Source: Pedobacter jeongneungensis (GTDB lineage Bacteria; Bacteroidota; Bacteroidia; Sphingobacteriales; Sphingobacteriaceae). Taken from it: a stretch of 64,000 nucleotides of DNA. Positions 1 through 64,000 of the stretch are shown piece after piece. The DNA is taken from assembly GCF_000633455.1 (NCBI RefSeq), contig NZ_AYMG01000001.1, positions 434,001 through 498,000 on the forward strand, written 5' to 3'. The notes below the pieces were generated by a model, which was given only the letters and a program-made list of their open reading frames with translations, searched no databases and was not told the origin of the DNA. Every line of letters starts with the position of its first letter. Position 1 is the first letter of the stretch. Both the position numbers and the translations under genes were made by a program.

Positions 1-1
1 A

Positions 2-2368
2 TATACAGATTTACAGCTTCACTTTTTAAATCTGGTATTGTCTGATGTAGGTACTGCATTATTAGGTGCACAGAACCGCCAGAAACTGCAGCAATTATTA
101 GAAGAAACCCAGGCACAATCAGAAGAGTTACAAGTGCAGCATAACGAGCTTGAAGGATTAAATGCCGAGCTCGAGGCGCAGGCACAAAAACTTCAGGCCA
201 GTGAAGAAGAATTGCGCGTACAGCAGGAAGAATTATTGCAAAGCAACCAGGAGCTGGAAGAAAGAAGTAGTTTGCTGGAAGAGAAAAATGAACTTATCGA
301 AGAAAGGAATATCGAAATTCAACAGAAAGCAGAAGCGTTAGAGTTGAGTACAAGATATAAATCGGAATTTTTGGCCAACATGTCGCACGAGTTAAGAACA
401 CCACTCAACTCCATTTTATTGTTATCGCGCTTAATGGCCGAAAATGAGGCTATGGACCGCGAACATCAGGAATATGCAGAGGTAATCCAAAGCTCCGGAC
501 AGGGCTTGTTAAGCTTAATTGATGAGATTTTGGATCTTTCTAAAATTGAAGCAGGCAAAATGGAACTCGATCGGATGAACATTAAGGTTGATGACATCAT
601 CTTCAATATGCGTTCGTTATTTAATCCGTTGGCAAAAGAGCGGAACCTCAACTTTGTGATCGATAAAACAGAAGCGGTACCAGAGTTTTTCCATACCGAT
701 AAAATGCGTTTAGAGCAGATCATCAAAAACCTGCTATCAAATGCCATTAAATTTACAACTGTTGGCTCAGTAACCTTAAACATCAGTAAAAATGATAAGT
801 TAGGGGCATTGGTGTTTAAAGTTACCGATACGGGGGTAGGTATTGCTCCAGAGAAACAGGGCATGGTATTCGAGGCTTTTCAACAGGCAGATGGCTCTAC
901 CCGCCGTAAATTTGGGGGTACAGGCCTGGGTCTGTCAATCAGTAGAGAACTAGCCAAATTATTGGGTGGATATATTGATTTAAAAAGTACAGAAGGTGAA
1001 GGAAGTATTTTTACTTTAACCTTGCCTATCGATAAAAATAAAGGTTTTGATGGTGTGATTGCCAGTTTAGAAAAACCTGTAGTAGTGGCTCAGGCTGAGC
1101 CGGTTATCAAAAAAGTGAGCCACTTAACGGTTGATAATATTCCACAGGAAATAGAAGACGACCGTGATAACATCCAGCCCGATGATAAGGTAATTTTGAT
1201 TGTAGAAGATGATACCCCTTTTGCCAAAACACTTTTAGATTTTACCCGTAAAAGAAATTATAAGGGCCTGGTTGCCGTTCGTGGCGATGTGGGTATTGAA
1301 ATGGCTAAAACATTTAAACCGCTTGCCATTTTACTCGATATCCAGTTGCCGGTTAAAGATGGCTGGCAGGTAATGGAGGAGCTGAAATCCGATCCTTCAA
1401 CCCGCCCGATTCCGGTGCATATCATGTCGTCGTTACAGGTTAAAAAAGAAAGTTTATTAAAAGGTGCCGTAGATTTTATCAACAAACCTTTTGCTTTTGA
1501 GCACATGCAGGAAATATTTTCGAAACTGGAACATGCTTTAAGCCGTCACCCTAAAAAAGTCCTCATCGTTGAAGAAAATGAGCAGCATGCCAAAGCGCTA
1601 AGTTACTTTTTAAGCAATTTTAATATCCAGACAGAAATTGTTAATCAGGTGAACGAAAGTGTTTCAGCTTTGCATAAACCTGAGGTGAACTGTGTGATTT
1701 TAGATATGGGTATCCCAGATAAACATGCTTATGAAACTTTGGAAGTAGTAAAGAAAACCCCCGGATTGGAAAACCTACCCATTATTATTTTTACGGGTAA
1801 AAACCTTTCGAAAGGTGAAGAAAACCGCATTAAACAATATGCTGATTCGATTGTGGTAAAAACCGCACATTCTTATCAACGTATTTTGGATGAGGCCGGC
1901 CTGTTCCTGCATTTGGTTGAAGAAAAGAGCAAGGAAAAGACAAAAGCACCTAAAAAATTCTCAGAATTGCAGGATGTATTGGTGGGCAAAACGGTTCTGG
2001 TTGCTGATGACGATGTGCGTAATATTTTCTCGCTCACCAAAATGCTTGAGCAACACCAGATGAAGGTTATCGCTGCCACCGATGGTAAAGAGGCACTTAA
2101 GTTATTGAACGAAAACCCAGAAGTTGATGTGGTTTTAATGGATATGATGATGCCTGAATTGGATGGTTACGAAACCACAACAGCCATCAGACAGGATATT
2201 AAATACCGAAACCTGCCTATTTTGGCTGTAACCGCCAAAGCCATGATGGGCGACAGGGAAAAGTGTATTGCCGCAGGTGCTTCTGATTATATCAGCAAGC
2301 CGGTAGATATGGATCAGTTAATATCGCTTTTACGTGTTTGGCTTTACGAAAATCATCATAAATCATAA
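2..2368 (+). CDS. Hybrid sensor histidine kinase with three receiver domains (5' end outside window)
   Basis: The reading frame is open from the first bases of the window, so the N-terminal sensor part lies outside; the TTG at 38 is only the first possible start codon seen. Counting from that TTG, a long Glu/Gln-rich signalling coiled coil (about 10-105) leads into a HisKA domain (SHELRTPLN, phospho-His about 117), a HATPase domain (NLLSNAIKFT about 231-240; GGTGLGLS about 293-300), then three receivers. Receiver 1 (about 385-500) and receiver 3 (about 650-770, LMDMMMPELDG) keep the acidic pair, phospho-Asp and SKP or NKP lysine. Receiver 2 (about 510-625) has a weaker VEEN acidic patch. It is a cytoplasmic phosphorelay kinase and heads a run with receiver, CheR and CheB genes, which are probably its partners. 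The stimulus cannot be read from what is visible. Confidence 0.93.
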   Translation, partial: YTDLQLHFLNLVLSDVGTALLGAQNRQKLQQLLEETQAQSEELQVQHNELEGLNAELEAQAQKLQASEEELRVQQEELLQSNQELEERSSLLEEKNELIEERNIEIQQKAEALELSTRYKSEFLANMSHELRTPLNSILLLSRLMAENEAMDREHQEYAEVIQSSGQGLLSLIDEILDLSKIEAGKMELDRMNIKVDDIIFNMRSLFNPLAKERNLNFVIDKTEAVPEFFHTDKMRLEQIIKNLLSNAIKFTTVGSVTLNISKNDKLGALVFKVTDTGVGIAPEKQGMVFEAFQQADGSTRRKFGGTGLGLSISRELAKLLGGYIDLKSTEGEGSIFTLTLPIDKNKGFDGVIASLEKPVVVAQAEPVIKKVSHLTVDNIPQEIEDDRDNIQPDDKVILIVEDDTPFAKTLLDFTRKRNYKGLVAVRGDVGIEMAKTFKPLAILLDIQLPVKDGWQVMEELKSDPSTRPIPVHIMSSLQVKKESLLKGAVDFINKPFAFEHMQEIFSKLEHALSRHPKKVLIVEENEQHAKALSYFLSNFNIQTEIVNQVNESVSALHKPEVNCVILDMGIPDKHAYETLEVVKKTPGLENLPIIIFTGKNLSKGEENRIKQYADSIVVKTAHSYQRILDEAGLFLHLVEEKSKEKTKAPKKFSELQDVLVGKTVLVADDDVRNIFSLTKMLEQHQMKVIAATDGKEALKLLNENPEVDVVLMDMMMPELDGYETTTAIRQDIKYRNLPILAVTAKAMMGDREKCIAAGASDYISKPVDMDQLISLLRVWLYENHHKS

Positions 2369-2385
2369 CCCATTTTTATTTAACT

Positions 2386-2763
2386 ATGCCTCAAAAATTA
2401 ATTCTCATTATTGATGATGATAACCGAAACATTTTTGCCTTAAAAGCTGTTTTAAAGGCCAAAGGTTTTGATTGTTTATCTGCTATAAGTGCCCAGGATG
2501 GTTTTTCTATTATGGAAAAGCACGATAACGTTGCCATTGTTTTAATGGATATGATGATGCCCGATATGGATGGTTACCAGGCCATTTCGGTAATGAAAAA
2601 ATCAGCCAAAATGCAAAATATACCAGTATTGGCAGTAACTGCACAGGCCATGGTTGGCGATAAAGAACGTTGCTTATCTGCCGGGGCCTCAGGTTATGTT
2701 TCAAAACCGATAAATGTGGATGAATTATTGTTACAGATAGAAAATTTTACAAATAACAGGTGA
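2386..2763 (+). CDS. Single-domain response regulator (CheY-like)
   Basis: 125 residues forming one receiver domain and nothing else. The acidic pair is in IIDDDNRN, the phospho-acceptor Asp in VLMDMMMPDMDG, the Thr switch in AVTAQA and the Lys in SKPIN. It starts 17 bp after the hybrid kinase stop and its stop overlaps the next gene. It closely resembles the third receiver of that kinase (shared MDMMMP, AVTA, GAS-YSKP blocks), so it probably arose by duplication of that domain. The likely role is a diffusible phosphate carrier in the same relay; with no output domain it must act through protein contacts. Confidence 0.93.
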   Translation: MPQKLILIIDDDNRNIFALKAVLKAKGFDCLSAISAQDGFSIMEKHDNVAIVLMDMMMPDMDGYQAISVMKKSAKMQNIPVLAVTAQAMVGDKERCLSAGASGYVSKPINVDELLLQIENFTNNR

Positions 2764-3578
2764 TAGGTGATGCGATAGATAACGATCAGGTTGAAATCCT
2801 GTTAAATGATGTGCTGGAGACTCATGGTTATGATTTTCTTGAATATTCGCATGCATCAATAAAAAGGAGGATTAGCCGCCTTTACGCACTGGATAATTTT
2901 GTAAGTTTTGCCGAGTTCCGTTATACTGTTAAAACAGATAAGCAATATTTTAAGCGGTTTTTAGAAGAAATTACCGTTAATGTTACCGAAATGTTTCGCG
3001 ATCCTTCTTTTTACAGGGCTTTGCGGAATGATGTGCTCCCCGCTTTGGGTACTTATCCCTTTATCAGGATCTGGGTAGCAGGTTGCTCTACTGGTGAAGA
3101 AGCTTATTCGCTTGCCATTGTTTTAAAAGAACTGAACCTACTTAACAAATCGCTTATTTATGCCACAGATATTAATCCATCTGTTCTGGATAAGGCAAAA
3201 AAAGGTATGTTTCCTTTAAATTATTTGAAACAATATTCAGAGAATTACCTTCAGTCGGGTGGTTTGAAAGATTTTTCTACCTATTATACCGCAAACTATT
3301 CGCTGGCCAAATTTGATGAAACTTTGAATAGCAAAATGATCTTTTCTACGCATAACCTGGTTTCTGATCATTCCTTTAACGAATTTCAGCTTATTTTATG
3401 TAGAAATGTGTTAATCTATTTCGATAAAGAGCTACAGCATAAAGTATTTAACCTATTTGATGGAAGCATCGAAAAATTAGGTTACCTTGCCTTAGGTAGT
3501 AAGGAAAGCCTGGAGTTTTGGCCTAAAGCTAAAGAGTATAAACGCGTAAAAATGGAGAAAATATGGCGGAAACTGTAA
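2760..3578 (+). CDS. cheR: CheR-type protein-glutamate methyltransferase
   Basis: 272 residues. CheR enzymes use S-adenosylmethionine to methylate glutamates of chemoreceptor-like proteins. The N-terminal helical part (about 10-75, ending ITVNVTEMFRDPSFY) precedes the SAM-binding fold (WVAGCSTGEEAYS about 106-118) and the conserved LILCRNVLIYF segment near 215. The start is a GTG that overlaps the stop of the preceding receiver gene by 4 bp (GTGA), which suggests translational coupling. The next gene, cheB, overlaps its end. No receptor, CheA or CheW is visible, so the target may be the hybrid kinase complex rather than a flagellar receptor; that is inference. Confidence 0.92.
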   Translation: MIGDAIDNDQVEILLNDVLETHGYDFLEYSHASIKRRISRLYALDNFVSFAEFRYTVKTDKQYFKRFLEEITVNVTEMFRDPSFYRALRNDVLPALGTYPFIRIWVAGCSTGEEAYSLAIVLKELNLLNKSLIYATDINPSVLDKAKKGMFPLNYLKQYSENYLQSGGLKDFSTYYTANYSLAKFDETLNSKMIFSTHNLVSDHSFNEFQLILCRNVLIYFDKELQHKVFNLFDGSIEKLGYLALGSKESLEFWPKAKEYKRVKMEKIWRKL

Positions 3579-4147
3579 ATTCTGCTCCATGCGCAGCATT
3601 AATTATCGGAGGTTCTGCAGGTAGTTTAGATGTACTGCTCGAGATTTTTCCTGTACTAAAGAGCGATATCAGTTTCCCTATTATAGTAGTCATTCACCGT
3701 AAGGCCAGTAACGAATCGCTATTAACCGACCTGCTGCAAAGCCGTACCACATTAAAAGTTAGTGAGGCCGAAGAAAAAGAGACTTTAACTGCTGGAAAAG
3801 TTTTTATTGCCCCTGCAGATTACCATATGCTGATAGAAGATGATCATAGTATTTCTTTAGATTATTCGGAAAAAGTAAATTATTCCCGGCCATCTATCGA
3901 TGTTACGTTTCAATCAGCAGCTGAGGTTTTTAGAGAGAAAGTAGTATGTATTTTGCTCTCGGGTTCTAACGCCGATGGAGTTGAAGGACTAAAAAATGTA
4001 AACAATTATGGGGGTAAAGTGGTTATACAAAATCCAAATACAGCCATCATGCCGTATATGCCCCAGCAAGCAGTACTCGGTGTAAAACCGCATGTAATAT
4101 TGGACAGTTATGATATGGCTGATTTTATAAATAATTTAAATAATTAA
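3563..4147 (+). CDS. cheB: CheB-type protein-glutamate methylesterase, catalytic domain only
   Basis: 194 residues equivalent to the C-terminal catalytic domain of CheB, without the usual N-terminal receiver. The catalytic triad can be placed as Ser18 in GGSAGS, His45 in VVIHRK and Asp138 in SGSNADGVEG. It hydrolyses glutamyl methyl esters made by CheR. It overlaps cheR by 16 bp, and a separate receiver gene follows at once; this gene may supply in trans the receiver that CheB normally carries in cis (inference). Confidence 0.91.
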   Translation: MAETVNSAPCAALIIGGSAGSLDVLLEIFPVLKSDISFPIIVVIHRKASNESLLTDLLQSRTTLKVSEAEEKETLTAGKVFIAPADYHMLIEDDHSISLDYSEKVNYSRPSIDVTFQSAAEVFREKVVCILLSGSNADGVEGLKNVNNYGGKVVIQNPNTAIMPYMPQQAVLGVKPHVILDSYDMADFINNLNN

Positions 4148-4156
4148 TTTGCTTTC

Positions 4157-4161
4157 GGAGG
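4157..4161 (+). promoter_or_regulatory. Shine-Dalgarno site GGAGG
   Basis: GGAGG sits 5 nt before an ATG at 4167. Such strong sites are rare in Bacteroidota, so it supports choosing this ATG over an in-frame TTG at 4149. Confidence 0.6.
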
Positions 4162-4166
4162 TTAAT

Positions 4167-4532
4167 ATGACAGTTGCAAAAAAAGTATTTGTTTTTGATG
4201 ATAACAGGGATATCCTTGATCTATGTACATTTATTTTGGAAGATGCCGGGTACGAAATAAAAACATCTGAGAATGCCAATAACATAGAAAAACAAGTGGC
4301 TGAATATATGCCAGACTTGATTTTTATGGATAACTGGTTGCCTGATTTAGGGGGCATACAAGCTACAAGGGCATTAAAAAGCCATCCTGATTTAAAACAT
4401 ATACCCGTAATTTATTTTTCAGCAAATAATGATATTTCTTCACTGGCAGATGAAGCTGGCGCGGATAGTTATTTATCAAAGCCTTTTGATATTGCGGCGC
4501 TCGAAGAAATCGTGAAAAGGCATTTGAGCTAG
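4167..4532 (+). CDS. Single-domain response regulator
   Basis: About 121 residues, one receiver domain: acidic patch FDDNRD, phospho-Asp in FMDNWLPDLGG, switch Ser in FSANN and Lys in LSKPFD. The start is the ATG at 4167, which has a GGAGG ribosome site, rather than the TTG at 4149. It ends the CheR/CheB cassette. It resembles the first two receivers of the window less than they resemble each other. A plausible role is to regulate the receiver-less CheB or to serve as terminal phosphate acceptor; neither is shown by sequence alone. Confidence 0.9.
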   Translation: MTVAKKVFVFDDNRDILDLCTFILEDAGYEIKTSENANNIEKQVAEYMPDLIFMDNWLPDLGGIQATRALKSHPDLKHIPVIYFSANNDISSLADEAGADSYLSKPFDIAALEEIVKRHLS

Positions 4533-4580
4533 CGCCTGCCTTTGCTAAACTTGTGAAGTTTCCTCTAGCGGCGAAAGTTC

Positions 4581-4706
4581 GTCATTTCGAGCGGACCCGA
4601 TAGCTATCGGGGGTAACGAATCGGGAACTACGGAGTACTCCGTGAAGCTAAATCTATCGGGATAGATCTCCCCATTTCACAACGTTCCAGTCGAGATGAG
4701 GACTTT
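4581..4706. repeat. REP-like intergenic repeat with a 16-bp palindrome
   Basis: Begins GTCATTTCGAGCGGA and ends CCAGTCGAGATGAGG, so the outer parts are roughly inverted (CGTCATTTCGA against TCGAGATGA). Inside is a perfect palindrome CCCGATAGCTATCGGG (4596-4611). The outer arms match the repeat at 63146-63229. It lies between convergent genes. Confidence 0.65.
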
Positions 4707-4721
4707 TTTATTTGAAATCTG

Positions 4722-5681
4722 TTACTCCTTCCCCCAGATTCTTGTATTCAGATCCAGCTCTTTAACAATATCATACATAAACTTAATTACATTGATATCA
4801 TTGTAAAGTGTAACTGGCTTTAAAAGCGAACCGAAGATCGGAGCTTCAAAATAATTCCTGTTAAGTGGAAAAGCGATATACATCTTCGATCCTGTAAATG
4901 ATAGCCTAATGGTATTTATAGATTGATGGTTGAGTTTTAGTATACTTTCCATCATAGCCGGAGTAAGGATATACCTGGCTTCAACCTGGTCTGAACTGTA
5001 GGTTACAAAAGTTTTATCAAACTCCGTGTTTTCCAGCCTGATCAGGTTTTCATCTGCAAAAAAGGATACATTTTTTGATAGCCATGCCCCAACGGCACTT
5101 TTACCAGCTTTTGGCTTCACTACCGTTACCCTGTTAAAATTTTTATTAAAATCGGCCACAAAAATAATTCCCTTAAAAATTTCATATAATCGTGGTCTTT
5201 TTCTACCATCTTTATCCTGATATTCTTTTTTATATTCCGCAAAAGCTTCAGCAAAATAAAAAGCTGTTTTACCTGCACTGCCAGCTACCAGGTCTTCGGA
5301 GCCATAAAAGTCCGGTGGTCCATCATAAAGTTGGCTATATTCAAATTCATGCGCATCAATATATCCCGAAGGATTAAAGGTAAGATTTGGATCAATAAAT
5401 TTTAAAGCTGCACTAAGCGCTTCTCGCTTATACCTTTCCCTATACCTGGTTAGTTTATCATTTCTAAAAGTATATCTAATAGACAATATGAGCATAAAAA
5501 CGATAAAGACCGCAATACCTGTAAGAAGGTGGTTCAAGAAATAACTAACACTAAGGCCAATAAAGCATAGTGCGGTAAAAACTTCATCTGTTATTTTTTG
5601 AGCGGCAATTTTTTTCCGTTCTACCTCCAGTGCAGCCAAAGCCTGTAGTAAAGCTGTGTCATTTTCAATGTTTGGAGCCAT
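4722..5681 (-). CDS. DUF3137 family membrane protein
   Basis: 319 residues. A charged N-terminus is followed by two closely spaced hydrophobic segments (about 37-75) and a long soluble domain with the DUF3137-type pattern (YSQLYDGPPDFYGSEDLV; IFKGIIFVADFNK; ILTPAMMESILKL; MYIAFPLNRNYFE). DUF3137 proteins commonly sit next to LemA; here the start codon ATG overlaps the LemA stop at 5681, so the two are co-translated. The biochemical role of the family is unknown. An envelope-associated function with LemA is an inference from the pairing. Confidence 0.8.
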   Translation of the reverse strand: MAPNIENDTALLQALAALEVERKKIAAQKITDEVFTALCFIGLSVSYFLNHLLTGIAVFIVFMLILSIRYTFRNDKLTRYRERYKREALSAALKFIDPNLTFNPSGYIDAHEFEYSQLYDGPPDFYGSEDLVAGSAGKTAFYFAEAFAEYKKEYQDKDGRKRPRLYEIFKGIIFVADFNKNFNRVTVVKPKAGKSAVGAWLSKNVSFFADENLIRLENTEFDKTFVTYSSDQVEARYILTPAMMESILKLNHQSINTIRLSFTGSKMYIAFPLNRNYFEAPIFGSLLKPVTLYNDINVIKFMYDIVKELDLNTRIWGKE

Positions 5682-6241
5682 TAATTACTAAAAAGCTCTT
5701 TTGCGCTAATGTTTTTACGTTCTTCAACCGTGGCTTCGAATAATTGAGCCGTATTAAAATTGAATGATTTGGCAAATAAATTGGTAGGGAAGGTCATAAT
5801 CGAATTGTTGTATTCAATTGCAGCAGCATTATAGGTTCTTCTGCTTGCGGCAATCTGCTCTTCAGTTTCTGTCCAGGTAGCCTCCAGGTTTCTGAAATGG
5901 GCATCAGCTTTAAGATCGGGATAATTTTCAGCAGTCATTATTAAACCCTGAACGCTTCTGCCTAATTGACTGTTAAGGTCTGTTTTTTCAGCAGGACCGA
6001 GATTACCCGATAGCATCCTTGATCGCATTTCAGCAATTTTGGTTAAGGTATCATGCTCGTGGATGGCGTAACGTTTTACCACTTCAACCAGGTTTGGAAT
6101 AAGATCGAAACGTTTTTTCAGCATTACATCAATAGATGAAAAAGCATTGGTAACCTGGTTTCTTTTCTTTATAAGTGAGTTGTAAGCAGAAAAGGGCATG
6201 AGCAGTAAGAATACCACTAGGATAGTAATAAAGATGATCAT
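5681..6241 (-). CDS. lemA: LemA family protein
   Basis: 186 residues, the usual LemA length. One N-terminal membrane segment (about 2-18) is followed by the LemA signature: YNSLIKKRNQV, VDVMLKKRFDLIPNLVEVVK-type sequence at about 37-58, and a helical domain ending near AKSFNF. It is expected to be anchored in the cytoplasmic membrane as a four-helix-bundle protein; its function is not established. It forms a two-gene unit with the DUF3137 gene, overlapping by one base. Confidence 0.93.
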   Translation of the reverse strand: MIIFITILVVFLLLMPFSAYNSLIKKRNQVTNAFSSIDVMLKKRFDLIPNLVEVVKRYAIHEHDTLTKIAEMRSRMLSGNLGPAEKTDLNSQLGRSVQGLIMTAENYPDLKADAHFRNLEATWTETEEQIAASRRTYNAAAIEYNNSIMTFPTNLFAKSFNFNTAQLFEATVEERKNISAKELFSN

Positions 6242-6291
6242 AATTTAGATTTAAGATTAAGGCAATAAATATAAGAAAAGGTTACAAAACG

Positions 6292-8106
6292 TTACCGCTT
6301 TTCGTTTTGTTCTCGTTCTTTTTTCAAACGGCGTTCTAATCTTTTTTGTACCCTTAGGTTATGGCTGGCCCGCATGGCCCTGAAGCGGGCAATATGTTGC
6401 TGTACTTCTTTTTGTTTTTCTTCTGTAATGCCAATACTGTATTTTATGCCTGTAAACAGGCTCCTCCAGATTAAATTGAAGAACGAAGTGTTTGATGGCC
6501 GGCTATAATTAACATTTACAGGCACTAATTTGCCATCGGTACCGGGGTTTTCAGATTTAATGATGAGTGCATTAGCTAAGAAGGAAAGAAAACCGCGGGT
6601 AACCAAATGGTCTTTTTCAGGGTCGTTCTTCATCAATGCGACAGAAAGATCATAATAAGAAAAGGCTACCGTTCCCTTTGCGCCCAAATCGTTCGCTTTA
6701 AAATTGAATTTCAATTTGTCAACATTCCCACGGTTAATACGTACCAGGCCAAGCGGTTTAGTAATCTGGTTTAAAACCCTGGCGTTAAAATTATGCAAAA
6801 TCCCGTTATAAGAAAACTCGCCGTCTTTAGCGGTGAGGTTAAATTTAAAATTTACATCAAGTTTTCCCTGGCCAAACAGATAAGTATTCAGGTTAACCTC
6901 CATAATTGGATTTATGGCCTTAATATTATCCAGGTTGGTGGCATTTTTTATAATGCCCGAGGTATTTTCGAAACTGATGCGCCCCCTCTGGTTACTCTCG
7001 CTGTTAAAAACCGAATAATTCACATTTACATCTTTCAACTGAATTTTCTGCACCAGTATAGGAGCTTTAAGTAACTGTAAAAGCTGATGGGGAAATTTAC
7101 CGATCTTATTTTCCTGTGGTTTGTTCGGGAGCCCATTTTGGTTAAAAACAGATATAAAACCATTAGAAATGGCCATTTCTTTTGCCCAGAGCTCCTGTTT
7201 GCTGATGTAAAGCGGTAAATCGATCCCATTGAGCATAATATCCCGCATGCCGATGTCAAAACGTTCTCTGGCATAACCAGCTACTTTACCGAATTTCATT
7301 TCATCATAAAGCGGAACCAGCGCAAAGCTGTTAATCCTCAGTTTACCTGTGGTTGCCCTAAAATCAAGCTGATCAAGCTTGATGTCGTACATTTTATCTG
7401 GCGTATGGTACACATAGTTATTCAGGTTAATCACAATATCCTTGAGCAGGTAAAAACGGCTGGGATCATCAGCCGAAGATGAATCAACCAGCAGATCGGT
7501 TAGGGTAATGTTAAGGTCGTCAATATCAAAAGGCACTGAATTTGGTATATTTTTATTCACGTACTTAAAGCTTACATCTTTAAAACGGATGGTATTGATG
7601 CTAAACTCTTTCAGGTTTTTAGAGATGATATCGTAAGGCGATTTAATCGGCCTTGGTGCACGCCCTTCGTTAAATGCGAATTGCTGGTTAACCATGGTTA
7701 CCTCTGGCTTATCAAAAATAATTTCTTCCAGCTGCAGCTTTTTTTCGCGGTATAAAGTTAAAGGGTGAAAATGTTTCACTACCAGTTTTTTTAAGGAAAC
7801 GGTGTAAAGGTTGTTCGGTGCTCTTTTTAAGGCAATAAGCTGTTTAAAACGGTTGGTATCAGGTATTATTTTTACATTTTGTAAAGTGGCATTACCTGTA
7901 ACCACATTGGTTGAAACTTTTGTAAAACTGATGGTGTATAAGCTATCGGTCGATTTGTAAAGCAGTGTTTTTATCCTGTCTGTTAATATTGGCCGCGATT
8001 TCACATTTAAAAACCATGTTAAACCGGCGAGTACGATAAAAATACCGAGTAAAACACCCGCAATCCATTTAAAAGCTTTGTAACGGTATCTTTTTGTATC
8101 AGGCAT
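6292..8106 (-). CDS. AsmA/DUF748-like envelope protein, paralogue 1
   Basis: 604 residues with one N-terminal membrane segment (about 14-32) and a very basic C-terminal tail (from about 575). The body is beta-rich, with short repeated patterns like those of AsmA-like proteins, which span the periplasm and are linked to lipid transport or outer-membrane homeostasis. The placement is by general pattern, not by a decisive motif. It is a clear paralogue of the gene just upstream: both share RPILTDRIK or KPILTDKIK after the membrane segment, VVTGNATLQNV or VITGSLALRDV, and SFFNLIWRSLF or SFFNLMWKTVF near the end. The two genes are 25 bp apart and probably co-transcribed. Confidence 0.75.
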   Translation of the reverse strand: MPDTKRYRYKAFKWIAGVLLGIFIVLAGLTWFLNVKSRPILTDRIKTLLYKSTDSLYTISFTKVSTNVVTGNATLQNVKIIPDTNRFKQLIALKRAPNNLYTVSLKKLVVKHFHPLTLYREKKLQLEEIIFDKPEVTMVNQQFAFNEGRAPRPIKSPYDIISKNLKEFSINTIRFKDVSFKYVNKNIPNSVPFDIDDLNITLTDLLVDSSSADDPSRFYLLKDIVINLNNYVYHTPDKMYDIKLDQLDFRATTGKLRINSFALVPLYDEMKFGKVAGYARERFDIGMRDIMLNGIDLPLYISKQELWAKEMAISNGFISVFNQNGLPNKPQENKIGKFPHQLLQLLKAPILVQKIQLKDVNVNYSVFNSESNQRGRISFENTSGIIKNATNLDNIKAINPIMEVNLNTYLFGQGKLDVNFKFNLTAKDGEFSYNGILHNFNARVLNQITKPLGLVRINRGNVDKLKFNFKANDLGAKGTVAFSYYDLSVALMKNDPEKDHLVTRGFLSFLANALIIKSENPGTDGKLVPVNVNYSRPSNTSFFNLIWRSLFTGIKYSIGITEEKQKEVQQHIARFRAMRASHNLRVQKRLERRLKKEREQNEKR

Positions 8107-8131
8107 TAAAAAAAGGGAGGCTGTGGTTTTA

Positions 8132-9961
8132 TCAGCAATATACGGTTATAACATAAATTACAGAAATTGTGCCGTTAGTTTTTTTCTCTCCGTGCTTTTC
8201 TTGCCGCTTTCCTGTCAGCACGTTTTTTTCCCTTATTTTTTTTGCGATTACTTTTTGCTGTTTCACCGGATTTTTTTCGGGTACAATGCCAACACCTACA
8301 ATATCTTTTATGCCCACAAAAACGGTCTTCCACATCAGGTTAAAAAACGAGGCCGAATTAATCCTGTTATTGGTCATCGTTGCTGTTCTTGGCGCCTCAC
8401 CTTTTAGTGGATTTTCATCTTTAACCAGAATGGCATTCGCCAAAAAAGATAAAAATCCTTTTTCTTTGGTGCCTTCCCCATCAATATTGTCCGATAACAA
8501 CTTTACTTTTAAATTGGTGTACAGCATATTCATCGATCCTGTTGCCGATCTTAAATTACCATTCGCCTTAAAATCAATGTGCTGGATGTCGCCGCTTTCA
8601 ATTTCGACCAATCCCAACGATTTTGATAGCGGATTTAAGTTTTTAAGGTCGAATTTGCCCAAATTTCCGCTATAACTGAAAGCAGCATTCTTATCGGTAA
8701 GGTTAAAATCAATTTTTACGTTCAGTTTGCCTGAACCCATTAAAAGCGTATTCAAATCGGCTATCGCATGGTTCTTTTTGGTTAGCTGCAGGCTATCATT
8801 GGTTACATTTAAGATGTTTCCATGAAGTGATTTAAAATCGACCGAACCAATTTTTTTACTCGCGGGGTTAAACTCCGAATATTTTACGTTTATGCCCCTC
8901 AACTTCACAGTATCAATTAACATTGGCATGTTTAACCTTTTCAGCGCCATATGTGGATAATTTTGGCCTTTATCAAAACCTGGTGGCGGTGGCGATTCGC
9001 GGCTCATAAACACCTCAACATTGGCTGGCCCTATCTTTAAAGATTTTGCATGCAGTTTCTGATCGGTATTTAAGCCAATAAAATCGACCCCATTAAATTC
9101 TATCTTTTCAAAACCTAAATTATAACGGTCTTTCTGGATCTTATATTTACGGGCGAAAGTTAACTCATCATATAAAGGTGTAAGTTTAAAACCCTTAACC
9201 GTTATCTTTTTCGATGAAGTGGAGCCTTTAATTGTATCAACCTTCATCGAGTACATTTTATCTTTAGTAACCGATTTATAACCCGCCAACTGAAAAGATA
9301 CATCTTTGGTGTAATAAAACCTCGCGATATCATTGCCAGAGAGCGAATCCAGCAAAAAATCATTTATCGTAATGTCCAGGTGTTTGATGGAGTTTTTGGT
9401 CTTTTTAGCGGCGGTTTTATTGATATAGTCGAAATCGGCATCTACAATTTTAATGCTTTTAACATGTACCGATTTAAAGTTTTTCGAAATCTGCTCATAA
9501 AGCGATTTTTCGTCTTTTATGGTATCAGGTTTCCTGGTAACCTTGTTAAAAATCATGTTGATGGAGGGCTGCTGTAAAAGAATTTCATTTACGTCTATCC
9601 GTTTTTTGAAGTAGGCCGTTAATATCCCAACCCTCGTAATCTGCAGTTTCTTTAATTTAAGCTCGAAAATATGTGCGGGTGCCAGTTGTTTTTTCTTCAG
9701 GCTGTCGAAAACCGAAGTGTCTGGCGTTAAAGTAACATCACGCAAGGCCAAACTGCCTGTAATTACATTTAGGTTAATGCTTTTAAAATCTATGCGGTAC
9801 AAATGGTGAGAGCCATTATAAACACCATCTTTAATCTTGTCGGTAAGTATAGGTTTCCACCTGGCACTCAAAAACATGGCACCAAATGCTACAATTAATA
9901 CCAGTATGCCGAATATACTTCCTATCCAGGTCCAAATTTTATTTCTGTTCTGCGTGTTCAT
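8132..9961 (-). CDS. AsmA/DUF748-like envelope protein, paralogue 2
   Basis: 609 residues, same build as its downstream neighbour: N-terminal membrane segment (about 11-31), KPILTDKIKDGVYNGSHHLYRIDF after it, a long beta-rich middle, and a lysine-rich tail. It contains DLNTLLMGSGKLNVKIDFNLTDK, matching NLNTYLFGQGKLDVNFKFNLT of the paralogue. The pair arose by tandem duplication. Its promoter is not obvious; upstream lies the repeat array. Function is not known. An AsmA-like role at the periplasmic face is the best guess. Confidence 0.75.
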   Translation of the reverse strand: MNTQNRNKIWTWIGSIFGILVLIVAFGAMFLSARWKPILTDKIKDGVYNGSHHLYRIDFKSINLNVITGSLALRDVTLTPDTSVFDSLKKKQLAPAHIFELKLKKLQITRVGILTAYFKKRIDVNEILLQQPSINMIFNKVTRKPDTIKDEKSLYEQISKNFKSVHVKSIKIVDADFDYINKTAAKKTKNSIKHLDITINDFLLDSLSGNDIARFYYTKDVSFQLAGYKSVTKDKMYSMKVDTIKGSTSSKKITVKGFKLTPLYDELTFARKYKIQKDRYNLGFEKIEFNGVDFIGLNTDQKLHAKSLKIGPANVEVFMSRESPPPPGFDKGQNYPHMALKRLNMPMLIDTVKLRGINVKYSEFNPASKKIGSVDFKSLHGNILNVTNDSLQLTKKNHAIADLNTLLMGSGKLNVKIDFNLTDKNAAFSYSGNLGKFDLKNLNPLSKSLGLVEIESGDIQHIDFKANGNLRSATGSMNMLYTNLKVKLLSDNIDGEGTKEKGFLSFLANAILVKDENPLKGEAPRTATMTNNRINSASFFNLMWKTVFVGIKDIVGVGIVPEKNPVKQQKVIAKKIREKNVLTGKRQEKHGEKKTNGTISVIYVITVYC

Positions 9962-10059
9962 AAGGGGATGGCTTATCCGTATGTAACAGATAGGAGCGCG
10001 AAAGGTTTTTTGATAAAAAGCGAAAAGACTAAAGGGCAGCGTATTGTTAAATTGTTTTA

Positions 10060-10830
10060 TTGTTAAAATTGCTTTTGGAGCACAGAGGCGGTATAAGTAA
10101 CATTTTTTGCTACTCTCTTATGCACTTTCCAGAAGAAGCGGGATGTTTTGCTGGCGCTTATTGACTGTCTGCTGTTTCTAAACCCGACCATAGCGTGATG
10201 CCACAATTTTTTCAATTGGGGCAGAGGCGGGGGCGGGGCTGTTGCCGGCCATTGGTGCCGAACCCTACATTTCCTAAAAAGGGCTGTAAATTCTTTTTGG
10301 AGCGCATGGGCAGTACAAGAAACATCATTTGCTCCTTTGCTTCGCTTGTACGCTTTGGCCGTCGTGCCTCCTGGCCTGCAGGGTACCGCTTCGCCAAGGG
10401 CTAGATTGGTTAAGCTGGTGACACGGAAACCCTTCATAGCTGCAGGAACAGCTATAATTTAAACCCGACCGTAGCGGGATGCCACAATTTTTCAATTGGG
10501 GCAGAAGCGGGGGCGGGGCTGTTACCGGCCATTGGTGCCGAACCCTACATTTCCTAAAAAGGGCTGTAAATTGTTTTTGGAGCGCATGGGCAGTATAAGT
10601 AACAATGTTTGCTCCTTTGCTTCGCTTGTACGCTTTGGCCGTCGTGCCTCCTGGCCTGCAGGGTACCGCTTCGCCAAGGGCTAGATTGGTTAAGCTGGTG
10701 ACACGGAAACCCCTCATATATGCAGGAACAGCTATAATGTAAACCCGACCATAGTGGGATGCCACAATTTTTTCAATTGGGGCAGAAGCGGGGGGGCGGG
10801 ACTGTTGCCGGCCATTGGCACGGAACCCTA
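10060..10830. repeat. Tandem array of an approximately 280-bp repeat
   Basis: Units begin AACCCGACC at 10182, 10462 and 10742, giving a period of 280-281 bp: two full copies, a third cut off near 10830, and a degenerate half copy at about 10069-10180 (TTTTGGAGCACAGAGGCGGTATAAG-type sequence). Copies 1 and 2 are almost identical. Open frames across the array on either strand simply repeat the same peptide, and nothing resembles a known protein, so I treat it as non-coding. A diverged relative occurs at 24424-24570. The whole gap 9962-11040 contains no gene that I can support. Confidence 0.85.
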
Positions 10831-10985
10831 TATTTCCAAAAACTTTTAATCTATCTTAATAAATACTTCATGCGAAGGCTAATCTTAATGCTGTTATTTT
10901 AACCTATGGTTTGAAATTACTTTGTGCTTAGCAATAATGTGAAGATCATAATCCCACTGTAAACATTTAAACAAAATATGTCAAA

Positions 10986-11017
10986 TTGTCACTTTTAATT
11001 AAATTTATGTATTTTTG
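10986..11017 (+). promoter_or_regulatory. Bacteroidota-type promoter of miaB
   Basis: TTG at 10986-10988, a 21-bp spacer, and TATTTTTG (TAnnTTTG) at 11010-11017, 23 bp before the miaB ATG. This fits the -33/-7 consensus of the phylum's main sigma factor. Confidence 0.7.
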
Positions 11018-11040
11018 CAATCCCCAAAAGTTTTTAAATA

Positions 11041-12456
11041 ATGATTGATTTACAAGTTCCAGATAAGACGCACGATGAGGCCAGACAAGGTGAAGCTTTA
11101 ATTTTAGATGCGCCAGTAAAAGCCGATGCCCGTAAATTATATATCGAAAGTTATGGCTGTGCCATGAATTTTGCTGATAGCGAGATTGTTGCTTCTATTC
11201 TTTCGGAAACTGGATTTGAAACCACCGGGGATTACCATCAGGCAGATGTGATCTTCATTAATACCTGCTCTATCCGCGAAAATGCAGAAACCAGGGTAAG
11301 AAACCGTTTATCACAATTTGGGGTCGAAAAACGCCGTAACCCGAAATTGATTGTTGGGGTATTAGGCTGTATGGCCGAGCGTTTAAAATCTAAATTTTTA
11401 GAAGAAGAACGTTTGGTAGATGTAGTGGTTGGGCCAGATGCTTACCGCGACCTGCCTAATTTGATTGAACAGGTAGAAAGCGGGCATAAAGCTGTTAACG
11501 TGCTGTTATCACGCGAAGAAACTTATGCAGATATCAGTCCGGTTCGTTTAAACAGCAACGGAATCACCGCTTTTATTTCCATCACCCGTGGTTGCAATAA
11601 CATGTGCTCTTTCTGTGTCGTGCCTTTTACCCGTGGCCGCGAACGTAGCCGCGATGCACATTCGATTGTGGAAGAAGCAAAAGGATTGTTCGAAACAGGC
11701 TACCGTGAAGTGACGCTTTTAGGACAAAATGTAGATTCGTACACCTGGACATCAGAAGACGGTACCGAAACCGTAAATTTTGCCCAGCTTTTAGAACAGA
11801 CTGCTTTGGTTAGCCCTGATTTAAGGGTGCGTTTCTCTACTTCACATCCAAAAGATATTACCGACGAGGTTTTATATACCATCGCTAAATACGACAATAT
11901 CTGTAACTATATCCATCTGCCGGTTCAATCTGGTAATACCCGAGTGTTGGAATTAATGAACAGGACTTATACCCGCGAGTGGTACATTAACCGCATTGAT
12001 GCCATCCGGAATATTATTCCTGGTTGTGCAATTTCTACCGATATTATCGCAGGTTTCTGTACCGAAACTGAAGAAGAGCACCAGGAAACCCTGAGCATGA
12101 TGGATTATGTGCAATATGATTTTGCCTATAACTTCACCTATTCTGAAAGACCGGGAACTTTAGCGGCCCGTAAACTGGAAGATGATATTCCTGAAGAAGT
12201 GAAAAAACGCCGTTTAGCCGAAATTTTGGCCAAACAACAGGCACATTCACTGATGCGTTTGCAAGAATGGGTGGGTAAAACCGTGCGCGTATTGATTGAA
12301 GGCACTTCTAAAAAATCAGATCTTGATTATTGCGGAAGGGGCGATAGTGGAGCAATGGCCATTTTTCCTGCGATAGAAGGTGTTAAACCAGGTGAATACG
12401 CCAATGTTTTTATCGAAAAATGTACTTCAGCTACGCTGATCGGGAAAATAGTTTAA
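11041..12456 (+). CDS. miaB: tRNA-2-methylthio-N6-dimethylallyladenosine synthase MiaB
   Basis: 471 residues, a normal MiaB length. MiaB is a radical-SAM enzyme with two iron-sulfur clusters that adds a methylthio group to i6A37 of tRNAs. The N-terminal MTTase domain has cluster cysteines at about 40 (YGCAMN), 76 ([10 protein letters not shown]) and 110 (GCMAERLK). The radical-SAM cysteines are at 185, 189 and 192 ([22 protein letters not shown] region). A TRAM domain follows from about 405. The [10 protein letters not shown] motif favours MiaB over MtaB or RimO. It has its own promoter and heads a run of same-strand genes to secG. Confidence 0.96.
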
Positions 12457-12526
12457 GAAAGGTTGAGGGTAGAAGGTAGTGGGCATAAGGTCTGATATCC
12501 CAAATCTCAATACTCAAATCTAAAGA

Positions 12527-13774
12527 ATGGATACACAAAATATTAAACAGCGGTTCGGTATTATAGGCAATTCGCCTTTACTTAATCGTGCCATAGATAT
12601 TGCAAGTCAGGTAGCACCAACCGATATGTCGGTATTAATTACCGGCGAAAGCGGTAGTGGTAAGGAGGTTTTCTCGCAGATTATCCATCAAATGAGCGCC
12701 CGTAAACATGGTGCCTTTATAGCGGTAAACTGCGGTGCTATTCCAGAAGGAACAATAGATTCTGAACTTTTTGGTCACGAAAAAGGGTCATTTACCGGTG
12801 CGCACGAAGCCCGTAAAGGATATTTTGAGGTGGCAAATGGCGGTACCATCTTTTTAGATGAGGTTGCCGAACTGCCTTTAGGCACACAGGCCCGTTTATT
12901 GCGTATTTTAGAAAGTGGCGAATATTTGCGCGTAGGTTCATCTAAGGTGCAGAAAACTGATGTCCGTATTATTGCTGCCACCAACGTTGATGTGTACAAC
13001 CGTGTTAAAAACGGAAAATTCCGCGAGGATTTATATTATAGGTTAAATACCGTTCCATTGCGTATTCCAGCTTTGCAAGAGCGTAAAGAAGATATTTACC
13101 TGTTATTTAGAAAATTTGCTGCCGATTTTAGCGATAAATACCGTAGTCCGGCTTTACACCTGGAGCCCGATGCTATCCAGATTTTAACCAATTACAGCTG
13201 GCCGGGTAATGTTCGTCAGTTAAAAAATATTGCCGAGCAGATTTGTGTGTTAGAAAAAGAACGTAATGTTACCGGACAGGCCATTTTAAACTATATCCCA
13301 AATGAGGCTGGCAGTAACCTGCCTATGGCCATCAATTCGCAGTCGAAAGAAGATTTTACAGAACGTGATATTTTGTATAAAGTGCTTTTTGATATGAAGA
13401 AGGACATGGTTGAGCTTAAAAAACTCGTTGCCGAAATCATTCAACATGGAGGTAATACTGCTACGGTTTTGGCTGATAATCCACAGTATATCAATCAATT
13501 GTATCGCGATGTAGAGTTGCCGGTTGGGCAGGAGCATGCTTTTACCATCCAACACCCAACGCCTTCCAATAATAATGTAAACAATAATAACAATAGCGAT
13601 TATTTTGCGCATGAGGCAGAAGAGGTCGAAGAATCGCTGTCGCTGATTGATAAAGAATCAGATCTGATTAAAAAAGCACTTAAAAAGCACAAAGGCAAAC
13701 GCAAATTTGCTGCGCAGGAGCTGGGCATATCAGAACGTACATTGTACAGGAAAATTAAGGAATTAAATCTGTAA
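12527..13774 (+). CDS. Sigma-54-type AAA+ transcriptional activator without receiver
   Basis: 415 residues. The AAA+ domain starts almost at the N-terminus: Walker A GESGSGKE (40-47), sigma-54 contact loop GSFTGA (87-92, a change from the usual GAFTGA), Walker B TIFLDE (107-112) and NYSWPGNVRQL near 225. An Asn-rich linker (about 345-360) leads to a Fis-type helix-turn-helix (FAAQELGISERTLYRKIKEL). There is no N-terminal regulatory domain, so activity is probably set by level or by a partner. Fis-family AAA+ proteins drive open-complex formation by sigma-54 RNA polymerase; whether this one does depends on the altered loop. It follows miaB by 70 bp. Confidence 0.9.
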   Translation: MDTQNIKQRFGIIGNSPLLNRAIDIASQVAPTDMSVLITGESGSGKEVFSQIIHQMSARKHGAFIAVNCGAIPEGTIDSELFGHEKGSFTGAHEARKGYFEVANGGTIFLDEVAELPLGTQARLLRILESGEYLRVGSSKVQKTDVRIIAATNVDVYNRVKNGKFREDLYYRLNTVPLRIPALQERKEDIYLLFRKFAADFSDKYRSPALHLEPDAIQILTNYSWPGNVRQLKNIAEQICVLEKERNVTGQAILNYIPNEAGSNLPMAINSQSKEDFTERDILYKVLFDMKKDMVELKKLVAEIIQHGGNTATVLADNPQYINQLYRDVELPVGQEHAFTIQHPTPSNNNVNNNNNSDYFAHEAEEVEESLSLIDKESDLIKKALKKHKGKRKFAAQELGISERTLYRKIKELNL

Positions 13775-13843
13775 TTTACCCAAAGCGGTATATCGATCCT
13801 GACCAAATTACGTTCACTATAATTTTAGATACTATTTTCGATA

Positions 13844-14359
13844 ATGATGAAAATTAAAATATTAGCCTTAATTCTTGCTACTTCGGTATTGAGTGCCTGC
13901 TCTTATAAATTTAGCGGAGCATCTACAACAGGATTAAAAACGGTGGTAGTGCGTGTGTTCGAAAACAATGCACCGCTTGTAGTACCTACACTGAGTAACC
14001 AGATAACAGAATCGCTCAAAACCCGTATCCGTAATCAAACTAAACTGATTATTTCGCCCACAGGCGAAGGCGATGCATCATTTGAAGGCAAAATAACTGG
14101 TTATGATATCAAACCTGTTGCACTTCAAAACAGTGCTACACCTACTTCAGGCGCAAACAGGTTAACCATTACCGTTTCTGTAAAGTATAAAAACAACCTA
14201 AAAGAACACGAAAAAGAAAGTTTTGAAGAAAGCTTTACTAAATTTTTCGATTTCCCGATAAATGGTGCGCCAATCCAAACGCTATTGCCGGGGGCTATCG
14301 AGAACATTAACAAGCAATTATCTGAAGATATTTTTAACCGTGCCTTTGCACAATGGTAA
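13844..14359 (+). CDS. LptE-like lipopolysaccharide assembly lipoprotein
   Basis: 171 residues. A lipoprotein signal (MKIKILALILATSVLSAC) puts the lipidated Cys near residue 20. The mature part has LptE-like features: TVVVRVFENNAPLVVPTLSNQITESLKTRI, an RL-x-I-x-V strand in the middle, and a C-terminal ALPGAIENINKQLSEDIFNR-type helix. LptE plugs the outer-membrane LptD barrel in lipopolysaccharide export. It starts with two ATGs (13844 and 13847) and lies between the AAA+ activator and a TPR-like gene. Confidence 0.82.
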   Translation: MMKIKILALILATSVLSACSYKFSGASTTGLKTVVVRVFENNAPLVVPTLSNQITESLKTRIRNQTKLIISPTGEGDASFEGKITGYDIKPVALQNSATPTSGANRLTITVSVKYKNNLKEHEKESFEESFTKFFDFPINGAPIQTLLPGAIENINKQLSEDIFNRAFAQW

Positions 14360-14434
14360 AATAATACCGGATTGTAGAAGACAAAATTTTAAAAACCCGT
14401 ATACATTTTTTTAACTTAGCGCCAAACCTCGATA

Positions 14435-15592
14435 ATGGATAACAAAAAGCTACTGGCAGATTTACTTGCGCAACCTGGAAAGGTTAGGCCAGAGCATGCG
14501 TCCATGTTGCAGGAAATGGTTCAGCAATTTCCGTATTCACAGCCCATCCATTTACTTCTGGCTAAGGCCAATGCATCATTTGTGCCAAAGGCCGCATTAT
14601 ATGGCCAAGGCCATGTTTTGTTTCATGTGTTAAATATGGTTCCGGTTCAGGATGAAGAGGAAGAAATTGAAACTACAGATGTTGAGGCTTTTGATGATGA
14701 ACAGGAAATTCTTGAGAAATCGAGTGAGCCAACAAGCGAAAACCAGGAGGCATTAAAAGAAGAAATAGCAGAAACTGAGGTTAATGCTTTAGTTGCTGAA
14801 GATCATCGCGATGAACAAGAGATTTTTGAAGAGATTGGTGAAATTGCCAGTAATGATGCTCCTCCGTTAAATCAAACAGCTGAGGTGGAAACGCCAAATA
14901 ACCTTCCAGGTACCGATCATTTAATGGATTTACCTGCAGCAGATGATTCATTTATTGAAAGTGTAGCTTCCATAGACTTTTTTGCATTTGAGCAAAAACT
15001 AAGCACTGATGTAGTAGCGGAAGTGCCCAAAATAGAAACTGTAGTACCCGATGATCCGGAGCAGAATTTTGTTTCGCAGTATAACGACGACAAACTTCCT
15101 TATACCTTTTTATGGTGGCTGGCCAAAACACGTAAAGAGCACGAACAGATTTTTCAGCCTTATGCGCCAACTAAACAAGGACCGTTAAAACCACAGCCAC
15201 AAAACAATCAACAGCAGGAGCGGGCCGAGTTTCAGCAGCAATATGTGGAGCACATTTTCCATATCCAAACCCCTTTCGAGGTGGCAGATCATCTGGCCGA
15301 ATATCCAGCTGCCGAAGTTAAGGATGCCAAGGGTGCAGAAATTATTGAGCGCTTTTTAAAAGAAGACCCTACAATTAAGCCACCGAAGCCTGAGCAGATT
15401 GATAATGAAAACAAGGCAAAAAAGAGTGCAGAAGACAATTACGACCTTGTTTCGGAGACTTTAGCCAAAATTTATATCGAGCAGATGCTTTATCACAAAG
15501 CCATAGATACTTATAAAAAATTAAGTTTGAAATATCCGGAAAAAAGCCGTTACTTTGCCGACCTTATCCAATCTATAGAAAAGAAATTTTAA
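14435..15592 (+). CDS. Conserved protein with acidic middle and C-terminal TPR-like helices
   Basis: 385 residues, no signal peptide. The N-terminus (about 1-55) is helical; the stretch 70-200 is very acidic and low in complexity (many Glu and Asp). The last 60 residues (YDLVSETLAKIYIEQML, HKAIDTYKKLSLKYPEKS) look like a tetratricopeptide pair. I do not recognise a named function. It is 16 bp upstream of secG and sits in the miaB-to-secG run, so it may be co-expressed with envelope biogenesis genes. Confidence 0.75.
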   Translation: MDNKKLLADLLAQPGKVRPEHASMLQEMVQQFPYSQPIHLLLAKANASFVPKAALYGQGHVLFHVLNMVPVQDEEEEIETTDVEAFDDEQEILEKSSEPTSENQEALKEEIAETEVNALVAEDHRDEQEIFEEIGEIASNDAPPLNQTAEVETPNNLPGTDHLMDLPAADDSFIESVASIDFFAFEQKLSTDVVAEVPKIETVVPDDPEQNFVSQYNDDKLPYTFLWWLAKTRKEHEQIFQPYAPTKQGPLKPQPQNNQQQERAEFQQQYVEHIFHIQTPFEVADHLAEYPAAEVKDAKGAEIIERFLKEDPTIKPPKPEQIDNENKAKKSAEDNYDLVSETLAKIYIEQMLYHKAIDTYKKLSLKYPEKSRYFADLIQSIEKKF

Positions 15593-15608
15593 AAAATATA
15601 ATATTACC

Positions 15609-15974
15609 ATGGTAACCTTTTTAATCATTTTATTAATTATTGCGTGTGTAGCCCTAGGCTTATTTGTTTTAATACAAAACCCTAAAGGTGGAGGTTTAGC
15701 TACAGGCGGTGGCACCAGTAACATGTTTGGCGTACAGCGTACTGGCGATGTTTTGGAAAAAGGATCGTGGGTATTGTTAACCTTAATTGTGGTGTTAACC
15801 CTTGCTGTTACTACAATCGCTAAAACAAGCGGTGGTTCTGCTGCAGTTGGAAACTCAGCTATTCAGGAACGTTTAGATAAAACGCCATCACCATCTCCAA
15901 TTGGCGGAAGTTTAAACAACACTAAACCAGCAGCAGCTCCTGCTCCAGTTAAAAGCGATTCTACAAAGAAATAA
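15609..15974 (+). CDS. secG: Protein-export membrane protein SecG
   Basis: 121 residues. SecG is the small subunit of the SecYEG translocon. Two membrane segments (about 2-21 and 53-72) flank the typical loop with VLIQNPKGGGLATGGG and NMFGVQRTGDVLEKG. The Pro/Ala/Ser-rich C-terminus (after about 80) is longer than in Escherichia coli but common in this phylum. It ends the gene run and is followed by a clear terminator. Confidence 0.94.
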   Translation: MVTFLIILLIIACVALGLFVLIQNPKGGGLATGGGTSNMFGVQRTGDVLEKGSWVLLTLIVVLTLAVTTIAKTSGGSAAVGNSAIQERLDKTPSPSPIGGSLNNTKPAAAPAPVKSDSTKK

Positions 15975-15993
15975 TTTATAAGCAACTTATTTT

Positions 15994-16025
15994 AAAAAGC
16001 TTTCCTCAAAAGGGAAAGCTTTTTT
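15994..16025 (+). terminator. Rho-independent terminator after secG
   Basis: AAAAAGCTTTCC, a short loop, then GGGAAAGCTTTTTT: a strong stem followed by T residues, 20 bp after the secG stop. Confidence 0.85.
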
Positions 16026-16057
16026 GTTTTCGGTATTTATTGCAGCAGGAATGCTTG

Positions 16058-16075
16058 TTAACACACATTTAACAT
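16058..16075 (+). promoter_or_regulatory. Pho-box-like direct repeat upstream of the PhoR-like kinase
   Basis: TTAACAC (16058-16064) and TTAACAT (16069-16075) repeat with an exact 11-bp period, 20 bp before the kinase start. The same arrangement precedes the phosphate-transport genes at 17700-17717. TTAACA repeats spaced about 11 bp are the known PhoP site of Bacillus subtilis; carrying this over to Bacteroidota is inference. Confidence 0.5.
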
Positions 16076-16095
16076 AAAAAGCTTTAAATTGCAGC

Positions 16096-17121
16096 ATGAA
16101 ATTAAGTGTGCTGGTTTTATTTACTGCTCTTGCCGTGGGCCTATCCATCGGGATGGTTAATTTTTATTTTCAGCATAGCTGGTATTACCTGGCTATTTCT
16201 TTTGGTGTATCGTTTCTGTGTAGTTTTCTGGTTTTTTATTACCTGCTCGAAAAATATATTTACACTAAGATCAAACTGATTTACAAACTGATCCATAACC
16301 TTAAGCTGGGTAAAGATTTAAAGGATGCACTTGGCGAATATGTAAGTTCTGATCCGATTAATGATGTAGAACATGAGGTGAAAGAATGGGCCGGAGCGAA
16401 GAAAAAAGAAATAGACCTCTTAAAAAAACAGGAACAGTTTAGAAGGGAATTTCTTTCTAATGTTTCACACGAGTTTAAAACTCCGTTGTTTGCCATTCAG
16501 GGATATATCGAAACCTTGCAGGATTGTTTGGTAGATGATCCTGATCAGGCCGTTCTGTTTTTGAAAAAGGCAGAAAACAATGTAGAGCGCTTAAGTTACC
16601 TGATCAACGATCTGGATGTGATTTCGAAACTCGAAACTGGCGAATCGCCTATCGATTATCAAAAATTCGACTTTGTGCAGTTGGCCAAGGAGGTAATGGA
16701 AAATCTCGAAGACCGTGCACAGGCAAAACACATTAAACTTTTCTTTAAAGATAAATATACAGCACTAACCCCTGTTTTAGCTGATAGGGAAAAAGTACGG
16801 CAGGTGCTGATCAATTTGATTGTAAACAGTATTAAATATGGCGTTGATGGTGGCGAAACAGCCATCAAGATTTTCGAATTGCATGATCAGGTATTAATCG
16901 AAGTTACTGATAATGGCATTGGGATTGAAGAAAAACACCTGTTGCGGTTATTTGAGCGTTTTTACCGCATCGATACCCATAGGGCAAGAGAAGTGGGGGG
17001 CACGGGCCTAGGATTGGCTATTGTAAAACACATTTTAGAAGCTCACCAGCAAACCATTTCAGTAAGAAGTACGCCTGGTATCGGTACAACCTTTGCATTT
17101 ACGTTGCAAAAGGGGGGATAG
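16096..17121 (+). CDS. PhoR-like membrane sensor histidine kinase
   Basis: 341 residues. Two N-terminal membrane segments (about 4-22 and 30-52) with a very short periplasmic loop, a linker, HisKA ([13 protein letters not shown], phospho-His 125) and HATPase ([36 protein letters not shown]). The short loop and [19 protein letters not shown] segment are typical of PhoR-type kinases. It is transcribed alone after the secG terminator and no response regulator gene is adjacent. The next genes are a PhoU-like protein and a phosphate transporter, and both units carry the same TTAACA direct repeats, so a phosphate-sensing role is likely but inferred. Confidence 0.85.
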
Positions 17122-17128
17122 CTCGGAA

Positions 17129-17752
17129 TTTTACCACAGAGTGAAAGAGAAAAGGCACGAAGAACACTGAGTGAAGGTCTTCATTTCTTTGCGGTGGTTC
17201 GTGTCTCCACGAAACACTTTTTGCCTTCGCGAGTGATATAAATAAATAACCACAAATAAAAAGGGATGCAAAAGGGTATACCGTGTTTATCTGTGTGCAT
17301 CTATGGTTAATAATTCAAATGCCGTGGTTCGTATACTCCACGAACTTTTTTTTCGCCACGGAAACACAGAAGTACGGAAAGAGATGTACCAGGATGTCTT
17401 CCATAGCCGTGGTTCGTGTCTCCACGAACAACTTTTTGTTTTTGCGAGTGAATATAATTTAATTGCAGGTATAAAATCCGTGTTTATCTGTGGCTAAAAA
17501 TTCTTCAGTAGCAACGTTCTCCATAGTCCAGCGGAAGTTGCTGCGTGTTTCTATTTCACGGATCACCTCAAAACCATTCCGAATTACCTTTATTATTTTC
17601 CTAAACCTTTATCCATTTCATTATCAAATACCTAAAAGAAAGTTGAAAGCAATAAAATGTGACGAAAACAGGTAATGATTTCTTAATATAATTAATGAAT
17701 TAACATTAACTTAACATTGAGCTTGTAGCTTTGTACCATATTAAAAATTAAC
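17129..17752. repeat. Gene-free region with ACAGAG-type and GTTCGTG stem-loop repeats
   Basis: This 630-bp gap has no supportable gene. It begins with TTTTACCACAGAG (17129), the signature of the ACAGAG element family, then holds three short stem-loops with arms of the type GTTCGTG...CACGAAC at 17197-17213, 17327-17345 and 17412-17429. Phrases such as CGTGTTTATCTGTG recur (about 17282 and 17480), showing local duplication. The last 60 bp hold the promoter of the phosphate operon. Confidence 0.7.
17700..17733 (+). promoter_or_regulatory. Promoter with Pho-box-like repeats for the phosphate transport operon
   Basis: TTAACAT at 17700-17706 and again at 17711-17717 (11-bp period) occupy the place of the -33 element. 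A perfect -7 box TAGCTTTG (TAnnTTTG) follows at 17726-17733, 20 bp before the ATG. There is no clear TTTG -33 element, which would fit a promoter that needs an activator bound to the repeats. Confidence 0.6.
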
Positions 17753-18394
17753 ATGAACAATATTTTTAAGTTCTTTACGCCTCAAGACAGGAAGTTTCAC
17801 CCACTTTTCGAACAAGCTGGTAGCAATGCATTAAAAATTGCTGAAACACTTTTAGAGATGGTTAGCACGGGTGATGCTGAAAGCAGGAAAACAATTTTTA
17901 AAGAAATTGAACGCTTAGAGCACGTTGGTGATGATATTACCCATTCGATTTTTCTTGAGCTTAGCAGGAACTTTATTACTCCATTTGATAGAGAAGATAT
18001 TCACCAATTGGCTACTGCTGTTGATGATGTTGCAGATTATATTTACGGAACTGCAAACCGTATGCAAATGTATAATATGAATACCATTAACGAGCCGATT
18101 GTTAAAATCGCCGAACTTTTGGTAGAAATGTGTACCGATATTGATAAAGCCATTAAAGAATTGCGCAGTTTCAAGAATATACGTGTAATTGCTGATGCCT
18201 GTATCCGTATCAACAGCGGCGAAAACCAGGCCGACTATGTATTTACATTGGCCGTTGCCCGTTTATTTGAATACGAAACCAATGCGATTGAATTAATTAA
18301 ACAAAAAGAGGTTTTACAAACGATAGAAAAAGCGACAGATAAGTGTGAGGATGTGGCGAATGTGCTTGAAACTATCTTGGTTAAAAACGCTTAA
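17753..18394 (+). CDS. PhoU-like DUF47 family protein
   Basis: 213 residues, all helical, no membrane segment. DUF47 proteins are PhoU-like bundles usually paired with PiT phosphate carriers. Metal-binding style acidic motifs are visible: ERLEHVGDDIT (about 60-70), TAVDDVADYIYG (about 95-106), NQADYVF and KATDKCEDVANVLE near the end. It is 12 bp upstream of the PiT gene and clearly in its operon. The likely role is regulating the transporter or phosphate signalling. Confidence 0.93.
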   Translation: MNNIFKFFTPQDRKFHPLFEQAGSNALKIAETLLEMVSTGDAESRKTIFKEIERLEHVGDDITHSIFLELSRNFITPFDREDIHQLATAVDDVADYIYGTANRMQMYNMNTINEPIVKIAELLVEMCTDIDKAIKELRSFKNIRVIADACIRINSGENQADYVFTLAVARLFEYETNAIELIKQKEVLQTIEKATDKCEDVANVLETILVKNA

Positions 18395-18406
18395 TAAAAA
18401 ATAAAC

Positions 18407-19411
18407 ATGGTCTTATTGGTTATTGTTGTAATTCTGGCTATTGCTTTCGATTACATTAACGGCTTTCACGATGCCGCTAACTCGATTGCAACAGTTGTTT
18501 CTACAAAAGTTCTTACGCCTTTTCAGGCGGTTTTGTGGGCTGCGTTGTTTAATTTCGCGGCTTACTTTTACTTTACCGACCACAAAGTGGCCAATACGGT
18601 TGCAAAAACAGTAATTGAAAGTTACATCACTTTAGAAGTTATTCTGGCAGGCTTAATCGCTGCAATTATCTGGAACCTTTTAACATGGTGGTATGGTATC
18701 CCTTCAAGTTCATCTCATACGCTTATCGGTGGTTTTGCCGGTGCGGGTATGACACATGCCCTGTTAATTGGAGCGAGTCCGCTTGCTGCTGTAGAAATGG
18801 GTTATGTAATTAAAATCGTTTCATTTATTGTACTTGCGCCAGTAATCGGATTGGTCATTTCAGTTGTTTTAACATTGATTATCATCAATATCTGCCGCAA
18901 TGCTAAACCTGCAACAGCAGAAAAATGGTTTAAACGTTTGCAGCTGATCTCATCTGCAGCATTAAGTTTCTTCCATGGTGGTAACGACGCCCAAAAAGTT
19001 ATGGGTATTATTGCAACAGCATTAATCGCCGCTAAGGTTATTCCAAATTTCGAGGCCATGCCTTGGTGGGTTCCGGTATCTTGTTATTCGGCAATATCGT
19101 TAGGTACCATGAGTGGCGGTTGGAAAATCGTTAAAACAATGGGTTCGAAAATTACCAAGGTAACTGCGCTTGAAGGTGTAGCTGCTGAAGGTGCCGGTGC
19201 CATTACATTGGGGATTACAGAGCATTTCGGGATCCCGGTTTCTACTACACACACCATTACAGGTTCGATTGTAGGTGTAGGTGTTGTAAAAAGTGTTTCA
19301 GCAGTACGTTGGGGGGTAACCATCAACTTAATCTGGGCATGGATTTTAACCATTCCGGTTTCAGCTACATTGGCGGCCATTATTTATGCTGCAATTCACT
19401 ACTTAAAGTAA
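18407..19411 (+). CDS. pit: PiT-family low-affinity inorganic phosphate transporter
   Basis: 334 residues with about ten membrane segments. The inverted-repeat signatures of the family are both present: YINGFHDAANSIATVVST (about 16-33) and SFFHGGNDAQKVMGI (about 186-200), with PSSSSHTLIGG near 102-112 and PVSTTHTITGSI near 277-288. PiT carriers import phosphate with protons or cations across the cytoplasmic membrane. It is co-transcribed with the PhoU-like gene and followed by a terminator. Confidence 0.95.
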   Translation: MVLLVIVVILAIAFDYINGFHDAANSIATVVSTKVLTPFQAVLWAALFNFAAYFYFTDHKVANTVAKTVIESYITLEVILAGLIAAIIWNLLTWWYGIPSSSSHTLIGGFAGAGMTHALLIGASPLAAVEMGYVIKIVSFIVLAPVIGLVISVVLTLIIINICRNAKPATAEKWFKRLQLISSAALSFFHGGNDAQKVMGIIATALIAAKVIPNFEAMPWWVPVSCYSAISLGTMSGGWKIVKTMGSKITKVTALEGVAAEGAGAITLGITEHFGIPVSTTHTITGSIVGVGVVKSVSAVRWGVTINLIWAWILTIPVSATLAAIIYAAIHYLK

Positions 19412-19434
19412 AAACAAAATCCTTAATATACTCG

Positions 19435-19466
19435 AAAGACCAAGGCATTAGCTTTGGTCTTTTTTC
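19435..19466 (+). terminator. Rho-independent terminator after the phosphate transporter
   Basis: AAAGACCAA, loop, TTGGTCTTT followed by T residues, 24 bp after the stop. Confidence 0.85.
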
Positions 19467-19519
19467 GTTTTCGCATTTTTTAACGCAAAGAACGCTAAGT
19501 TTTTCGCAAGGTGACTTTG

Positions 19520-19736
19520 TTTTACCACAGAGGCCACGGAGTTTTACACCGAGTAACACAGAGAAGGCTATCTCAACTGCAGCGCATTCCCGAACTTTGG
19601 GAGAGAGCTCAATAAGCGAAAACTACTCCGTGTTAATCTGTGTCTCCGTGGCTAGTCTTCGACTCCGCTCAGACACTGACATAGATCGCTTCTCAGCGCC
19701 CTCTGTGCCTTTTCTTGGTGTGACTCGGTGGTAAAA
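19520..19736. repeat. ACAGAG-type element with inverted ends
   Basis: Bounded by TTTTACCAC (19520-19528) and its exact inverse GTGGTAAAA (19728-19736). Inside, CACAGAGGCCACGGAG and ACACCGAGTAACACAGAG on the left face CTCTGTGCC and TGACTCGGTGG on the right, so the whole 217-bp unit is roughly palindromic. A shorter relative lies on the other side of the next gene (20373-20477). No coding capacity is apparent. Confidence 0.7.
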
Positions 19737-19748
19737 TAATAGATGTAC

Positions 19749-20363
19749 TTACAAATTCTTCTTCATTTCCTTCGCTACTTCTTTCGACAGCGGATCTTCA
19801 CTTTCCTCCAGATTTGCCACAATACTTTCCTGATTTTTAGCTGAATGATTCTGGCTCATTTTGAAAACATGATCGATATGGTTCACCAAAACTTCGAATC
19901 CGGTAATCGCCTTTAAATGTTTCTGGATATAGTCCTCATCCATTTTATTAAATGCAGCCGGACTTGTCTCCGGATCTTCATATTTATTGGTTAGTTCTTT
20001 TATGGCCTGGTAGGTTTCTTCCGGGCTCATCAGCCTGATGATGCCTTTAGCCTGAACGGTCTTGTAATTCCAGGTGGATACCGAAGCCGGCTTTTCATAA
20101 ACCGAGGCGCTGATGTAAGCGTGTGCACCGGTAAAAATGGCCATTACATTTGGATTTTGTTCAAAGGCCTTACAATGGTCGGTTTTGGTCATAACGTGGC
20201 CAATCAGTTTTATCGATTCACCATCAACTACCGTTTTAACCGGTACTTGTGTAGCAACAGGAAATTCGCCATCGTAACCGATTAAGGTTACAAAAGTGTT
20301 TTGATGCATAAATTCAAGAACTTCATCTTGATTATTAGCTGTAAAATGTGGGAGTTTGTACAT
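19749..20363 (-). CDS. paiB: PaiB-like FMN-binding protein (putative negative regulator)
   Basis: About 204 residues from the ATG at 20363 (MYKLPHF). An upstream in-frame ATG at 20390 lies inside a repeat element and would add nine unlike residues, so I prefer 20363. PaiB-family features: N-terminal MYxPxHF-type start, FVTLIGYDGEFPVATQVPV, KTDHCKAFEQNPNVMAIFTGAHAYISASVY and STWNYKTVQAKG, which form the FMN-binding split barrel. Family members bind flavin and were described in Bacillus as affecting sporulation and protease genes; the true activity here is unknown. The C-terminal 40 residues are acidic and variable. Confidence 0.88.
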   Translation of the reverse strand: MYKLPHFTANNQDEVLEFMHQNTFVTLIGYDGEFPVATQVPVKTVVDGESIKLIGHVMTKTDHCKAFEQNPNVMAIFTGAHAYISASVYEKPASVSTWNYKTVQAKGIIRLMSPEETYQAIKELTNKYEDPETSPAAFNKMDEDYIQKHLKAITGFEVLVNHIDHVFKMSQNHSAKNQESIVANLEESEDPLSKEVAKEMKKNL

Positions 20364-20372
20364 TGAATGTGT

Positions 20373-20477
20373 TTTTACCACAGAGGGCATTGAGTTTTAC
20401 ACAGCGTAACACAGAGGGATTTTAACTGTACTTTTACAACAATCTCTGTGTCTTTTTTTCGTGTACTCGGTGGTTGA
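20373..20477. repeat. Short ACAGAG-type element
   Basis: Starts TTTTACCACAGAGGGC and ends ACTCGGTGGTTGAA, with inward ACACAGAG and TCTCTGTGTC: a compact copy of the 19520-19736 element, lying immediately upstream of the paiB start and reaching to 11 bp from the next gene. Confidence 0.65.
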
Positions 20478-20487
20478 ATAAAGGAAA

Positions 20488-21792
20488 TTAGAACTTAACG
20501 CTGATTTCTACTAAATCAGTTCCTTTTTTGGGCAGTACCCAATCCGGACCGACGCGAATAAGCCGCATTGCTTCTGCATCTGCTTTTTTGTCGAGTGATT
20601 TTATAACGGAAATATTAGTAGGTCGGCCGTTCTTTTTAACCTTGAAACTTAAAATCACAAATTGCTCAGGACCTTTTGGGTTGTAGAGCTTATTATTGTT
20701 CTCCAGGTACTGGGTATAGTTTATCGTCGAAACCGGAATGGGTTTGGTAATTTCACCTGTTGCTTTTCCATCAAGGTTTTGTTCTGCACGGAGCGTGATT
20801 TTTGGCGCAGGAATATTTTCTTTCTTTTGTCCGTTAGATCCCGTAATCAACGCAATTTCATTTAATGACTTATTCCCGCTTAAAGCGCTTTTAATGGCGT
20901 TGGGGTCTTGTATGCCTACTACAGGCGCCTCTTTAAAACCGATTGCATTAATCAGTAGATCTTTATCTTTTGCATTGCTATCGGCAGGTAAGTAAAAATA
21001 ACCTTTAGCATCTGTAGCCGTTACATTTTTTGAGCCTGCCAATTTTACCACAGCACCTTGAATGGGTTGACCATTGCTTTGATCGACCACATTTCCACTA
21101 AACGCAATTTTATTTGATGCAATAGCTGGAGCCGCCGCAACTTTGACTTCATTTAATACACTTTGATCCGCTTTTGCTTTTTCAGCATAAGTGCTCATTT
21201 TTTCAGCTTTCGCCAACTTTGCGCGGTTATAACCAATTGTTGGTTTTGCAGCAACAATCTCTTGTGGAGCTGGTTGTACAAGGGTATTAGTCTTCGTATT
21301 TTTAGCCAGATCAGTATTTTTCGCATCGGCTATGGCTTTATCTACCAAAGCAGTTTGAGTCGCACTTTGTACTGCAGTATCTTGTTTTGGTTTACTTGAA
21401 GCAACTGCGGTAGTGCTATCTAATTGAACCATTACACCGCCCTGTTTACGTGCAACATTTTCTGCGTTCCTTCTATTGGTTTCGCGCATAAAGAACAGAA
21501 TGCTTACTGCAATAAAAGCTACGGTAGCAGTTGCCGCAATACTCAACCTTTGCGTAGTAATGCCCCACAGTTTACGTTTTATTGGTTTTTCCGAAACACG
21601 GTCGTAAAGCTGTTTTTGTAAAATAGAAAGCGTTTGTTTGCGTTTTGGCGATTGTTTTAGTCCTTCCAATGCTTCGGCCACAAAAGGATCTTCCAAAGCC
21701 TGCCTTTCTACAAAGTGCATGGCTTTGGCATCAAGCTTACCATCAAGGTAATCTTCCAGCACATCAATATCTAACCAGTCGTTATTCACCAC
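20488..21792 (-). CDS. Membrane-bound anti-sigma-like protein with carboxypeptidase-like and TonB-like domains
   Basis: 434 residues. A cytoplasmic helical start (LDIDVLEDYLDGKLDAKAMHFVERQALEDP) resembles the anti-sigma head of such proteins. One membrane segment follows at about 93-110, a Lys/Ala/Gln-rich linker, a carboxypeptidase-regulatory-like fold (ISGNVVDQSNGQPIQGAVVKLAGS pattern, about 220-290) and a C-terminal TonB-like domain (FKVKKNGRPTNISVIKSL, AMRLIRVGPDW). It overlaps the ECF sigma gene by 11 bp, so it probably restrains that sigma factor and senses something in the periplasm through its C-terminal half. That role is inferred from architecture and pairing. Confidence 0.83.
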   Translation of the reverse strand: MVNNDWLDIDVLEDYLDGKLDAKAMHFVERQALEDPFVAEALEGLKQSPKRKQTLSILQKQLYDRVSEKPIKRKLWGITTQRLSIAATATVAFIAVSILFFMRETNRRNAENVARKQGGVMVQLDSTTAVASSKPKQDTAVQSATQTALVDKAIADAKNTDLAKNTKTNTLVQPAPQEIVAAKPTIGYNRAKLAKAEKMSTYAEKAKADQSVLNEVKVAAAPAIASNKIAFSGNVVDQSNGQPIQGAVVKLAGSKNVTATDAKGYFYLPADSNAKDKDLLINAIGFKEAPVVGIQDPNAIKSALSGNKSLNEIALITGSNGQKKENIPAPKITLRAEQNLDGKATGEITKPIPVSTINYTQYLENNNKLYNPKGPEQFVILSFKVKKNGRPTNISVIKSLDKKADAEAMRLIRVGPDWVLPKKGTDLVEISVKF

Positions 21793-22360
21793 TATTTTTT
21801 TCTATACAAATCTTTAAATTCCGCTTACCGTTTTGGATGTAACTTTTCACCTTAAGCATATCGTAACCGGTAATATCGGCTACTTCTTTGTAGCATTTCT
21901 CCTGTAAATAAAATAAATCTACGCTTTTTCGTTGTTCTTCGGGCAAAGTTTCCATACACTTTTCCATTATGGTAAGCTGCGTTTCTTTTGTGTTGTCTAT
22001 ATCCAGATGCACAAACTCGCTGTTTTCCACAAAAGTATCGTCTATCGAAACGTTATTCTGCTTTGCTGATTTCCGCAGTGCCATTAAACAATGATTCCGT
22101 GTTAAAACATGAAGCCAGCTTTTAAAGTTCTGTACCTCATGCACTTTTAACTTGGTTACCAGTTCTTCAAAAATCTGCATTACAGCATCTTTACTCTGCT
22201 CTTCGTCTTTAAAGTAGTTGAGACAAACCCCGAAAACGAGGTGCATGTATTTATTGTAAAGCGTACCCAATGCATCTAAGTCGCCGGTATTTTTATACTG
22301 GGCAATCAGTTTGGCATCATCCTGCTGGTTGTTTCCAGCTGTGTTTTTTATAAATCTCAA
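21782..22360 (-). CDS. ECF-type RNA polymerase sigma factor
   Basis: 192 residues. Region 2: LGTLYNKYMHLVFGVCLNYFKDEEQSKDAVMQIFEEL and NFKSWLHVLTRNHCL. Region 4: CMETLPEEQRKSVDLFYLQEKCYKEVADITGYDMLKVKSYIQNGKRNLK. No in-frame ATG precedes the sigma-2 domain; the frame opens at a TTG (22358-22360) after an in-frame stop at 22373, so TTG is the likely start. It overlaps its putative anti-sigma gene and directs a small, unknown regulon. Confidence 0.9.
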   Translation of the reverse strand: MRFIKNTAGNNQQDDAKLIAQYKNTGDLDALGTLYNKYMHLVFGVCLNYFKDEEQSKDAVMQIFEELVTKLKVHEVQNFKSWLHVLTRNHCLMALRKSAKQNNVSIDDTFVENSEFVHLDIDNTKETQLTIMEKCMETLPEEQRKSVDLFYLQEKCYKEVADITGYDMLKVKSYIQNGKRNLKICIEKNSGE

Positions 22361-22485
22361 AAAAAATGGCAGCTATTTCGAATTATCTTTCAAGTATAAA
22401 AAATATTTCTGAGTGATGGCGCATAAACTAATTTTTTAGGGATGATTACACGTCATTAATTCCAGATTCGCAGCACACAAACACT

Positions 22486-22493
22486 TATATTTG
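22486..22493 (+). promoter_or_regulatory. -7 box upstream of the DUF4197 gene
   Basis: TATATTTG fits TAnnTTTG and lies 55 bp before the ATG. The -33 region has no good TTTG, so only the -7 part is convincing. Confidence 0.4.
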
Positions 22494-22548
22494 AAACATC
22501 AATTTAAATTATGGCAGTTGTTTTGCTAACCATCACTAAACACACAAA

Positions 22549-23310
22549 ATGAAAAGAATCAATATTTTAGCTACATCGATAGTGCTGCTATCCTTAAGCC
22601 TTAACGCAAATGCCCAGATTAAACTGAGCGATATTTTTAAAAAGGTAACTGAAAAGCAAGGTACCACCTCAACAAGTGCCACCGGAACGCCATCTACTTT
22701 TGAAATTGGCCAGGGAATTAAAGAAGCATTACAGATCGGGGTTTCGGCCGGTGCCGACAGGCTTTCGGTTAAAGATGGATTTTTGGGTAATCTAGCCGTT
22801 AAAATATTAATGCCACCAGAAGCACAAAAAGTGGAAAAAACACTGCGTGGTATAGGTTTGAACAAACTTTGTGATAATGTAATTGTAAGCTTAAACCGTG
22901 CTGCAGAAGATGCCGCTACCGAAGCCAAACCAATTTTTATTTCGGCCATTAAACAAATGACTTTAACCGATGCTACCAATATCCTTTTGGGAAACAACAA
23001 CGCGGCAACAGAATATTTTAAAAGGGTAACCACTTCGCAACTGATGGAAAAATTCAGCCCTATTGTAACCACCAGCCTAAGCAAGGTAAACGCTACCAAA
23101 TATTACAGTGATTTAACAACTCAATATAACCGCTTGCCTTTGGTAAAACCTGTAAACACGAACTTAACAGAATATGTTACGCAGAAAGCGATAGATGGAT
23201 TATTTGTTGAGGTAGCTAAAGAAGAATTAAAAATCAGGGGTAATCTAAACTCAAGAAGCACAACCTTACTGCAAAAAGTTTTCGGTTACGCGGATAAGAA
23301 AAAGATTTAA
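22549..23310 (+). CDS. DUF4197 family exported protein
   Basis: 253 residues. A signal peptide (MKRINILATSIVLLSLSLNANAQ, cleavage after about 22) is followed by a low-complexity Thr/Ser stretch and an all-helical domain typical of DUF4197: IGQGIKEALQIGVSAGADRLS, FLGNLAVKILMPPEAQKVEKTL, RAAEDAATEAKPIFISAIKQMT. These proteins are thought to be periplasmic; function unknown. Divergent from the sigma/anti-sigma pair. Confidence 0.87.
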   Translation: MKRINILATSIVLLSLSLNANAQIKLSDIFKKVTEKQGTTSTSATGTPSTFEIGQGIKEALQIGVSAGADRLSVKDGFLGNLAVKILMPPEAQKVEKTLRGIGLNKLCDNVIVSLNRAAEDAATEAKPIFISAIKQMTLTDATNILLGNNNAATEYFKRVTTSQLMEKFSPIVTTSLSKVNATKYYSDLTTQYNRLPLVKPVNTNLTEYVTQKAIDGLFVEVAKEELKIRGNLNSRSTTLLQKVFGYADKKKI

Positions 23311-23318
23311 TTTATGTG

Positions 23319-23340
23319 TGGTTCGTGGCGACACGAACCA
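23319..23340. repeat. GTTCGTG stem-loop
   Basis: TGGTTCGTG, 4-nt loop GCGA, CACGAACCA: perfect 9-bp arms, 8 bp after the DUF4197 stop. It has no T-run, so it is not a standard terminator. It matches the stem-loops at 17197, 17327 and 17412. Confidence 0.7.
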
Positions 23341-23429
23341 AGGCGACTGATTAAGTTTATTTTAAGTAAAATATTGTCCATCCACGGCATTCTAATCTGC
23401 AGAAAGAAAAACTATTTGTAAAATTGCGC

Positions 23430-24365
23430 ATGACGAAAATCAGTATCAGATTAGTTTCTATTTTAATTCCCTGTGTGGCGTTAATCACTTCGTGTAGCAA
23501 TAACAAATCTAATGAGGAAAGCACTAAAGCCGTTTTAGATACCGTTTCTTTAAGCAATAAAAGTTTTGCATTGGCTTATCAGGATGGTGATAAAATTGTA
23601 GCTACGAGTATCGATACCATGAAACAGATTTCATTTGGTGGCGCTACTGATCCGGCCATTTCGCCTGATGGAAATAAACTGGCCTACACGTTTAATGATT
23701 CTGTAGGGAACAGGTCGATCTGGATTGCCGACATGGAAAATAAAAGTCAGGCTAAGCTACAGGTAAATAGCAACAACTATTATGGTGCCAGTTGGTCGGC
23801 AGATGGAAGCAATATTGCTTTTAGTATTTTTAACAAAAATAGTATCTGGAAAATAGGTTTAATTAAGGCTGATAATTCGGGATATATCATATTGGATAGC
23901 GCGTCTAATATCAGTGTTTCAGGACCAACCTGGAAAAATGAAAAAGAAATCATTGCACATGACCTGGATAACCTTTACACATTCAATCTTACTGGAAAAC
24001 TGATTGATACAAAATCTATTAATGCGCTAATCGGAAATGCATATTACATATCAAGTAGCAGCATTTTTTTCTACAGTAAAGATGGCAAGAAATTAATCTT
24101 TAATGCCAGTAATGGCGAGGTGCTGGATGGCTTACATGATAGGGCCGAGGCTGCTTATATTCTTGATGTTGCCAGTAAAAAAGTATTACCAATCTCACCC
24201 AAAGGCGTTCATGTGCCTTTCCTTTTTGTTACTGCCGACGACCGTATTTTTTATAGCGGTGAAGTAAAACCATATACACAGAGCAAAATTTATGTTTCAG
24301 ATTTAAACGGGAACATTAAAACTGTGGTTGATAGAGGAAGTAACCCAACTGGCGCTTTGAAGTAG
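23430..24365 (+). CDS. PD40-type beta-propeller lipoprotein
   Basis: About 311 residues from the ATG at 23430; the TTG two codons earlier is less likely. The signal MTKISIRLVSILIPCVALITSC has a lipobox (ITSC), so the mature protein should be lipid-anchored. The body has repeating TolB/WD40-like blades with DPAISPDGNKLAYTF, GASWSADGSNIAFSIF and SKDGKKLIFNASNGE. Such folds bind proteins or peptides. Function not known; no obvious operon partner. Confidence 0.82.
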   Translation: MTKISIRLVSILIPCVALITSCSNNKSNEESTKAVLDTVSLSNKSFALAYQDGDKIVATSIDTMKQISFGGATDPAISPDGNKLAYTFNDSVGNRSIWIADMENKSQAKLQVNSNNYYGASWSADGSNIAFSIFNKNSIWKIGLIKADNSGYIILDSASNISVSGPTWKNEKEIIAHDLDNLYTFNLTGKLIDTKSINALIGNAYYISSSSIFFYSKDGKKLIFNASNGEVLDGLHDRAEAAYILDVASKKVLPISPKGVHVPFLFVTADDRIFYSGEVKPYTQSKIYVSDLNGNIKTVVDRGSNPTGALK

Positions 24366-24423
24366 GCAGAGGCTTACGAAGTCTGTGTGATAGCATGTGT
24401 GGTGGAAGCCTTTGTAAGTCTGC

Positions 24424-24570
24424 ATGGAAATTTATTGTTAGCTCTTTTTGGAGCGCAATGCCTGTACAAAAAAATAAGCTGGTTCCCGTATTCCGCTCAT
24501 ACACTTTGGACACCGTTCCTCCGTCCTTCAGGGTATCGCTTCACCCGGGGCTGGGTGGCCAAAACAGCAT
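24424..24570. repeat. Diverged single copy of the 280-bp repeat
   Basis: TTTTTGGAGCGCAATG, GTACAAAAAA, CGCTCATACACTTTGG, CCTTCAGGGTATCGCTTC and GGGGCTGG line up in order with the array units at about 10295-10405 (TTTTTGGAGCGCATGG, GTACAAGAAAC, CGCTTGTACGCTTTGG, CCTGCAGGGTACCGCTTC). It lies in the 495-bp gene-free stretch 24366-24860, where I see no other gene. Confidence 0.7.
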
Positions 24571-24806
24571 TTCATTTTAGAGTTTGCAGGGTGCACCCAC
24601 TTTGTTAATAAACCTGATGGCAGCGGCAGCCCCGAAGCATGAGGGCTATAGCAAACAGCAGGGCTGCAGTCTGCCAAGACCATCCTCCTTTCATTTTCAA
24701 AAAATAATGATAACTTCTTACTCACAGTGCTTTTAATACTTTCGAAATTTAGCCACTGCCCAGTCCCGAAACCAAACTTCGAAAGTTATTCCAAAAAAAT
24801 AAAGAA

Positions 24807-24835
24807 AATTTAAAGTAATATTGAGTTTCATCCGT
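24807..24835 (+). promoter_or_regulatory. Putative ECF-dependent promoter, copy 1
   Basis: AATTTAAAGTAA (24807-24818), 12 bp, then TCCGT (24831-24835), 25 bp before the sigma gene. The identical pair with the same spacing occurs at 26206-26234. The distance fits the -35/-10 layout of ECF promoters, so autoregulation by the sigma factor is a reasonable inference. Confidence 0.5.
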
Positions 24836-24860
24836 TTACTGAATTATTAAACAAAATTTA

Positions 24861-25412
24861 GTGCCAACAAACGAACCTCAAAATATCATTTCAACCGTTG
24901 CCAATTATGGTAAGCGCTTGTTCAGTTTCATCCGCGGGAGGGTGAATACAGATGAGGACGCGGAAGATATTTTACAGGATGTTTGGTTCCAGTTAAGCAA
25001 TCAGCCCGAAGTAGGAACGATTGAGCAGATTAGTGGTTGGCTTTACCGTGTGGCAAGAAATAAGATTACCGATAAATACCGGAAACAAAAGGAAGAATCG
25101 CTGGAAGATTTCAGTTTCGAAGGGGAAGATGGCGAAATTAACTTCAAAGAAATTTTATTGGCCGAAACCTACTCGCCGGAAGAAGAAAGTTTAAAAAAAT
25201 TATTCTGGGATCAATTATTCATTGCCCTCGAAGAACTACCTGAAAATCAGCGTTACGTATTTGTGCAGAATGAGCTTGAAGAACGCACGTTTCAGGAACT
25301 GGCAGATGAAAGCGGCGAAAATATCAAAACATTAATATCAAGAAAAGGTTATGCGGTGAAACACCTGCGTAACCGCTTACAAAATTTATATCAGGAATTT
25401 ATTAACTATTAA
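24861..25412 (+). CDS. ECF-type RNA polymerase sigma factor
   Basis: 183 residues from a GTG start. Region 2: LFSFIRGRVNTDEDAEDILQDVWFQL and GWLYRVARNKITDKYRKQ. Region 4: LEELPENQRYVFVQNELEERTFQELADESGENIKTLISRKGYAVKHLRNRL. It is followed 10 bp later by a small two-segment membrane protein that may be its anti-sigma or target. A two-part motif upstream is repeated before the small-protein/Hsp20 cluster at 26322, suggesting that this factor controls itself and that cluster. Confidence 0.92.
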   Translation: MPTNEPQNIISTVANYGKRLFSFIRGRVNTDEDAEDILQDVWFQLSNQPEVGTIEQISGWLYRVARNKITDKYRKQKEESLEDFSFEGEDGEINFKEILLAETYSPEEESLKKLFWDQLFIALEELPENQRYVFVQNELEERTFQELADESGENIKTLISRKGYAVKHLRNRLQNLYQEFINY

Positions 25413-25422
25413 ATTTGCAGAC

Positions 25423-25776
25423 ATGATGAATAGAAATTTTAATCGACGCAAGAAATTTATTTTCTTTTTACCCGTAGCCGTACTTATTGCTGCGGTTTTG
25501 GGGTATGTGGTTATGTTTTTATGGAACTGGATTTTACCTGAGGTGGCACATGCAGGCAAACTAAATTATTGGCAGGCGCTGGGCTTACTGGTACTTTGCA
25601 GGTTGCTCTTCGGTAATTTTAAAAAAGGTGGTCATGACGGGCATAACGGTTTCCGTGAGCGGGCGAGGAGCATGCGTGCCAAATGGGAAACCATGAATGA
25701 TGAGGAACGGGTAAAATTTAAAGAAGAATATAAACGAAGGTGTGGCGGTTGGGGCCACCATCGCAATAAAGAATAG
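25423..25776 (+). CDS. Small two-segment membrane protein with His/Gly-rich tail
   Basis: 117 residues. A basic start (MMNRNFNRRKKF), membrane segments at about 13-34 and 47-63, then a charged cytoplasmic tail with GGHDGHNG, a helical RERARSMRAKWETMNDEERVKFKEEYKRR stretch and a Gly/His end (CGGWGHHRNKE). Part of the tail resembles the charged helices of Spy/CpxP-like or heavy-metal sensor proteins only in general style. It is co-transcribed with the ECF sigma gene and may be its membrane-bound regulator. Function unknown. Confidence 0.75.
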   Translation: MMNRNFNRRKKFIFFLPVAVLIAAVLGYVVMFLWNWILPEVAHAGKLNYWQALGLLVLCRLLFGNFKKGGHDGHNGFRERARSMRAKWETMNDEERVKFKEEYKRRCGGWGHHRNKE

Positions 25777-25778
25777 TT

Positions 25779-25809
25779 AAAAGCTCCGGAGAAATTCGGA
25801 GCTTTTTTG
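25779..25809 (+). terminator. Rho-independent terminator
   Basis: AAAGCTCCG, loop, CGGAGCTTTTTTG directly after the small membrane protein gene; closes the sigma-factor transcript. Confidence 0.85.
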
Positions 25810-25838
25810 TTTTATTACCCGATCATTCTGAGAGGTAT

Positions 25839-25927
25839 CGTCATTGCTAGGAGGAACGACGAAGCAATCTTACAACGATCGCTGCTATAACTAAAGCATT
25901 AAGATTGCTTCGTGCCTCGCAATGACG
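25839..25927. repeat. REP-like repeat, GTCATTGC type
   Basis: CGTCATTGCTAGGAGGAACGACGAAGCAATCTTA-type left arm and TAAGATTGCTTCGTGCCTCGCAATGACG-type right arm form an 89-bp imperfect inverted repeat between two genes. Confidence 0.75.
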
Positions 25928-26014
25928 ACCTATTTATTGTCTCACTAATCAACAAGTTAATCTACTAAAAAGATCCTTCACTACGCTACAATAGACAGAA
26001 TCCATTAGCACGGC

Positions 26015-26083
26015 CGTCATTCCCGCGCAGGCGGGAATCTTAAAGCGCTTGCATTACGATTCCCAATCGAGTTGGGAATGACG
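26015..26083. repeat. REP-like repeat, GTCATTCCC type
   Basis: CGTCATTCCCGCGCAGGCGGGAATCT faces GATTCCCAATCGAGTTGGGAATGACG: outer inverted arms with an internal hairpin on each side. The same class occurs at 44659-44742. With the preceding repeat it fills most of the gap 25810-26200. Confidence 0.75.
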
Positions 26084-26205
26084 ATCTCACGCAGCCTATC
26101 ATTTTGCCAAAAAGCACTGTCTTTTATATTGATTTTATGAAATAATTATTCCTCAGGATGACATAACTACGGGATATTCCTCAATAAACTAAAAAAAATC
26201 AAAAT

Positions 26206-26234
26206 AATTTAAAGTAAAAATAAAGCTGCTCCGT
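26206..26234 (+). promoter_or_regulatory. Putative ECF-dependent promoter, copy 2
   Basis: AATTTAAAGTAA (26206-26217), 12 bp, TCCGT (26230-26234), identical in sequence and spacing to the element before the ECF sigma gene at 24807-24835. It lies 87 bp before the first gene of the small-protein/Hsp20 cluster. Confidence 0.5.
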
Positions 26235-26321
26235 CTTCCTATATAAATAACGAAAATAACAGTATTGGTGCTTCAACTCATTTACAGTGAATTGTTTACC
26301 AATCTTTAAAAAGATAAGAAG

Positions 26322-26588
26322 ATGAAAAAAATATTAAAAGCTATAGGATTTGGGATCGTATTAGGTGCAACCGCTTTCTTTATCCCGTTTGTATTCAAAT
26401 TTATATTGGCCTTTGTACTGATCGGTTTTATGTTCAGGGCATTTGCCGGCAGAAGACGTCATTATTTCCACAGCCGGTATAATGGTTTCGAAAACCATTT
26501 CAACCCGATTGTACCCATTGATAACCAATGGTACAAACCAACCGTACAAAGTAACGGAACCCTTAACCACATCAACGTAAATTATTAA
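26322..26588 (+). CDS. Small membrane protein
   Basis: 88 residues. A glycine-containing hydrophobic stretch (about 8-40, probably two short helices) is followed by RRRHYFHSRYNGFENHF and a polar tail. It is the first gene of a tight cluster (3-4 bp to the next two genes). It has no recognisable domain. Its shared upstream motif with the ECF sigma gene makes it a likely stress-induced envelope protein (inference). Confidence 0.65.
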   Translation: MKKILKAIGFGIVLGATAFFIPFVFKFILAFVLIGFMFRAFAGRRRHYFHSRYNGFENHFNPIVPIDNQWYKPTVQSNGTLNHINVNY

Positions 26589-26591
26589 GCG

Positions 26592-26825
26592 ATGAGAACA
26601 TTTAGAATATTATTGGCACTGGCTGTTGCTGCAGGAACTTTCTATAGCTTAAATGTGCTTGCGGTTCAAAACGGATACCGCGATCGGCTGGATTTTAAAA
26701 ACAGGCATTACAACGAAGATTGCCAGCACGAATACAGCAGACATCATGGAGTTAGTCACCACAACAGGAAAGCAACTGATGCCATGATAACCCCAATTGA
26801 TAGTGTAAACACCCTAAACAGATAA
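26592..26825 (+). CDS. Small exported His-rich protein
   Basis: 77 residues. A hydrophobic N-terminal segment (MRTFRILLALAVAAGTFYSLNVLA) could be a signal peptide or anchor. The rest is short and rich in His and charged residues (DCQHEYSRHHGVSHHNRK), with one Cys, which could bind a metal in the periplasm. It starts 3 bp after the preceding gene and ends 4 bp before the next. No family recognised. Confidence 0.6.
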   Translation: MRTFRILLALAVAAGTFYSLNVLAVQNGYRDRLDFKNRHYNEDCQHEYSRHHGVSHHNRKATDAMITPIDSVNTLNR

Positions 26826-26829
26826 GGTT

Positions 26830-27219
26830 ATGTCGCAGGTACTTTTTTTAAGCGATCCATCTCAGGCTGATGTAAGTCCGATTTTGGGTATGGCCAACGA
26901 CCTGATTACCCGAGGGGAAAAGGTTACCTTTTTTAGTTCGGATGAATTTAAGGGGCCTATAGAAGAAATGGGCGCCGACTTTAAAGCTTATAATCAGGAG
27001 CTGAATGTTTTTCAACGGAATGATGAAAACGATGAAGAAAAACCGAAATCGGGATTGATCAGTGCCTTATTGGAGCCCATGAAGTTTATCGATGATATTT
27101 TGGTGCAGATAAGGGGTTTAAAATTTGATTATGCCGTTTTTTCGCCAGCTTATCCTTATGCAAACATCATAACCCAACTATTGGGGATCCCAAAAACCGA
27201 GCAGGCAGTTATCAATTAA
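26830..27219 (+). pseudogene. N-terminal part of a UGT/MGT-type glycosyltransferase (truncated or stand-alone)
   Basis: 129 residues that look like the first third of a GT1 macrolide-type glycosyltransferase: MSQVLFLSDPSQADVSPILGMANDLITRGEKVTFF, EEMGADFKAYN and FDYAVFSPAYPYANIITQLLGIP. The usual family length is near 400 residues, and the C-terminal donor-sugar half is absent. After the stop at 27217-27219 no frame resumes it; the Hsp20 gene starts 53 bp on. It is either a remnant or a domain reused as a small protein. The tight spacing to its upstream neighbour and an intact frame leave the second option open. Confidence 0.6.
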
Positions 27220-27272
27220 CTATTGGTTAAACCTGTGAATTAACAAAATAAATAACAATTAGATTAAGTAAA

Positions 27273-27725
27273 ATGTACAAAGAACATAGATGCCACTCGG
27301 GCAGGATGCATGGCCGTTATGGCGCAGGAGAAGGAAGATTTGGAGGTCACTTTGGTGGACCTTTTGGTCACCACAAATTCGGGATGTTTAACCAGGGATT
27401 TAGAAAAGTACCGGTTAACATCGAAGAAACAGAAAACAGTTTCATCATAGAGCTTTATGCACCAGCATTGGTTAAAGAACACTTAAAAGTAGTGACCAAA
27501 GATGATGTATTAACCATTTCTTACCAGCCTGAAGAAGAAACGGATTCAGCTAAAAAATACAGCAGGAGAGAATATAGTAATGGAACTTTTGAAAGGGCTT
27601 TTGCCTTAAACGGAAAGGTTTTATTAGAAAATATTTCAGCACACTACGCTGATGGAATTTTAATGGTTACCCTACCTAAAAACCCCGAAACGAATACACC
27701 GGAAAAAGATATTCAGGTACACTAA
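27273..27725 (+). CDS. Hsp20 / alpha-crystallin small heat-shock protein
   Basis: 150 residues. The alpha-crystallin domain runs from about 47 to 140 (VPVNIEETENSFIIELYAPALVKEHLKVVTKDDVLTISYQ; GTFERAFALNGKVLLENISAHYADGILMVTLPK). ATP-independent holdase for unfolding proteins in the cytoplasm. The N-terminal 45 residues are unusual: very rich in Gly, His and Arg (HRCHSGRMHGRYGAGEGRFGG and FGGPFGHHKFG) instead of the normal WDPF-type arm. Last gene of the cluster that begins at 26322; an imperfect stem (27748-27776) with a T-rich end follows. Confidence 0.9.
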   Translation: MYKEHRCHSGRMHGRYGAGEGRFGGHFGGPFGHHKFGMFNQGFRKVPVNIEETENSFIIELYAPALVKEHLKVVTKDDVLTISYQPEEETDSAKKYSRREYSNGTFERAFALNGKVLLENISAHYADGILMVTLPKNPETNTPEKDIQVH

Positions 27726-27747
27726 GTTTCGTCTATTATAATTTCCA

Positions 27748-27786
27748 AGCCTCAATTGATTAATGCAGTTGGGGCTATTTTATTTT
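27748..27786 (+). terminator. Probable terminator after hsp20
   Basis: AGCCTCAATTG, loop, CAGTTGGGGCT followed by ATTTTATTTT: imperfect stem with T-rich tail. Confidence 0.5.
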
Positions 27787-27833
27787 GGTATTAGCCTGTA
27801 GAAAGTATTTGTTGAAGCGATATTGAAATGCCG

Positions 27834-27865
27834 TTTGCTATTGGCGGTATTTTAAGGTACTTTTG
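27834..27865 (+). promoter_or_regulatory. Bacteroidota-type promoter of the rhlE-like gene
   Basis: TTTG (27834-27837), 20-bp spacer, TACTTTTG (27858-27865): full match to the -33/-7 consensus, 23 bp before the start codon. One of the best promoters in the window. Confidence 0.8.
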
Positions 27866-27888
27866 CTAAAAGACATAAATACAATAGA

Positions 27889-29109
27889 TTGAATTTTAAC
27901 GACTTTAACTTTAACCCCGATTTATACGAAGGCTTGATGGCCATGGGGTATAAAAGCGCTACTCCAATACAAGAACAAGCCATACCGGTAATTTTAGATA
28001 ACCACGATCTGATTGCCTGCGCCCAAACAGGTACAGGGAAAACGGCCAGCTATCTTTTACCCGTAATGGATAAGATAAGCAAAGCTACCGACAGGCATAA
28101 CAATACCTTAATTCTGGCCCCAACACGTGAGCTTGCCCAACAGATCGATTTACAGGTGGAAGCATTGGCCTACTTTACCAATATCAGCTCTTTAGCGGTA
28201 TATGGTGGAGGAGATGGTATTGCTTACGAGCAGCAGAAACGCTCGATGCGCGAAGGTGTAGATATCATTATCGCTACTCCGGGTAGATTAATGGCTCATT
28301 TATCGTCAGGCGTGCTAAAACTGGAGCATTTACAGCATTTAATCCTTGATGAAGCGGACAGGATGTTGGATATGGGTTTTTATGACGACATTATCCGGAT
28401 CATCAGCTACCTGCCAAAGAAAAGGCAAACACTTTTATTTTCGGCTACCATGGCGCCCAAAATAAGGACAATGGCCGGCAAAATCTTGCACGAGCCTAAG
28501 CAGATTACCATTTCGATTGCAAAACCTGCCGAAGGTATTGATCAACAGGCTTACAATATCCACGATCAGCAGAAACAGGCTTTGTTGAGTGAGATTTTCA
28601 AAAGCGGACAATATAAAAGCAGTATCATTTTTGTTTCTACCAAAGAAAAAGTAAAAGCTTTATACAAGACTTTTAAAGGTTTGGGTATTAAAGCCGAAGC
28701 CTTCCATTCAGATTTGGGACAAAAAGAACGTGAAGATATTTTATTGGCTTTTAAAAACAGAAGATTGCCTATTTTAATCGGTACCGATGTTTTATCACGA
28801 GGAATTGATGTGGAAGGTATTGACTTAGTAATCAATTATGATGTTCCAGGCGATCCTGCCGATTACGTACACCGCATTGGTCGTACCGCAAGGGCAGCCA
28901 CAAAAGGTACAGCCATTACACTGGTTAACGGAAGGGATAAGCGCAGGTTCGATAACATAGAGAAACTGATTGAAAAGCCTGTTCCCCGCATGCCGTTACC
29001 AGAAAGTATAGCCGCAATGGAAATCACACATGTGGAAGAAAAAAGACCTCAGCACAATGGCAAGAAAAAGGTTTGGAACAAAAAGAAAAAACCAAAGCCT
29101 TCTGCTTAA
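27889..29109 (+). CDS. rhlE: DEAD-box ATP-dependent RNA helicase, RhlE type
   Basis: 406 residues from a TTG start (no in-frame ATG fits; MNFNDFNF is the usual beginning of the family). Motifs in order: Q-motif (GYKSATPIQEQAIP), I AQTGTGKT (about 45-52), Ia PTRELAQQ, II LDEAD (about 152-156), III SAT, V GTDVLSRGIDV, VI HRIGRTARA. The short C-terminal tail is basic (Lys-rich, ending KKKKPKPSA), as in RhlE proteins that act on ribosomal RNA or mRNA structure. It has its own strong promoter and terminator. Confidence 0.95.
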   Translation: MNFNDFNFNPDLYEGLMAMGYKSATPIQEQAIPVILDNHDLIACAQTGTGKTASYLLPVMDKISKATDRHNNTLILAPTRELAQQIDLQVEALAYFTNISSLAVYGGGDGIAYEQQKRSMREGVDIIIATPGRLMAHLSSGVLKLEHLQHLILDEADRMLDMGFYDDIIRIISYLPKKRQTLLFSATMAPKIRTMAGKILHEPKQITISIAKPAEGIDQQAYNIHDQQKQALLSEIFKSGQYKSSIIFVSTKEKVKALYKTFKGLGIKAEAFHSDLGQKEREDILLAFKNRRLPILIGTDVLSRGIDVEGIDLVINYDVPGDPADYVHRIGRTARAATKGTAITLVNGRDKRRFDNIEKLIEKPVPRMPLPESIAAMEITHVEEKRPQHNGKKKVWNKKKKPKPSA

Positions 29110-29116
29110 AATATTT

Positions 29117-29150
29117 AAAACGCCATAAGTTAGTTCTTATTGGCGTTTTT
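29117..29150 (+). terminator. Rho-independent terminator after rhlE
   Basis: AAAACGCCATAAG, short loop, CTTATTGGCGTTTTT: stem with one bulge and T-tail. Its 3' arm contains the TTG that serves as -33 element of the next gene. Confidence 0.8.
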
Positions 29151-29169
29151 CTTTTATAGATTAACTTTG
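29140..29169 (+). promoter_or_regulatory. Promoter of the AEC transporter gene
   Basis: TTG (29140-29142), 19-bp spacer, TAACTTTG (29162-29169), 9 bp before the ATG chosen at 29179. It overlaps the preceding terminator. Confidence 0.65.
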
Positions 29170-29178
29170 CACCATTCA

Positions 29179-30090
29179 ATGGCAAATTTCATTCTTATCG
29201 GTTTATGCATTTTGGCGGGCATTGTTTTTAGAAAGAGCAAATCGCTGCCTAAAGATGCACACAAAGGCATTAACGCCTGGATTATTTACATTGCTTTACC
29301 AGCAGTTTCGTTTAAGTACCTGCCACACATCACCTGGACAAATGATTTGCTTTTCCCGGCATTTGCACCAGTTTGTGTATGGCTGTTCGGTTGGTTATTC
29401 ATCACGGTTTATAGTCGTATCAGGAACATCAGCAAAGCAAGCTCAGGGGGCTTAAAATTAACAAGCTCCTTAAGTAATACTTCTTTTGTGGGTTTTCCTT
29501 TAATTGTGGCCTATTTTAGTGAAAAGGAATTGGGAATCGCCATTATCTGCGATCAGGTTACTTTTACGCTGCTGTCGACTATTGGGGTGATTGTGGCCAT
29601 TCGATCTTCACAGAACCAGGAATTAAGCGCCAAACTGGTGCTTAAAAAAGTATTAACCTTTCCGCCATTGATTGGTTGTGTATTGGCTTTAACCATTCCA
29701 CGTTTTATCGATGTTTCTGCTCTTGATCCATTGTTTGATAAGCTTGCCGGAACGGTTGGTCCGTTGGCTTTGTTTTCGATTGGTTTGCAATTAAAATTTG
29801 GGGGCTGGTTTAGCGAATTGAAACATATCAGTTTTGCTTTATTATATAAGTTGATTTTAGCCCCTTTAGTGCTGATGCTGATTGCTATAATTTTAGGGAT
29901 GAACGGCACAATTACCAAAATAGCCATTTTCGAAATGGCCATGCCAACCTTATTAACGGCAGGGGTAGTGGCCGATCAATATAACCTTAATCCAAAACTT
30001 TCCAATTTGGTGGTGGGAATCGGGATATTGCTTTCGTTTATTACTACGGGTTTATGGTGGTTGGTGCTCACTTATTCGGGACTGGTTTAA
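29179..30090 (+). CDS. AEC-family (auxin efflux carrier-like) transporter
   Basis: 303 residues from the ATG at 29179 (MANFILIGLCILAGIVFRK); an upstream TTG frame runs through the promoter and is unlikely. About ten hydrophobic segments, with the family's two-fold layout: FVGFPLIVAYFSEKELGIA in the first half and a C-terminal half with FEMAMPTLLTAGVVADQYNLNPKLSNLVVGIGI. AEC carriers export or import small organic acids such as malate; the substrate here cannot be told. It has its own promoter. Confidence 0.9.
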   Translation: MANFILIGLCILAGIVFRKSKSLPKDAHKGINAWIIYIALPAVSFKYLPHITWTNDLLFPAFAPVCVWLFGWLFITVYSRIRNISKASSGGLKLTSSLSNTSFVGFPLIVAYFSEKELGIAIICDQVTFTLLSTIGVIVAIRSSQNQELSAKLVLKKVLTFPPLIGCVLALTIPRFIDVSALDPLFDKLAGTVGPLALFSIGLQLKFGGWFSELKHISFALLYKLILAPLVLMLIAIILGMNGTITKIAIFEMAMPTLLTAGVVADQYNLNPKLSNLVVGIGILLSFITTGLWWLVLTYSGLV

Positions 30091-30102
30091 TTTACCTCGT
30101 TT

Positions 30103-30293
30103 TTTTACCACAGAGGCCACGGAGAAAAGCACAGAGAACATAGAGGCTTTTTTGCCACAGATGTACTGATTACATGGGGAGTTGATTTATCGCGACGAGT
30201 AGCGTAAAATGACGTATTGGAGGAATTTCGCCGACCGCCAATCGCTTGGCGCTCTTTGCTAAAACTTTCGCGCCCTTTGCGGTTACAACCAAC
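30103..30293. repeat. ACAGAG-type repeat remnant in a gene-free gap
   Basis: Opens TTTTACCACAGAGGCCACGGAG like the other elements, with GCACAGAGAACATAGAG after it, and later has GGCGCTCTTTGC and GCGCCCTTTGCGG. It lacks the clean inverted end. No gene is seen between 30091 and 30345. Confidence 0.55.
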
Positions 30294-30323
30294 AAAAAAA
30301 GCCGCAAAATTTCTTCTGCGGCT
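30294..30323 (-). terminator. Rho-independent terminator of the C1 peptidase gene
   Basis: Read on the minus strand: GCCGCAG, loop, TTGCGGC then TTTTTTT, 23 bp past the stop. Confidence 0.8.
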
Positions 30324-30345
30324 CCTTAAATTATTTTAAACTCGG

Positions 30346-31539
30346 TTACAAAGCTAATTTTTTAGAAATCGCAGATGGTATACCTGCTTTATTTAATAAA
30401 ATGGCTGTTGTTTTGTATTTCACGTAGTTTTTTGTTACATATAAGTAACCTTTATAATCGTTGGTAGCACCCCAGGAGTTTTTCACGATATAGTACTCTT
30501 TACCGGTTTGATCTTTAGCCAATCCAACGATGTGCATCCCATGGTCATCAGTTGTTTGGTAATTATCAAATGCTAACTGACGGTTTTCCTGAGTAATTTG
30601 CATCTCCGGCTGAGGGCCATTAAACAATTCAGCTTTTTGTTTCATCGTCATATCAGCGAAAGGTGTTTGTGGAACAAAAGCCACGCCGTTTTTCCAGCTA
30701 AAGGTTTTTTCGCTCACATCAGTCGCCCATGCTACAGTATAACCACCTTTTAAAGCATTGTCGATAATGTCTGTCAATTCGGTTACTTTAACGTTGTAAA
30801 CCTGATCGAACGACCAGTTATCAGGTACCAGCAAAGTAAATTTGCTATAGAAAGGATGATCGTTAAATGAAGATAATTCTACATAGTTGTCTGGATTTAA
30901 ACCTACAACTTCCTTAGCAAAAGTTTGTGGGGTATATTTTTTACCGTTATAGGTGAAGTTTTCTGGTACAGCACCTAAATAAGCGTCGATTACGCCAGTA
31001 TAAGCTTTTATCCAATTTGGTGTTAATTCGCCATTCGAATTTTTAACAACTGCCTCTAAAACGCCTTTCTCGATATCGCCAAGCTCTGCAGTTTTATTGA
31101 TTTTTGTGCCATAGTTTAAACCAGTGTATACCTCTTGAGGAACTGCACCGTATTTTCTGTACATGTTGATTACATCGTGCAAAGCACCACCATCACCTAA
31201 TGAAACGGCACCGTGCATGCGCACATAATTTTTACCTTTTTCTACGTAAGCATTACGGGCAGAAAAAAGTGGTGATAAGGCAACAGGCTGTTTACCTGCT
31301 TTAATCATTTCTGATTCTAAAAATGAATTGGTAGAATAGCTCCAGCAAGTGCCTGAAGAACCTTGATTTTGAACTGGTGTATTGGCCAGGTTAATTACTT
31401 CTGTGAATTTGAAAGAAGCCGCACTGTTTTCGCTTTGGTTGTTTTTTAAAGAATTAACAAGATTGTCTTGACCATAAACTGCCGATATAGATAACGACAA
31501 AGCCAAACCAATCACACTGATTTTTGTGTAGTTGATCAT
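30346..31539 (-). CDS. Secreted C1-family cysteine peptidase (PepC/bleomycin hydrolase-like)
   Basis: 397 residues. A signal peptide (MINYTKISVIGLALSLSISAVYGQ) is followed by a papain-type catalytic domain. The oxyanion Gln and nucleophile Cys are in NQGSSGTCWSYS (Cys 65), the His in DDHGMHIVG (about 333) and the Asn in KNSWG (about 353). The layout resembles aminopeptidase C/bleomycin hydrolase, but export to the periplasm or outside differs from the cytoplasmic classical enzymes and is common in Bacteroidota. Single-gene unit with its own terminator. Confidence 0.92.
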   Translation of the reverse strand: MINYTKISVIGLALSLSISAVYGQDNLVNSLKNNQSENSAASFKFTEVINLANTPVQNQGSSGTCWSYSTNSFLESEMIKAGKQPVALSPLFSARNAYVEKGKNYVRMHGAVSLGDGGALHDVINMYRKYGAVPQEVYTGLNYGTKINKTAELGDIEKGVLEAVVKNSNGELTPNWIKAYTGVIDAYLGAVPENFTYNGKKYTPQTFAKEVVGLNPDNYVELSSFNDHPFYSKFTLLVPDNWSFDQVYNVKVTELTDIIDNALKGGYTVAWATDVSEKTFSWKNGVAFVPQTPFADMTMKQKAELFNGPQPEMQITQENRQLAFDNYQTTDDHGMHIVGLAKDQTGKEYYIVKNSWGATNDYKGYLYVTKNYVKYKTTAILLNKAGIPSAISKKLAL

Positions 31540-31651
31540 TTTTTATGAATATTATTAAAAATTGAGCGAATGTAGAAATCCTGGCTGATTTAGGCTCAGA
31601 AATTTTGTAATAAATCCATAACATTAGTCATTTAACTGCAACAAAGTTGAG

Positions 31652-33079
31652 TTAACATTCTGGCAAACTGATTGGAATATTGGTCGCCAGGCCTCCATCT
31701 GAGGTTTCTTTGTATTTGGCATTCATATCTAAAGCTGTTTCCCACATGGTATTAACCACCGCGTCTAAACTCACTTTTGCTTTATCGGGATTGCTCTGTA
31801 AAGCTAACTGACTAGCGGTAATGGCTTTAATTGCGCCCATGGTATTCCGTTCGATACAAGGGATCTGAACCAAACCACCAATCGGATCGCAGGTTAAACC
31901 TAAATGATGTTCCATTGCAATTTCTGCGGCCATTAAAACCTGCCGTTGCGAGCCGCCTAAACACTCGGTAAGTGCAGCTGCAGCCATGGCAGAGGAAACC
32001 CCAATTTCGGCCTGGCAGCCGCCCATTGCAGCAGATATAGTTGCCCCCTTTTTAAAAATACTGCCTATCTCTGAAGCGCAGGCAATAAACTGGATGATTT
32101 TTTCTTCGCTGTAACCATCGCAAAAAGTAATAAAATATTGTAATACGGCCGGAATTACCCCTGCAGCACCATTTGTAGGTGCAGTTACTACGCGGCCAAA
32201 TGATGCGTTTTCTTCATTTACGGCCAAAGCAAAACAACTTACCCAATCTAAAGTATAATTGAAACCGTTGCCGCCTTTTCTGATTGCTTCCACCCAATCA
32301 TTATAATTGGCATATTCACTTTTACTAATTAAGCGTTTATTTAAGGGGAAAGCCCTTCTGGCTACATTTAAACCACCCGGTAAAAAGCCAGTGGTATGGC
32401 AGCCACGGTAAATACAATCGCGCATGACGGCGAAATGTTGTAAAATACCCTTTTTGGTTTCAGCTTCGGTGCGCCAGGCCAATTCGTTTTCCATTACGAT
32501 TTCGCTCACCTTTAAACCGGTTGACAGGCACCAATGCAACAGCTCTTTTGCTTTTTCTACCGGAAATGGGAGATCAACCTGGGCTTTTTTACTGTTATCT
32601 TCTCCTTCTTTCACCACAAAACCACCACCAATAGAGTAATAGGTTTCGGAAAAAGCTTTTCCGTTATTTAAAAATGCCTGAAAAGTAACTGCATTAGGGT
32701 GAAAAGGTAAACTTTCGGCAAAAAGAAAGAGTAAATCTTGATTATAATCGAAATTGATGGTTAAATGACCAGCAAGATTCAGTTTTTTATCCCGTTGGAT
32801 GCCTTCGAAAGTGGGTGTAACCGCATCTACATCAAAAGTTACGGGATCGGCTCCGGTTAAACCTAATAAAATGGCTACATCAGTTCCGTGTCCCTTGCCT
32901 GTTTTGGCAAGAGAGCCATACAGCAATATTTTAATGCCTTCAACATCGTTAAGCAGGTTTTGCTGTGCAAGTGAAGCGGTAAATTGTTGGGCAGCACGCC
33001 AGGGACCTAAAGTATGTGAACTTGACGGGCCAATGCCTATTTTAAAAATATCGAAAACTGAAATTTGTTCCTTGATCAT
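31652..33079 (-). CDS. sdaA: L-serine ammonia-lyase (iron-sulfur type)
   Basis: 475 residues, the single-chain form with fused beta and alpha parts. It converts L-serine to pyruvate and ammonia using a 4Fe-4S cluster. N-terminal beta part: [19 protein letters not shown] (about 12-30). Catalytic alpha part: [45 protein letters not shown] and [16 protein letters not shown], which hold the cluster cysteines. A TAGCTTTG sequence on the minus strand (33097-33104) is a possible -7 box. Confidence 0.95.
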
Positions 33080-33096
33080 TTATGAATGTAGTTACA

Positions 33097-33104
33097 CAAA
33101 GCTA
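33097..33104 (-). promoter_or_regulatory. Possible -7 box of sdaA
   Basis: TAGCTTTG on the minus strand, 17 bp before the ATG; a good TAnnTTTG match but no clear -33 element. Confidence 0.4.
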
Positions 33105-33191
33105 TGATTGTTTTATGATTTTGGGTAAATTAATTTTGACTGAATATCAAAATATTTTACCTTAGTTAGATCTAATCCAAACGCTCCAAAA

Positions 33192-33683
33192 ATGGACTTT
33201 AACAATAATTATCAAGAGATTGATTTAAGCTACTGCCGTGCCAGTTCGGGCAAAAGACTCGCAAATTACATTATCGACCTAATTGTTTTTTACATCATTC
33301 TTTTTGGCATTTATATCTGTATCGGAATTTTACTTCCTGGAATTTTAGACGGAATTAATGATCTTTTAGACCGGTTGATTGCGATGGTTTGTTATGGCTT
33401 TATTATGTGTTTGATAGAAGCTGTTTCACGTGGAAAATCAATCGGAAAACTCATAACAGGAACAAAAGCTGTAAACTTAGATGGTAGCGATATCGATTTT
33501 GGAAAAGCATTTACGCGAAATATGATCCGCGTAATTCCTTTTAATGCAATTAGTGCGCTCAGTAATCCTTGTGATCCCTGGCATGATCGCTGGTCGGACA
33601 CGATGGTGGTTGACGAGAAAAAAATGGCCTTGCAAACCCAAAGGGTAGATCTGTTTGATTCTGTTAAAAATCAAATTCAATAA
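33192..33683 (+). CDS. RDD family membrane protein
   Basis: 163 residues. Typical RDD start (ASSGKRLANYIIDLIVFYIILFG) with the Arg and Asp in the first helix, three hydrophobic segments (about 23-48, 60-82 and a weaker one near 115), and the SIGKLITGTKAVNLDG motif after the second. The family is of uncertain transport or accessory function. Its last 20 bp overlap, tail to tail, the mgtC-like gene. Confidence 0.88.
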   Translation: MDFNNNYQEIDLSYCRASSGKRLANYIIDLIVFYIILFGIYICIGILLPGILDGINDLLDRLIAMVCYGFIMCLIEAVSRGKSIGKLITGTKAVNLDGSDIDFGKAFTRNMIRVIPFNAISALSNPCDPWHDRWSDTMVVDEKKMALQTQRVDLFDSVKNQIQ

Positions 33684-34323
33684 TATCATCGTCTTTTAAC
33701 ATGCGCTCCACAAACTTCTGATGGTTTTGTGGCGTTCCTGTCGCTACCCAGTTTCCGGTGATGATATTATCAACCAATTGGTGTTTGCCGCGTTGTGGTT
33801 TGAGTTTACTTTCTCTAAAAACTTCTTCATAGCTTTCTAAATTGCCATGTGTATGTTGTCTTTTAACAATGCGGTAAACCCGCTTGGTAAAGCGGCGGTC
33901 GCCGATTTCCTCTAAAAATGGAAAAATAATCAGGGCCAATAACACTACTATGGTAACGCCAACGGCCTGTTCGTAATAACCAGAGCCTATAGCCATGCCA
34001 ATGGCGGCTACGATCCAGATGATGCAAGCTGTTGTAAGGCCTTTTACGCGGTTTTCTTCTTTAAAAATTACGCCAGCACCAAGAAAACCAATGCCTGTAA
34101 CAATGTTCGAGGCAATGCGATCCTGACTGGTCGGCCCGATTTTGATGGATAAAATGGTGAATAGGGTAGCGCCCAAACCGATCATCATCATGGTTTTTAA
34201 ACCTGCAGATTTGCTTCTGTATTCGCGTTCAGCGCCGATGATTCCACAAAGCAGGGTAGCCAATAAAAATTTATTGATTTCACTTTGTGTAATGAAATGG
34301 TTTTGATCTAAGATATCGTTCAT
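33664..34323 (-). CDS. MgtC/SapB family membrane protein
   Basis: 219 residues. Four N-terminal membrane segments with family signatures: LLATLLCGIIGAEREYRSKSAGLKT, RIASNIVTGIGFLGAGVIFKE and VKGLTTACIIWIVAAIGMAIGSGYY. A cytoplasmic C-terminal domain follows (about 140-219). Family members act in adaptation to low magnesium and in virulence by interacting with ATP synthase in Salmonella; in free-living bacteria the role is less clear. No riboswitch-like leader is evident; it starts 24 bp downstream of the PorP-like gene's stop. Confidence 0.9.
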   Translation of the reverse strand: MNDILDQNHFITQSEINKFLLATLLCGIIGAEREYRSKSAGLKTMMMIGLGATLFTILSIKIGPTSQDRIASNIVTGIGFLGAGVIFKEENRVKGLTTACIIWIVAAIGMAIGSGYYEQAVGVTIVVLLALIIFPFLEEIGDRRFTKRVYRIVKRQHTHGNLESYEEVFRESKLKPQRGKHQLVDNIITGNWVATGTPQNHQKFVERMLKDDDIIEFDF

Positions 34324-34346
34324 TGCCTGGAGTTATCAGAGGCAAA

Positions 34347-35366
34347 TTAATAAAAATCATAACATCTTAGGCCATTTGCACGGCCACCATTGGAACTATT
34401 TGGAAAATATTTTTCGTAACCTACGCCAATTTCGGATGTTCCGCCTGTATTGCTGTAGTTGATTTTCGAGGTTGTGGCATCGTGACTGATGCCTAATCTG
34501 AATTTTTCACCATTGGTACGTCTGTTGAAAATATCAAAGATCACCGAAAAAACAACGGCATCATTTCCGTTGGAATTGCCATCATTACGGTACCAGATAC
34601 CTGCATTGATGCCTGCATATTTATATTGCATGCCCACACTAAAAGATTTTACGTTGCCCTGTTTGTAGGCAACAATAGAAGGGATGAGGTAATTCCCATC
34701 GCGATCGTACTCATCTGGCACCAGGGTTAACTTGTAACTTAAATTGCCAGAAATGCGCATGGGTAATTTGGCCTGAAACCCCGATAAGGATTCATCCGGA
34801 CGGTTAAGGTGATGTACGGCTAATCCCATCATGAATTTCCCCACCACCAGGTTGGCACCAGCATTGGAATCGAAATAATAACGGCTATCTATACTTGGCC
34901 TTTCGGCGCCAGAAACACTACCAGGGATATAACCGGTGCTGATATCGATCTGATCGCCAAAAACAAGTTTATCCCAGTTTAGCTTTTGGTTGGTAATGCC
35001 TCCCTGTAAGCCAAATGATAAAGCAAAATCGTCTCCACCGATAATATAAGAATAACTTAGGGCAACATTGTTCTTCACCAGGTAAGCGGTACCCTCACTG
35101 CTGCGGTTAAAAATAATCCCAATGCCGCTATTTAATCTCCGTAGATTAAGATCACCTGAAGCCGTCATGTAAGAGAAATCGCTCGCCAACCCCGTCCATT
35201 GATTACGGTATAGCGCATTAAACCTGATGTCGCCTTCAAACTGCCCGGTTAAAGCGGGATTTAAGTAAATCGGCGCATTGTAAAACTGCGAATAAATATG
35301 GTCCTGCGCCAACGAAACCATTGGCAGCAACCAAAACAAAAATAATATTATCCTTCTCCTCATCAT
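34347..35366 (-). CDS. PorP/SprF-family outer-membrane protein (type IX secretion)
   Basis: 339 residues. A signal peptide (MMRRRIILFLFWLLPMVSLAQ) and then the family opening DHIYSQFYNAPIYLNPALTGQFEGDIRFNALYRNQW, followed by many amphipathic beta strands ending in a barrel-like C-terminus. PorP/SprF proteins support type IX secretion and surface placement of specific partner adhesins. Its ATG overlaps the stop of the 1977-residue PKD protein (ATGA, 35363-35366), a common pairing of substrate and dedicated partner. Confidence 0.92.
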   Translation of the reverse strand: MMRRRIILFLFWLLPMVSLAQDHIYSQFYNAPIYLNPALTGQFEGDIRFNALYRNQWTGLASDFSYMTASGDLNLRRLNSGIGIIFNRSSEGTAYLVKNNVALSYSYIIGGDDFALSFGLQGGITNQKLNWDKLVFGDQIDISTGYIPGSVSGAERPSIDSRYYFDSNAGANLVVGKFMMGLAVHHLNRPDESLSGFQAKLPMRISGNLSYKLTLVPDEYDRDGNYLIPSIVAYKQGNVKSFSVGMQYKYAGINAGIWYRNDGNSNGNDAVVFSVIFDIFNRRTNGEKFRLGISHDATTSKINYSNTGGTSEIGVGYEKYFPNSSNGGRANGLRCYDFY

Positions 35367-38300
35367 CTTATTAAATATATTACGCCCGTTTTCTTTGGAG
35401 GAGATGAATCATAGGTCATCCCTTTCCAATCGCTGCCATTAATAAATTTTATATCTACTTTCCAATAATAAACGCCCTGTGGTTGCTCTTGCCCGTTATA
35501 GGTGCCATCCCAACCCTCTAAAGGCCCTCCATCATCTAATTTTGTCGTTTCCCATAACAGCTGGCCCCATTTATTAAAAATGGACATTTGCCACTCCTTT
35601 ATACCACGGCCTTTCGCCTTAAAAATCTTGATTTCGTTTTTAGCACTGGCGGGCATAAATGAATTTGGGATATTCAGATACCCTGGTACTCCAATAATCC
35701 TCACGGATTGGAAAGTGGTGGAAGAACAACCTTCTTTATTAAGCACTTTTAGGGTTACATTGTAGGTGCCTTCATTTGCATAAGTATGGGTAGGATTTTG
35801 CAAGGTAGACACGGCACCATCGCCAAAGGTCCACTGCCAACTCACTGCATCGGTGCTAATATCTTTAAAGCCAAATGAATAATTTGGAATCGAAATTTCG
35901 TTACCTGGAGTAACTGTAAAGGTAGCTACCGGTGGAGGCACAACACGAATATAATCGGCTATGGTAGTACTGTTTGTACAGCCGAGGGCATTAGTTGCCG
36001 TTAGGGTAACCGCATAATTTTTCCCCGGACCATTAAAGGTGTGCGTTGGTTCTATGGCGTTTGATGTTGGCGAACCATCTCCAAAATCCCAAACATAACC
36101 TATTGCACCGGTACTGGTATTTTTAAATTTTACGGTAACTCCGTCACAACCACTTGTTTTGTCTGCGGTGAAACTTACGCTGGGTTGTGGCAAAACTTCG
36201 ACGGTTTCGGTTGTTGAAGCATTAGAACAATTATTCGATGCGTATAAAGTAATGGTATATTTCCCGGGTTGGGTAAAGGTATGCGATATGGTTTCGGGAG
36301 CGGTATGGGTAACCGTGGTACTGCCATCGCCAAAATCGTAAACAAAAGTGCTGGCGCCTTTGGTATTGTTAAAGAAATCGACTTTTAAAGGTGCACAACC
36401 TTTAAGCTGATTGCTGTTTACCACTAATTCAGGAGTAATATCATTAGGTGCCACACGGATTGAATATTGTGATTCATTGCTCCCGCACTCATTGGTAGCG
36501 GTCATTTTTACCACATAATCCCTAACCGCCAACGTGGTATAAGTGTGGCTTATGCTGTTTTTATCGGTTACAGTTAAGGGCGCTGAGCCATCCCCAAAAT
36601 CGTAAGTGTAACTGGTGTAATTTCCTGGCGAAGTATTACTAAAGGTAACAGGCAGGGGCGAGCATCCTGTTGTTTTATCTGGGGAGAAAACGGATACTGG
36701 CTTGGCTTTGACCAATACGGTTGAAGTTTGCGTAGTGGTGCTGCAGGCAGTGGTAGCCTTTAAAGTAATGCTATAAGTAATGTCTTTTCCTGTTGGATCT
36801 GCCTGATAGGTAACTGCCGGCGGTTGAGCCAAATTTGAAGTGGTACCATTTCCAAAATCCCAACTAAAAGTTGCTGCCGTTAATGAATTAGAAGTATTGG
36901 TAAAAACAACATTTAAAGGGCCACAGCCCGATGTTGTACCTTGTGTATAAGCAGCGGTTACCTTTTGTATGGTACTAAAAGTATGACTGGTTTCATCACT
37001 ATTACAGCCCGAAATGCTTGTTACCACCAATTTGATAACCACACTTTCATTATCTGTTGTAATGGTATAACCTGGAAAAGCTATTCCTGTACCAATCTGT
37101 ATATTGTTTGCAAACCACGTATAAATATTGTTTCGATCTGGATATGGCGTAGCCGATATATTAGTAGCAGTTAAGGAAAATGGTGCACAACCTTTGTCGG
37201 TTTTAAAAACTAATTCTGCTTTTGCAGGAAGATTAACAGTTATTTTAATCTGATTGCTCAAGTTGTTGCTACAGGCACCACTGGTTACAGAGCGCCTGTA
37301 ATAGATGGTTGCGTTGGGTGCTGGCGGGGTAAAGCCAATACCCGTTGCACCCAGTACATCTGTCCAGGTAGTTCCATTCGTGCTCGATTGCCATTGGTAG
37401 GTATAAGTACCACTGCCTCCACTTGGTATGGTCCCTGTAAGCGGGGCTGCAGCTGTACCTATACAAATCGTTTGATCGGCAGAAATGGTATTATTGGTTA
37501 ATCCCGGTAATACGGTAACCTGTATCGAATTACTGATCGAGGTACAGATAGTACTATTTACCAATCTTCTAAAATAAGTTGATGAACTTACACTTAAGGT
37601 TAAATCTTTATTGGTTGCCGTTGGAACATTGGCCCAGGTATTTCCATCAGCACTGCTCTGCCATTGGTAACTAAAAGTGCCAGTACCGCCTGTTGGGGTA
37701 TCGCCCGTAATGGTAATGCTTTGACCTGCACAAATTGGAACTGTTGATGCTGAAATATTGTTAGTAACAGGCGAATAATAGGTAACGGTTACCTCGTCAA
37801 CAGAAGGAGGACAACCATTGAAACCCGAGATAGTCCACCTGAATGTATAAGTTTGGCCAGGAACCAGACCCGTTACAGTAGTATTGTATAAAGTGGGGTC
37901 GGTGATGGAAACACCGGTTTGTGCGGATACTAAAGTCCATGTACCGCTGTTTGGAGCAGGATTATTCCCGTTTAGGGTAATGCCATTTCCACTACACAAA
38001 TTTTGATCTGAGCCTGCATTTGCGGCAACGGTTCCGGGGTTTACCGTAATGGTGGTTACGGTAGATATAGCTTCGGCACAACTACCACTTTGTACTACCG
38101 CAAGGTATTTGGTGGTAATGGCCAGGTTAGAAAAAACAAGCGGATTGGCTGTTGAGGTAATGGTAGACCATGTTACACCATTATCGACAGAGCGTTCCCA
38201 GCGGGTAATATTCCCAACCTGCCCGGTTAACGTGATGTTGCCGCCATTGGCTCCTGCACATACATCTACATCTCCGGCAGTAGTTCCGCCAATACTTAGT

Positions 38301-41296
38301 GGATTAACAATGATCTGCACATCATCGCCCGAGGTAGAACAGCTGGCATCTTTAATGGTCCACCTTAACACATAAGTGTTGCCCGGTTGTAAACCAGTAA
38401 TATCCGTGGTGGCCTGTGTATCATCAGCAAAGGTTATCGCGGTTGGGGCAGAAACAATGCCCCATTTACCTGTACCCACTATCGGAGCGTTTCCTTTTAG
38501 TGTATAAGTGGTTGCATTACAAATGGCTTCATCCGGACCTGCATTGGCCAACGTTGCGCTTGGTAATACGGTAATGGTAACAGTTGTTGGCACACCCGGG
38601 CAGCCGTTTGAAGATACTGGCGTAACGGTATAGGTTACTGTTCCCGATGCAGTGCCCGAATTGGTTAAAATATCATTGATCTGTGTACCTGCCGATGCAA
38701 CAGTTCTATTCGTATTTCCGGTTATATTACCCGTTACCGTGCTGTTATAGGTATAATTTACGGCCGTTAAATTAGCCGATAGGGTAATGGCTGATGATGT
38801 TTTATTACAAATGGTTGAGTTAGCAGCCGTAGCTGTTACAATTGGGTTTGGTTTAACCGTAACCACCAAATTAAAGGGGGTGCCATCACAACCATCTAAA
38901 TGTGGGGTGATGGTATAGGTTACAGTGGCATCAGCACTAAGATCGGTATTGGTTAATATATCATTAATATTCCCGGTTCCGTTTGTGGTATAGCCGGTAG
39001 CAGAGGCTGTTCCTGTAGCGGTCCAGGTATAAGTAACACCGGCCGCTGCAGAAGTTGGCATATAAGCAACACTATTTCCAGTACAGATGGATTTGGTACC
39101 TAAACTTGTTAAACTGATGTCGGGTTTAATTTTTAAGATAATATCATCATCTATCTGGTTACATGGGGCGGCTAAGGTTGTGGTTACTCTTAATTTTAAA
39201 GTAACTATTCCAGCTGTTTTTTCAGCTGCGGTAGGGGTATAAACAGCGTTTAAATCGTTTCTGCCAAGGTTAAAAATTCCCGCGCCGCCTACCCAGGCTT
39301 GTGTGGCGGTTGTGCCCGTAACCGTGCCGCTTAAAGTAAAACTTGGATCATTGAAACAAATGCTTTGGTCCGGTCCTGCATTAACCACAGGAGCCGTGCT
39401 GAAAGTCAAAACCTGGGTATCAGTTGCAGAACCGCAGTTATTTTTGTGTATAACCGTTATGGTATAAGTATCGTAGCTATCAAACTTAATGGATGGGTAT
39501 TTTGAATTTGCCGTTGTTCCACCTGCAAAACTATAAGTCCCGGCACCCGACGGAACAACTGTCCATGTATAAGTATCAGGTAAATCTTTCGATGTTCCGC
39601 TAATGGTGGTTTTCGTTGGCCCTGTTGTGGTATTGTTAAAATCGTAAGTAGAGAGGTTGCAAAGTGTAATGTCAGGAGAAAGGGTAGCCTTTGGACTTTC
39701 GTTTACCACAACAGTTTGCGGCAAGCTTACCACCGGACCGCATGATGGGGTAGAGATGCTTAGCGTAATGGTATAAGTGCCGGGGTTAGTAAAGCTGAAC
39801 TGCGGTTCTTTACTGGTTGCACTTGTGCCACCAACATAACCTACTGTAGGGGTAACCGACCAAAAATAGCTATTGGCCGCGTTGCAGATATTATCCAAAA
39901 CGGAAAGATCTGTAGGCTTTAAGGTTGTTCCAGAGCAGATGGTAGTTGATGGTAAACTAAAAGCAGGCTTTGGGGGATCCTGGATACATATTTTCATTTC
40001 TACCGGATCAGCATTACAAGAACCCGAGCTATTGGATTCCAGCCGGATCGTATGCTCACCATTAGTTGGGAATTTATACACCAGGTTATAAGATCTCGGC
40101 TGGTTTGCTTTAACGGGCACTCCATCAACATACCAGTTATAAGTTACCTCATTGGGTGTACAGCCCAATGTGTTGGTATTTGGATTTTCGCCAAGGGTAG
40201 AGGTGTTTACAAAGGTAATATCTGTATTCGTACATCCAGGATTGTTATAAACAAAAGAGTTTACCGGCTTTACCACAACCTTGGCAGATGATGAAACCGG
40301 AGTACCGATGATGCCACAAAAGGCATTCGATACATTGATGGAAACATCAAAAGCATTAAAAATTGTGCCCGCACTTGAGGTAGAAACACTTCCGCATGAA
40401 GATTTGATGTACGAATGTGCTACAATACCTCCATTGTTGATGATCTCGCAAAGGGTGTAAGTGGTCGTTGTCTGATCTCCCCATGTAATGGTATAGATAT
40501 CACCCGGAAAGTTGTTTTGAATACCAGAGGCTGAAGTCACATCCACATTAAAAGTTAATGCCCCTAATGGCAAACAAACCACTGTGTTTCCTGTATTGGC
40601 GAAAGCCGTTACCGTTTTATTATTAATGAGCAGATAAGCTTTTGTGGCAACTGTACCATCAGGCATAACGGCTTTGGTGTAAATGGTATAGTGTGATTGT
40701 TGAGCAGTAAAACTTTGTATTGGTGTAGCGAAACTAATGGCAGTTGTACCTCCTCCGCTTCCTTCATTGGTTACAGTGGCCGTAACGGTACTGTTTGCGG
40801 TAGATTCGTTGCTGATTAAAAAACTATTATTTGGCTTACTGGTACAGGTACCAAAGGTTTCTTTATTATTATTGTTTAAATAATTTGAGGTGAGTTTGGC
40901 TTCAACTGCTGTTCCGTCTTTAACTTCGAAAGGGGTAGAGGGTGTGCTTGCTGTGGTTGGTGTAGTTGTTTTTACCCTTACACGATAACCAGTGCCGGGT
41001 GTAAGGCCATTAGGAAGTAATCCGTTAATGTATGTACTATAAAAACCCGTGTAGGTTCCAATAAGCGTTTCAGCTGCGAAATTCCCATTTTGATCGGATA
41101 GATACAGCTGGAATTGATTTCCCTGCGATGCACAGCTCGTAGGAACAGTAAAGGGAACGGCGATAGTGCTTCCCGGGGTAAATGGACCAGGATCTACTGT
41201 ACCAATAGTTACCTGGGCAAAAACATTTGACGTACATAAAAATGCCCCAAAAAATAGGACAAGAAAAAGCCATTTCCTTTTACAACGAATCTTCAT
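35363..41296 (-). CDS. Giant PKD-repeat surface protein with type B T9SS C-terminal sorting domain
   Basis: 1977 residues. Signal peptide (about 1-27, ending NVFAQ). The long middle has Ig-like and repeat modules, including several with TPVNPSNGC...TVTVLP-like ends and YQWQSSADGNTW pairs. At least five PKD domains lie near the C-terminus (about 1430-1850), each with the WDFGDG or YDFGDG core. The end has the CHU_C/gliding-motility type B sorting domain (NIPNSFMPASAKNEIKIFKAKG, IFNKWGQLLWET, GWDGTYNGQEQPQGVYYWKV). It is expected to be exported by Sec, then by type IX secretion, as a surface adhesin. Translationally coupled to the PorP-like gene. Confidence 0.93.
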   Translation of the reverse strand: MKIRCKRKWLFLVLFFGAFLCTSNVFAQVTIGTVDPGPFTPGSTIAVPFTVPTSCASQGNQFQLYLSDQNGNFAAETLIGTYTGFYSTYINGLLPNGLTPGTGYRVRVKTTTPTTASTPSTPFEVKDGTAVEAKLTSNYLNNNNKETFGTCTSKPNNSFLISNESTANSTVTATVTNEGSGGGTTAISFATPIQSFTAQQSHYTIYTKAVMPDGTVATKAYLLINNKTVTAFANTGNTVVCLPLGALTFNVDVTSASGIQNNFPGDIYTITWGDQTTTTYTLCEIINNGGIVAHSYIKSSCGSVSTSSAGTIFNAFDVSINVSNAFCGIIGTPVSSSAKVVVKPVNSFVYNNPGCTNTDITFVNTSTLGENPNTNTLGCTPNEVTYNWYVDGVPVKANQPRSYNLVYKFPTNGEHTIRLESNSSGSCNADPVEMKICIQDPPKPAFSLPSTTICSGTTLKPTDLSVLDNICNAANSYFWSVTPTVGYVGGTSATSKEPQFSFTNPGTYTITLSISTPSCGPVVSLPQTVVVNESPKATLSPDITLCNLSTYDFNNTTTGPTKTTISGTSKDLPDTYTWTVVPSGAGTYSFAGGTTANSKYPSIKFDSYDTYTITVIHKNNCGSATDTQVLTFSTAPVVNAGPDQSICFNDPSFTLSGTVTGTTATQAWVGGAGIFNLGRNDLNAVYTPTAAEKTAGIVTLKLRVTTTLAAPCNQIDDDIILKIKPDISLTSLGTKSICTGNSVAYMPTSAAAGVTYTWTATGTASATGYTTNGTGNINDILTNTDLSADATVTYTITPHLDGCDGTPFNLVVTVKPNPIVTATAANSTICNKTSSAITLSANLTAVNYTYNSTVTGNITGNTNRTVASAGTQINDILTNSGTASGTVTYTVTPVSSNGCPGVPTTVTITVLPSATLANAGPDEAICNATTYTLKGNAPIVGTGKWGIVSAPTAITFADDTQATTDITGLQPGNTYVLRWTIKDASCSTSGDDVQIIVNPLSIGGTTAGDVDVCAGANGGNITLTGQVGNITRWERSVDNGVTWSTITSTANPLVFSNLAITTKYLAVVQSGSCAEAISTVTTITVNPGTVAANAGSDQNLCSGNGITLNGNNPAPNSGTWTLVSAQTGVSITDPTLYNTTVTGLVPGQTYTFRWTISGFNGCPPSVDEVTVTYYSPVTNNISASTVPICAGQSITITGDTPTGGTGTFSYQWQSSADGNTWANVPTATNKDLTLSVSSSTYFRRLVNSTICTSISNSIQVTVLPGLTNNTISADQTICIGTAAAPLTGTIPSGGSGTYTYQWQSSTNGTTWTDVLGATGIGFTPPAPNATIYYRRSVTSGACSNNLSNQIKITVNLPAKAELVFKTDKGCAPFSLTATNISATPYPDRNNIYTWFANNIQIGTGIAFPGYTITTDNESVVIKLVVTSISGCNSDETSHTFSTIQKVTAAYTQGTTSGCGPLNVVFTNTSNSLTAATFSWDFGNGTTSNLAQPPAVTYQADPTGKDITYSITLKATTACSTTTQTSTVLVKAKPVSVFSPDKTTGCSPLPVTFSNTSPGNYTSYTYDFGDGSAPLTVTDKNSISHTYTTLAVRDYVVKMTATNECGSNESQYSIRVAPNDITPELVVNSNQLKGCAPLKVDFFNNTKGASTFVYDFGDGSTTVTHTAPETISHTFTQPGKYTITLYASNNCSNASTTETVEVLPQPSVSFTADKTSGCDGVTVKFKNTSTGAIGYVWDFGDGSPTSNAIEPTHTFNGPGKNYAVTLTATNALGCTNSTTIADYIRVVPPPVATFTVTPGNEISIPNYSFGFKDISTDAVSWQWTFGDGAVSTLQNPTHTYANEGTYNVTLKVLNKEGCSSTTFQSVRIIGVPGYLNIPNSFMPASAKNEIKIFKAKGRGIKEWQMSIFNKWGQLLWETTKLDDGGPLEGWDGTYNGQEQPQGVYYWKVDIKFINGSDWKGMTYDSSPPKKTGVIYLIR

Positions 41297-41519
41297 AAAT
41301 CTCTAACACTAGGGAATGATTTTATTGCGTTCTGGAAGCGTTGTTTTGAACCTGCTCTAACCTATCCTCAGAAATGAGTACCGGGCCTAAGACGCGTCAA
41401 TAAATATTCATTACAAAGAACGTAATTTTCGCAGTACATTTTATAAAATTTTACACCAATACCAACTAAATGAGCAGGTTATAAGGGGAAGGGTGGTCGT
41501 TTTTGTAGTGAAAAGGCAC

Positions 41520-41552
41520 AAAAAAACCCTCAGAGCATAATGTTCTGAGGGC
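41520..41552 (-). terminator. Rho-independent terminator of groEL
   Basis: On the minus strand CCCTCAGAA, loop, TCTGAGGG then TTTTTTT, 38 bp after the groEL stop. The rest of 41297-41519 shows nothing I can name. Confidence 0.85.
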
Positions 41553-41589
41553 ATATTTTTACACGAAATAATTTCGCTATGAACTGATA

Positions 41590-43224
41590 TTACATCATAC
41601 CACCCATACCGCCGCCGCCCATTGGAGGCATTGAAGCACCACCTTCTTCAGGTTCGTCTGCTAAAACAACTTCTGTAGTTAATAACATCGCTGCGATTGA
41701 AGCTGCGTTTTCTAATGCTACACGACTTACCTTAGTTGGATCGATAACACCTGCACCAATTAAGTTTTCGTAAACATCAGTACGTGCATTGTAACCGAAA
41801 TCGGCAGTACCTTCTTTAACTTTCTGAACTACGATAGAACCTTCAATACCTGCGTTTTCGCAAATTTGACGTAATGGCTCTTCAATAGCACGACGGATGA
41901 TCTGGATACCTGTGTTTTCATCTTCGTTGGCACCTTTTAGGTTAGCTAAAGCTTCAACTGCACGGATAAAAGCAACACCACCACCAGCAACAATACCTTC
42001 TTCTACAGCCGCGCGGGTTGCATGTAAAGCATCATCAACACGGTCTTTTTTCTCTTTCATTTCAACCTCACTGGCTGCACCTACATAAAGAACTGCAACA
42101 CCGCCAGCTAATTTAGCCAAACGCTCTTGTAATTTTTCTTTATCGTAATCAGATGTAGTAGTTTCGATTTGAGATTTAATCTGACTTACGCGAGATTTAA
42201 TGTCTTCTGAATTACCAGCACCATTAATTACAGTTGTATTGTCTTTATCAACAACAACTTTCTCAGCAGAACCTAAATAAGTTAAATCAGCATTTTCTAA
42301 TTTGTAACCTCTTTCTTCTGAAACAACAATACCGCCAGTTAAGATTGCGATGTCTTCTAACATTGCTTTTCTTCTGTCGCCAAAACCTGGAGCCTTAACA
42401 GCAACAACTTTTAACGAACCACGGATTTTATTTACTACCAAAGTAGCTAAAGCTTCGCCATCTAAATCTTCAGAAATGATTACCAATGGTTTACCAGTTT
42501 GAACCGTTTTTTCTAAAACAGGCAACAATTCTTTCATGTTGCTGATTTTTTTGTCGTAGATTAAAATGTAAGGATTTTCTAATTCTGCTTCCATTTTATC
42601 TGCATTGGTTACAAAGTATGGAGATAAATAACCCCTGTCAAATTGCATACCTTCAACTGTTTTTACTTCAGTTTCAGTACCTTTTGCTTCTTCAACAGTA
42701 ATTACACCATCTTTACCAACTTTGCTCATTGCTTCAGCAATTAACGAACCGATCACCTCGTCGTTATTTGCCGAGATAGATGCAACTTGTTTAATTTTAT
42801 TGTTATCATCACCAACCGCTTGTGATTGAGATTTTAAGTTTTCTACAACAGCAGCAACCGCTTTATCAATACCACGTTTTAAATCCATTGGGTTTGCACC
42901 TGCAGCAACGTTTTTAATACCGGTTGTAATAATAGCCTGAGCCAATACAGTAGCAGTAGTAGTACCATCACCAGCAATATCAGCTGTTTTTGAAGCTACT
43001 TCCTTAACCATTTGAGCGCCCATGTTCTCAACTGCATCTTTTAATTCGATTTCTTTTGCAACTGTAACACCATCTTTAGTGATTGCTGGCGAACCGAATT
43101 TTTTATCGATGATTACGTTACGGCCTTTTGGACCTAAAGTTACTTTTACTGCATTTGCAAGAATATCAACACCTCTTTTCAGGGCGTCGCGTGCTTCTAC
43201 GTTATATTTTACTTGTTTTGACAT
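41590..43224 (-). CDS. groEL: 60-kDa chaperonin GroEL
   Basis: 544 residues, standard length. ATP-driven folding chamber with GroES. Nucleotide site GPKGRNVI (about 32-39) and GDGTTTAT (about 86-93), apical domain [29 protein letters not shown], equatorial GGGVAFIRA, and a C-terminal GGM tail ([13 protein letters not shown]). It lies downstream of groES in the usual order, separated by 108 bp that holds a small inverted repeat. Confidence 0.98.
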
Positions 43225-43296
43225 TTTAAGTTTTGTTTTTAAAGTTTTAATGTTGGAGGTTGAAAAGTTTCAATTCCTCGCTTTATAACAATAACA

Positions 43297-43320
43297 TTAC
43301 AACGTTTTAACGTTGCAATA
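43297..43320. repeat. Inverted repeat between groES and groEL
   Basis: ATTACAACGTT, TT, AACGTTGCAAT: 11-bp arms with one mismatch. No T-run follows on the minus strand, so it is not a normal terminator; it may be an mRNA stem between the two cistrons. Confidence 0.55.
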
Positions 43321-43332
43321 TTTCAATTTTAT

Positions 43333-43623
43333 TTACCCTACAACAGCGTAAATATCGGTTTCACGCATAATGAGGTAATCTTTACCTTCGTAAGGGAATT
43401 CGGTACCACCGTATTTACCATAAATTACAACATCGCCAACTTTTACGCTCGCTTTTTTACCTTCAGAATCTTCTTCAGAAACAGAAACAACAGTTCCTTT
43501 AGATGGTTTTTCTTTTGCAGTATCAGGGATATACAAACCCGATGCAGTTTTTTCTTCTGCCGCAGCCGGTTCAACTATTACTCTGTTCGAACTGCCAGCA
43601 ATTGGTTTAAGGTTTAACGCCAT
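43333..43623 (-). CDS. groES: 10-kDa co-chaperonin GroES
   Basis: 96 residues. Forms the seven-membered lid of GroEL. Family sequence: LKPIAGSSNRVIVEPAAAEEKTASGLYIPDTAKEKPSKGTVV (mobile loop about 20-35) and DVVIYGKYGGTEFPYEGKDYLIMRETDIYAVV. First gene of the operon. The 243-bp upstream gap has no CIRCE site and no clear consensus promoter; an AT-rich leader and a GTTTGG...CCAAAC stem (43697-43723) are all that I see. Confidence 0.97.
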   Translation of the reverse strand: MALNLKPIAGSSNRVIVEPAAAEEKTASGLYIPDTAKEKPSKGTVVSVSEEDSEGKKASVKVGDVVIYGKYGGTEFPYEGKDYLIMRETDIYAVVG

Positions 43624-43866
43624 AACTTTTATTATTTTTTATTTTGATTTTAAGTTTTTTAACTATGCATACATTTAACACTTTTTGTGCCAAGTGGTTT
43701 GGAGGGACAAATTTTCACCAAACTGTCAATCTTTTCACACTAATTCAGAATGTGGGTGTCAGCATGGCAGTAAGTTTTCAATTTTTTAGCCAGATTTATT
43801 GTTGTTTTTGTTCGTACTCCAGCGTTGACAACTTTACCGGCCTTATTTCCCATTAAGTTGTCAACG

Positions 43867-44631
43867 CTAAACCGGTGCTTTTTCTGTCAAATACTTCCAG
43901 TACCTTTTGGGTACGTGCTGCAGGTGCAGTTTGGTGTTTTTGCGGGCAACAATATTGGCACTTTTAAAATAATCTTTCCAAAGCGTTGCGTACAATGCTT
44001 CGCTTTCGTCCATTAAAACCGGAGCAGGGTTTTGCTTATTTATACCATGGCTAAAGCTGATGGTAATTTCTTCGACCGTATTTAAATTATAATGCAAACC
44101 ATATTTGCGTTTCAAATCATAAATCACCCATTGCTGATCGGCATATCGGTTTTTAAAATGATTGGATATTAAGGGCAATACATTAAAATCCGGATCGATA
44201 CCTGCATAAAAAATCCCATCTCCTGTTTTTTGAAAACGGATAAAGGCTTCCATACGGTGTTTTTCGCGCTCTACACTTTTGGCATATTTAGAAATTGCAA
44301 TGACATGTTCATTGCCATAATTGCTTTCAGAACCCGCCTGGTTTTGAAAAATATAAATGCAAAATTGAAAAAGGTGATGATAAGCTTCCGGAATTTCTGA
44401 TAAATAGCTGCAGTAGAATTTGCGCAGTGAATCCTTTTTCAGTTTCTTTTGTAATCCCGCCCAAACCCGATCGGCTTTTTCTGCATCTGTGGCTACCGTA
44501 AAACTTTCTACAAAAGCTTCAGGCTGGAAAATTTCGGTCGATTTTAGCACAGCTTTGCCCGGTTTGCGCTCAAACCATTCGAAAACCGCTGTTAAAAGGC
44601 CTTGCAGGGAGCCATCGAAAATGTAGGTCAT
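43867..44631 (-). CDS. TIGR03915-family putative DNA repair protein
   Basis: About 254 residues from the ATG at 44631 (MTYIFDGSLQGLLTAVFEWF); an in-frame ATG 33 bp upstream adds residues the family lacks. Conserved marks: HVIAISKYAKSVEREKHRMEAFIRFQKTGDGIFYAGIDPDFNVLPLISNHFKNRYADQQWVIYD and the C-terminal HVPKRYWKYLTEK. It is the standing partner of the radical-SAM protein encoded just upstream; both are assigned to DNA modification or repair only by context. The biochemical role is unknown. Confidence 0.88.
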   Translation of the reverse strand: MTYIFDGSLQGLLTAVFEWFERKPGKAVLKSTEIFQPEAFVESFTVATDAEKADRVWAGLQKKLKKDSLRKFYCSYLSEIPEAYHHLFQFCIYIFQNQAGSESNYGNEHVIAISKYAKSVEREKHRMEAFIRFQKTGDGIFYAGIDPDFNVLPLISNHFKNRYADQQWVIYDLKRKYGLHYNLNTVEEITISFSHGINKQNPAPVLMDESEALYATLWKDYFKSANIVARKNTKLHLQHVPKRYWKYLTEKAPV

Positions 44632-44658
44632 ACTTATATTGAAAGGTTTTATGTAGGT

Positions 44659-44742
44659 CGTCATTCCCGTGGAAGCGGGAATCTTAATGCAGTAACTTTA
44701 AGATTCCCATCCGATAGCTATCGGATCAAGTTGGGAATGACG
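44659..44742. repeat. REP-like repeat, GTCATTCCC type, with an 18-bp palindrome
   Basis: CGTCATTCCCGTGGAAGCGGGAATCTTAA on the left and TTAAGATTCCCATCC...AAGTTGGGAATGACG on the right. Inside is a perfect palindrome ATCCGATAGCTATCGGAT (44709-44726). It lies between the two DNA repair genes, which may still be co-transcribed across it. Same class as 26015-26083. Confidence 0.75.
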
Positions 44743-44766
44743 CGTCTCCTTAAACGGCCAGCGCTT

Positions 44767-46023
44767 TTAAAACAAAATCATTTGATTACTATCTGTTTTA
44801 AGATACTTACTCTGACTTTCAGCCAAAATAAAAGCCTTAATCTGCGTTCCCTGATAATCTTTTAACTGATAAGGACTATCCAAACAGGTTATAAAATGTT
44901 TAGCACGATTATAAGCCACGCCAATTTTTTTTAGCTGATCAATCCTCAATTTGCCAAACTTCCGGGCCTGCACAATTTTTTGAGCAGACATTACGCCAAT
45001 ACCTGGTATGCGGAGAATCATTTTATAATCGGCAGTGTTAATATCAACCGGAAAATGCTGCATGTTGCGGATGGCCCAGCTTAATTTAGGGTCAATATCT
45101 ACATCAAGGTTTGGGTTGGCATCGTTTAAAATTTCCTGCACCTTAAAACCGTAAAAGCGCATCAGCCAATCGGTTTGGTACAGGCGGTTTTCTCTTAATA
45201 AAGGCGGCTGTGTGCCCAAAATAGGCATCCTGGTGTCGTTACTAATGGGTACATAACCCGAGTAATAAACTCTTTTTAAAGCGAAATTTTTGTAAAAAGC
45301 ATTGGCCGTGTACATAATGTCTTTATCGCTTTCTGGTGTAGCGCCGATTACCATTTGGGTACTTTGGCCTGCCGGCACAAACTTCGGCACATGTTTAATC
45401 AGTTTTTTATCTGCGGTAAATTGGGTAATCTGTTGCTGTACAAACTCAAGCGGCTTAATTACATCTTTGTGGCTTTTTTCTGGCGCTAAAAGTTTTAAGC
45501 CTGCTTCGGTAGGCATTTCTAAATTAATACTCATCCGGTCGGCGTAAAGGCCTGCTTCTTTAATCAGTTCATCGCTGGCACCAGGAATGGTTTTAAGGTG
45601 AATATAACCATTGTAATTTTGCTCCAGCCGTAGTTTTTTAACCACCAGCAGCAAGCGTTCCATGGTAAAATCGGCATTTTTGAAAATCCCCGAACTTAAA
45701 AACAAACCTTCAATATAATTACGGCGATAAAAATTCATGGTTAATTCTACCACTTCATCTACCGTAAAGGCTGCACGTTTGATGTCGTTACTTTTCCGCG
45801 AAACGCAAAACAGGCAATCGTATATACAATGGTTGGTTAAGAGGATTTTTAAAAGCGAAACGCAACGTCCATCTTCAGTATAGGTATGGCAAATGCCGGA
45901 AGAGTGACTGTCACCCAACCCTTTATTGGTGTTTTTTCTTGTGCCGCCGCTTGATGAACAAGAAACATCGTATTTAGCGGCGTCAGCAAGAATATTTAGT
46001 TTTTCACGAATTCGATCAGACAT
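44767..46023 (-). CDS. Radical-SAM putative DNA modification/repair protein
   Basis: About 418 residues from the ATG at 46023 (MSDRIREKL). Radical-SAM cysteines CIYDCLFC (Cys 66, 70, 73), an SPASM-less core with INLEMPTEAGLKLLAPEK, and a C-terminal helix-hairpin-helix (ILRIPGIGVMSAQKIVQARKFGKL) of the kind that binds DNA. Matches the family known as putative DNA modification/repair radical SAM protein, the partner of TIGR03915. It precedes its partner on the minus strand. A -7 box with flanking inverted repeats lies upstream. Confidence 0.9.
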   Translation of the reverse strand: MSDRIREKLNILADAAKYDVSCSSSGGTRKNTNKGLGDSHSSGICHTYTEDGRCVSLLKILLTNHCIYDCLFCVSRKSNDIKRAAFTVDEVVELTMNFYRRNYIEGLFLSSGIFKNADFTMERLLLVVKKLRLEQNYNGYIHLKTIPGASDELIKEAGLYADRMSINLEMPTEAGLKLLAPEKSHKDVIKPLEFVQQQITQFTADKKLIKHVPKFVPAGQSTQMVIGATPESDKDIMYTANAFYKNFALKRVYYSGYVPISNDTRMPILGTQPPLLRENRLYQTDWLMRFYGFKVQEILNDANPNLDVDIDPKLSWAIRNMQHFPVDINTADYKMILRIPGIGVMSAQKIVQARKFGKLRIDQLKKIGVAYNRAKHFITCLDSPYQLKDYQGTQIKAFILAESQSKYLKTDSNQMILF

Positions 46024-46031
46024 AGGGAAAT

Positions 46032-46077
46032 TATTTACTAACAAATATAGCTTAATAACTAAAAATATTAGTAAATA
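46032..46077 (-). promoter_or_regulatory. Putative operator around the promoter of the DNA repair pair
   Basis: TATTTACTAA (46032-46041) and its exact inverse TTAGTAAATA (46068-46077) flank TATATTTG (minus strand 46042-46049), a -7 box. The 10-bp inverted repeat around the promoter looks like an operator for a dimeric repressor. Confidence 0.5.
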
Positions 46078-46191
46078 GATTTATTTAATCTATTCTTTTT
46101 TGGAATAATCGTTTATCCGATAAAGGTAAGTGCTGAAAAAATGCGCCGGAATACTTGGTTGTGGGTAATTTTTAATAGACCCTGCGTAGCT

Positions 46192-46836
46192 TTATTTACC
46201 TTCCCATTCTTTATAGAACTGCTCCAGGTATAATAGCATAAAGTTATGACGCTCTGTTGCGATCACCTTACCTGCTTCGGTATTCATCATATCTTTTAGC
46301 AGCAGTAATTTTTCGTAAAAGTGGTTAATGGTTGGCGCCGTGGTGTTTTTATAACTTTCTTTGTTTAGATGCTCTTCTGGCAGGATGGATGGATCATAAA
46401 GCACCCTGTTTTTAAAGCCACCGTATGTAAAAGCCCTCGCAATACCAATTGCTCCAATCGCATCTAAGCGGTCGGCATCCTGAACAATCTGCATTTCTTT
46501 TGAAGTAAAACCTGCGCCATCAAAACTATTTTTGAAAGACATGTGCTGAATAATCAATTTAACATGCTCAATAGTATCTGCATCTATTGAAATGGATGTT
46601 AAGAATGCCGCCGCCATATTCGGGCCTAATTCTTCATCGCCATTGTTAAATTTAGGATCAGCAATATCGTGCAGTAACGCCGCAAAGGCAACCACAAGTT
46701 CGTCGCCATTTTCTTGCTGATTAATGGTTTGAGCAATTTTAAAAACGCGCTCAATATGGAACCAATCATGTCCGGCCTCCGCATGCGCTAAGGTTTTTTT
46801 TACAAAATCAATGGTTTTCTGAATGGTGGGCTGCAT
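46192..46836 (-). CDS. HD-domain phosphohydrolase
   Basis: 214 residues. Metal-binding HD residues are visible: HAEAGHDWFHIERVFKIA (His), ALLHDIADPKF (HD) and QDADRLDAIGAIGIAR (D) form the HD superfamily pattern. It likely hydrolyses a phosphomonoester or nucleotide; the substrate is unknown. A TACCTTTG -7 box lies on the minus strand at 46853-46860. Confidence 0.9.
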   Translation of the reverse strand: MQPTIQKTIDFVKKTLAHAEAGHDWFHIERVFKIAQTINQQENGDELVVAFAALLHDIADPKFNNGDEELGPNMAAAFLTSISIDADTIEHVKLIIQHMSFKNSFDGAGFTSKEMQIVQDADRLDAIGAIGIARAFTYGGFKNRVLYDPSILPEEHLNKESYKNTTAPTINHFYEKLLLLKDMMNTEAGKVIATERHNFMLLYLEQFYKEWEGK

Positions 46837-46852
46837 AACTCTGAATTTTTTT

Positions 46853-46860
46853 CAAAGGTA
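46853..46860 (-). promoter_or_regulatory. -7 box of the HD-domain gene
   Basis: TACCTTTG, matching TAnnTTTG, 16 bp before the ATG; no good -33 element seen. Confidence 0.4.
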
Positions 46861-46905
46861 TCGGAATTATCTGCAGGTATAAAAAAATGATATCAACAGC
46901 GCCGG

Positions 46906-47187
46906 CTAGATGGCCGCCGCTGCCCTGTTCTCGTCATCAGCAATGATTTTAATTAAATCGCTGTGATTAAGGGTTAATAAATGTGATACCTCAACCTCTA
47001 AAATTGCTGCAATCTGAAATAATCGGTCGATAGTTAATTTACTATAGCCGAGCTCAATTTTGCTGTAAGCATTTTGGGATATTTTTAACTTTGCTGCCAG
47101 ATAATCTTGAGTATAATCTCTGTATTCTCTAATTTTTCTAATATTCCCGGCAACATTCTTCGTCTTTAACGCCAATACATCTTCCAT
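46906..47187 (-). CDS. XRE-family helix-turn-helix regulator
   Basis: 93 residues with one Cro/CI-type HTH: NIRKIREYRDYTQDYLAAKLKISQNAYSKIELGYSKLTIDRLFQIAAILEVEVSHLL (about 14-70). It is a small DNA-binding protein without another domain. No toxin-like partner is next to it. The targets are unknown; it could be autoregulatory. The 330-bp gap upstream (47188-47517) shows no gene and no repeat that I can name. Confidence 0.9.
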   Translation of the reverse strand: MEDVLALKTKNVAGNIRKIREYRDYTQDYLAAKLKISQNAYSKIELGYSKLTIDRLFQIAAILEVEVSHLLTLNHSDLIKIIADDENRAAAAI

Positions 47188-47517
47188 AAAAAAGGGATAA
47201 ATTTTTAAATGTTCTTTCGCTATGTACGAAACTTTCAGTCGGGCAGATTTCCAAAATGCAAATTTTTAGCACTATTAGGAATTAAGCAGGTGTTACACAG
47301 AACTAATGATGTAACAAAAAAACAGGCCAAATGTTTAATTATCAGTCTTTGGTGGTGTACTTACGGGTTCTGACTTGTTAAACCAGCGGGATCTCGGATA
47401 GAGGATTGATTTGAGCTGTGTGAAAGGTGTTGGGAAATTATTTCTTAAGGCAAAAGTAATGCTTATAAATTCTGGTAAATGTTAAGCGAAAAACTATAGA
47501 AAATCAGATGCTAAGGA

Positions 47518-48012
47518 TTAATATAATCCCCAGTCATCTTCAAATTCGTCTTTTTCGAAATATTTAACCCATTCGATAAACAGTAAACGGAATTTTTCCA
47601 TTTCGTCTAAAACGATGTCCTTATATTCTGGTGTACAGATTTCGAACATATCTGCAGCCCTTACCTGGGTTTCGAGTTCGCGGCAATTGGTTCGGATAAT
47701 GGAAGCGTTTTCCATCCTTAAAATATACATGTCGGCACCTTCTGCCCCAACAATTTTAGGGCAGAGCATTAGTGCATTCTGCATAATTAGGTTAGCAGTC
47801 ATTTCGGCCATTTCTCCTTCAAGCGTTTCGCAGAACAGGGCAGCATATTTATACACAGCCCTTGCCTGGTTATAAAGGCTTTTTGCCCTGGTTGCCTTTA
47901 GCCTAACCTTTTCCGCGTCATCACTCGATAGGTTTTCTTCATCCTCATCATCGCGGCCAAAACGGCTAAAATGCTCCCATTCGGGCATATGATCCATGTC
48001 ATCAAATTCCAT
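47518..48012 (-). CDS. Conserved protein of unknown function, acidic
   Basis: 164 residues from the ATG at 48012; the upstream in-frame codon at 48021 is a TTG. Acidic N-terminus (EFDDMDHMPEWEHFSRFGRDDEDEENLSSDDAE), then a helical core: ATRAKSLYNQARAVYKYAALFCETLEGEMAEMTANLIMQNALMLCPKIVGAEGADMYILRMENASIIRTNCRELETQV. I do not recognise a family with known function. It reads like a conserved Bacteroidota cytoplasmic protein. It lies 67 bp downstream of the RNA methyltransferase start region's operon neighbour and may be co-transcribed with it. Confidence 0.8.
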   Translation of the reverse strand: MEFDDMDHMPEWEHFSRFGRDDEDEENLSSDDAEKVRLKATRAKSLYNQARAVYKYAALFCETLEGEMAEMTANLIMQNALMLCPKIVGAEGADMYILRMENASIIRTNCRELETQVRAADMFEICTPEYKDIVLDEMEKFRLLFIEWVKYFEKDEFEDDWGLY

Positions 48013-48079
48013 ATTCTTCAAAATTTTCTACGTTATGGTACGTAAGAGAGCGTAATATATTAATTTTCAATCAAAAAGA

Positions 48080-49261
48080 CTATGCCTCAATTAATGGTGC
48101 CCTGCGCGAGCCATCATATAATTCGTATTCCAATAAACGACAATCTAATTTACCATTATAAAATTCAATTTTTTTAGATGCTTTTAAACCTATTTTCTTT
48201 GCAAGATCAGGATTTCCGGTGAAAATATAACCAGAATAACCTTTGCATTTGGTTTTCATAAAATCGCCCATGCGCTTATAAGTTAACTCTAACTTACTAT
48301 GTACACCTAAACGCTCACCATATTCTGGATTAAAAACCACAACGCCTTTACCATCTTCCGGAACAGGTGTTAATTCAAAATCGCAAACTTCAAATTCAAT
48401 CAGTGTATCTACACCTGCTGTTTTGGCATTTCTACGGGTTACTTCCACTGCATCTTCAGAAAGATCGGAAGCTATAATTTTAAGATCTACATTTTTAATC
48501 ACCTGATCTTTTAAAATTCTGCGCTCTGTAAAAAAATCTTCTTCATTATAGCCCAAAATGTGCATAAAACCATAATTCATGCGGTACAAGCCGGGTGCGC
48601 GGTTGGTGGCGATAAGGGCCGCTTCGATAGCCAATGTTCCTGAACCGCACATAGGGTTAATAAATGGCGATTTTCTGTCCCAGTTAGAAGCAAGGATAAC
48701 ACTAGAAGCTAAAGCCTCTAACATTGGTGCTTTTCCGGGTATTTTACGGTAACCGTGTTTGGCAAGGGTTTCGCCGGAGGTATCCATAAAAACATCGGCA
48801 TCGGCATCTTTCCAGTATAAATGTACCACCGCTTTGTTGGCATCTGATCCTGAATTGGGGCGGATGCCTTTTTTCTCTTTCATGCGGTCAACAATGGCAT
48901 CTTTAACTTTTAAATTTGCAAAAAGCGGGGTGGTAATATTTGGGTTATCCACATTTGAGGTAACCGAGAAATAGCCCGAAAAATCGATCAGTTCTTCCCA
49001 CTCAATGGCCGAAATTTCTTTATATAGATCATCAGGTGTAATGGCCTTAAAACTTTTGATTGAATAGAGGATCTGACTGGCGCAACGCAGGTTTAAATTC
49101 AGCTTAATACACTCTGTAAGGGTAATATTGAGCTCAACACCCGTGGTGAAAGCCCGTACTATTGTATAGCCTAAAGCCGTAACTTCATCTTGAAGATATG
49201 GAGAAAGGCGCTTGTTGCAGGTAATAATTACCTTGCTTTTATTGTGGAAAACTTGCATCAT
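48080..49261 (-). CDS. THUMP-domain class I rRNA methyltransferase (RlmL/RlmK-like N2-guanine type)
   Basis: 393 residues. An N-terminal ferredoxin-like/THUMP part (about 1-160, CASQILYSIKSFKAITPDDLY), then a Rossmann methyltransferase domain: motif I INPMCGSGTLAIEAALIA (about 193-210), GLYRMNYGFM, DLSEDAVEVTRRNAKTAGV and motif IV NPEYGERLG. The usual catalytic NPPY is NPEY here. It fits the family that methylates guanine N2 in 23S rRNA (the RlmL N-half). It reads from ATG 49261 or 49258. Cytoplasmic; stand-alone. Confidence 0.9.
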   Translation of the reverse strand: MMQVFHNKSKVIITCNKRLSPYLQDEVTALGYTIVRAFTTGVELNITLTECIKLNLNLRCASQILYSIKSFKAITPDDLYKEISAIEWEELIDFSGYFSVTSNVDNPNITTPLFANLKVKDAIVDRMKEKKGIRPNSGSDANKAVVHLYWKDADADVFMDTSGETLAKHGYRKIPGKAPMLEALASSVILASNWDRKSPFINPMCGSGTLAIEAALIATNRAPGLYRMNYGFMHILGYNEEDFFTERRILKDQVIKNVDLKIIASDLSEDAVEVTRRNAKTAGVDTLIEFEVCDFELTPVPEDGKGVVVFNPEYGERLGVHSKLELTYKRMGDFMKTKCKGYSGYIFTGNPDLAKKIGLKASKKIEFYNGKLDCRLLEYELYDGSRRAPLIEA

Positions 49262-49329
49262 AATATATGCGAAGTTATCAATAAAATTATAGAGATTTGA
49301 TGTTTATAGTACATTAAGTAGTATTAGAT

Positions 49330-49695
49330 ATGGAAATTAAAGGAAAGGTGCACGAAGTAGGTGCCACACAACAAGTAAGTGAGACGTTTAAAAAGCGTGA
49401 TTTAATAATAGAATACGCAGAAAATCCAACATACCCAGAATATATCCGTTTTGAGGCTTTACAAGATAAAACTGCATTATTAGATACTTTTAAAGCAGGT
49501 GATGAAGTTGAGGTGTTCTTTAATTTACGTGGTCGCCCTTGGACAGATAAACAAGGTAAAACATCATATTTTAACAGTTTGGTAATCTGGCGTATTAATG
49601 CCGTTGCAGCAGGCGCTCCGGCAGCAGCCCCAGCTTATGCAGCTCCGGTTGATGTAAGCAATGCACCAGGCGAAGACGATGATTTGCCTTTTTAA
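49330..49695 (+). CDS. DUF3127 protein with SSB-like acidic tail
   Basis: 121 residues. An OB-like DUF3127 domain (about 1-90: MEIKGKVHEVGATQQVSETFKKRDLIIEY, FKAGDEVEVFFNLRGRPW, YFNSLVIWRIN), an Ala/Pro-rich linker, and a C-terminus EDDDLPF, close to the DDDIPF tip of single-stranded DNA-binding protein. The tip is what SSB uses to recruit repair and replication enzymes. The family may bind nucleic acid; function unproven. A strong terminator follows. Confidence 0.85.
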   Translation: MEIKGKVHEVGATQQVSETFKKRDLIIEYAENPTYPEYIRFEALQDKTALLDTFKAGDEVEVFFNLRGRPWTDKQGKTSYFNSLVIWRINAVAAGAPAAAPAYAAPVDVSNAPGEDDDLPF

Positions 49696-49730
49696 ATAAA
49701 GAATCTTTTTTAAGCAAACAATTTTGAACC

Positions 49731-49760
49731 ATGCCGGGGCTTTTGCCCCGGCATTTTTTT
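49731..49760 (+). terminator. Rho-independent terminator after the DUF3127 gene
   Basis: ATGCCGGGGC, TTTT loop, GCCCCGGCAT then T-run: perfect 10-bp GC-rich stem. Confidence 0.9.
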
Positions 49761-49944
49761 TGCCTGCCCGCCAAACTTCCGGAGTTTACCAGGCCCGGGC
49801 CCCAGCAAAACGCGGAAGCCTTCTGAGCGCTGTTAAAATATGTTAAAAACAAACAGTTAGCTTTGCTATTCAGTATTTTTGATATCTGGTTAGATTTAAA
49901 AAGATGGTGTTCCGGTTTTTTTAATCTTAAAACCTTTCTGGTTC

Positions 49945-51774
49945 ATGAAGAAAAAGAGTTTTTGGTTAATTACTGTTTTGATGACGGTAGCTTTGCTGGG
50001 TGTTTTTGTAATGCAGTTGTATTACATCAGGGAATCCTATAAGCTAAAATCTCAGCTTTTTGATGAACAGGTAAACCAAACCTTAACTACCGTTGTAAAT
50101 AAAATCCAACGCAGAAATGTTGCGGATCACCTCAACCGGAAAGACGCTGAAAATAAGTTAAAACAGCTTCAGGATTCCAGACAGCGGACACTGGATATTA
50201 AGGATTTAAGACAGCAATATGTACAGGAAGCTGAACTTCGCCAGGTTGAACGCGAAAATCAGATCGAAAATTACCTGAACCAGCAAGACAGTATTATACG
50301 TAACGCTTACCGTGCACCTGATGTAATTTCGGAAAAGGAATACAGTTCTTTAACCTCTAAAAACGGCGATAAGCTTGATCTGCAGATGGATGCTTTCGTG
50401 GATATGAAAAGCCTGATTATTAAAGGTTACAGTATGCGTACCAAGCCTTTTTCTACACCACCAAAAGCATTCGAATTTAAAAGTTTGCAAAGTTTGCCCG
50501 ATACTTTAAGGTATCTGGTTTTCGACCCTAGGGATGGCAGCCCAGGTTTTGCCAATGTTCCGAAAATACCAAGCGACTTACAGAAAAAGTTTAAACGGGA
50601 AGATGAAATTGCTAAAAAGCAGCTAGAATTAAAAATTGCAGCGCTGGGCAAAGATACTTTTTCATATACAAGATTGAGTGTGGTTGAAGACGTGTCAAAA
50701 GAGCTGCAGGAAACTAAAATACCGATATATAAACGCATCAATTTTGATGCCCTTGGCCATTTATTAAAGGATGAGCTTTTGGCGCATAATATTACCTTAG
50801 AGCCCGCTTACCGCATCTCTTTAGCCCAAAAAGATTCGACTATTTTTATGATGGCTTCCAATGTAAAGGGCGAATTTTTACCAGAGAATACCTATAAAAC
50901 ACCCCTTTTTGGCAATGACCTGTTCCGCGATCCGGGGATGCTTTTTGTGAGTTTCCCGAATAAAAATTCGGCCATTGTTGCCAACCTGAGTGTTACGCTG
51001 GCTTCATCTATCGGTTTATTGCTGGTACTTGTTTTCATTTTTTCTTACACCCTTTATGCCATTTTAAAGCAGAAGAAATTAACAGAAATGAAGACGGATT
51101 TTATCAATAACATGACGCATGAGTTTAAAACTCCTGTAGCTACGATTATGATTGCCAGCGAAGCCTTAAGGGATCCTGAGGTTACAGAAGATAAAGCACG
51201 TTTGAAACGTTTGGCCGGAATCATTTATGATGAAAACGTGCGTTTGGGCAGTCATATTGAACGCGTTTTAAGTATTGCCCGTTTAGAAAAAGGTGAGCTT
51301 AAGCTAGAGAATACCGAGGTAGATATGAACGATTTGATCGTAATTGTACTGGATAGTATGGATTTACAGTTACAAAAAAGAAATGCAGTTATTCATGTAA
51401 ATACCGATGCCGAAAATGCAGTGGTTTTTGGCGATGAACTGCATTTATCAAACGTAATATATAACCTCATCGATAATGCTAATAAATACAGTGCCGATAC
51501 GCCTGAGATTACCATTACTACGCGTAATACACATAAAAATATAATTATCGAGATTGAGGATAAAGGCATCGGAATGACCAGGGAGCAATCTAAACGAATT
51601 TTCGATCAGTTTTACAGGGTGCCTACAGGTAATTTGCATGATGTTAAAGGTTTTGGCCTGGGCTTAAACTACGTTCAGGATATTATTAAAAAACTGAAGG
51701 GGACGGTTAGGGTAAGTAGCGAAAAAGATAGGGGAACCACGTTCGAAATATCTTTACCTTTATATACCGGATAA
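49945..51774 (+). CDS. Membrane sensor histidine kinase (RprX-like)
   Basis: 609 residues. N-terminal membrane segment (about 6-26), a long extracytoplasmic domain (about 27-350) rich in charged helices, a second membrane segment (about 353-375), HisKA (INNMTHEFKTPVATIM, His about 392) and HATPase (NLIDNANKYS; GIGMTREQSKRIFDQFYRVPTG; GFGLGLNYVQDII). It is paired with an OmpR-type regulator 174 bp downstream. The order and architecture resemble the RprXY system of Bacteroides. The signal is unknown. Confidence 0.88.
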   Translation: MKKKSFWLITVLMTVALLGVFVMQLYYIRESYKLKSQLFDEQVNQTLTTVVNKIQRRNVADHLNRKDAENKLKQLQDSRQRTLDIKDLRQQYVQEAELRQVERENQIENYLNQQDSIIRNAYRAPDVISEKEYSSLTSKNGDKLDLQMDAFVDMKSLIIKGYSMRTKPFSTPPKAFEFKSLQSLPDTLRYLVFDPRDGSPGFANVPKIPSDLQKKFKREDEIAKKQLELKIAALGKDTFSYTRLSVVEDVSKELQETKIPIYKRINFDALGHLLKDELLAHNITLEPAYRISLAQKDSTIFMMASNVKGEFLPENTYKTPLFGNDLFRDPGMLFVSFPNKNSAIVANLSVTLASSIGLLLVLVFIFSYTLYAILKQKKLTEMKTDFINNMTHEFKTPVATIMIASEALRDPEVTEDKARLKRLAGIIYDENVRLGSHIERVLSIARLEKGELKLENTEVDMNDLIVIVLDSMDLQLQKRNAVIHVNTDAENAVVFGDELHLSNVIYNLIDNANKYSADTPEITITTRNTHKNIIIEIEDKGIGMTREQSKRIFDQFYRVPTGNLHDVKGFGLGLNYVQDIIKKLKGTVRVSSEKDRGTTFEISLPLYTG

Positions 51775-51948
51775 CCGTCGGCACAAAAGCTTGCTTTGTC
51801 GATACATTTAAATATAACAGGTTTAATTTGCCTAATATAGTAGCGTATTAATTTAATCTACAATATAAATTAAACCGTTATGCATACTCAGAATCAAACT
51901 TTCACTGTAGGTAATGCTACATATACATACGTGAATAAAATTAATAAA

Positions 51949-52644
51949 ATGAAAAAAATACTTCTGGTAGAAGACGACCCAAATTTAGGTTTATTATTAC
52001 AAGACTATTTGCAGCTTAAAGGCAAGTTTGATGTGGTGTTATGTACTGATGGTGAAGACGGATTAAGGACCTTTAATAAGCAAAACTTCGATCTTTGTAT
52101 TTTGGACGTAATGATGCCCAAAAAAGATGGTTTTACCTTGGGTAAAGACATTAGAAAGGTAAATACACAGGTTCCGATCATTTTTGCAACGGCTAAAACC
52201 ATGCTGGAAGATAAATCTGCTGCTTACGATTTAGGCGGTGATGATTACATTACCAAACCTTTCCGTATAGAGGAACTTTTGTTGCGCATTAATGCGATGT
52301 TTAAGCGTGTTGCCAACAAAACTGATAACAATGATGAAGCCGCAGAAACGCAGTTCTCAATCGGTAAATATCATTTTGATTATACGACTCAGATTATTAC
52401 CAGCGACGAGCAGCAACAAAAACTTTCTACAAAAGAGGCTGAGTTATTGCGTCTGTTATGTTTAAAAAAGAATACTGTTTTAACCCGCGAAGAGGCATTG
52501 TTAAGCATCTGGCATGATGATAACTATTTTAACGGAAGAAGTATGGATGTATTTTTAAGTAAACTGCGTAAATATTTACGTGCTGATCCGGCAGTGGAGA
52601 TTATCAATGTACACGGGAAAGGTTATAAGTTGTTGGTGAGCTAA
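51949..52644 (+). CDS. OmpR-type response regulator (RprY-like)
   Basis: 231 residues from the ATG at 51949 (MKKILLVEDDPN); an earlier in-frame ATG at 51880 adds a 23-residue stretch unlike the family. Receiver domain with phospho-Asp in LCILDVMMPKKDG and Lys in YITKPF, then a winged-helix effector (about 135-230: LSTKEAELLRLLCLKKNTVLTREEALLSIWHDDNYFNGRSMDVFLSKLRKYL and INVHGKGYKL). It is the partner of the upstream kinase. Targets unknown. Confidence 0.92.
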   Translation: MKKILLVEDDPNLGLLLQDYLQLKGKFDVVLCTDGEDGLRTFNKQNFDLCILDVMMPKKDGFTLGKDIRKVNTQVPIIFATAKTMLEDKSAAYDLGGDDYITKPFRIEELLLRINAMFKRVANKTDNNDEAAETQFSIGKYHFDYTTQIITSDEQQQKLSTKEAELLRLLCLKKNTVLTREEALLSIWHDDNYFNGRSMDVFLSKLRKYLRADPAVEIINVHGKGYKLLVS

Positions 52645-52701
52645 CGTTTTAAGGTAGGAATATTCCGGAGTATCATTCTTAAACATATAATTTTCCCTAG
52701 C

Positions 52702-52780
52702 TGTTAAAGGTTGCATGTTATAATGTTGAAATGTTCTGGGCGTATTAAATCAACCTTCCAACCTTTAACTTTTCAACATT
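52702..52780. repeat. Crossed inverted filler repeats
   Basis: GTTAAAGGTTG (52702-52712) is inverted as CAACCTTTAAC (52759-52769), and AATGTTGAAA (52721-52730) as TTTCAACATT (52771-52780). The pairs are crossed, not nested, so this is an inverted duplication of filler sequence rather than a hairpin terminator. It lies between convergent genes. Confidence 0.6.
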
Positions 52781-52788
52781 ACAACTAT

Positions 52789-53628
52789 CTATATATACAG
52801 GTTCTCTTTAATAGCAGGAATAATATTCCTTTCCTGTGCAAGTTTGAATAAAGTATCAACCGCTTTGCGGCCTTCTTCGCCAAGGTTAATACTATATTTA
52901 TTTACGTAAAGCTCAATGTGTTTATACATTACGCTTTCTTCCATGGCTTGTGCGTGCTGACGGATAAAATCGATACCCGATTTTGGATGCGCGAAAGCAA
53001 ACTCAACCGACTGGCGGATCAAACGATTTACTTTTAACTGCACTTCACGGTCTAAATTTCGGTTAATTACAATGCCTCCTAATGGAATGGCACAGCCGGT
53101 TAGTTTCTCCCAGTAATCGCCCAGATCAACAATTTTATTTAACCCTTTATCCTGATAAGTAAATCTGTTCTCGTGGATAATCAAACCCAAATCAATCTGA
53201 TCGTTTAATAAGGCAGATTCAATTTCAGAGAAAACCAGTTCCTGTTTGTTTAGTAAATGCGGGTAGGCAATGCCCAGCAAGAAATTTGCAGTCGTGTATT
53301 TTCCAGGGATACCAACCTTAAGCTCGGAGTTCGGAGTTTGGAGTTCGGATTCGTCGAAATGATTTTTACTAATCAATAACGGACCAACACCAAAGCCAAG
53401 CGCGCTTCCGGCATCCAATAATGCATATTGGTTGGCTACATAAGCAAAAGCATGAAAACTTAATTTGGTAATATCCAGCTCGCCCTTCATCGCTTTTTGA
53501 TTCAAGGTTTCTACATCATCATAAAAAACCTCAAATTCTAATCCTTCGGTATCAATTTTATGATGAATTAGCGCGTCAAAAATAAAAGTATCGTTAGGGC
53601 AGGGTGAAAATCCAAGTGTAAGTTTCAT
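52789..53628 (-). CDS. mqnD: 1,4-dihydroxy-6-naphthoate synthase MqnD (futalosine pathway)
   Basis: 279 residues. Family sequence: MKLTLGFSPCPNDTFIFDALIHHKI, KLSFHAFAYVANQYALLDAGSALGFGVGPLLISK, DLGLIIHENRFTYQDKGL and LGGIVINR. MqnD converts cyclic dehypoxanthinylfutalosine to 1,4-dihydroxy-6-naphthoate in menaquinone biosynthesis; the fold is that of a periplasmic binding protein used as an enzyme. An oddity is a 7-bp tandem repeat inserted in frame (53325-53352), giving ESELQTPNSEL. mqnB lies 117 bp upstream. Confidence 0.94.
   Translation of the reverse strand: MKLTLGFSPCPNDTFIFDALIHHKIDTEGLEFEVFYDDVETLNQKAMKGELDITKLSFHAFAYVANQYALLDAGSALGFGVGPLLISKNHFDESELQTPNSELKVGIPGKYTTANFLLGIAYPHLLNKQELVFSEIESALLNDQIDLGLIIHENRFTYQDKGLNKIVDLGDYWEKLTGCAIPLGGIVINRNLDREVQLKVNRLIRQSVEFAFAHPKSGIDFIRQHAQAMEESVMYKHIELYVNKYSINLGEEGRKAVDTLFKLAQERNIIPAIKENLYI
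53325..53352 (-). repeat. In-frame 7-bp tandem repeat inside mqnD
   Basis: On the plus strand: CGGAGTT, CGGAGTT, TGGAGTT, CGGATTC. It encodes an ESELQTPNSEL-type loop between conserved blocks and is not expected in the family; likely a filler repeat that entered the gene while keeping the frame. Confidence 0.6.
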
Positions 53629-53745
53629 CTATTTATTTTTTGTTTTCAGGTGTTAGATGGAGCCTTTGACAATTAAAATAATTATTTTAATTGTGTCGGG
53701 TTCATAAATCAAAATTAACTACTGTACCACAGTAATCGGTCATAA

Positions 53746-54369
53746 TCAGTTCATTTCTCCAATAAATGCAATGGCCCAATCGTTTAAATTTTTCACGGCC
53801 AAACCAATTTTCCAATTGTCTTTATTCCTCGGCTCCACATAATTAGATACGCTTCTGATCTGTAAACAATCTATATTCAATTGTTTAGCAGCATAAAAAA
53901 CAGCAGCGCCTTCCATGCTTTCGGTGGTTGGATTTAACCTTTCTATCAGGCTTTTAATGCTTTTGTCGCTTCCGGTTACGCAATTCATGGTAATGCCTTT
54001 TGCCAGTGGCAAACCTACCTTTCGTTGGGTTTTGGCGGAGTAATGGTTCTCCCCGAAACCTAAATCGGTTATGGTTAAAAACTCGTCGCCATTTTCTGCT
54101 CCAAGCTCGGCAAAGGTATCTTCAGTAATATTCAGCACCGTGCCCAGGGCGATATTCCGGTCAAAAGAACCTGCGATGCCAAAATTTATCACCAGATCGT
54201 ATTGATGAGAAAGATGTTTGCCCAATGCAAAAGCCGTTGCTACCATTCCAACGCCGGTAATTAACAGGTCGAAATTTTTACTCTCTACGAAATCTCCTTC
54301 TGGCAGGTTAAAATGCTGGTAAAAAAAGCTGAGTTCGGCTTTTGTAGCGGCAACAACTAAAGTTTTCAT
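53746..54369 (-). CDS. mqnB: Futalosine hydrolase MqnB
   Basis: 207 residues, a purine nucleoside phosphorylase/hydrolase fold: LLITGVGMVATAFALGKHL (about 35-53), LVINFGIAGSFDRNIALGTVLNI (about 58-80), VTGSDKS and SMEGAAVFYAAKQL (about 150-163, catalytic Glu), IRSVSNYVEPRNKDNW. It removes hypoxanthine from futalosine to give dehypoxanthinylfutalosine. It is upstream of mqnD on the same strand and the two form the futalosine pathway segment. Confidence 0.93.
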   Translation of the reverse strand: MKTLVVAATKAELSFFYQHFNLPEGDFVESKNFDLLITGVGMVATAFALGKHLSHQYDLVINFGIAGSFDRNIALGTVLNITEDTFAELGAENGDEFLTITDLGFGENHYSAKTQRKVGLPLAKGITMNCVTGSDKSIKSLIERLNPTTESMEGAAVFYAAKQLNIDCLQIRSVSNYVEPRNKDNWKIGLAVKNLNDWAIAFIGEMN

Positions 54370-54446
54370 ATGGTAAAGTTAGTAGATTATATTTTAGGTT
54401 TTCTTTAAGCTTTGGTCTTTAGTCTTTAAGCTTAAACCTTTATCCG

Positions 54447-54454
54447 TATATTTG
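54447..54454 (+). promoter_or_regulatory. -7 box of the queD-like gene
   Basis: TATATTTG fits TAnnTTTG and lies 17 bp before the ATG. The -33 region has no clear TTTG. Confidence 0.5.
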
Positions 54455-54471
54455 CGTTTTATTTAATAGTA

Positions 54472-54882
54472 ATGATTTACATAACGAGAAAAGCATCATT
54501 TAATGCGGCGCACAAATTGGCGCGTACTGATTGGGATGATGATAAAAATAGTGAAGTTTATGGTAAATGTGCCAACCCCAACTGGCATGGCCATAACTAT
54601 TGGCTGTATGTTACAGTTAAAGGCGAGGTTAACCCGGAAACAGGCTTTCTTGTTGACCTAAAATGGCTTAAAGAGGTAATGAACGATTACGTGGTAGATA
54701 AAGTTGATCATAAAAATTTAAACCTCGACGTTGATTTTATGAAAGGTAAACTGGCTTCTACCGAAAACCTGGCTATCGAAATCTGGAAGCAGTTAGAAGC
54801 CCCGATTGCAGAAAGCGGCGCCATTCTACATTGCGTAAAAATCTACGAAACCGAAAATAATTTTGTTGAATACTTTGGTTAA
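54472..54882 (+). CDS. queD: 6-carboxy-5,6,7,8-tetrahydropterin synthase / 6-pyruvoyl-tetrahydropterin synthase homologue
   Basis: 136 residues. Zinc-binding His residues are in FNAAHKL (His 13) and NWHGHNYWLYV (His 41, 43); the catalytic Cys is in YGKCANPNW. Further marks are VDHKNLNLDVDF, ASTENLAIEIW and YETENNFVEYFG. It acts on dihydroneopterin triphosphate, so it can feed queuosine (QueD) or pterin synthesis. It precedes folE by 12 bp; GTP cyclohydrolase I makes its substrate, which supports a joint pterin or 7-deazaguanine role. Confidence 0.9.
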   Translation: MIYITRKASFNAAHKLARTDWDDDKNSEVYGKCANPNWHGHNYWLYVTVKGEVNPETGFLVDLKWLKEVMNDYVVDKVDHKNLNLDVDFMKGKLASTENLAIEIWKQLEAPIAESGAILHCVKIYETENNFVEYFG

Positions 54883-54894
54883 ACACCTGAATTA

Positions 54895-55530
54895 ATGAGC
54901 GATAAAGACATATTGAATGGCGAATCGGAGCGCGGTTATGTAAAAGTAGACCGTTACAACGAAGAAAAAATTGAAGCTGTAGCTACACATTATAAAGATA
55001 TATTAGGACAACTGGGCGAAAACCCTGAGCGTGAAGGTTTGTTGAAAACGCCGGAACGCGTAGCCAAAGCTTTGCAGTATTTAACGCATGGTTATGACAT
55101 AAAACCAGATGAAATCCTTAAATCGGCCATGTTTCAGGAAGATTATAGTCAAATGGTGGTGGTAAAAGATATCGAGGTATATTCGATGTGCGAACACCAC
55201 ATGTTGCCGTTTTTTGGTAAAGCACATATTGCATATATTCCTAACGGGCATATTGTTGGTTTAAGTAAAATTCCACGCGTTGTTGATGCTTTTGCCCGCC
55301 GTTTACAGGTGCAGGAGCGTTTAACCAACGAAATCAGGGATTGTATCCAGAATACGCTTAACCCAATGGGAGTTGCGGTGGTAATGGAGTGCAGGCACTT
55401 ATGCATGTCTATGCGCGGCGTGCAAAAACAAAACTCGGTTACCACGACGTCGGCATTTACCGGAACTTTTTTAAGCAACGATAAAACAAGAGCCGAGTTT
55501 TTAAGGTTAATTACAGCGAGTTTAGACTAG
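54895..55530 (+). CDS. folE: GTP cyclohydrolase I
   Basis: 211 residues. Converts GTP to 7,8-dihydroneopterin triphosphate, the entry to folate, pterin and queuosine synthesis. Zinc-site residues in [22 protein letters not shown] (about 100-121) and [26 protein letters not shown] (about 166-191), and [22 protein letters not shown]-type helix (here KIPRVVDAF). It is co-transcribed with the queD-like gene. Confidence 0.96.
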
Positions 55531-55535
55531 GTAGT

Positions 55536-55590
55536 ATCAAGTATTTAGTATCAAGGTCAGGTAAAAAAGAATAAAGTATCAAGATAGGCA
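55536..55590. repeat. AGTATCAAG filler repeats
   Basis: Three copies of AGTATCAAG within about 50 bp between folE and fabD; short direct repeats of the filler type. Confidence 0.5.
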
Positions 55591-55639
55591 TCTAGATAAA
55601 AACGCTAAGCGCCAAACACGATACGCCAAACTAATTATA

Positions 55640-56521
55640 ATGAAAGCATATATTTTTCCCGGACAGGGAGCACAGTTTGTAGGCATGGGTAAGGATCTTT
55701 ACGAAAACCCAAAAGCTGCAGCCTTATTTGAACAGGCTAACGAAATTATCGGTTTCCGCATCAGCGATATCATGTTCGGCGGAACTGATGAAGAACTTAA
55801 ACAAACCAATGTAACCCAACCTGCTATCTTTTTGCATTCGGTTATTTTAGCAAAGGTTTTAGGTGATGATTTTAAACCTGATATGGTTGCTGGTCACTCT
55901 TTAGGCGAATTTTCTGCTCTCGTAGCGGCAAATGCCTTAAGTTTTGAAGATGGCTTAAGATTGGTAATTGCACGTGCAAATGCCATGCAGAAAGCCTGCG
56001 AGGCAGAGCCATCAACCATGGCGGCTATTTTGGGCCTTGCAGATGATGTTGTAGAAAAAATCTGTGCCGAAATTGATGCAATAGTAGTACCTGCCAATTA
56101 TAACTGCCCGGGACAATTGGTTATTTCGGGTAGCATTGAAGGTATCGACCTTGCCTGTGCCAAATTAACCGAAGCAGGTGCTAAAAGGGCCTTAAAATTA
56201 AACGTTGGTGGTGCATTTCACTCACCTTTAATGGAGCCAGCAAAAATCGAACTTCAGGCAGCTATTGAGGCTACCGATATTTCAGCTCCAATCTGCCCGG
56301 TTTATCAAAATGTTGATGCAAAACCATATACAGATCCAGCCGAAATTAAAGCAAATTTAATTAAACAATTAACGGGTGCGGTACGTTGGACACAAACAGT
56401 GGGCAATATGCTTGCTGATGGTGCAACTGAATTTGTTGAAGTTGGTCCTGGCAATGTATTACAGGGCCTGGTTAAAAAAGTAAGCCGCGAAGTGCAAACC
56501 AGCAGCGCTGTTATAGCTTAA
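55640..56521 (+). CDS. fabD: Malonyl-CoA:ACP transacylase
   Basis: 293 residues. Loads malonyl groups onto acyl carrier protein for fatty acid synthesis. N-terminal FPGQGAQFVGMGKDL, nucleophile Ser in AGHSLGEFSALVA (Ser about 90), Arg in IARANAMQKA, His in GGAFHSPLMEPA (His about 197), and NVLQGLVKK near the C-terminus. It is followed by a terminator and stands alone, away from other fab genes. Confidence 0.96.
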   Translation: MKAYIFPGQGAQFVGMGKDLYENPKAAALFEQANEIIGFRISDIMFGGTDEELKQTNVTQPAIFLHSVILAKVLGDDFKPDMVAGHSLGEFSALVAANALSFEDGLRLVIARANAMQKACEAEPSTMAAILGLADDVVEKICAEIDAIVVPANYNCPGQLVISGSIEGIDLACAKLTEAGAKRALKLNVGGAFHSPLMEPAKIELQAAIEATDISAPICPVYQNVDAKPYTDPAEIKANLIKQLTGAVRWTQTVGNMLADGATEFVEVGPGNVLQGLVKKVSREVQTSSAVIA

Positions 56522-56543
56522 TTTAATGTAATAAATATAAAAT

Positions 56544-56583
56544 GCCAACGCCATAAGCCCAAAGTTTATGGCGTTGCTTTTTA
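56544..56583 (+). terminator. Rho-independent terminator after fabD
   Basis: GCCAACGCCATAA, loop, TTATGGCGTTG then CTTTTT: 11-bp stem and T-rich tail. Confidence 0.8.
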
Positions 56584-56682
56584 TCAATATTTAATATCTT
56601 TATCAGGAAATAGATTCATCATCATTTTAATAATACATGATATAATGATGATTTCGTTATTTCTGAAAATACAACTGTCCGG

Positions 56683-59600
56683 ATGAAAATGAGCTTTGGT
56701 GTAAAAATTAGGTTTCTATTGCTCGTTTTGGGCTGTTGCCTTATGGTAACGTCTATTTCGTTGAGCCGTTTTACTACCAAAAGTGAATTACTGGAACACG
56801 ATGCCGAACAGATTCAGCAGAACCTTTTGGCCAAAGAAAGATTGGTACAGGCTTTTTTGGCTAATAAAAAGGAAGTGGCTAAAGCCAAGCGATTTCACTT
56901 CAATCCTAAAAACGGGATTGATTTTATCAATAGCTATCGTGACATTAACGGCGTAAATCTTTTAACCTTCGAAAATAATGAGCTTAAGTACTGGAGTACC
57001 ATTAAGGTTTCTGATATAGACCCCAATAATATTAAAGAGGGGAGTTCGGTATTGTTTTTTGCCAATGGCTGGTACGAGGTAATTAAAAGTACTCAAGGCA
57101 ATTTTAGCCTTATTTTCCTGATTTCCATCCAGTCGCAGTATCCTTTTAAAGAAACACAATACTTTAAAAATGATATTGACCCGATTTTATCCACTACCAA
57201 ATTATTAACTTTTGCTTCTTTCACAGATAAGGATGTATATGTAATAAAAAGTCTGGATAATAAATTTTTGTTTGGGCTTAAGGTAAAGCAGGGCTATGCA
57301 GAAACCTATTATTCCGGTACCCAGTTATGGTTGTTTATTGCAGGGATATTGTGTATCTGTATGTTTTTTAATTCCCTTAGCTCACTTATTGCCCGCCGTG
57401 GGCATATTGCCTGGGGCACCTTCCTGCTACTCTTTTTCTTTCTTGCTTTTCGGTTATCCGATTTATATTATGGATGGTTTAACCACCGGTTTATTCTGGA
57501 TCTTTTTGATCCAAAGATATACGCAGACAGTTTTCTGATGCCCTCGTTGGGCGATTTCCTGTTGAATGTTATCGTCCTCACCTGGTTGCTGCTTTTTATG
57601 TACAACCATAAAGAACAATACAAATTTCCTGATTGGATTAAGCGCAATAAGTTTGTAGGCCTGATTATTCAGGCAGCTCTAATGGTGCTTATCGGTCAGA
57701 TTGTGTGGGATACCGACGATATATTTTTCGGATTGATTTTTAACTCCAAGATTAATTTCGACATTGTAAACATCCTAAAACTAAGCGGTACAAGTTGGGT
57801 GGGGATTGTAATTTTGTGCCTGGCCTGGTTTCAGATTTACCTGATTACAGTGATTTCGGCCACGGTAAGCCGCCAGCTCAATGTAACCAATAAAGAAAGG
57901 CTTATTATTTTCCTGATTGGCTTTACTGGTGTTTTTGTTTATAAGCTTTTTGTCGATTTTAATGCATTTTTTATTGTTTTTGCACTTGTATTGTTTATTG
58001 TTGCAAGGGCTGTGTATCTCAAAGAGAAACACTTTTCTATCGGTTTGTTTGCCATTGTTTTTTTCTGCCTGGCCTTTAACACTTCCATTAAGTACACACG
58101 GTATAAAGATATTAAGGAGCGTAGCCTGCGCGAACCATTGGCGCGTAAGATACAATCATCAGAAGATTTAAATGCCATTATCGCCCTGGGTACCTTAGGG
58201 AATGAAATTGTTAAAGATGATTTTCTGTCGAGATATTTTAAACAAAATAAAACGGCAAATTATGCGGTTCTTAAAAACCACCTGAAGGATTATCTGGACG
58301 GTTATTTAAGTAGATACGACTACCAGATTTATCCTTACGATAGATCGGGGATGGTTATGGGCAATTCAGATAGTCCGCCTATTGATAAATATAAAAACCT
58401 GGTAGAATCCGGTTCAGTTAAAATAGATGGATCTAACTTTTTCTATCAGGTTAACAATACTTTTGGTTATCAGGATTATTTTGGGATTATTTCGGTGGTG
58501 GATCAGGGTAATCTTCTTGGTACCCTAGTAATCGAGCTGCGCTCTAAGCCATACAATTATAATAACCGTTTGCCCGATCTTCTAGGTGATCAGAAACTGG
58601 CTAAAGATGAAGATTTTAAAGGTTATTCTATTGCCTTTTACAGTAATAACAAGCTGCTTAACCAGTCAGGAAATTATACCTATCCGCTTGATGGCAGTGT
58701 ATATAAAGGCAAAAAAGATGATTTTGTAATTGATAATGACGACAAACTGCATTACAGCCACATGATTTATAAGCCTTCTGATAGCAAAATGGTCATTATC
58801 AGTAAGGCGAAGGTTGATTACGTAGAGCGTTTAGCAGCACTATCTTTCTTTTTTCTGGTATTTATCATCTTCTCTTTAGTGCTTTATGGTTTAATCTGGT
58901 TGATCAAAAACCTCGACGACGATAAGGTGGGTTGGTTTAGCATCAACCGTTCATTAATGATCAATGCCAATAAAATCTTGTATAAAACAAGGATCCAGGT
59001 TTCTATTGTGCTCTCTGTAGTGGCTACACTGGTAATTGTAGGCTGGGTAACCTATTATTACATGAATCTCGAATACCGGGGCCAGCAAGACGCAATACTA
59101 AAGGATAAGATCAGAAAAGTTCAGCAGAATTTTGAAAAACAGGTGTTCAGTAATGGAATTATTTCGAACGATGAAAATGCCGTGGCTGATTTTAACAATT
59201 TTGCAGATATTAACAATGCCGATCTGAATTTATATGATTTAAGCGGCAACCTGATTATGACCACTTACCCTAAGCTTTATAATTATAAAATTATAGGTAA
59301 GAAAATGGGGCCTTTGGCTTATGTATCGTTAAATAGCCTTCACCGGTCAGAATACATTAATCCTAAAGAAAAAATTGGGAATTTAACCTATGCAGCTGCT
59401 TATGCGCCAATCAGGAATGCCCAGAATAAAACAATCGCCTATATCGGCTTGCCCAATTATTCGAACGAAGAAGAATATACCGATAAGATTGCGCTTTTTG
59501 TGAGTAACCTGATCAATATTTATGCGCTTGTTTTTGTGGCAATTGGGGTACTGGCCGTCTTTTTAGCCAACCAGATCACCAGTCCGTTAACCTTTATTCA

Positions 59601-60414
59601 GGAGAGTATTAGTAAAACCAAAATCGGGCAAAAGAACGAACCTATTGTGTGGCGGAGGCACGATGAAATTGGCTCTCTGGTTAAGGAGTATAATAGTATG
59701 ATTTCGGCTTTAGAAGCCAGTGCGCTTAAACTGGCCAGATCGGAACGGGAAAGTGCCTGGCGAGAAATGGCCAAGCAGGTTGCCCATGAAATTAAAAATC
59801 CTTTAACTCCTTTAAAACTTGGGGTGCAGTTGCTGGAAAAATCGTGGCGAGAGAAAGATCCGAACTTTGAACTGAAGTTTAATAAATTCAGTAAATCATT
59901 TATTGAGCAGATTGATAGTCTTTCAAAAATTGCTTCTGAGTTCTCAAATTTTGCTAAAATGCCCGATACCAATTTGGAGCGCCTTGCATTGCTTCCGGTT
60001 ATCGAGCGGGCAAGGGAGGTTTTTAAAAGTACAGAAAATGTTACGATCGATATCATCAACAAAAGTACTGGTGATATTGAAATTATGGCCGATCACGATC
60101 AGTTGCTAAGAACTTTTAATAACCTGCTCAAAAATGCGATAGAAGCTATTGACGAGGAAACTTTGTGCTGCATCACCATTGTTATTTATGTAGATCCTCA
60201 AAATGCATTTATCGAAATTAAAGATAATGGAAAAGGTATTCCTCCATCGCTGCACGATAAGATCTTTGTGCCTAACTTTACCACCAAAACATCGGGAACA
60301 GGCTTAGGCCTTGCCTTTGTAAAGCAGGCGGTAGAAAATGCAGGTGGAACGGTGAAATTTACCTCAATAAATGGCTTTGGAACTACTTTCTATTTAAGTT
60401 TTCCACTGGCTTAA
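56683..60414 (+). CDS. Giant multi-sensor histidine kinase, NtrY-like
   Basis: 1243 residues. An N-terminal membrane segment (about 8-26) and extracytoplasmic region, then a block of about eight hydrophobic segments (about 215-450), a further sensor region, two more membrane segments (about 712-735 and 770-790), an extracytoplasmic PAS-like stretch, a last segment (about 935-955), a HAMP domain (ANQITSPLTFIQESISKTKIG) and the kinase core. The H-box VAHEIKNPLTPLKLGVQLL (His about 1035) and NLLKNAIEAID with GTGLGLAFVKQAV are of NtrY/NtrB type. The multi-segment block is unusual for NtrY. No response regulator is adjacent. The signal is unknown. Confidence 0.88.
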   Translation: MKMSFGVKIRFLLLVLGCCLMVTSISLSRFTTKSELLEHDAEQIQQNLLAKERLVQAFLANKKEVAKAKRFHFNPKNGIDFINSYRDINGVNLLTFENNELKYWSTIKVSDIDPNNIKEGSSVLFFANGWYEVIKSTQGNFSLIFLISIQSQYPFKETQYFKNDIDPILSTTKLLTFASFTDKDVYVIKSLDNKFLFGLKVKQGYAETYYSGTQLWLFIAGILCICMFFNSLSSLIARRGHIAWGTFLLLFFFLAFRLSDLYYGWFNHRFILDLFDPKIYADSFLMPSLGDFLLNVIVLTWLLLFMYNHKEQYKFPDWIKRNKFVGLIIQAALMVLIGQIVWDTDDIFFGLIFNSKINFDIVNILKLSGTSWVGIVILCLAWFQIYLITVISATVSRQLNVTNKERLIIFLIGFTGVFVYKLFVDFNAFFIVFALVLFIVARAVYLKEKHFSIGLFAIVFFCLAFNTSIKYTRYKDIKERSLREPLARKIQSSEDLNAIIALGTLGNEIVKDDFLSRYFKQNKTANYAVLKNHLKDYLDGYLSRYDYQIYPYDRSGMVMGNSDSPPIDKYKNLVESGSVKIDGSNFFYQVNNTFGYQDYFGIISVVDQGNLLGTLVIELRSKPYNYNNRLPDLLGDQKLAKDEDFKGYSIAFYSNNKLLNQSGNYTYPLDGSVYKGKKDDFVIDNDDKLHYSHMIYKPSDSKMVIISKAKVDYVERLAALSFFFLVFIIFSLVLYGLIWLIKNLDDDKVGWFSINRSLMINANKILYKTRIQVSIVLSVVATLVIVGWVTYYYMNLEYRGQQDAILKDKIRKVQQNFEKQVFSNGIISNDENAVADFNNFADINNADLNLYDLSGNLIMTTYPKLYNYKIIGKKMGPLAYVSLNSLHRSEYINPKEKIGNLTYAAAYAPIRNAQNKTIAYIGLPNYSNEEEYTDKIALFVSNLINIYALVFVAIGVLAVFLANQITSPLTFIQESISKTKIGQKNEPIVWRRHDEIGSLVKEYNSMISALEASALKLARSERESAWREMAKQVAHEIKNPLTPLKLGVQLLEKSWREKDPNFELKFNKFSKSFIEQIDSLSKIASEFSNFAKMPDTNLERLALLPVIERAREVFKSTENVTIDIINKSTGDIEIMADHDQLLRTFNNLLKNAIEAIDEETLCCITIVIYVDPQNAFIEIKDNGKGIPPSLHDKIFVPNFTTKTSGTGLGLAFVKQAVENAGGTVKFTSINGFGTTFYLSFPLA

Positions 60415-60459
60415 TAAAGAAATAAATGAGGTTGGCGTTTAATCAGGATTCGTTTAATT

Positions 60460-61362
60460 TTATCTCAGTTCAACCTGAGCCTTGCCCATGGTATTCCCAT
60501 CAGCATATAAAATTACGGTATAGATGCCTTTGATAAAAGGCTTTGGGTTTGCCCAATCGATAACATAGGTGCTGTCATCGTTATTGTAATTGATAAAGAT
60601 AGAGTGACTGTATTGCATGTCCTGCCCATCGGCTTCAAAACGGTTGCCCTCATCGGCTAATAAGTTTCCGGCAGGATCAAATACTCTTAAATAGATGTTG
60701 TGGTGACCTTTTTCTGCCAGTTGATTGGGGATGATGGTGAAACGGACACTTAATTTTTCGGCGGTAGACGATTTTGTTACTTCAACTTTTTTGCCGCTCG
60801 ATTTTGTTCTGAAGGCGATAATTTCTGCCGTTTGAAGTTTTAATGCTGCTGCGGTTTTAACCTTTGCATTGAGATTCGAGTTTTCGTTCTCCAGGTTCGA
60901 AGCCTTATTGCTAATATTCCTGAGGGTATTTTGTAAACTATCGCGACTATTCTTTAAAAAAATATTGTCTTTTTGCAGCTGGATAATTTGCTCGTTGTAC
61001 TTTTTTACAAATGTTTTCAGCTCATTAATCTGTGCATTGGCTTTGTCGAGTTCAACTTGTGTAAGCTGGCCTTTTTCTAAAGCGGCCTTAAGCTCTTCAA
61101 TTTTAACACGGGCCAGTTTCTGTTCATCAACAAGTTTATCGTTCAGGTCGAGGTTTAAAGCGTTTACCTTATCTAGCTCAACCTCAATCTTTTCTACCTC
61201 AAGCCGCAGCTTATCCTTTTCTGCGCTAATGCTTACAGATCTTTCGCTCTGCTTTCGGTCTTTAAAAAACAGGTAAGCATTTGTGCCGATTAAAGCCGCT
61301 ATAACGATGACGAGGAAGTAAATTTTGTTTCTGTCACCCTTATTAATCTTTTGTGGTTCCAT
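60460..61362 (-). CDS. Membrane-anchored coiled-coil protein with C-terminal beta domain
   Basis: 300 residues. One membrane segment (about 13-32) near the start, a long coiled coil (about 42-165, regular Leu/Glu/Lys heptads), then a beta-rich domain (SVRFTIIPNQLAEKGHHNIYLRVFDPAGNLLADEG, IKGIYTVILYADGNTMGKAQVELR). The layout (short cytoplasmic tip, long coil, outer domain) suggests an extracytoplasmic envelope spacer; I know no named family. Convergent with the giant kinase. Confidence 0.8.
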   Translation of the reverse strand: MEPQKINKGDRNKIYFLVIVIAALIGTNAYLFFKDRKQSERSVSISAEKDKLRLEVEKIEVELDKVNALNLDLNDKLVDEQKLARVKIEELKAALEKGQLTQVELDKANAQINELKTFVKKYNEQIIQLQKDNIFLKNSRDSLQNTLRNISNKASNLENENSNLNAKVKTAAALKLQTAEIIAFRTKSSGKKVEVTKSSTAEKLSVRFTIIPNQLAEKGHHNIYLRVFDPAGNLLADEGNRFEADGQDMQYSHSIFINYNNDDSTYVIDWANPKPFIKGIYTVILYADGNTMGKAQVELR

Positions 61363-61569
61363 TTTTAATAACGCTGTATCTTCTTTAAATTAATATACTT
61401 TTGTTCTTCCATAGGTAAATGGGGGTACACAATTAAATTAGCAGGGGCGCAAATTAAAATTTTTAATAAACTTATAAGAGTTTTTAAAAAAAATCGTTTA
61501 CTTGCTAATGTTCATTTGTATTCAAATTAACACAAACACACAACCTGAATAAAAAATAAGACAGAAATA

Positions 61570-63114
61570 ATGCTTAAAAACTTCCTATACGCACTTTTAT
61601 CTTTAACTATAGTACCTTATATATTAAATGCACAACCTTTATCAAAAATTGCACCAAAAAGGGAGTTTAGAGGTGTATGGGTAGCTACGGTTACCAATAT
61701 CGACTGGCCATCCAAGCCCGGTTTAAGCATTGATCAGCAAAAACAAGAACTCATCGGGATTTTAGAACGACATAAAAGCCAGGGCATGAATGCTATTATT
61801 TTGCAGGTAAGACCTGCAGCTGATGCTTTTTATGCAAAATCGCGCGAGCCCTGGAGTCAGTGGTTGATGGGGAAGCAGGGTTTAGCGCCTGCTCCTGGTT
61901 ACGATCCATTGGCTTTTGCCATTAAAGAAGCCCATTTTAGGGGTATGGAGCTGCATGCCTGGTTTAACCCATACCGGGCAAGTATGAGCAGCTCTGCTGT
62001 ATTAAGTGAAGATCATGCTTACCGCAAACATCCTGATTGGTTTTTTACCTATGGAGGCAAAAAGCAGTTCGATCCGGGCATTCCGGAGGTGAGGGAGTAC
62101 ATTGTGCAGGTTATTTTAGATGTGGTAAAGGGATATGATGTAGATGGTATCCATTTCGATGATTATTTTTATCCCTATAAGGTAGAAGGACAGACGATTA
62201 ACGATGGAAATACCTTTTATAAATACCCCAATAACTTCTCGGATATTAAAGACTGGAGACGTAATAATGTCGACTTGTTGATTAAAGAACTGGATGATAG
62301 CATCCACCATTATAAGAAATGGGTAAAATTCGGGATTAGCCCATTTGGTATCTGGAAAAATAAATACGAAGATCCCGAAGGTTCTGCAACCAGTGGATTA
62401 TCTAATTATGCCGAACTTTTTGCCGATAGCCGTAAATGGGTAAGAGAAGGGTGGGTAGATTATATCAATCCGCAGATTTATTTTACGTTCACCAGAAGAG
62501 TGGCACCATATGGTGTTTTGGTTGATTGGTGGAGCAATAATACTTATGGCAGGCACGTGTACATTGGGCAGGGTGCTTACCTGGTTAACTCAAGAGCTGA
62601 AGCAGCCTGGAAAAACCTGAGTGAAATTCCCAACCAGATCAGGTACCTCAGAGATAATAACAGGATTCAGGGAAGCGTATTTTTTAGTTCTAAATCCTTA
62701 AGTACCGTTGCCAAAGCAGTTGGCGATTCGTTAAAGAACGATTTATATAAATATCCGGCTTTACCGCCGCAGATGCCTTGGTTGGATGAAGTGCCACCAA
62801 ACGAGCCGCAGGCCTTAACTGCGGATGCTTTAAAGGATGGCGTACATTTAAAATGGCAACTTCCATTAAAAGCTAAAGACGGAGAAACGGCTTCGGGTTT
62901 TGTAATTTACCGGTTTAGCGAAGGAGAGAAAATTTCGGTACTCGACCCTAAAAATATCATCAAAATAAGCTTTGAAGATTACCTCTCCTTTATCGATACG
63001 AATGTAGAAAGTGGAAAGCGATACAGCTATCTGGTAACTGCGCTTGATCGTCTAAAAAATGAAGGTGAACCCAGTGGACCTGTTGGTGTAGAAGTGCCTT
63101 TGGCAAAAGAATAG
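61570..63114 (+). CDS. GHL10-family (DUF187) glycoside hydrolase-like protein
   Basis: 514 residues. A signal peptide (MLKNFLYALLSLTIVPYILNAQ) then a TIM-barrel-like catalytic domain of the GHL10 type: REFRGVWVATVTNIDWPSKPGLS (about 31-53), MNAIILQVRPAADAFY, HAWFNPYRAS (about 135-144), DVDGIHFDDYFYP (about 193-205) and WVDYINPQIYFT. A fibronectin-III-like domain follows (about 415-510). Such proteins are thought to act on glycans or peptidoglycan outside the cytoplasm; the substrate is unproven. Single-gene unit. Confidence 0.9.
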   Translation: MLKNFLYALLSLTIVPYILNAQPLSKIAPKREFRGVWVATVTNIDWPSKPGLSIDQQKQELIGILERHKSQGMNAIILQVRPAADAFYAKSREPWSQWLMGKQGLAPAPGYDPLAFAIKEAHFRGMELHAWFNPYRASMSSSAVLSEDHAYRKHPDWFFTYGGKKQFDPGIPEVREYIVQVILDVVKGYDVDGIHFDDYFYPYKVEGQTINDGNTFYKYPNNFSDIKDWRRNNVDLLIKELDDSIHHYKKWVKFGISPFGIWKNKYEDPEGSATSGLSNYAELFADSRKWVREGWVDYINPQIYFTFTRRVAPYGVLVDWWSNNTYGRHVYIGQGAYLVNSRAEAAWKNLSEIPNQIRYLRDNNRIQGSVFFSSKSLSTVAKAVGDSLKNDLYKYPALPPQMPWLDEVPPNEPQALTADALKDGVHLKWQLPLKAKDGETASGFVIYRFSEGEKISVLDPKNIIKISFEDYLSFIDTNVESGKRYSYLVTALDRLKNEGEPSGPVGVEVPLAKE

Positions 63115-63145
63115 AAGAACCTCGGGTTTACTACCCTTAGAGGCC

Positions 63146-63229
63146 ATCATTTCGAGCGGAGCGCAACGTAGTCGAGAAATCTGCCTTGATAGCTCTCTCC
63201 ATTCCACTGCGTTTCAGTCGAGATGACGT
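63146..63229. repeat. REP-like repeat, TTTCGAG type
   Basis: CATCATTTCGAGCGGAGCGCAACG on the left and CGTTTCAGTCGAGATGACG on the right; same class as 4581-4706 but without the inner palindrome. Lies between convergent genes. Confidence 0.65.
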
Positions 63230-63238
63230 CGCCTCATT

Positions 63239-64000
63239 TCAACCTTTTTTATCAGTAGATTCTCTTTCTATAATACTTGGGTTAAGTATAATATGTTCCA
63301 TTTTGGCATAAGGATTCTCCTGACTGATCATTTTGAGGAACATTTTGGCGCATTCTTTACCCATTTGCGAAGCATGCTGATCAATGGTTGATAAGCTGGG
63401 TGTGATGTAGGCTGAAAAGGCCTCGTTGGCAAAACCGATTACGCCAATTTCTGGTGGTGTTTCACCAATCTCTTTAAGTTTTTGGATTACACCCAGGGCC
63501 GTAAAATCGTCTCCCGCTATAATGGCATCGGGTTTATGGTTGCGCATCAGTTTACCTGCGCCAAAACGGCCATCTTTTATAGACAGTCCCCCAAAAATTA
63601 AATGATCCGTTATAACTGGTAGTTTATGGTCCGCAAGTGCTGCCTTGTATCCCTCTAAACGGTCGTTAAAGATTTTAACCTGATGTGCTGTAGTTACAAA
63701 GGCAATTTTTTTAAAGCCTTTATCAATTAAATGTTTAGTGGCAATATAACCTGCCTTAAAATCATCAAGTGTGATGGTGGGTACTTTTAAACCGGCATTT
63801 ACACGGTCGAAAAGGATAAGGGGTTTATTCTGTTCAATAATTTCGGCAAAGTGGGAAACATCTTTTGTTTCTAACGATAATGAGGCCATAATGCCATCTA
63901 CCTGTGCCTCCAATAGCGTTCTTACGCCATTAACTTCGTTTTCTACAGATTCATTTGATTGATAAATAATTACCCTGTAGCCGCTGTCTTTCAGGCCATC
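63239..64000 (-). CDS. LacI-family transcriptional regulator, ligand-binding part (5' end outside window)
   Basis: The frame is open to the right edge of the window, so the HTH head and part of the N-terminal subdomain lie outside; a TTG at 63913 is not the true start. The visible part is a periplasmic-binding-like domain of the LacI type: YQSNESVENEVNGVRTLLEAQVDGIMASLS, NKPLILFDRV, GYIATKHLIDKGFKKIAFVTT, KPDAIIAGDDFTALGVIQKLKEIG and YITPSLSTIDQHASQMGKECAKMF. A sugar or related ligand is expected; no catabolic gene is visible in the window. Confidence 0.88.
   Translation of the reverse strand, partial: DGLKDSGYRVIIYQSNESVENEVNGVRTLLEAQVDGIMASLSLETKDVSHFAEIIEQNKPLILFDRVNAGLKVPTITLDDFKAGYIATKHLIDKGFKKIAFVTTAHQVKIFNDRLEGYKAALADHKLPVITDHLIFGGLSIKDGRFGAGKLMRNHKPDAIIAGDDFTALGVIQKLKEIGETPPEIGVIGFANEAFSAYITPSLSTIDQHASQMGKECAKMFLKMISQENPYAKMEHIILNPSIIERESTDKKG

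Follow-up and report, generated by a model that had tools for sequence, protein, structure and literature searches.

An ECF sigma factor and a conserved two-part promoter element predicted to connect it with a small-protein/Hsp20 cluster in Pedobacter and other Bacteroidota

In the window analysed here, a stretch of 64,000 nucleotides from Pedobacter jeongneungensis, the gene for an ECF-type sigma factor and a downstream cluster encoding small proteins and an Hsp20 chaperone are each preceded by a copy of the same two-part element, TTTAAAGTAAW-N13-CGTYTWC, in which CGT begins 14 bases after TTTAAAGTAA. The two copies, designated P1 and P2, are very probably promoters of a regulon belonging to the ECF sigma factor encoded at 24861-25412, and we hold with slightly greater confidence still, from the comparative evidence laid out below, that this neighbouring sigma factor itself reads both sites. 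The features concerned are the following:

24809..24839, plus strand: predicted promoter P1 (TTTAAAGTAATATTGAGTTTCATCCGTTTAC), autoregulatory and ECF-type, of the sigma operon; exact match to the element, with conservation
24861..25412, plus strand: ECF-type RNA polymerase sigma factor, 183 aa, GTG start; supported by Pfam, NCBIfam and orthologues
25423..25776, plus strand: partner of 117 aa with two predicted membrane helices, by its adjacency to the ECF gene a putative cognate regulator in the membrane (anti-sigma or co-regulator)
25779..25806, plus strand: intrinsic terminator ending the sigma operon; 12-pair stem and T-rich tail
26208..26238, plus strand: predicted promoter P2 (TTTAAAGTAAAAATAAAGCTGCTCCGTCTTC) of the small-protein/Hsp20 cluster; exact match to the element, with conservation
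26322..26588, plus strand: 88-aa small membrane protein, first cluster gene; conserved position after P2
26592..26825, plus strand: probable exported protein of 77 aa with a hydrophobic N-terminus and a tail rich in His; conserved second gene
26830..27219, plus strand: half glycosyltransferase of MGT type (129 aa), comprising just the N-terminal domain; NCBIfam TIGR01426
27273..27725, plus strand: Hsp20/alpha-crystallin small heat shock protein, 150 aa, His/Gly-rich N-terminus; Pfam HSP20
27748..27776, plus strand: intrinsic terminator after Hsp20; terminator prediction

The first-pass annotation of this DNA had described the element as AATTTAAAGTAA-N12-TCCGT, and exact copies of that pattern are indeed present on the plus strand at 24807-24835 and 26206-26234, the first ending 25 bp short of the GTG start (24861) and the second 87 bp short of the ATG (26322). 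These are the sole two copies in the window and also the only exact ones in the whole 6.7 Mb genome. Its relaxed matches are background, because up to three mismatches yield 49 matches genome-wide versus 95 for the reversed pattern, i.e., no excess. On the window alone, it went too far to call such a pair unlikely by chance: comparable two-part repeats within 2 kb were observed in 12 of 60 order-1 and 15 of 60 order-4 Markov-simulated windows, and the real window also contains other comparable two-part repeats. By itself, the pair in the window is suggestive only, and certainty comes from cross-species conservation. As to the wording of the motif, the element is real, but conservation does not extend to the "TC" of TCCGT, and on the other side the conserved -10 part continues beyond CGT. 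In its refined form the motif has three exact copies and one single-mismatch copy in its own genome, every one of them upstream of a gene, and is thus not randomly spread there.

Conservation was assessed across ECF orthologue loci, 43 of them of the Pedobacter type and 37 from other Bacteroidota, mostly of the Dyadobacter and Chitinophagales types. A P1-type motif lies ahead of the ECF gene, about 50-54 bp 5' of its start codon, in all 43 Pedobacter loci, and a second copy stands before the first cluster gene in every one of the 37 Pedobacter loci that hold cluster genes. P2 is missing from all five loci which lack the cluster and have enough contig (L062, L063, L070, L071 and L073); the contig of L068 stops at the ECF gene. 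At another locus (L072), the half glycosyltransferase is the only cluster gene left and the motif is found approximately 65 bp upstream of it. The corresponding figures for other Bacteroidota are 30/37 and 23/37, and conservation of the element thus holds ahead of the orthologues of either gene. In the P1 sites of these other Bacteroidota the mean information reaches 1.64 bits in TTTAAAGTAA and 2.0 in CGT, compared with 0.16 bits per column for the 5' flank and 0.34 for the spacer, a count in which CGT was demanded by the site definition and flank and spacer were free. The arrangement of promoter plus cluster recurs in Dyadobacter and Chitinophagales. Some Bacteroidota are without a clear promoter match: the spacing in Hymenobacter is off by one, and several loci recovered with the profile of the two-helix partner score poorly.

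The sigma factor itself matches the Pfam Sigma70_r2 model (E 3e-11), with region 4 slightly under the Pfam cut-off (23.0 vs 24.1), and NCBIfam TIGR02937 (sigma70-ECF) at 63.9 bits versus a cut-off of 42.9. Possession of regions 2 and 4 only, within about 180 aa, places it among the ECF sigma factors (sigma-70 group 4), as does the two-part promoter conserved 5' of its gene, autoregulation being common, if not universal, in this group. Identity with the PRK12513 or SigZ equivalogs was rejected, the NCBIfam scores of 90.9 vs 206 and 77.2 vs 212 bits falling below the cut-offs. Just 5' of the sigma operon, at 24606-24669, there is a sub-threshold match to the Flavo-1 RNA (33.4 bits, gathering score 42, E 1.7e-4); no RNA family exceeded its gathering score in the window.

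The gene of the 117-aa partner starts 10 bp after the ECF gene, and its product comprises a two-helix core, LWNxILP...WQAxGLLxLCRxLFG, and a charged tail, RxKWxxMxxEERxKFKxExxxRCG. The partner matches no Pfam or NCBIfam family above cut-off, and neither it nor its homologues gave a match there to an anti-sigma (ASD/ZAS) domain, such that the partner falls outside the canonical anti-sigma factors as these libraries define them; sequence searches of the PDB with the partner and with the 76-aa protein discussed below returned nothing credible. The predicted structure is helical at low confidence (pLDDT 63, pTM 0.27), and the charge distribution, the sole basis for assigning a topology, points to a hairpin with both ends cytoplasmic. 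Among phage families, the membrane-hairpin part also matches PHROG 2169 at E 6e-12, a family labelled "membrane protein" in the moron/host takeover category, and PHROG 705 at E 1e-8. A phylum-wide search with the partner profile gave matches in 44 of 296 genomes, and a homologous ECF gene adjoins the partner in all 29 loci that were fetched (the window's own excluded), at one of them in reverse order. Further, in Pantoea, Caballeronia and Burkholderia the partner again has a homologous ECF (41-44% identity) as its neighbour, and CGTCTAC or CGTCTTC occurs upstream there at an equal distance from an AATAW-type -35. A cognate regulator would be expected to stay paired with its ECF in this way, whatever the gene order or the phylum.

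On this basis we lean towards the partner being an inhibitor of the sigma factor, rather than an activator or accessory. An appreciable, if lesser, share of probability goes to its being an accessory or effector co-produced with the sigma factor, for instance a membrane-stress effector, in which case control of the sigma factor would lie in its own transcription or in proteolysis. Such a role would agree with the want of a recognisable anti-sigma domain, and the product of the first cluster gene is built along related lines, with a membrane segment that is joined in three Bacteroidota bins by a similar KYKNMSEEERKAF..NRCG tail, which suggests that both proteins could be effectors. However, the partner is linked to the ECF almost without exception, even where the gene order or the phylum differs, whereas the other genes vary in their presence; such a pattern would be expected of a cognate regulator. 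Returning to the inhibitor reading, there is perhaps an even chance that the partner represents a new type of anti-sigma factor of very small size, in which a membrane hairpin would act as the sensor and a short cytoplasmic helical tail would bind sigma. From Bacteroidota to Beta- and Gammaproteobacteria, such a factor would be conserved together with a single ECF group and the CGTCTWC promoter of that group, and its role in Bacteroidota would be to control an Hsp20/small-protein membrane stress regulon.

The two operons are set apart by terminators, one behind the two-helix gene and one behind Hsp20, and the cluster therefore needs a promoter of its own, P2; no terminator was found within the cluster on the plus strand. 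Between the sigma-operon terminator and P2, at 25840-26090, lies palindromic extragenic repeat DNA (GTCATTGC...GCAATGAC, ...CCCGCGCAGGCGGG...), and such repeats probably account for the variable P1-P2 distance among relatives. The gene for the 88-aa protein is the first after P2 across Pedobacter, Dyadobacter and Chitinophagales, with a dN/dS of about 0.1, and in three loci (L092, L108 and L109) its product ends with a tail, YKNMSEEERKAFMQKYGNRCGW, resembling that of the sigma partner, a likeness from which target and regulator may share a binding element. The 77-aa gene is second in the cluster in Pedobacter, in Dyadobacter L098 and in Chitinophagales. Hsp20 family membership of the last gene follows from its alpha-crystallin domain (PF00011, E 1.5e-16, residues 50-150); the cluster-type Hsp20 is present in 33 of 90 genomes of the genus, all 33 of which have the ECF. 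In Chitinophagales (L083, L088) and Dyadobacter L098 the gene order is small membrane protein, exported His-rich protein, Hsp20, and the half glycosyltransferase is a Pedobacter-specific insertion into the operon. It covers positions 7-118 of 393 in TIGR01426 (66 bits vs a cut-off of 260) and hence is not a full two-domain MGT of about 390-400 aa; full-length relatives are seen at L069 (406 aa) and, under the same motif, at L160 (399 aa). Some 35 Pedobacter species nonetheless retain the half form, 126-130 aa long, with a dN/dS of 0.05-0.08 denoting strong purifying selection, and it has lost the SHGHVNP motif of the full-length glycosyltransferases (here SQADVSP). We know of no stress role for either the half glycosyltransferase or the 76-aa protein.

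At the level of whole genomes, the exact motif is present in 35 of the 36 Pedobacter-genus genomes with an ECF orthologue and in none of the 54 without one (Fisher p 3e-24, uncorrected for relatedness), and in 18 genomes of other Bacteroidota the exact matches are located at the ECF locus. Divergent Pedobacter homologues of the sigma factor (49-53% identity) keep CGTCT and have a -35 altered to about TGAAATGTTT, which is why their genomes are without the exact motif; the changed -35 is consistent with co-evolution of promoter and sigma factor. These patterns bear on whether the sites might be real promoters or operators read by another regulator, either a paralogous ECF or an activator, with the neighbouring ECF merely one of the targets. 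Pedobacter genomes hold many other ECFs, a paralogue of which could read the same sites, and the 76-aa gene of several species has a different ECF gene as its divergently oriented neighbour. However, the confinement of exact copies to genomes with the ECF orthologue, together with a -35 shift as would be expected of promoter-sigma co-evolution, makes this alternative improbable.

Recognition by the neighbouring sigma factor would extend to sites beyond the two operons. The third exact copy of the motif in the own genome lies 58 bp 5' of a 76-aa gene, and the single-mismatch copy about 106 bp 5' of an ABC transporter gene. In a search started from the ~76-aa protein, with the motif sought within 160 bp at up to 2 mismatches, 29 of 30 genes had it at 50-91 bp, in several unrelated neighbourhoods (control regions: 4-8); the 30th, without a motif of its own, is third in an operon of ECF, two-helix protein and 76-aa protein. 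The ~76-aa family (MISVFKTN...; L141, L242-L271), for which no match was found in Pfam, NCBIfam or PDB, occurs in most Pedobacter genomes at varying positions, with the ECF promoter on the copies most like the own-genome protein. Separately, in several Pedobacter species (L161, L170 and L175) the motif precedes the gene of a 56-aa small membrane protein by about 270 bp, making that gene a possible further target. A chance match of two AT-rich intergenic stretches, of the kind that the simulated 64 kb windows also contain (12/60 and 15/60), is refuted by the conservation of both sites, without their flanks, across genera and orders and by the 29/30 result for the ~76-aa genes, and its probability is negligible.

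The original reading, that the sigma factor probably drives both itself and the cluster, is accordingly supported: neither of the outcomes that would have refuted it, a random spread of the motif or a lack of conservation ahead of the two genes, was observed. The use of the sites is inferred from their co-distribution and the autoregulatory architecture. Under the mechanism we propose, RNA polymerase carrying the ECF sigma would recognise TTTAAAGTAAW as the -35 region and CGTYTWC as the -10. From P1, the sigma factor would transcribe its own gene and that of the partner, amounting to positive autoregulation, and from P2 an operon of two small membrane or exported proteins, the half glycosyltransferase and the Hsp20 chaperone; the scattered ~76-aa gene and, in some species, the ABC transporter would be transcribed as well. 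The 117-aa partner would most likely keep the sigma factor inactive at the inner membrane via its charged C-terminal tail, and membrane or protein-folding stress would lead the partner to free it, although envelope or proteotoxic stress as the inducing signal is a conjecture that could equally well go either way. The system offers a testable regulon for one of the many uncharacterised Bacteroidota ECF factors, complete with a promoter that is defined, a set of targets and a regulator candidate, and connects Hsp20 to a dedicated ECF sigma. It also points to an unannotated family of small membrane proteins which seems to accompany sigma factors in more than one phylum.

In the searchable open literature, outside which most subscription papers lie, no description of an ECF/two-helix/Hsp20 module was found. 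The system resembles SigR-1/SigH-1 (ECF114) of B. thetaiotaomicron in that these too are stress-related Bacteroidota ECFs with inferred regulons; Hsp20 is absent from the text of that paper, and the non-canonical ECF -10 discussed there is TGTT (PMC12596196). It is also like EcfO-Reo and Das-Dma (ECF21, with dual membrane-spanning anti-sigma factors) of Bacteroides/Phocaeicola, in each of which a Bacteroidota ECF is paired with a membrane regulator next to it and has a stress regulon of small size (PMC13114119, PMC9308784, PMC13088901). Dma and Reo consist of an N-terminal sigma-binding domain, a tether and a C-terminal outer-membrane beta-barrel (PMC13088901). Identity with these pairs was rejected, the partner here being a helical protein of 117 aa with neither the domains nor the length of Dma/Reo.

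The layout is further like that of the RpoE-RseA-type pairs, in which an ECF gene is followed by a membrane protein gene, with an autoregulatory promoter and a small regulon of the envelope or folding type. Unlike RseA, the partner here has just 117 aa and two predicted helices, without a recognised anti-sigma domain or a large periplasmic sensor. In promoter terms, autoregulated pairs of an ECF and a membrane anti-sigma factor such as RpoE-RseA use a -10 with a CGTC-like core, likewise seen here, whereas their -35 is of the GAAC type and the -35 of the present element is the AT-rich TTTAAAGTAA.
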